20,261 nt of DNA from a virus. Positions within the stretch are counted from its first letter, which is position 1. Each line of letters opens with the position of its first letter. The DNA lies in the IMG/VR virus record IMGVR_UViG_3300025154_000418, positions 1-20,261 of that record; one strand, given 5' to 3'. The notes under the pieces were generated by a model, which did not search any database, was not told where the DNA came from, and saw only the letters and a program-made list of their open reading frames with translations. Positions 1-20,261 of this stretch are shown in pieces. The position numbers were made by a program, and so were the translations under genes.

Positions 1-97
1 CAATTCATCTCCAATATTCCAATATCAAACAAAAACATCACACTAAAGTAATGCCTTTGTTGTTATTTTATTTATTTATTATTTAAAATTATTAACA

Positions 98-1282
98 CTA
101 CTCAACATTCCTAATAATATAATAAATTTGTCCCTCACCATAAGATTTAACTACTTTATTTATGGTTGCTTCTCTAATTTGAACATTGTTATCATTGGCA
201 TTATAAAACCTTGCAATTTGATCAATTATACTTTTACACATATTATCACAATCCATAGATTCTATTGCATCAAATCTTAGCCATATGTAAATTTTACTAT
301 TCCAATCAATATGTTCTTCATGTGATATAACTTCATTAGGAAAATTATTCTGCCATCTTCTATACTCATCTGATGTGACAGTTTTCATTTTTCCATTATC
401 ATCAATTATGGTCTTAGTCATGTAATTTACCGAAAAACCATGCCGAGACACAACAGTAAATTCCTCAATATCAGGATCTAAGAAATCTAACTTATTTTGC
501 TGTTCTCTTATGATTTCATCTTGTTCACTAATTAATCTTCCTTGCTTATCTATTTCTTTTGTCTTAGAACTCTTAATCCCACCATTCCTTTTATTCTGAT
601 ATTTTGCCTTATCATAAATCACTCTATTTTGCAATAAGGATATGTCATAGCACTTACCCATATTCTTTACTGCATCTTGTGATAATTTCAAACTCAAATC
701 ACTCAATCCATTAAATATACTTTGACATATTTTTATTTTATCTTTTGTACTATATTGATCGTTTATATAATTAATGCAATCATCATACAGTTTTTCTATT
801 TCGTGAGGGTCAGCTTTAGCGAATGTATTCTTAACTCTACGTTTTCCAAATAATTTTTCATTATCAATCACTTCTTCTTTCGCATTTTCCATAATATATA
901 CACCACGTTTGCGAAGAGAAGGAAGAACTTCTAATGTAACCCACTTTCTAAATGAACGTGCATTTTTAGCATCGCTTTCTAAACATAAATCATAAAAGGC
1001 ATCTTCAGTAACATATGTATTATCAAAATCTATAGATTTATCAATATTTATAAAGTTTTCACTTAGTGAAAACCCTTTAATATCAAGTCTTTCACAAAGG
1101 TTACTAATTTCTTCTTTCCGAAGATATAATTTTCCTTTTGCTTTAGTTGTATAACCTAATCCCATTCCAATATCATAAAGATTGAAATGATCATCTCCAT
1201 CAATTGTCATAATTCTTATTTGACCAAACTGCTCATTATTAAATATCTGTAATTCATTTTTCTCATTATTATTTTCCATCAT
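98..1282 (-). CDS. BRO-N antirepressor-like protein fused to a RusA-like Holliday junction resolvase domain
   Basis: 394 residues. Residues about 11-131 look like the BRO-N/Bro-Ant DNA-binding domain of phage antirepressors: FNLYDIGMGLGY at 33-44 and FRKWVTLEVLPSLRKRG at 111-127. A basic, helical middle (about 143-270) with a short coiled coil follows. The C-terminus (about 270-394) resembles the RusA Holliday junction resolvase family, with VTSDEYRRW as in the RusA N-terminal part. Its acidic signature is D344, D346, N347, K350, D354 and D364, close to the D-x-D-N-x2-K spacing of E. coli RusA (D70, D72, K76, D90/91). Only one acidic residue stands where RusA has two. The start ATGATG has a good Shine-Dalgarno site (AGAAGGA, 7-8 bases upstream). 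It lies after the terminator at 1572-1597, so it is probably not in the structural operon. The BRO-N call is firm; resolvase activity is inferred from motif spacing only. Confidence 0.8.
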   Translation of the reverse strand: MMENNNEKNELQIFNNEQFGQIRIMTIDGDDHFNLYDIGMGLGYTTKAKGKLYLRKEEISNLCERLDIKGFSLSENFINIDKSIDFDNTYVTEDAFYDLCLESDAKNARSFRKWVTLEVLPSLRKRGVYIMENAKEEVIDNEKLFGKRRVKNTFAKADPHEIEKLYDDCINYINDQYSTKDKIKICQSIFNGLSDLSLKLSQDAVKNMGKCYDISLLQNRVIYDKAKYQNKRNGGIKSSKTKEIDKQGRLISEQDEIIREQQNKLDFLDPDIEEFTVVSRHGFSVNYMTKTIIDDNGKMKTVTSDEYRRWQNNFPNEVISHEEHIDWNSKIYIWLRFDAIESMDCDNMCKSIIDQIARFYNANDNNVQIREATINKVVKSYGEGQIYYIIRNVE

Positions 1283-1326
1283 TTTAAATTCCTTCTTTCA
1301 TAATTTAATTTTAATCACTTATAAAA

Positions 1327-1524
1327 CTATTTCTTCCTTGCTCTATCACACCATTCGCAGTATGCATCATAACTTTCCCGTCTGGAAAATTTATACCACA
1401 CTTTCTTAGTATCTGGATGTACACCAGTGGCCTTTATTACAACACCTTTGTAGGCATAGAAATTGGCTTGAAGTGGGTTATAAACGTAAATAAATCCATC
1501 TTGCTCTTTTAATTGTTCTGTCAT
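1327..1524 (-). CDS. hypothetical protein, 65 residues, start corrected to the internal ATG
   Basis: I do not recognise this protein. The frame is open from an ATG at 1545, but no ribosome binding site precedes that codon. The ATG at 1524 (MTEQLKEQDG) is preceded by AAAGGAAGTGAT at 1531-1542, an 11-of-12 match to the full anti-Shine-Dalgarno complement, 6 bases away. I therefore start the gene at 1524. The product is aromatic and charged (GFIYVYNPLQANFYAYKG near the N-terminus), ends in CEWCDRARKK with a CxxC pair, and has no signal peptide or membrane segment. It sits between a terminator and the BRO-N gene, so it may belong to the same regulatory or accessory unit as BRO-N. Confidence 0.7.
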   Translation of the reverse strand: MTEQLKEQDGFIYVYNPLQANFYAYKGVVIKATGVHPDTKKVWYKFSRRESYDAYCEWCDRARKK

Positions 1525-1551
1525 TTTAATATCACTTCCTTTCATTTTAAA

Positions 1552-1574
1552 TTTGTGTTGTTTGTAAACACAAA
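1552..1574. repeat. 8-bp inverted repeat, possible operator
   Basis: TTTGTGTT and AACACAAA form a perfect inverted repeat around a 7-base spacer. It lies just left of the terminator and just upstream of the 65-residue gene, with no U-tract after it. It could be a protein-binding site, given the nearby antirepressor-like gene, but that is inference. Confidence 0.4.
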
Positions 1575-1597
1575 AAGAGACACCTTTTCAGATGCCC
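1572..1597 (-). terminator. intrinsic terminator with GAAA tetraloop
   Basis: Read on the minus strand: GGGCATCT, loop GAAA, AGGTGTCT, C, then TTTTT. The stem has 8 pairs including three G-U wobbles and is closed by a GNRA tetraloop. It begins 22 bases after the stop codon of the Cys-rich gene. It should end the tail-fibre transcript and separate it from the two genes to the left. Confidence 0.75.
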
Positions 1598-1618
1598 TAA
1601 TTTCTATTCACAAAATAT

Positions 1619-1819
1619 TTACTTATCACAAAGCAATCCCTTTCCTACTTTATGTAACACTACCATCCTAGCCAAATAATCTTTATATTTCTGACACTCA
1701 CCAACATTTTTACAATTCTTCTCACAGTATTCACTACTTATTAATTTATTCTGTTTTACTTGAGATTTTTGATTAGGATCATTTTTGTTAACATTTTTCT
1801 TAGGACTTGCCAATTTCAC
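1619..1819 (-). CDS. small Cys-rich protein, possible zinc-binding
   Basis: 66 residues if started at GTG 1819. The N-terminus is Lys/Asn-rich and polar; the C-terminal half holds four cysteines, C32, C36, C42 and C64 (CEKNC-x5-C-x21-C). The spacing would suit a metal site, but I do not recognise the family. The GTG at 1819 directly abuts the AGGTGG ribosome binding site, which is too close. The in-frame TTG at 1813 is 6 bases from it and is the more likely start, giving 64 residues. It is the last gene before a terminator, downstream of the tail fibre, so it is probably co-transcribed with it. Confidence 0.6.
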   Translation of the reverse strand: MKLASPKKNVNKNDPNQKSQVKQNKLISSEYCEKNCKNVGECQKYKDYLARMVVLHKVGKGLLCDK

Positions 1820-1892
1820 CCACCTACTTTTTATTTTATTTTGGTTCCAATTTGAAATTGTTTTATTTTATTTAATTTGATTGGGATTAAGT

Positions 1893-3995
1893 TTATTCTT
1901 TGTAAGTTATTATTGCTCTAAATGGTTTGTTTAGTATGCTGGTTGAATTAGCAGCAGTATGAATAGCCAAGACTGTATCTGTTACCTGTGCATAATAATA
2001 ATCTCCAGATTCATAAGGATGCCCATTGTGAGGTAGAATTAGTGTCCCATCTGAATTTTCAACAACTACCTGAACACCAAGTATTTTTGATTTAGTTAAT
2101 CCATGCGTATAAGATCCCATTGCGGAAACAGTAGTTGGAGTTGTTCCACTAATTTCTTTGAACTTTATAGCAGGTGCATCTAAACCAAGTTTAGTATAAC
2201 CAGATATTTTTAAATGAGCACCATTGTCCATTGCGAGAATTACGCTATCTGAACCGTCTCCCATATACCCTAAACGAGTGCCATTTCCCGTTTTCCACTC
2301 AAAAAAACCAGTTCTATCAACACTGCCAGAATTAATAGTTACATAACCATTAGTACCATCTGAAGTAACAATTGTATTGACATAAACCTCTTTAGTTGTT
2401 AATTTTCCATTGGTATCTACTTCAAATACATTTACTTCATCACTATCTCTGCCTACTAATATGTTTGTAGTACCGTCATTAGTAGAACCTTTGACTACTA
2501 ATTTTCCAATACTTGGTGTACCATCTAAATCAGATGTGCCAATTGAAACATTTCCATCTGCTCTAACTAACATTAAATCAGTTTCACCAGTTGCTAAATC
2601 TCCAGCAGAAAATATATGTCCATGACCTATATCTACAAGGTCAACATTATACCTTAAATATCCTTTTGTTCCACCAACTGAATCATAACCAATTTTATAG
2701 TTGTCATTACCTTCATAAAAACTAATTCCATTGTCTTCTCCAATATCTGTAAGATTAGGAGTTTTTAAGCGTAGTGTTTTATTATTTAAGTCAACATTAT
2801 TATTTATTGTAACACTTTTATCTGTTCCGGCTTCTAAAATTAAATCATCATCTGATTCAACTTTTCTAGTAAATACATTTAAAAATACTTTTGTTAAAGA
2901 ACCAAGTTTACTTATAATAGTTGTTTTTGGTAAAAAGTCAGTTGTAATAGTCACGCTATTAAACGCAACATCTTTATCTTTATTTACTTCTTGGTCTGAA
3001 TGATAATGATGAGTTGCATCCCCACCTTCAAGATTAGTGAGTCCACTATGGCTCGATGTCGCACTAGGAGCAAACTGTGTTACAAATGCACTATCAATTT
3101 GAGTTACTGTCACAGCACCCTTTTGTACAATAATTTTACCAACTAACATTGCATTAGTTGATGTACTCAATGGAGCATTATTAGGAGGTTGTGCTGTTTT
3201 GGCTTGGTTAATGTCATAATCACCAGTACCTAATAATATTATTATATTTTCTGCATTAATTCCCATACCTCTATAAATCCAATTAACTGCATAATTACCA
3301 TCAGTTAAAGTTGTCAATCCATTTCCATTATCAAATTGTGAATTATTATAAGCAGTAACTATTGAGCCAGTCCAGTTTCCACCTGCGTCAGTAACAACTT
3401 GTTCGCAGTAATTTGTAACCGAATCTACTTGTATTCTGGAGTTCCTAAATGAACCTTGCCACACAACACCAGCAGATATTACAACTTTTCTTCCTGTATC
3501 TTCACCCAAACTTAATCCAGTTACTCTTTCAAATCTACGTGTTTCCATGTCTCTACGAAGAATCTTATTACTTAAACCAAGCCCTGGCTCATCCCAATCC
3601 AAAATATCAACATTTGTATCTCCAACACGTGAAACTGTATATACGACAACATTATTAGAAAAATTAACAGTTGATAAATCTGTAGTAACTGAATATTGTG
3701 GAGTTCCAGAATTATAATTTGCTACTATATATGAAGTTATTAAATCAGGAACGTTTAATGTTGTTTCTTCTATTGTATGTTCACTAACTTCTCCTGAATA
3801 GTTTGTTGTATGAAAAAATCTATATGTACCTGTACCATCCATGGTTATTGTTCCACCAGCATTATATGTAATTGATGGTTTCACTACTGTTCCAGAACCA
3901 ACTAATAAACCTGAACCAGTTGGACTAACAAATGATGCGCCTTGGGAAGCTAACGCTCTTGCATAAGCATCAACTTTACTACTAGTAATAGGCAT
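1893..3995 (-). CDS. tail fibre / receptor-binding virion protein
   Basis: 700 residues, rich in Gly, Thr, Ser, Asn and Val with few Cys: the composition of a beta-structured fibre shaft. The middle carries GLTNLEGGDATHHYHSDQ (HHYH at 329-332), the kind of Gly/His-rich segment seen in many phage tail fibres. Residues from about 335 on are repetitive beta-strand sequence (for example GNVSIGTSDLDGTPSIGKL). The last 70 residues (from HGLTKSKILGVQVVV to PFRAIITYKE) look like a compact C-terminal tip domain. The ribosome binding site AGAAGGTGA precedes an ATG. It follows a 105-residue gene by 20 bases, and both lie downstream of a strong terminator. Fibre is secure as a class; receptor specificity cannot be read from this sequence. 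Confidence 0.8.
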   Translation of the reverse strand: MPITSSKVDAYARALASQGASFVSPTGSGLLVGSGTVVKPSITYNAGGTITMDGTGTYRFFHTTNYSGEVSEHTIEETTLNVPDLITSYIVANYNSGTPQYSVTTDLSTVNFSNNVVVYTVSRVGDTNVDILDWDEPGLGLSNKILRRDMETRRFERVTGLSLGEDTGRKVVISAGVVWQGSFRNSRIQVDSVTNYCEQVVTDAGGNWTGSIVTAYNNSQFDNGNGLTTLTDGNYAVNWIYRGMGINAENIIILLGTGDYDINQAKTAQPPNNAPLSTSTNAMLVGKIIVQKGAVTVTQIDSAFVTQFAPSATSSHSGLTNLEGGDATHHYHSDQEVNKDKDVAFNSVTITTDFLPKTTIISKLGSLTKVFLNVFTRKVESDDDLILEAGTDKSVTINNNVDLNNKTLRLKTPNLTDIGEDNGISFYEGNDNYKIGYDSVGGTKGYLRYNVDLVDIGHGHIFSAGDLATGETDLMLVRADGNVSIGTSDLDGTPSIGKLVVKGSTNDGTTNILVGRDSDEVNVFEVDTNGKLTTKEVYVNTIVTSDGTNGYVTINSGSVDRTGFFEWKTGNGTRLGYMGDGSDSVILAMDNGAHLKISGYTKLGLDAPAIKFKEISGTTPTTVSAMGSYTHGLTKSKILGVQVVVENSDGTLILPHNGHPYESGDYYYAQVTDTVLAIHTAANSTSILNKPFRAIITYKE

Positions 3996-4015
3996 TGATT
4001 GTCACCTTCTTTCTT

Positions 4016-4333
4016 TTAGAAATAAAGTCCAGACCATCGAAACTTAACCCCTAAATTATTTATTACTTGAATTGATGATATACTCTCAAAATCATATTCT
4101 CTTGATTCGTTTGCAGGAATATATAGGATATAACCTCCAATATTTATATATAAATTTGTATTTTCAGCTTCTATAAATAATGAATTTAAATTTGCTTTGT
4201 TTCCATTAGAATCTGTAAAATTGATTATTTCATTGTTGGATTGTAATACGTACCAAGGATCATAGTCTGCATCTCCTATTTTATTTAGTGGGAGGCTACT
4301 TATGAAACCTGAATGGAGTAATTGACCTATCAT
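4016..4333 (-). CDS. hypothetical protein encoded before the tail fibre
   Basis: 105 residues, not recognised. The predicted content is mostly beta: NINSLFIEA-like and NLYINIGGYILYIPANES segments, ending KFRWSGLYF. There is no signal peptide, Cys or catalytic motif. The ribosome binding site AAAGGAATGAT lies 6-7 bases before the ATG. It is the first gene after the hairpin-rich gap and is followed 20 bases later by the tail fibre. A fibre-associated or baseplate-adaptor role is a guess from position only. Confidence 0.65.
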   Translation of the reverse strand: MIGQLLHSGFISSLPLNKIGDADYDPWYVLQSNNEIINFTDSNGNKANLNSLFIEAENTNLYINIGGYILYIPANESREYDFESISSIQVINNLGVKFRWSGLYF

Positions 4334-4396
4334 TTATTATCATTCCTTTCTTACCTTTTTGTTTTAGTTAATAATTGTTTTTATGATTTGTAAAAC

Positions 4397-4423
4397 CCTT
4401 GTGTCACAAGGACTTTAGAAGTC
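4397..4423. repeat. two abutting palindromes
   Basis: CCTTGTG-T-CACAAGG (4397-4411) shares its last base with GACTT-TAG-AAGTC (4411-4423). On the minus strand the first is followed by GTTTTA, so a weak terminator is possible; paired operators are equally possible. Confidence 0.5.
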
Positions 4424-4499
4424 AAAAATGTTTAGTGTAATTAGGTTAAAATCAGTGATTTATTTGGATTAAAATGTGGATTGGAGATGAAAATAGTAA

Positions 4500-4552
4500 A
4501 AAATAAGGAGAAGAAGACAATTTGTGTGTTGTCTGTCTTCTCCTCTTATTTT
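4500..4552 (-). terminator. long hairpin, probable bidirectional terminator
   Basis: Arms 4500-4520 and 4529-4552 pair over about 21 bases with a 2-base and a 1-base bulge; the loop is 8 bases. On the minus strand the stem runs into TTATTTTTTACTATTTT; on the plus strand into TTATTTTGTTTT. It lies downstream of the neck and tail-tube genes, so it should cut most of their transcript before the fibre genes. Confidence 0.75.
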
Positions 4553-4561
4553 GTTTTGGGG

Positions 4562-4586
4562 TTATAGGATTGTACATTTCCTATAA
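4562..4586. repeat. perfect 8-bp inverted repeat
   Basis: TTATAGGA and TCCTATAA flank a 9-base spacer (TTGTACATT). No U-tract follows on either strand, so it is more likely a protein site or an RNA fold than a terminator. Confidence 0.5.
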
Positions 4587-4602
4587 TCTTCCATATAATG
4601 GG

Positions 4603-4633
4603 AATAGACATGTGTATTAGGCACATGTCTATT
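4603..4633. repeat. perfect 12-bp inverted repeat
   Basis: AATAGACATGTG and CACATGTCTATT flank a 7-base spacer. On the minus strand it is followed by CCCATTATATGG, with no U-run; on the plus strand by an AT-rich stretch. It lies 58 bases after the 83-residue gene's stop codon, so it could be a 3'-end stabilising stem or an operator. Confidence 0.6.
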
Positions 4634-4690
4634 AATTATTCTTATAAACTCGCGCAAATTTATAAAAAAACCATTATATTTATTTAATAA

Positions 4691-4942
4691 TTATTTAATA
4701 TCGGTTAAATGCTGTAATTCTATTGAAAAAACATCTTCCAAACTTCCAACATATTCTACTGTAATATATTTTCCATTCATTACTTTCTGCTTTTGTTCTT
4801 CTGTTAAAGTCTCATCAAAATAAACACGCATTCTCCAACCTAAAACATTTAAAATTGCAGCAGTATCTTCTTTTTTAAGAACTTTAAATTCAGTAGATTT
4901 AAATTCAGTAGTAATCTCTTTTGATATAATTTCTTCGTCCAT
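4691..4942 (-). CDS. small acidic protein after the tail tube, function unknown
   Basis: 83 residues, not recognised. The N-terminus is charged and carries a short tandem repeat, TEFKS-TEFK (residues 12-20). The rest looks alpha/beta (ILNVLGWRMRVYF; KYITVEYVGSLEDVFSIEL). The ribosome binding site GGAGGTTATT is well placed before the ATG. It starts 21 bases after the tail-tube stop, where many phages encode tail assembly chaperones. However, I see no slippery heptamer near its end and no downstream frame for a frameshift product, so chaperone is only a positional guess. A hairpin-rich gap follows. Confidence 0.7.
   Translation of the reverse strand: MDEEIISKEITTEFKSTEFKVLKKEDTAAILNVLGWRMRVYFDETLTEEQKQKVMNGKYITVEYVGSLEDVFSIELQHLTDIK
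4883..4909 (-). repeat. 12-bp direct repeat, 15-bp period, inside a gene
   Basis: TTTAAATTCAGT occurs at 4883-4894 and again at 4898-4909 on the plus strand. In the protein it encodes TEFK twice. It looks like a small in-frame tandem duplication. Confidence 0.6.
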
Positions 4943-4963
4943 AATAACCTCCGTTATTTTAAA

Positions 4964-5749
4964 TTAAGCAAGCAAAGCATCATCATAAATAACCAATTCC
5001 CACATTGTAGTAGAAGTAGGAGATTTAAGACATTCTAAATTAAGATCAAGCATAGAAGGATCTCCTGTGGCTGCAAAAGCTAAATTAAAGTTATCTTCAA
5101 ATTTCCCGTTAGGAATAATAAGTTGACCTTGATATGCTGCTTTTGTATATTCGTCGACAACCAGAACATCAATTACAACTCTGAAAGATCCACCAAACAT
5201 ATCAGATGTCACTTTTACAGTTTTTGCTGTTGCGTCTGTGTTAGCAAAATAATAAACACGGAATTTAGTCCCATCGGCTGTTGCTGCTGGGAATGTTAGT
5301 TCTTTTGAAACTATACTAAATTCTGTTGGGTTAGTTGCAGGAGTTCCCAAAGTATATTCTGTACCATTAGTTCCATCTGCATTAACTACATAAACACTAA
5401 TTATTGCTCCAACTGGAGTATTGATTACAGACGCTTTATCGGAAGTTGTTGTAATTATTTCATGAACGTCAACCTTATGTACTCCAGTTACAATATCATT
5501 ACCTGTTAACATTGCAACAGCGTGGTTATCAAAAATTGCATCTTGGAGTTTAAGTTTGCTTTCGCGATCTGACGAAAATCCAACAAGTTTAGCGTTTCCT
5601 CTTCCACCTCTTGCGTATACGGTGGTTCCAGTAGTTTCTACGCCCGTAGTTTTTAACGATGGTAAAGTAACAATCGCATGATTATCTACTAATGAAAAGA
5701 AAGATGCTTCCCCAGAATCGCGTATTGCCCATCTATTAGGTGTTGTCAT
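4964..5749 (-). CDS. major tail protein / tail tube, probable
   Basis: 261 residues with a strong AAGGAGGAA ribosome binding site before the ATG. The protein is Thr, Val and Ala-rich and largely beta, with one Cys. NPTEFSIVSKELTFPA and KFRVYYFANT suggest an inserted beta-sandwich around 110-170. The segment FNLAFAATGDPSMLDLNLE near the C-terminus is like that of tail tube proteins in Bacillota phages. It lies directly after the neck genes, the usual place for the tube subunit, and has the small size and beta content expected. A general virion protein is the fallback. Confidence 0.65.
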   Translation of the reverse strand: MTTPNRWAIRDSGEASFFSLVDNHAIVTLPSLKTTGVETTGTTVYARGGRGNAKLVGFSSDRESKLKLQDAIFDNHAVAMLTGNDIVTGVHKVDVHEIITTTSDKASVINTPVGAIISVYVVNADGTNGTEYTLGTPATNPTEFSIVSKELTFPAATADGTKFRVYYFANTDATAKTVKVTSDMFGGSFRVVIDVLVVDEYTKAAYQGQLIIPNGKFEDNFNLAFAATGDPSMLDLNLECLKSPTSTTMWELVIYDDALLA

Positions 5750-5763
5750 TATTATATTCCTCC

Positions 5764-6498
5764 TTATTTCTTCAAAATTCTAGACCATGTAATATTCGAT
5801 ATATTTATATTCTTACTATCAACGGTTCCAGCATAAATACCACTCAAAGTATAATTATAATTATCAATATTCTCTAAACGGTAAAAAGCATCATATAATT
5901 GATAAATAGTAAGTTTAAAAATGTCTATTATATTCATGTTATTTGATTTCCAAGCAACTCCAGATATAATGCTGTGTAAATTCATAGTCTCTGGTTTTTT
6001 TATATTTTGTTTATTTAGTTTTAGCTTTTCCATAAACTTTCTTGCACGTTCGTTTCCTGGTACATATTCAGGTTCTTTTTTTATTTCAATATGATTTGCA
6101 CATTTAAGAGCATATTGAAAATCATCAAAAGGTTCTTTATCAATAATTAAATCTTCACAATAAAATAATCCTTCATTACTCATTAAAAACTCTTTATTAA
6201 AAAACAACTTTAATGATTTTAATACTTTTTCTCTGAATTCAATATTTTGATAACTGTAAACCATTAGTAACTCTAAATTGCTAATCTCTTGGTCATTTAA
6301 TCCTTCAATGTTTGATTTATCAATTAATAAAACTGATAATAATTCATTATAATTAGATTCACCAATATTTGTAATATCTTTAAGTTTTAATGGAGTTAAA
6401 ATACCTAAATTATTTATATCTATAGGCATTCCTGCTAAAAGTCTCAAATTTATATCGTTATCAATCACCACCTTAACCACATCCTTTAATAAAAACAA
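5764..6498 (-). CDS. phage protein of unknown function in the neck/tail region
   Basis: Up to 244 residues, mostly helical. The N-terminal part reads LAGMPIDINNLGILTPLKLKDI; the C-terminal part reads HSIISGVAWKSNNMNIIDI followed by a helical segment with LTIYQLYDAFYRLE. I recognise this as a type of protein found beside tail genes in Bacillota phages but can give no function. The longest frame begins at TTG 6498, directly after the preceding stop codon, without a ribosome binding site. GTG codons at 6471 and 6468 follow AAAGGA (6482-6487) by 10-13 bases and are more likely starts, giving 234-235 residues. It may be translationally coupled to the gene upstream. Confidence 0.65.
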   Translation of the reverse strand: MFLLKDVVKVVIDNDINLRLLAGMPIDINNLGILTPLKLKDITNIGESNYNELLSVLLIDKSNIEGLNDQEISNLELLMVYSYQNIEFREKVLKSLKLFFNKEFLMSNEGLFYCEDLIIDKEPFDDFQYALKCANHIEIKKEPEYVPGNERARKFMEKLKLNKQNIKKPETMNLHSIISGVAWKSNNMNIIDIFKLTIYQLYDAFYRLENIDNYNYTLSGIYAGTVDSKNINISNITWSRILKK

Positions 6499-6975
6499 TT
6501 AATTAAAATCATAAACTTTATATGAAACTCTATATCCAGAATATTTTTCATTTACCCATGCCAAATTGCCACTACTAAACTCCATTTTTCCTATGCCAAT
6601 TACATTTTTTGAATTAAATAATGTATCAATTTCCTTCATGATAGCAAATGGTCTCAACATGCCACTTATTCTCCATAAAGAACTATGGCAAACAATTACA
6701 AATGTTACTTGATTATTTTTAAAAGCAGGATTATCTTTTCCTAGTTTAAAATCTTCAAATAAAACATTAAGTTGCGATCTTGCTTCAGTATCTACATCTG
6801 GAGAAAATGGAAATGGATATATTTTATCAAATAGGAGTGTGGCAGTATTTTGTATATCTGCTTCAGCAAGTGGGTCGTATGAAGTATAATTTAAGAGTTT
6901 ACACAAATTTTGATTATCAATTAATTTAAATAATACTGACATAATATTGTCATTTAGTTCAGCAAATCTACTCAT
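6499..6975 (-). CDS. tail completion / terminator-like neck protein
   Basis: 158 residues, starting at ATG with AGGAAGTGAT 8 bases upstream. It has an N-terminal helical part (SVLFKLIDNQNLCKLLNYTS), a Pro/Phe turn KIYPFPFSPD, then a beta core (TFVIVCHSSLWRI; GIGKMEFSSGNLAWV). Its length and its position between a stopper-like protein and the tail-tube region match tail-completion proteins such as SPP1 gp17. That is an inference from gene order; no catalytic motif is expected or seen. It follows the previous gene by 16 bases. Confidence 0.6.
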   Translation of the reverse strand: MSRFAELNDNIMSVLFKLIDNQNLCKLLNYTSYDPLAEADIQNTATLLFDKIYPFPFSPDVDTEARSQLNVLFEDFKLGKDNPAFKNNQVTFVIVCHSSLWRISGMLRPFAIMKEIDTLFNSKNVIGIGKMEFSSGNLAWVNEKYSGYRVSYKVYDFN

Positions 6976-6991
6976 TTTACCTAATCACTTC

Positions 6992-8206
6992 CTAAAACAA
7001 ACTCTTTACCTGTATAATCATTCCGTCCTGACTAACAATTTCTTCATCCAAACTCTTACACCAAATCTTAATGCTACCTAAATTATTACCCTTAATTTCA
7101 CAAGTATTATTAACTGCATTTTGTGATGTAATAACCGCTAATGAAGTTGGTAAATTATCAATCCCTGTTAACCAGAAAGATGATTCTTTAACTATAGATA
7201 AACCATTATTTTTGAATACTGCTAAATATTCTTTAGTATAAGTTTTAATTATTGATGTACTACCACTAATTTCAACTGTTTTATTCTCAATAGAAACTTC
7301 CACAATTTCAACATTAATCTCATCCATTACACTAAGATCATTTTCCATTTTACAACTAAATACAACATTTCCAACATCTAAAATTGTCACAACTCCTGTA
7401 ATTGAATTTATAGTTGCTTTAGCAATATTACTACTACTAAACAACAAATTAGGCATAGGAGAAGCAATTATTCCATCTATTTTTACTTGTGCATTAATTG
7501 TTAATTGATCATTTTCATTGACTTGAATTAAATCTCCATTTAAAATAGTAAGAGAATAAGATGGAATTATTTGCTCAACTTCACTATATACCATCTTAAT
7601 CAACAATAAACCATTCACAGTAATATCATTAATGTCCGTAACCGTATAATTCCTCAATCCAATTTTGAACACGTAGTTCATTGGAATTTGCCTAGTAATA
7701 GATGTATTGCTTATTTGTATTGCGACTTCTGAATCTAAAGTTGATATTATTTTTTGTTCATCTAGGGAGATTGAGCCTTTTGAGATTATGCATGGGATAG
7801 AGTGGAGGGTTGAGGTTGAGTCATAGAATTGGAGGGTGTTATTACATCTCTCAATAATACAAGAACTAGTTGGAGATTCTATTGTTCCTCCGTCAGTACA
7901 TATCCAATATGAATCATTAAATTTATATATGTCTCCTATTAATGTCGAGACACTACTATCTTTAAAAATAACTTTTCTAAAATCATTTGATACACTAGTT
8001 TTTAGTTTTAATTCATATGGTGTATCTAATCTTACAATTATTTCTTCATATAAACCTGTTGTATTATTCATTTTCTGAATCGTATAAATATTAGATGCAT
8101 TTTCGAATTGATCATCTACCATAGCTTGTAAATCATCCCAATACATTTCCTTTGGAGATGATGGAGCAATAGTTAAATAAGCATTATAATATTTAAGTGT
8201 TATGAT
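6992..8206 (-). CDS. head-closure (stopper)-like protein with C-terminal bacterial Ig-like domains; probable ATC start
   Basis: 404 residues with the start I prefer, or 384 from ATG 8146. The first about 215 residues look like a neck connector: EMYWDDLQAMVDDQF, then beta segments including GLRNYTVTDINDITVNGLLL. Residues about 218-310 resemble a Big_2 Ig-like domain (ILNGDLIQVNENDQLTINAQ; SSNIAKATINSITGVVTIL). A second Ig-like domain follows to the end. The ATG at 8146 has AAAGGA only one base away. A much better site, AAAGGAG (8214-8220), sits 7 bases before an in-frame ATC at 8204-8206. The frame from there (ITLKYYNAYLTIAPSSPKE) reads like protein. The ribosome binding site lies inside the inverted repeat 8154-8217. 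The Ig domains may be displayed on the virion surface at the neck. Confidence 0.7.
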   Translation of the reverse strand: MITLKYYNAYLTIAPSSPKEMYWDDLQAMVDDQFENASNIYTIQKMNNTTGLYEEIIVRLDTPYELKLKTSVSNDFRKVIFKDSSVSTLIGDIYKFNDSYWICTDGGTIESPTSSCIIERCNNTLQFYDSTSTLHSIPCIISKGSISLDEQKIISTLDSEVAIQISNTSITRQIPMNYVFKIGLRNYTVTDINDITVNGLLLIKMVYSEVEQIIPSYSLTILNGDLIQVNENDQLTINAQVKIDGIIASPMPNLLFSSSNIAKATINSITGVVTILDVGNVVFSCKMENDLSVMDEINVEIVEVSIENKTVEISGSTSIIKTYTKEYLAVFKNNGLSIVKESSFWLTGIDNLPTSLAVITSQNAVNNTCEIKGNNLGSIKIWCKSLDEEIVSQDGMIIQVKSLF

Positions 8207-8217
8207 CCATCATCTCC
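8154..8217 (-). promoter_or_regulatory. 12-bp inverted repeat covering a ribosome binding site
   Basis: GGAGATGATGGA (8154-8165) and TCCATCATCTCC (8206-8217) are perfect complements with a 40-base loop. On the minus-strand RNA the upstream arm contains the Shine-Dalgarno core GGAG of the stopper-like gene. The downstream arm lies within the extended reading frame, encoding part of APSSP. If it folds, it would hide the ribosome binding site. Confidence 0.55.
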
Positions 8218-8227
8218 TTTATTGCTA

Positions 8228-8680
8228 TTAGGCATAATTACCACTGTTCCAAGATTCCCAATTAATATTTTTTAAACTATAAACTGTCGTTGTTTGATTT
8301 ATCCGTTCAATTAAGATATTCTGAACATCAATTTTTGCTTTTAAATTATTAGCATTTGAATACATTTTAAAGTCCGTATCGCTCAAGAAATTCTGAAGCT
8401 GTGTCACATCTAGTATTTTAGTAGTCATCCATTCAATTACAGTTAAATCACTTAGAATAACTTTTTCAGATAATGTTAAAGTAGGTGTAAAAGTGCTTGT
8501 TACTAAATCTACATCCTCTAAATTCTGTTTGCATTCATAAAACTTAGGTATAGACTTAACCACATACCCACCCATCAATACTTTAAAATCATCTATAGAA
8601 ATATTATATAATTGATCTAATTTATAATCTCTAAAACTAAGAACTGCCAAGTCTATTATCTCATCAAATGAAGTTCCAAT
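8228..8680 (-). CDS. head-tail connector / adaptor protein, ATT start
   Basis: 150 residues from ATT 8680, or 140 from TTG 8650. The TTG has no ribosome binding site. The ATT is preceded by AAAGGGTGTGAT, a near-consensus site 4 bases away, and an in-frame TAA at 8681-8683 excludes anything further upstream. The ten added residues (GTSFDEIID before LAVLSF) complete the amphipathic first helix expected of this connector type. The rest, DYKLDQLYNISIDDFKVLMG, SEKVILSDLTVIEWMT and LSDTDFKMYSNANNLKAK, is helical and typical of phage adaptor proteins that sit on the portal. It lies 14 bases from the previous gene's stop, two genes after the major capsid gene, as expected for an adaptor. Confidence 0.75.
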   Translation of the reverse strand: MGTSFDEIIDLAVLSFRDYKLDQLYNISIDDFKVLMGGYVVKSIPKFYECKQNLEDVDLVTSTFTPTLTLSEKVILSDLTVIEWMTTKILDVTQLQNFLSDTDFKMYSNANNLKAKIDVQNILIERINQTTTVYSLKNINWESWNSGNYA

Positions 8681-8694
8681 TTAAATCACACCCT

Positions 8695-9390
8695 TTATCC
8701 CACCTGAATTTGCTTATATTCTTCAGCTATCTCGACAATACTCCTTGTATAAATTCTACTTAGGGCATCAACTTTATTTAAATCAATATCTTCTCCATTA
8801 GCTATTTTTCTTGCAATAATTGAAACAATCTGCTCTTTTTGCATCTCTGTAGAATTATTAAACAATTCAACCATTTCTTTACGATTATAATCTAAAAGTT
8901 TTTCAATAATTTCTTTAGATAATAGATTTTGATATATATCATATAAACCATGATTTGCAATTACATTATCGTCACAAATGTAGAATAATCCCATTTCTGC
9001 AAAACGATTTTGATAATGAAGAATGTCTGCTAAATCAGCATATATAATATTTTTTGTCTCACCAAATTTATCAAATTGATAAGGTTTTCCTTGCCCATAT
9101 TGTGCTGTTGTTAAAACTAAAATACCATCTGTAAGAGAAATAACCTTTATTCTTTTGCTTGAATGAATTTCTCCATATTCTTCTTTTGGTTGAGGTTTAA
9201 AAATAGGAACTTCAATTTCTTCTTTTGCTACTTCTATTTTATCTTCTTTAGATGCAATTAGAGATTTTACTAGATTTTTTAATTCATCTAATTCACTCTC
9301 TAAATCTTCATAAGATTTTTGATTTTGTTTTTGTTCTATAACAATTTCTTTGGTTTGAGGAATATTTTCTTTCTTTGGTCTTCCTGCCAT
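8695..9390 (-). CDS. virion-associated protein of unknown function with AT-hook-like N-terminus
   Basis: 231 residues. It begins MAGRPKKEN, an AT-hook-like GRP tripeptide followed by lysines. A charged coiled coil (about 15-65; SYEDLESELDELKNLVKSL) comes next, then a globular domain from about 80: IKVISLTDGILVLTT, KPYQFDKFGETKNIIYADL and a helical tail with VDALSRIYTRSIVEIAEEY. The globular domain is of a type common just after capsid genes in Bacillota phages; I know of no assigned function. AGGAAG lies about 10 bases before the ATG. It comes after a terminator that separates it from the capsid gene. The DNA-binding suggestion rests only on the N-terminal motif. Confidence 0.7.
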   Translation of the reverse strand: MAGRPKKENIPQTKEIVIEQKQNQKSYEDLESELDELKNLVKSLIASKEDKIEVAKEEIEVPIFKPQPKEEYGEIHSSKRIKVISLTDGILVLTTAQYGQGKPYQFDKFGETKNIIYADLADILHYQNRFAEMGLFYICDDNVIANHGLYDIYQNLLSKEIIEKLLDYNRKEMVELFNNSTEMQKEQIVSIIARKIANGEDIDLNKVDALSRIYTRSIVEIAEEYKQIQVG

Positions 9391-9452
9391 ATTTAATTTT
9401 CTTCCTTCCGTGTAAATAAATTTGTAGTAATAGAAATATTAAATAATAAAGA

Positions 9453-9484
9453 AGAGATGCAATTAAAATTAGAAATGCATCTCT
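9453..9484 (-). terminator. intrinsic terminator after the major capsid gene
   Basis: On the minus strand AGAGATGCA, a 14-base loop and TGCATCTCT form a perfect 9-bp stem followed by TCTTTATTATTT. It starts 21 bases after the capsid stop codon, a common place for partial termination that leaves capsid mRNA in excess. Confidence 0.7.
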
Positions 9485-9504
9485 ATATTTATTTTACCTA
9501 TTGT

Positions 9505-10596
9505 TTAAGGTAGGGTTATCAATCCAGCTAAAGAATTTGTCGCAACAATTGTTGTCCAGTTCTTTTTAAGAGTAGTAGATTGAGTTAGGTTGGCATTATC
9601 ATATACTCCACTTGTAACACTGGTTGTTGCTCCTTCTAAACACAATTTAATGATTTTTTGACTAGAAGGTGATAATACATAAACTCTGGTGTCATCAAGC
9701 AATAGTTGGAAAGGATTTTTGAAATCTGCAACTTGTGGGATAACTAGGGCATCTGACCCAAAAATAGTTCTTGTATATCCCAATTTTACATATTCAGAAT
9801 CAAGGGTGTAGCGATAGTTGGCATCTTGGGGCAAAATTTTTGAAAGGGCAATCTGTGTACCAACGAAAATACTTTTTGCTCCCATATTATAAGTAGTAAT
9901 CTTTTGTGCAAGATTTACAGCAGCATCTTGGCTATATCCAACTACTTTAGTTCCTGCAACACCAGTAGCAAGATTTGTCATAGCAGTATTAAAAGCGCTA
10001 TAAGCATCTACAGTCATTTGAGTTTCGATAGATCTTACTGCTTTCATGGTAAATTCTGCAAGGTTTTCTTCCCCTGCAAGTACACGATACAAACTAACTT
10101 GAACTGTAATATCATGCTCTTCAGGAATAGCAGTAACCATTCCATCAAATTGTTTGTGAACTTCAGATGTTCTCTTGCCTCTGCCTGCTTTAGAAATTAC
10201 AAACAAATCACGAGGTTTTACTCTGAAGCTAAAACTAGATGCCATTTCTCCTGTGATTACATCTGTATATAATCCCATTGAATCAATCAATGTCTCAGGT
10301 AAGATCATATCAATCATCGCAGAAATTACAGAAAACGTTGCCCAATTAAATGTAGGATGAGAAGCCCATACTTCTGGTTTAAACTCACTCATATTTCCAA
10401 GACCAGATACGCGAGAAATTTCTCCTAACAACGCCTTGTGCATTTTTGCACCTTTTTCATCAAAAGAAATTGTATTGTCAAACTGAACCTTCGTATTTCC
10501 ATTGATAGAACGATAATGATTAAAATAATCTCTGAAAGCCTCATAAACTTCTGTTTTTCCTTGTGAAAATGTCATTACACTAGCTGGAATTTTCAT
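9505..10596 (-). CDS. major capsid protein
   Basis: 363 residues with a strong AAGGAGG ribosome binding site and an ATG start. It has the length and the mixed alpha/beta pattern of HK97-fold capsid subunits. An N-terminal helical arm (about 1-60) is followed by WASHPTFNWATFSVISAMI and then SFSFRVKPRDLFVISKAGRG as an E-loop-like segment. A helical P-domain stretch (EENLAEFTMKAVRSIETQM) and a C-terminal A-domain-like part (NPFQLLLDDTRVYVLSPSS) complete it. It is encoded after a protease-scaffold and two head-accessory genes, and a terminator follows. The identity rests mainly on gene order, length and overall character; there is no single diagnostic motif. Confidence 0.8.
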   Translation of the reverse strand: MKIPASVMTFSQGKTEVYEAFRDYFNHYRSINGNTKVQFDNTISFDEKGAKMHKALLGEISRVSGLGNMSEFKPEVWASHPTFNWATFSVISAMIDMILPETLIDSMGLYTDVITGEMASSFSFRVKPRDLFVISKAGRGKRTSEVHKQFDGMVTAIPEEHDITVQVSLYRVLAGEENLAEFTMKAVRSIETQMTVDAYSAFNTAMTNLATGVAGTKVVGYSQDAAVNLAQKITTYNMGAKSIFVGTQIALSKILPQDANYRYTLDSEYVKLGYTRTIFGSDALVIPQVADFKNPFQLLLDDTRVYVLSPSSQKIIKLCLEGATTSVTSGVYDNANLTQSTTLKKNWTTIVATNSLAGLITLP

Positions 10597-10661
10597 ATTG
10601 TTAAATCCTCCTTATTATTTTTGATATTATGTAGTATTAATATTTATTATTTGTTTATTGA

Positions 10662-11204
10662 TTAAGAATTTGCGCTCGAAGCCCAAGCAAGAGCATACTG
10701 ACCATCTGCACCAACTGCAAAAGTATTAGAACCAATTGTTCCGGTAATACCAGGAGCAGTCATTGTAAGAATATCTCCAACCATTGGTTTGAAAGCAGAC
10801 AACATATCTCCTGCAATATTTACAAAATTTCTAACATCAGGATCGATACCCTTAAACTTATTTGTTCCAGAAATAGTTACAACCACTTCAGGAGAATAAG
10901 CCATCCAAAGTCCAGTCGAATTATCTGCAACTTCAAATTGATAAGCAAGTGTACGTTGATTTCCAATGCTTCCATCGGCAATAGAAATATATGTCGTTCC
11001 TACCAATTTAAGAGAGATTTTTAATCCACTTCCAGTAGCAGGTTGAGTTGCTGTCCACACTTCACCTTCACCTGCAGTAGTAGATTTTGTAGCCAAGTAA
11101 AAAATATGCCCATTGTCAAGATTAGCAGCACACACTGCACTTCTATTTAGTGAATCAACATTTGTAGCTTGTACGCCATTTTGTATTAATACGGTATTTG
11201 CCAT
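10662..11204 (-). CDS. capsid decoration / head accessory protein, probable
   Basis: 180 residues, Ala, Gly, Thr and Ser-rich, with one Cys. The composition and strand pattern are those of a beta-barrel decoration protein (KISLKLVGTTYISIADGS; YQFEVADNSTGLWMAYSPE). A good GGAGGTAAT ribosome binding site precedes the ATG. It lies between a small coiled-coil gene and the major capsid gene, where decoration or stabilising proteins are usual. A capsid surface role is inferred from position and composition. Confidence 0.65.
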   Translation of the reverse strand: MANTVLIQNGVQATNVDSLNRSAVCAANLDNGHIFYLATKSTTAGEGEVWTATQPATGSGLKISLKLVGTTYISIADGSIGNQRTLAYQFEVADNSTGLWMAYSPEVVVTISGTNKFKGIDPDVRNFVNIAGDMLSAFKPMVGDILTMTAPGITGTIGSNTFAVGADGQYALAWASSANS

Positions 11205-11235
11205 TGTTTATTACCTCCATTTTTTATTTTTATTA

Positions 11236-11391
11236 TTAAATTACTTCCATTTGATTTATCCAATAATTAACTTCTTGAATTGCTCCACCAATAGCATTCA
11301 TATCTGCCATTGCTTGTTCTATTTTTTGTTGAGTATCTTGGAATTGAGCGTTAAGTAAATTTAAACGTTCATTTAATAATTCAATATCCAA
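11236..11391 (-). CDS. small coiled-coil phage protein, 51 residues, TTG start
   Basis: Found by reading the 200-bp gap between the two head-accessory genes. TTG 11391 follows AGGAG by 9 bases; the previous in-frame stop (TGA) is only two codons upstream. The product runs MDIELLNERLNLLNAQFQDT, then QQKIEQAMADMNAIGGAIQE and ends VNYWINQMEVI. It is almost wholly helical with heptad-like Leu/Ile/Met spacing. Short coiled-coil proteins with an N-AI-GAIQ-like centre occur among head genes of many phages, usually unannotated. The role is unknown; it may help assembly or trimerise a neighbouring fibre. It ends 32 bases before the decoration gene, whose ribosome binding site follows. Confidence 0.75.
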   Translation of the reverse strand: MDIELLNERLNLLNAQFQDTQQKIEQAMADMNAIGGAIQEVNYWINQMEVI

Positions 11392-11406
11392 CCAAATTCA
11401 CTCCTA

Positions 11407-12093
11407 TTATGCTACTACTGCATATTGCCATTTTGAGCCATCAGACATAAACAATTTACCTACTCCAGTTGCGTGTGTAGTAAATCCAAGAGATCCAGCA
11501 GGAGCAGTTGTAGTTGTTGAATTAACCGTAATAGCTGTTGTTAAAGATACAAGATATGCTCCATTACTAAATTTAACATCAGCTGTAGGCACTGTTCCAT
11601 CAGAACCAATTTCAATACCTAATACTGTTGTTGCAGTTCCCTCATTTACAACTTCGACAAATAAGCCCTTAACTACACCTACTGTTGCATCTGCATAATT
11701 TTTTGCTTTAATATAGGCTCCTTGAATTGTATTAGCACCTGTATTAACTAGTTTATTAATAACTCTAAAATCTGCACCTGTGTCAGTTTGTGTACCAGTT
11801 GCAACTGAAGTTCTACCAAAACATGCCATAACTCCAGTTGTCGGTTTTGCAGGATCGCCGAAACCATAAGCAGTTGTTCCTGTAATATCACCAATTGCAA
11901 ATAATTTATGGTAATTAACCCCTACAGTTGTTGCCGATGCCGTTGGTTCAAAATATGCTTTTGTTAATGTTGTTCCTGATAAACTATTTGGAGTCATTAC
12001 TTGAAATCCTTGAATAAGAGTACCTAATGTTGCATTTTGTGCAGATCTATTCATTCTGTTTAACCCTACTTTTACACTATCAGTAATTGCCAT
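11407..12093 (-). CDS. head fibre-like virion protein
   Basis: 228 residues starting at ATG after AAAGGAGGTAAA. The N-terminus is short and helical (TDSVKVGLNRMNRSAQNATL); the rest is a Thr, Gly, Ala and Val-rich beta structure. The C-terminus, APAGSLGFTTHATGVGKLFM then SDGSKWQYAVVA, matches a tip motif I associate with phage head fibre and surface-fibre proteins (a Gly-Ser-Leu start, a K-LF-SDGSKW end). It is encoded between the protease-scaffold and the capsid gene and followed by a coiled-coil miniprotein. A tail-fibre-like adhesion role on the capsid is likely; the ligand is unknown. Confidence 0.65.
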   Translation of the reverse strand: MAITDSVKVGLNRMNRSAQNATLGTLIQGFQVMTPNSLSGTTLTKAYFEPTASATTVGVNYHKLFAIGDITGTTAYGFGDPAKPTTGVMACFGRTSVATGTQTDTGADFRVINKLVNTGANTIQGAYIKAKNYADATVGVVKGLFVEVVNEGTATTVLGIEIGSDGTVPTADVKFSNGAYLVSLTTAITVNSTTTTAPAGSLGFTTHATGVGKLFMSDGSKWQYAVVA

Positions 12094-12119
12094 TATTTAT
12101 TTACCTCCTTTACTTAAAA

Positions 12120-13619
12120 TTAAATTTTGTCCCAAAGACTTTTAGATTCTGTCTTATTATTTTCATTTACAAAAGGTAATCCAACTTTCATAATTCCATC
12201 ATTGTTAGTTTTACCTTTTGAAAAACTAAATGCTTCTGCCTTAACTTTATTTACCCAAATATTAAGATCACTTGCACAAAAATTCTTAGCATCTTCACGC
12301 AATTCTTCCATTTGTTCTTTTGGCATAGATTCCATAACTTCTGTAAGTGTATATTCAATTACAGACAACATTTCTTTTTCTTCAATGTCTGATTTGAATT
12401 TTTTAAGTTGCTCATTTTCTGACATATAAATAGCCATTTGATCTTCAGAAGTAGACATTTTAGCAGTCATTTCAGACATTTGTACTTCTAGTGCAGAATA
12501 TTTATTGTACATTTCTTCATATTTTTCAGACATATCTGTATATTTTGCTTGAAAATTATCTTCATCTTCTTTGGGAATAACTTCTTCTGCCATAGTTTCT
12601 TCAGTCATTTTTTCTTCAAGTACAACCTCTTCAGCCATTTGTTCTTTGCTTTCTTCTGCTAATACTTTATCAGTTTCAGCTTGTTTATCAGCAAGTTCTG
12701 CTTGTGCTACTGCTTCCACGTTAGCATCTGCTCCCATTTCTTCTTGCTGTTCATTTTCTATAACTTCAAGTTTTTCAATTTCTTCTGTAGGCACTATTTC
12801 TTCCTCCTTCTTTACTTCTTCAAACTTTTCTGTTTGTGGATTAATTATGTTTTCAGCCCATTCTAAAGATTCAAACCCTCCTAAAAGATATTGTGCGGTT
12901 TCAGTTTTTGTCTTAGCTGAAAACTTTATTATGTTATGCAACAAATCTAAACTTACAAATTCATTATTTATTAATTGATTTGCAATGCCTACATTTACAG
13001 CAGTAGCACCTTTGGGATTGTTTTGTTTAAGAAAAATTCCTTTTTCTGCATTTTGTTTGACAATAGATGGTATTTTAAAATCATACATAAGGTGTTCAAT
13101 CTCTTCTTTAACCTTAGAAAAAGATAAAACTTCTGCTCTCGCGTTCTCAATGGCCGGAGTAGTGGAAATTAAGGTTATACCACTAAATATAAACGATTCA
13201 ATTGAATTATTGTCACCTGATTCTACAACTATAATTTCCATACTAAGATTTTGTATTTGATCCCTATCTAAAACAAAAGCGACATCTTTTGCGTATCTAC
13301 ACCATATAATTCCATCTGCACAAAGCCATCGTTTACCTTCTTCATCTTTTTCATAAAAAATATCATTATCGCATAAAACCACGCCAACTGGAACTTCATC
13401 TAATTCGTGTCCCATTAATTGCTGACTATAACGATTGTATTTGGCTACTACTGGTTTTCCTATTAAAGTTGGTCTTGCATTTTCAATAGCTGTCCAAGGT
13501 ATAGGTTTTTCATGTTGATTATCTCCTTCTGATACAATCCAAAGACGCACTTTCATAAGTTCACTATTAGAAATATCCATTAAATCAAATTTATTTATTG
13601 CAAATGATAATTTATTCAT
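12120..13619 (-). CDS. prohead protease fused to scaffold, with an embedded conserved domain
   Basis: 499 residues. Residues about 1-168 look like a prohead maturation protease of the S78/XkdF kind: LIGKPVVAKYNRYSQQLMGHE with candidate catalytic H71, and NLSMEI with candidate S126. Residues about 182-259 (IPSIVKQNAEKGIF; VGIANQLINNEFVSLDLL; LLGGFESLEWAENII) resemble a small domain found inserted in phage protease and portal-type proteins. Residues 262-350 are a Glu-rich linker. Residues about 355-430 are a strong coiled coil, the likely scaffold, followed by a C-terminal capsid-binding-like tail. The ATG overlaps the end of the homing endonuclease gene by 8 bases, and its AAGGAGGTGA site lies inside that gene. 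The scaffold should be cut during maturation. Confidence 0.8.
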   Translation of the reverse strand: MNKLSFAINKFDLMDISNSELMKVRLWIVSEGDNQHEKPIPWTAIENARPTLIGKPVVAKYNRYSQQLMGHELDEVPVGVVLCDNDIFYEKDEEGKRWLCADGIIWCRYAKDVAFVLDRDQIQNLSMEIIVVESGDNNSIESFIFSGITLISTTPAIENARAEVLSFSKVKEEIEHLMYDFKIPSIVKQNAEKGIFLKQNNPKGATAVNVGIANQLINNEFVSLDLLHNIIKFSAKTKTETAQYLLGGFESLEWAENIINPQTEKFEEVKKEEEIVPTEEIEKLEVIENEQQEEMGADANVEAVAQAELADKQAETDKVLAEESKEQMAEEVVLEEKMTEETMAEEVIPKEDEDNFQAKYTDMSEKYEEMYNKYSALEVQMSEMTAKMSTSEDQMAIYMSENEQLKKFKSDIEEKEMLSVIEYTLTEVMESMPKEQMEELREDAKNFCASDLNIWVNKVKAEAFSFSKGKTNNDGIMKVGLPFVNENNKTESKSLWDKI

Positions 13620-15069
13620 TTTTCACCTCCTTTAAATTTATATTAAGTTTATTAATAAAAAAAGAAGTTAATTTATTTTCAACTCCTTTAAAACCATCTT
13701 TGATATCTTCTGGATATAAATCTATATAATAATATTCATTATCATGATAAAATTCATTTTTTCGATGTGTTTTGTTAACGTATGTATTTATGAAGTCTGA
13801 AGTATTTGTTGGATAATATAAACCAAAATATTCAATAATGATTTTAATATTATTAAATATAAGATAATAATCTGGAATATATGATTCATTATATTTAATA
13901 TTAAATAATTTATCTTTTCTAGGATATTTTCTAATATCAAATTTTAAATTTTTGATAAAATTATATACTGACATTTCTTCCAAACTATCAAATCTCTGGT
14001 TATCAATTAGTTTTATTTGATTATAGTCTAGAGCAATGTTTTTCCACTTAAAATAATCACAGAATAACTCTTTGTATCCGTACATCCTAAATGCTAATAT
14101 ATTAAAATAATTACATATTGCTTCTCTTGGTAACAATATAACATCTTTTTCTTGTTTAATTATATTATTAGCAATTAAACTCTTAATACCTTCTCTAATC
14201 ATCCAATATACATTATATTTGTTTTCCCAAAATTTATTAGGTACTTGAACCCCAAGTTCCCAAGGATGTATTTTGTATTGCGGAAAAACATATTGTATAA
14301 ATTCATAATAATGTTTAAAGTTATTGCTAATACTTCTATCTAGTCTTGATTCTCTGAATAAATCTCTGAAACTAATAAGTGATATTAACTCATTTCTTGA
14401 TAGATATTTATTATTAATCTTTAACCAATATTTAAAAAATAATTTTGTATGTTCTTTAGAATATACAGTAACATTAATATTTTTATTAGAAAGTGTTTGC
14501 TTGTAACACGCAAATGCAGTGCTTAAGTATTTAATATCATATATTAAATATAAACGTTTTAAATTCAATAAGTCATTTTCTCTTAATAAATTATTTATAA
14601 ACAAATAATTTATTAAAAATTTATTGTTTTGCATTGGATATTTTTCTAAAAACTGCGTAATACAACTTTCCAAATCATTATTATTATAAAGACTAATTAA
14701 ATAATCTTTCTTATCTTTAGAAAAATAGGTTTTAGTTTTTGTGCCATTTTGTTTTCTTCTTTCGGACTCCCTACTTTTAGATTGATGTAAATTAAATTTA
14801 TCACGCATCCAACTATATTCGCTCTTTGTTAAACCAATAAATATCTTAGATAAATCTTCAAAACTACTATTTGGGTATAACTCTATAAACAACTTTGTTT
14901 CTTCGTCTGACCATTGTCTACCCCTAATTTTGTGCCATTTGTTTTTCCCTAATATATATCGAATACTTTCGATACTTCTTTGAGGTAGATATAATCTTTG
15001 TATTTCTTCGTTTGTTTTGTCTAAATTATTTTTGACAATCTCTATTTCTTTAGCAGCCCATTTGCTCAT
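13612..15069 (-). CDS. free-standing homing endonuclease, PD-(D/E)XK/EDxHD-like with Myb/SANT repeats
   Basis: 485 residues from ATG 15069 (MSKWAAKEIE), which has a perfect AAGGAGG site 5-6 bases upstream. The frame is open to 15132, but that longer start has no ribosome binding site. The N-terminus has two Myb/SANT-like helix-turn-helix repeats (about 2-45 and 50-95: RQWSDEETKLFIELYP). The middle is helical and basic. The C-terminus carries a restriction-like nuclease core: SLEEMSVYNFI (E364/E365), YIPDYYLIF (D400), KIIIEYFGLYYP (E413), then THRKNEFYHDN and YYYIDLYPEDI. This recalls the EDxHD homing endonucleases of Bacillus phages such as I-Bth0305I. It sits between portal and protease genes, with hairpins in its leader, and its last codons read through the next gene's ribosome binding site. 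Confidence 0.75.
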   Translation of the reverse strand: MSKWAAKEIEIVKNNLDKTNEEIQRLYLPQRSIESIRYILGKNKWHKIRGRQWSDEETKLFIELYPNSSFEDLSKIFIGLTKSEYSWMRDKFNLHQSKSRESERRKQNGTKTKTYFSKDKKDYLISLYNNNDLESCITQFLEKYPMQNNKFLINYLFINNLLRENDLLNLKRLYLIYDIKYLSTAFACYKQTLSNKNINVTVYSKEHTKLFFKYWLKINNKYLSRNELISLISFRDLFRESRLDRSISNNFKHYYEFIQYVFPQYKIHPWELGVQVPNKFWENKYNVYWMIREGIKSLIANNIIKQEKDVILLPREAICNYFNILAFRMYGYKELFCDYFKWKNIALDYNQIKLIDNQRFDSLEEMSVYNFIKNLKFDIRKYPRKDKLFNIKYNESYIPDYYLIFNNIKIIIEYFGLYYPTNTSDFINTYVNKTHRKNEFYHDNEYYYIDLYPEDIKDGFKGVENKLTSFFINKLNINLKEVKNE

Positions 15070-15079
15070 TATTTCCTCC

Positions 15080-15100
15080 TTATCTAAAATTAAAAGATAA
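15080..15100 (-). promoter_or_regulatory. hairpin abutting the homing endonuclease ribosome binding site
   Basis: TTATCT and AGATAA pair around a 9-base loop. On the minus-strand RNA the 3' arm ends directly at GGAGG, taking the two As of AAGGAGG into the stem. Folding should reduce translation of the endonuclease. Confidence 0.5.
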
Positions 15101-15101
15101 A

Positions 15102-15138
15102 GAGGATAGCGGTGTGTCTCACGACATGACATATCCTC
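15102..15138 (-). terminator. hairpin in the homing endonuclease leader, possible terminator
   Basis: GAGGATA and TATCCTC pair (7 bp), with an inner TGTC/GACA pairing. On the minus strand the stem is followed by TTTATCTTTTAATTTT. It lies between the stop codon at 15147 and the endonuclease start, so it may attenuate transcription into the endonuclease and head genes. Confidence 0.5.
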
Positions 15139-15146
15139 AATACTGA

Positions 15147-15335
15147 CTATTTAAGAAATCTCAAAGTTGATGGTAAATTATCTAATATTTCTTGTAGTTT
15201 TTTTGTGTTACTAAAATAAAAAATCCCTTCTTGATCACTCAATAAAGGAATATTATTTTTAATTAGATAATCTTTAACGGATTGTGATGTTGTTTTAAAA
15301 ATATTAGATATAGACGTAGGATTTATGATATACAT
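15147..15335 (-). CDS. small winged-helix / MerR-like DNA-binding protein, possible
   Basis: 62 residues, ATG start, AAGGTGGTG upstream. The sequence INPTSISNIFKTTSQSVKDY has a helix-turn-helix pattern, followed by a wing-like stretch with SDQEGIFYFSNTKKLQEIL, as in excisionase or MerR-type small DNA-binding folds. There is no effector domain. Its ribosome binding site overlaps the portal stop codon, so it is translated right after the portal. It sits directly before the homing endonuclease leader. It could be part of the same insertion or an unrelated small regulator. The fold assignment is tentative. Confidence 0.55.
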   Translation of the reverse strand: MYIINPTSISNIFKTTSQSVKDYLIKNNIPLLSDQEGIFYFSNTKKLQEILDNLPSTLRFLK

Positions 15336-15351
15336 TTATAAAGACACCACC

Positions 15352-16950
15352 TTAAATTTTACCTGTTCCTTTCTCTATATTAGATCCATTTTGACGAGTT
15401 ATCTCTGCACTGTCAGATATTTCTTTTCCTGATTTTTCAGATGTTGGTCTCCCATTTTCATTATCTTTACCACTCATCTGCGATGCCATTACAATAGGAG
15501 TTAGACCATCTACAAATCCTTTGGCCTTTGCCATTGCCAATTCTCTTTCAAAATCAAAGGGATTCTTACCTAATGCTGCTGCAAAACTTTGTGGCAACAC
15601 CATACCAAGTTGTGCTAAAGCATTCGCATTATCTAATCTTTCTTTCCTACTTGCTGGCATTTGAGTACCTTCGAAATGGATCTGAAATTTATATTTCTTA
15701 GTTTTCTTATTTATAAAATAATTCATAAAATCTTCAAAATACGGATACATAAAAGTAACTACTTGTTCATCAATTGATAAACTATTACGACTTTCTTCCG
15801 CATTGGTTCTGTCAGTAGTGTATAATAATCTAGAGTTATTTCCACTACTAGCAACTGCTACCTTATTATATTGATCTAATATATTGGTAGCAGAACCACT
15901 AAATTCAAATGATTTAATATCTTCAAAAGGAGCAATTGCAAAATTAATTTCTTTCGCTAATCCTTGCCTAACCAAAGAAGCAAATTTACCAGCGGTTTCA
16001 GGACTTAATTGTAAAGCGTCTTTTACCGAACCACTTTTTGTATCTTTATTAAATCCAATTAAACCAATCAAAACTTTACTTGCTTCAATAATATATTTTG
16101 ATGTTTGTAATTTTCTAATCATTGGTCTAATTACTAATTCTGAAAAAAGAGGTGCAAAGAATGGGACATTTGTTGCTAATTCAGGATTAAATTTAAAACA
16201 CCAAAATCCATCAACTGGGCTAGTTTGTTTCCAATAAATATATGAAGAATTACGTTTATCAATTGGGTTGTGAGGAATATATTTATTACTAGTGTTTTTT
16301 AACATTCCTATATATTGTTTTTGCATCGATTTTGGATACATTTGAATATCTACTCCAGGATTAGATAAAAAATATGTATAATCGAAATCCCATAAAAATC
16401 CATAATCCCATCTACCAGTAATTTTGCAATAATCAATATTTAATTCTTGTAATAAATATTGATCTCCATCTTCACGAAAAACACAAAACATTGTTTCTCT
16501 TCTAATTAGTTGACGCAAAATAGATTTAAATTCTTTTTTATAATTAAATTTCTGTAAAAATGATTCTAATATTTTCTCATCTTTTTTATATGCAGGAGTA
16601 TTATAATCTTTTATTTCTGCATTTGTACAAGTATATGTTAAATCCCATGAAAGTAAATTACCTAGAAATTGAATTTGACGTTTATAGAGCATATCTATCA
16701 TCTCGAAATATTCAGAAAGTCCTCTTAATTCTTTCTCATTTTCTTTTGGATTTAATAATGCTTTATCAATAATATCTTGTGTTCCAGCAATAGGATTAAG
16801 ATTCATGTCTCTCATACGAGCATTTACTAAATCAGGTGTATAAATGTTGTTATATGCTCCAGACATTTGCTTTGCGAAAGATATTACATCCCATGTTTCT
16901 TGTTCTGTTAGAGGTAGAGTATCTGTATTTGTGACTTTCTTTTTTGTCAT
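15352..16950 (-). CDS. portal protein
   Basis: 532 residues, a normal size for a phage portal. It has an N-terminal helical region (YFEMIDMLYKRQIQFLGNLL), a wing-like beta part (LQELNIDYCKITGRWDYGFL), and a long central domain. SPVDGFWCFKFNPELATNVP and the following helices (LFSELVIRPMIRKLQTSKYI) fit a portal stem. The last 60 residues are a disordered polar tail (GKDNENGRPTSEKSG). AAAGGAGG precedes the ATG by 13 bases, longer than usual. It follows the large terminase by 27 bases and precedes the head genes. The portal forms the dodecameric DNA channel and docks the terminase; no enzymatic residues are expected. Confidence 0.85.
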   Translation of the reverse strand: MTKKKVTNTDTLPLTEQETWDVISFAKQMSGAYNNIYTPDLVNARMRDMNLNPIAGTQDIIDKALLNPKENEKELRGLSEYFEMIDMLYKRQIQFLGNLLSWDLTYTCTNAEIKDYNTPAYKKDEKILESFLQKFNYKKEFKSILRQLIRRETMFCVFREDGDQYLLQELNIDYCKITGRWDYGFLWDFDYTYFLSNPGVDIQMYPKSMQKQYIGMLKNTSNKYIPHNPIDKRNSSYIYWKQTSPVDGFWCFKFNPELATNVPFFAPLFSELVIRPMIRKLQTSKYIIEASKVLIGLIGFNKDTKSGSVKDALQLSPETAGKFASLVRQGLAKEINFAIAPFEDIKSFEFSGSATNILDQYNKVAVASSGNNSRLLYTTDRTNAEESRNSLSIDEQVVTFMYPYFEDFMNYFINKKTKKYKFQIHFEGTQMPASRKERLDNANALAQLGMVLPQSFAAALGKNPFDFERELAMAKAKGFVDGLTPIVMASQMSGKDNENGRPTSEKSGKEISDSAEITRQNGSNIEKGTGKI

Positions 16951-16977
16951 TGTTGTAAAGAAACCTCCTTTCTTTAA

Positions 16978-18795
16978 TTATAGGAATATTGTGTAAGCAG
17001 ATAGAATATCAAAATCATCTCTTGTATCTTTTTCAACTCTTAATTCCGACTCTTTTAATTTTATAAAATATAGAGAATATGACAATGAACTGAAACGGTC
17101 TTTTCTATGACCAGATGGTTCTGTAAGTTTAATATATCCACCTTTAACTTCCATTTCTAAATTAATCATCTCATGAATTAAGCGTGTTGTCTGAAAATAA
17201 TTGGCAATTACTCTTGCATTTTCATCAGCATCTAGTTTCAGAGAATCTTTATTGTCCATTAAATAGTCTCTTCCTTCAATCTCAGAGCATAATAACTTTA
17301 TTTTCTTCTTTTCAAATTGATTTTTTGTATATGTTGCCATTTCATGATTAACTTGTAATGCTGTTGCCCCAGCTACTTTAATTGAAAATATCAAAGGAAC
17401 TGCATTTTTATCATAAGCTCTTTCTTGCATTCTGTCATCATTCATGGCACACCAAGCAGGATATTCTATTCCCCTAGTATTATCAAATGTTATTTTTGTA
17501 ATCTCGTCATAAATTCCAATAGCATTTCCTGCCGTATCCATTACACAATAATCACAGTCTAAATCATAAAATATTTGCTTAAGTCTTAATGCTTGTAATG
17601 TTGTATGTTGCCCTTCTATAGCTTCAATATATTCAATTGTTTTTATATATTCATCTCCACTCGGAATACATCTTATAAAAGTGAATACGCTTGCATCATT
17701 CTGACGACCTCCCATTAAAGCACAGTCCACACCAAGAAATCTAATTTCATCTTCTCTTTTAGGTTTGTAAAATTTGTGTTTCTTCTTTTCCCCCTTGTAT
17801 TGGATATATTCCATATCACTCATTGGTAAAAACGGTTTTGTAATACTTCTGCTTTTATTTAAATCATCATATTTAAAATATGCCTTTTCTGATTCTCCGA
17901 AAAACATACATTCCATTTCCATTTCCCAAGACAAGGTATCGAAATCGTCCTCCTGCATTTCATCAATTACCTGTTCCTTCATTAACAACCCTTCTTGAAC
18001 AGATAACTGATAAGGAAGACCACAAATAAAATACTTTTTACCTTTAGTAAACATTTTGAAAAAAGATTGAAATCTATTCCATGCCCAATGTGATTTAAAC
18101 CAAGCCGAACTTAAATAAATCTCTTGATTTCTTTCTTGTAAATGTTTATATTTAGTTTTTTTTAGATATCCTGGTTGTCTAGGCGTACCAAGAAATCTTC
18201 GTAGAACTCTTGTTAATATATTGATATCAATAATCCGAAATTCATCATATACGCAAATATGCGCTCTGGCAGAACGAGCCTTATCATTGGACGCTACGAC
18301 CTTAATCCAACTTCCATTAGCAAAAACTATATTTGGGTCATCTGAGTTCATAGATGTAGAAATTTTAATAATTTCTCTCTTCAAATTTGGAGAATTCATC
18401 ATAATTTCTGGAATCTTTTCTGTTACTATTTTCATTGCCTGACCCTTGGAACCACTTGCGACCACTACCTTAGTCCCAGGATAAAGCAGACATCGACATA
18501 TACAAAAAATAGCAGTTAAATAAGTTTTACCTTGGGATCTTGCAGCAATATACATTACATAAACATAATGAAACATCATATATAATAAAATCTGCTGGAA
18601 AATTTTTAAATGTACATTTAGGTAATCCTTACAAAATCTTTGAGGGTTCTCTCTATAAAATGAAGTCCATTTGGCAACACCATTCATTAATTTTTCAGAT
18701 TTTGTTACATTATCGTTAGATTTATTAAAATTCCTACCCTTGAACCCCAATGAACCTTTTGAATATTTATTCCTATTTACTTGATAATTTCCCAT
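16978..18795 (-). CDS. terL: terminase large subunit
   Basis: 605 residues, full length. The ATPase domain has a Walker A AARSQGKT (84-91), Walker B HICVYDE (179-185) with catalytic E185, and a coupling motif LSSAW (228-232). The nuclease domain has acidic residues placed as in an RNase H-like fold: D357 (LGVDCALMG), D420 (CVMDTAGN) and D566 (RKDRFSSLSYS). It cuts and translocates DNA into the prohead through the portal. The ATG directly follows the stop codon of the zinc-finger gene, whose last codons hold its AAGGTGAG ribosome binding site, so the two are translationally coupled. This is the most secure identification in the window. Confidence 0.95.
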   Translation of the reverse strand: MGNYQVNRNKYSKGSLGFKGRNFNKSNDNVTKSEKLMNGVAKWTSFYRENPQRFCKDYLNVHLKIFQQILLYMMFHYVYVMYIAARSQGKTYLTAIFCICRCLLYPGTKVVVASGSKGQAMKIVTEKIPEIMMNSPNLKREIIKISTSMNSDDPNIVFANGSWIKVVASNDKARSARAHICVYDEFRIIDINILTRVLRRFLGTPRQPGYLKKTKYKHLQERNQEIYLSSAWFKSHWAWNRFQSFFKMFTKGKKYFICGLPYQLSVQEGLLMKEQVIDEMQEDDFDTLSWEMEMECMFFGESEKAYFKYDDLNKSRSITKPFLPMSDMEYIQYKGEKKKHKFYKPKREDEIRFLGVDCALMGGRQNDASVFTFIRCIPSGDEYIKTIEYIEAIEGQHTTLQALRLKQIFYDLDCDYCVMDTAGNAIGIYDEITKITFDNTRGIEYPAWCAMNDDRMQERAYDKNAVPLIFSIKVAGATALQVNHEMATYTKNQFEKKKIKLLCSEIEGRDYLMDNKDSLKLDADENARVIANYFQTTRLIHEMINLEMEVKGGYIKLTEPSGHRKDRFSSLSYSLYFIKLKESELRVEKDTRDDFDILSAYTIFL

Positions 18796-19761
18796 TTACT
18801 CACCTTCATCTATTTCGTCAATATTAAATTCTTTTGAAGGTATGTTAACTCTTAGATTTTCCATTTCATCTTCATATTCTTTTGAATATTCATTAGTAAT
18901 ACCCATCATTTTACAAATATGACCTAAGAACCATACTCTAATATACTTTCCGATTCCATCTACATCTTTCCATTCTTCATCTGGTTCTGGAATAGGTTCT
19001 TCATTTTCCCATTTTTTAATTAAAACACTATATGTAAGTTGATCTGAAGCATTCGCTCCAGATTCTTGTGCTGGTTTAATATTAGCATCACCCAATAGTT
19101 TTCCTCTGGCTTCTAGATCCTTATTTACATCTTCACCTGTTTCTCTTTTCTTTTTTATAGTTAAATTTTGTAATGCAATATCTTTAAAAAGAGTTTCTTG
19201 TGCATATGAGTCACATTCATAAGATGATACTAATCTAGATAAATCATTTTCTAAATAATAATACTCACTTTTAGAATAATTACTTCCCCAAAATCCAACC
19301 ATTTCTGGAGTTACTTCAAAGTCTTCATCAATAATTACATTTACACTACAATCATTTTCAATCTCTTCGTATTGATCACTTTCATCAAAACAAGTACCAT
19401 AATTATTGTTTTTACCAAAAGAATTTAACATTTTAAAATATGATTGAACTATTGTCCATTTTGTTTTTTTTGAATGACTTTCTGCACCAGTATAAGCAGA
19501 ATGTGAAAATGGTAAATCAAATTTTCTACATAAGTACCACAAAGCTTTTTTATATGAATCATGTTTTTTAACATATTCTTGATAATATTCTTCTAAACAA
19601 CTCTTGCAAATTGTCATCTTTTCTGTTTTTTTATTTACATCGCTTTTGCTAAGATAAAATTCATTGCTATCGCATCGCGTACATTTAACTGACGGATCAA
19701 TAATAATTTTATTTGTCGTTTCAATATTTTTATTTTTCCCGACTCTTGGAATTGATCTCAC
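18796..19761 (-). CDS. zinc-finger protein in the small-terminase position
   Basis: 321 residues, overlapping the large terminase's ribosome binding site. The N-terminus carries two CxxC pairs, C27/C30 and C52/C55 (CTRC-x21-CKSC), a likely zinc ribbon. A helical segment with DSYKKALWYLCRKFDLPF follows, then an acidic middle and a C-terminal helical part ending in an acidic tail. The position directly before the large terminase and the metal-binding N-terminus suggest a small-terminase or DNA-recognition role. No classical small-terminase helix-turn-helix is obvious. The GTG at 19761 lies inside the AAAGAGGTGA site. The in-frame ATT at 19752 is 5 bases from it and may be the true start (see findings). 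Role inferred from context. Confidence 0.65.
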   Translation of the reverse strand: MRSIPRVGKNKNIETTNKIIIDPSVKCTRCDSNEFYLSKSDVNKKTEKMTICKSCLEEYYQEYVKKHDSYKKALWYLCRKFDLPFSHSAYTGAESHSKKTKWTIVQSYFKMLNSFGKNNNYGTCFDESDQYEEIENDCSVNVIIDEDFEVTPEMVGFWGSNYSKSEYYYLENDLSRLVSSYECDSYAQETLFKDIALQNLTIKKKRETGEDVNKDLEARGKLLGDANIKPAQESGANASDQLTYSVLIKKWENEEPIPEPDEEWKDVDGIGKYIRVWFLGHICKMMGITNEYSKEYEDEMENLRVNIPSKEFNIDEIDEGE

Positions 19762-19789
19762 CTCTTTTAATTAAAGAAGAAATTAATTA

Positions 19790-20261
19790 CTAACCAACTT
19801 CTTCTAAATCCTTTTCTGTAATTACTACATTTTTCCATGATCTGTTATTTTTTATATCATATATAGACCCTTCTGATATATCATATAAATCGGCAATCAT
19901 CTTAACCTTTTCACCTTTAATAAGTAGGATTTTAATTTCTCTAACTAATTGTTCATTTAATTTTTTACATTTTAACTTCAATAATTTATTCTTAGTATCT
20001 TCATCTAGTAAATGTCCCCATCTGCGACCACTTTTTATATGAGAGATTATATCAGTGCCTATATTATAATTTTTAACTATTTCTGTATGTTTAATACCAT
20101 TTAATAACATAAATACTATTTCTAGAACATCTTTTTCAGTCAACTTTGCATTAGGATTCTTAATACCCTTTGTAGCTTCTCCTCTTGCTCGTTTAGGTTT
20201 ATATTTAGGTTTGCGTGGTTTTTTATTAGTATTTCTATCACATTTTTTACAAGCACTAACT
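19790..20261 (-). CDS. partial protein with two tandem helix-turn-helix repeats, probable homing-endonuclease relative
   Basis: The frame is open to the right edge of the window, so the 5' end is missing. The TTG at 20143 is not a convincing start. The visible part begins VSACKKCDRN with a CxxC pair, then a Lys/Arg/Pro-rich linker, then GIKNPNAKLTEKDVLEIVFM. Two similar repeats follow, about KLTEKDV to RRWGHLL and KLNEQLVREI to RSWKNVV, each a helix-turn-helix ending in a G/NR-W motif. The NPNAKLT-EDV pattern with repeats of this type is familiar from HNH and related homing endonucleases of phages. The nuclease half would lie outside the window. It ends 28 bases before the zinc-finger gene. 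Confidence 0.65.
   Translation of the reverse strand, partial: VSACKKCDRNTNKKPRKPKYKPKRARGEATKGIKNPNAKLTEKDVLEIVFMLLNGIKHTEIVKNYNIGTDIISHIKSGRRWGHLLDEDTKNKLLKLKCKKLNEQLVREIKILLIKGEKVKMIADLYDISEGSIYDIKNNRSWKNVVITEKDLEEVG

Follow-up and report, generated by a model that had tools for sequence, protein, structure and literature searches.

What do we already know about hidden ribosome binding sites in phages?

It is known that phages can bury the ribosome binding site of a gene in an RNA hairpin, and such structures are described for T4 e, soc, 39, 25, 26, I-TevI and segB, as well as for mobE of Aeh1 (PMC2988022), with 25 and 26 appearing as base plate genes in the reference list of the same paper. 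In the T4 endonuclease genes the hairpins form on transcripts of the early and middle classes, and an internal late promoter bypasses them (PMC2988022). In MS2, long-distance pairs are broken as the ribosome crosses the coat gene (PMC9894550). In addition, AUA and AUU start codons behind a strong Shine–Dalgarno sequence (SD) are described for S. aureus infC, ccpN and cvfC1 (PMC13009471), and clostridia are able to use an engineered AUU start (PMC11040787).

Hairpins that hide ribosome binding sites are thus not new in themselves, and what we regard as new, and notable, is the lineage-wide co-adaptation of such a hairpin at one gene, a head-tail stopper-like gene of tailed phages. Our search of the literature on such control in phages, on head-tail genes and on rare start codons, whose scope took in few of the subscription papers, showed no report of this element among the titles and abstracts listed. 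It is a question of current interest how phages obtain connector proteins in small numbers and capsid proteins in hundreds from the same late mRNAs, and here we appear to have a gene-linked RNA element that is kept across strongly diverged phages, some of them, the Enterocloster bolteae phages, in culture.

Where does the gene lie, and what does it encode?

The window, by which we mean the whole stretch of 20,261 nucleotides that was analysed (IMG/VR record IMGVR_UViG_3300025154_000418), is a virus contig with tailed-phage head and tail genes, and it carries the stopper-like gene on its minus strand (Table 1). The locus holds terminase, portal, probable capsid, adaptor-like, stopper-like, virion protein and tail tube-like genes; the capsid gene is named by position, as is the 'adaptor', and the other names rest on position together with PMBT24, in which the stopper-like gene is flanked by a named major capsid protein on one side and a major tail protein on the other. 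The adaptor-like gene matches PHROG 3853 from residue 2 and, in the window, is directly followed by the stopper-like gene, whose position between adaptor and tail genes fits a head-tail stopper; in the Enterocloster phages the two are separated by a small gene. Elsewhere in the window, at 13612-15132 (minus strand), the listed ATG seems too early, and a later in-frame ATG (MSKWAAKE) carries a strong SD.

Table 1. Features of the stopper-like gene and its surroundings, in window coordinates
Feature	Position	Strand	Remarks
Head-tail stopper-like gene	6992..8203	-	403 codons; start most likely ATA 8203-8201
Domains of the stopper-like gene	residues ~17-122, then Ig-like domains		first domain stopper-like; basis, fold and Ig-like matches
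ATC codon, start proposed earlier	8204..8206	-	less likely start
ATG of the short MYWDD frame	8144..8146	-	not a conserved start
Shine–Dalgarno AAAGGAG	8214..8220	-	10 nt before ATA, 7 nt before ATC
Hairpin 5' arm, GGAGATGATGGA	8206..8217	-	contains SD core
Hairpin 3' arm, TCCATCATCTCC	8154..8165	-	codons 13-17 of the stopper gene, Ala-Pro-Ser-Ser-Pro
ATGATG mini-frame	8193..8213	-	six codons, then TAA; probably arises from the stem as a by-product
Upstream head-tail adaptor-like gene	8228..8680	-	start ATT 8680; ends 24 nt before ATA 8203

Pfam returned nothing at E up to 0.1 for either the stopper or the adaptor, and the protein's likely identity comes from structure prediction. The N-terminal 202 residues were modelled with a mean pLDDT of 73.7 and a pTM of 0.68, and VIA-align matched the N-domain to XkdH (Z 9.8), the Pam3 neck (9.3), the phage 812 stopper (9.2) and the lambda neck (8.8); among the 25 best rows, 22 bore the names of phage neck, connector, stopper or phage-element proteins, at Z 9.8-7.4, a range in which values of 7-8 may arise by chance. 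Foldseek alone gave no match at E <0.001 for the N-domain, its top row being a T1 stopper-tail terminator entry. These stopper matches came from the N-domain alone and not from the full protein, for which S-layer, cadherin, Ig-like and other chains were among the 50 matches listed. On this modelling, the N-terminal domain is predicted to fold like head-tail stoppers. Residues 1-12, which are encoded by the hairpin region, have a pLDDT <50. The stoppers of known phages are hexameric.

Which codon starts the gene?

Read along the minus strand, AAAGGAG (duplex with the anti-SD, -8.6 kcal/mol) is followed by ATGATGG and then, in frame, by ATC, ATA, ACA and CTT. An earlier note on this sequence had argued for a non-canonical start upstream of ATG 8146, and placed it at the ATC. 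Its reading of the spacing is accurate, both for the seven bases between AAAGGAG and the ATC and for the AAAGGA found only one base before ATG 8146, and an upstream, non-canonical start is what the relatives point to as well, albeit one codon further on. The position of the ATC is ATC in the window, L003, L018 and L019 and GCA in L023/L024, where the next codon is ATG. That next codon, ATA 8203 in the window, is ATG in L023/L024 and in the Enterocloster phages and TTG in L020, and since relatives carry ATG or TTG at the same codon we take ATA 8203 as the homologous and most likely start, the ATC being less likely. The stopper frame of the window has no usable ATG, GTG or TTG at this position. 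The close relatives L003, L018 and L019 have an SD and both hairpin arms identical to those of the window, and in L003 the first in-frame ATG, GTG or TTG comes 50 codons after the ATA (the first ATG 91 codons on), so that a canonical start there would delete the conserved N-terminus.

ATG 8146 itself was considered and rejected as a start, as it is not kept in relatives: ATA stands in its place in L003, L018, L019 and L023/L024, and none of the relatives examined starts at MYWDD.

The suggestion that two genes in a row have non-canonical starts is supported as well. ATT 8680 of the adaptor-like gene directly follows an in-frame TAA and aligns with M1 of relatives, ahead of T-S-F-D; its position is ATG in L025, L026, L062, L064, L065, L067, L014 and L015 (ATG one to three codons earlier in L060, L061 and L063; GTG in L003). 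The ATT is kept in L021-L024, with no canonical codon for 34-35 codons in L022-L024 and a TTG at codon 10 in the window and L021. Gene callers will mis-start such genes, given that both connector genes of the window are without ATG, GTG or TTG at the homologous start.

Other contigs offer seemingly similar cases. In L077-L085 (contig G001, a 166 kb relative) several genes have a good SD with no ATG, GTG or TTG to serve and seem to start with ATA or ATT, for example at L078 (+) 4525, L078 (+) 10953, L079 (+) 15113, L082 5394-4924 (-) and L085 (+) 9060, and a resolvase-like frame of G001 (PHROG 190) has no ATG, GTG or TTG in the first 141 of its 157 codons. The minus strand of L086 (contig G004), at reverse-complement offset 8895, has a 257-codon frame with AAAGGAGG before an ATT and no ATG, GTG or TTG. 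A strict AUH-start rule for frames of at least 100 codons picked out 10 of 810, and the same rule applied to codons other than NTG and ATN picked out 4 of 810, in a count that covers eight relatives, seven only in part.

How were homologues sampled?

Homologues were collected from IMG/VR and phage records, down to ~20% identity. The working set of 22 excludes near-duplicates (among them L003, L018, L019, L024, L069, L040, L045, L047, L048, L068, L066 and L049), homologues cut by a contig end or partly matched (L006, L009, L013 and L027), and 13 with another or a very distant N-terminus (L004, L044, L052, L028, L005, L007, L008, L010 and L071-L075), which were tested singly and, with L076 added, as a 14-member group. 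It retains some related pairs and groups, namely L014/L015, L025 with L060 and L061, and the window with L023; L025 is the contig of L020. For cross-pairing, 16 representatives were hand-picked before any cross-pairing result, although after the folding and codon-shuffle results. A replication sample was drawn from 69 new loci found in two further scans, 68 of them with a homologue; two lacked a start and 36 were redundant (>70% identity in 108 nt), leaving 30, with starts chosen by rule. The replication is the cleaner test, because the hairpins were first spotted by eye. Non-redundant homologues are treated as independent throughout, with shared ancestry remaining. Two pattern scans of genome contigs confirmed no relatives among their matches.

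Is the hairpin more than a local accident?

In the window the core of the SD lies in one arm of a perfect 12-bp inverted repeat, much as the earlier note had it, and the other arm lies in the newly recognised N-terminal coding region; complementarity is still 93% over 15 nt. The minus strand of the window has four perfect 12-bp inverted repeats with loops of 3-60, whereas 200 dinucleotide shuffles average 0.30; one of the four has at least six G/C in the arm, and none of 200 shuffles gives such a repeat. Minimum-energy folding of the start region returns this hairpin, with the SD core paired, and the window pairs better than its synonymous recodings (p=0.03 for opening, 0.025 for duplex). At gathering thresholds, no Rfam family was found in the window. 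In the predicted fold, the AAAGGAG sits in a hairpin with codons of the stopper-like gene itself.

A minimum-energy hairpin recurs in L023, with letters that are partly different, and in L060, L026, L015, L014, L065, L067, L053 and L050, with letters that are wholly different. In many homologues the SD region is paired with codons ~6-20 in a stem of entirely different letters, such as AGAAGGAGT/ACTCCTTCT in L026, GGGAGTT/AACTCCC in L053, AGGGGGAT/ATCCCCCT in L050 and TTGGTGATT/AATTACCAA in L067, and in Enterocloster phage CB473P1 the stem runs to 14 pairs, including G-U pairs. The median leader:CDS duplex is -15.6 kcal/mol in the 22 homologues versus -7.6 kcal/mol at the starts of 153 other genes in these loci (p=4e-9), and opening the SD costs 6.4 versus 2.4 (p=3e-7); the replication medians for the duplex are -13.7 and -7.8 (p=1e-11). 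As anecdotal values from which no conclusion is drawn, lambda FII has a duplex energy of -12.1 and HK97 head closure one of -17.7, the latter the lowest of the eight HK97 genes tested and the former not the lowest of its own.

RNAalifold, run on a MAFFT alignment of 14 leaders, gave no consensus structure and no pair, and because the stems differ in register we turned to codon-shuffle and cross-pairing tests. These bear on an alternative, which is that the hairpin is a by-product of the protein: Ser/Thr-Pro near residue 17, encoded as UCUCC or ACUCC, complements any SD, and a hairpin would follow without selection. The conserved Ser/Thr-Pro does supply part of the anti-SD on its own and, by eye, is widely kept at that place, and many homologues pair no more clearly than their synonymous recodings (no clear gain on either measure in L062, L043, L016, L046, L061, L025, L041, L039, L064 and L014; a gain on opening only in L051). 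Against this, when the first 26 codons were shuffled synonymously, so that the protein was preserved, the recodings still lost to the natural sequences as a group, with Fisher p=1e-6 for opening and 2e-5 for duplex in the 22 homologues versus 0.93 and 0.75 in the 153 controls, and with 2e-5 and 1e-4 in the replication versus 0.50 and 0.79 in 130 controls. Values of p<=0.1 were reached by 11/22 homologues and 13/153 controls for opening, and by 9/22 and 14/153 for duplex.

Cross-pairing argues in the same direction, since leaders favour their own CDS over those of homologues, many of which also code for [ST]P. For the 16 representatives the pairing value was -14.36 with the own CDS and -10.30 with homologues' CDS (p=5e-6, the lowest value that 200,000 permutations can give), the own CDS ranking first for eight of them; adding the 14 set-aside homologues (n=30) again gave p=5e-6, and those 14 alone, with their other or very distant N-termini, gave no group effect (p=0.17). 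In the replication the figures were -14.01 for own and -10.90 for permuted pairs (p=1e-5). Seven other gene positions in the loci of the first sample gave p from 0.04 to 0.94, the 0.04 belonging to the second gene downstream, and five neighbouring positions in the replication gave 0.10-0.95, but in that sample the gene just upstream of the stopper gave p=0.0002. The stems, moreover, extend past the SD into the spacer, and we therefore disfavour the by-product reading and consider it unlikely. The compensatory change that the earlier note proposed to look for in related phages is present, in that leader and coding arm are co-adapted and the pairing is kept with other letters, which suggests that selection in this lineage maintains the pairing and not the letters; this is part of the explanation to which the probability given below applies as a whole.

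The leader and the N-terminal codons seem to move together. In L005, L007, L008 and L010 the protein is 56-81% identical to that of the window over residues ~83-404, while the N-terminus and leader are wholly different and without the hairpin, and it is such homologues that make leader and N-terminal codons look like one travelling module. A third N-terminal type (TWWTDYQAR), again without the hairpin, is seen in L004, L044 and L052, with ATT/ATA in L044 where the other two have TTG.

The adaptor genes (n=50, including L024, which duplicates L023 but is read from a different start) point to a weaker own-pairing effect, partly confounded by conserved codons, with p=0.0008, 0.01, 0.06 and 0.24 for four choices of arm. 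Adaptor genes such as those of L025, L026, L060, L023, L050, L131 and L169 often have an SD hairpin of their own with the start codon in the loop; that of the window pairs weakly and starts with ATT instead of ATG. Extra ORFs of 111-126 codons, stop to stop, lie between the connector genes in L025, L026, L060 and L061 and run up to the start of the stopper gene, whose hairpin is clear in L026 and L060 and weaker in L025 and L061.

How might the hairpin be used?

We think, with a probability of roughly 0.68 for the explanation as a whole, that the hairpin throttles initiation on a low-copy stopper gene and is usually opened by the ribosome that ends the upstream gene. In the stopper mRNA, the SD and start region would pair with codons ~13-17 of the same gene; the stem hides them, and free initiation should therefore be rare. 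Lowered initiation would mean that a virion protein required in few copies is made sparingly from a late mRNA that would also yield capsid and tail proteins in abundance. In most homologues, a ribosome finishing the upstream gene would cover and open the 5' arm, a form of translational coupling, and the weak ATA and ATT starts of the window may throttle both connector genes further.

The upstream ORF ends within -29..+20 of the stopper start in 22/22 homologues and within -15..+20 in 29/30 replication homologues, which supports coupling without proving it, because a stop within -30..+20 is also found upstream of 91/153 control genes. The upstream partner varies (adaptor-like, a gene of ~80 aa in the Enterocloster phages, or inserted ORFs) and the arrangement stays. 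The leading edge of a ribosome lies ~15 nt from its P site, and with this value a terminating upstream ribosome would overlap the 5' arm in 20/22 homologues. The idea, raised when the hairpin was first noticed, that upstream translation opens it thus suits most of the homologues in geometry and not the window itself or L023, where the ribosome edge reaches -16 and -21 and the arm begins at -14. With the upstream stop slightly upstream of the arm, opening in the clade of the window would rely on other routes, which might be breathing with a nearby standby ribosome, reinitiation, or a following ribosome that arrives before refolding.

A trans factor, for example the stopper itself or a phage repressor, might instead lock or open the hairpin as an operator, and such control does exist, the MS2 coat protein being a repressor of replicase (PMC9894550). 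Stem letters, loop letters and arm positions vary among the homologues by eye, which is unusual for a protein site, and no conserved recognition sequence was seen by eye in stem or loop, so we rate an operator as improbable, on a par with the by-product. We give slightly less credence to timing of the T4 type, in which the full hairpin would silence long early transcripts and a late promoter inside it would give short mRNAs that lack the 5' arm. This is documented for T4 homing endonucleases with internal late promoters, and soc, e, 39, 25 and 26 of T4 have structures that hide the ribosome binding site (PMC2988022), but a search for sigma-70-like sites found none on the minus strand just before the 5' arm, the gene sits within a run of head and tail genes, and the 5' flanks of homologues often belong to different genes. 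Least probable is that the ATGATG mini-frame, noted earlier as a possible out-of-frame leader and indeed present, closed by a TAA in the same position, in the window, L003, L018 and L024, is the true start with a +1 shift into the stopper frame, or a regulatory leader: the SD is 0 nt from its first ATG and 3 nt from its second, and it is not seen by eye in distant homologues, both of which make a by-product of the stem more likely, the start position of L024 is taken by an in-frame ATG, and no slippery site was recognised.

Returning to the hairpin as a throttle, we would tentatively go further, at somewhat less than even odds, and propose that a large lineage of tailed phages sets connector copy number by hairpins between SD and own codons that are opened in proportion to upstream translation, with AUA/AUU starts as a second throttle and a flexible N-terminal tail whose main purpose would be to encode the RNA arm. 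This would apply to the stopper and, less strongly, to the gene before it.

How does the stopper element compare with known systems?

As a protein, the stopper resembles lambda FII, SPP1 gp16, XkdH and the phage 812 stopper in its predicted fold (~17-122) and in the place of its gene between capsid and tail genes; unlike known stoppers, it has C-terminal Ig-like domains and a low-confidence N-terminal tail whose codons hold the RNA arm. Its weak start codon behind a strong SD is reminiscent of S. aureus infC, ccpN and cvfC1, although those are host genes, and here we have two neighbouring phage connector genes with starts predicted from sequence. A parallel in mechanism would be the MS2 coat and replicase genes, where a hidden start is opened by a ribosome on the upstream gene (PMC9894550), as we suppose for the stopper; unlike in MS2, the stopper leader pairs with the N-terminal coding region of the same gene, and the stop of the upstream gene adjoins the stem. 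Finally, as in the T4 and Aeh1 hairpins, RNA structure occupies a phage gene's ribosome binding site, with low initiation as the expected outcome (PMC2988022), whereas, unlike the hairpins of the T4 endonuclease genes, the stopper hairpin has no visible internal late promoter, stands among structural neighbours and carries its 3' arm in the codons of the very gene that it would control.
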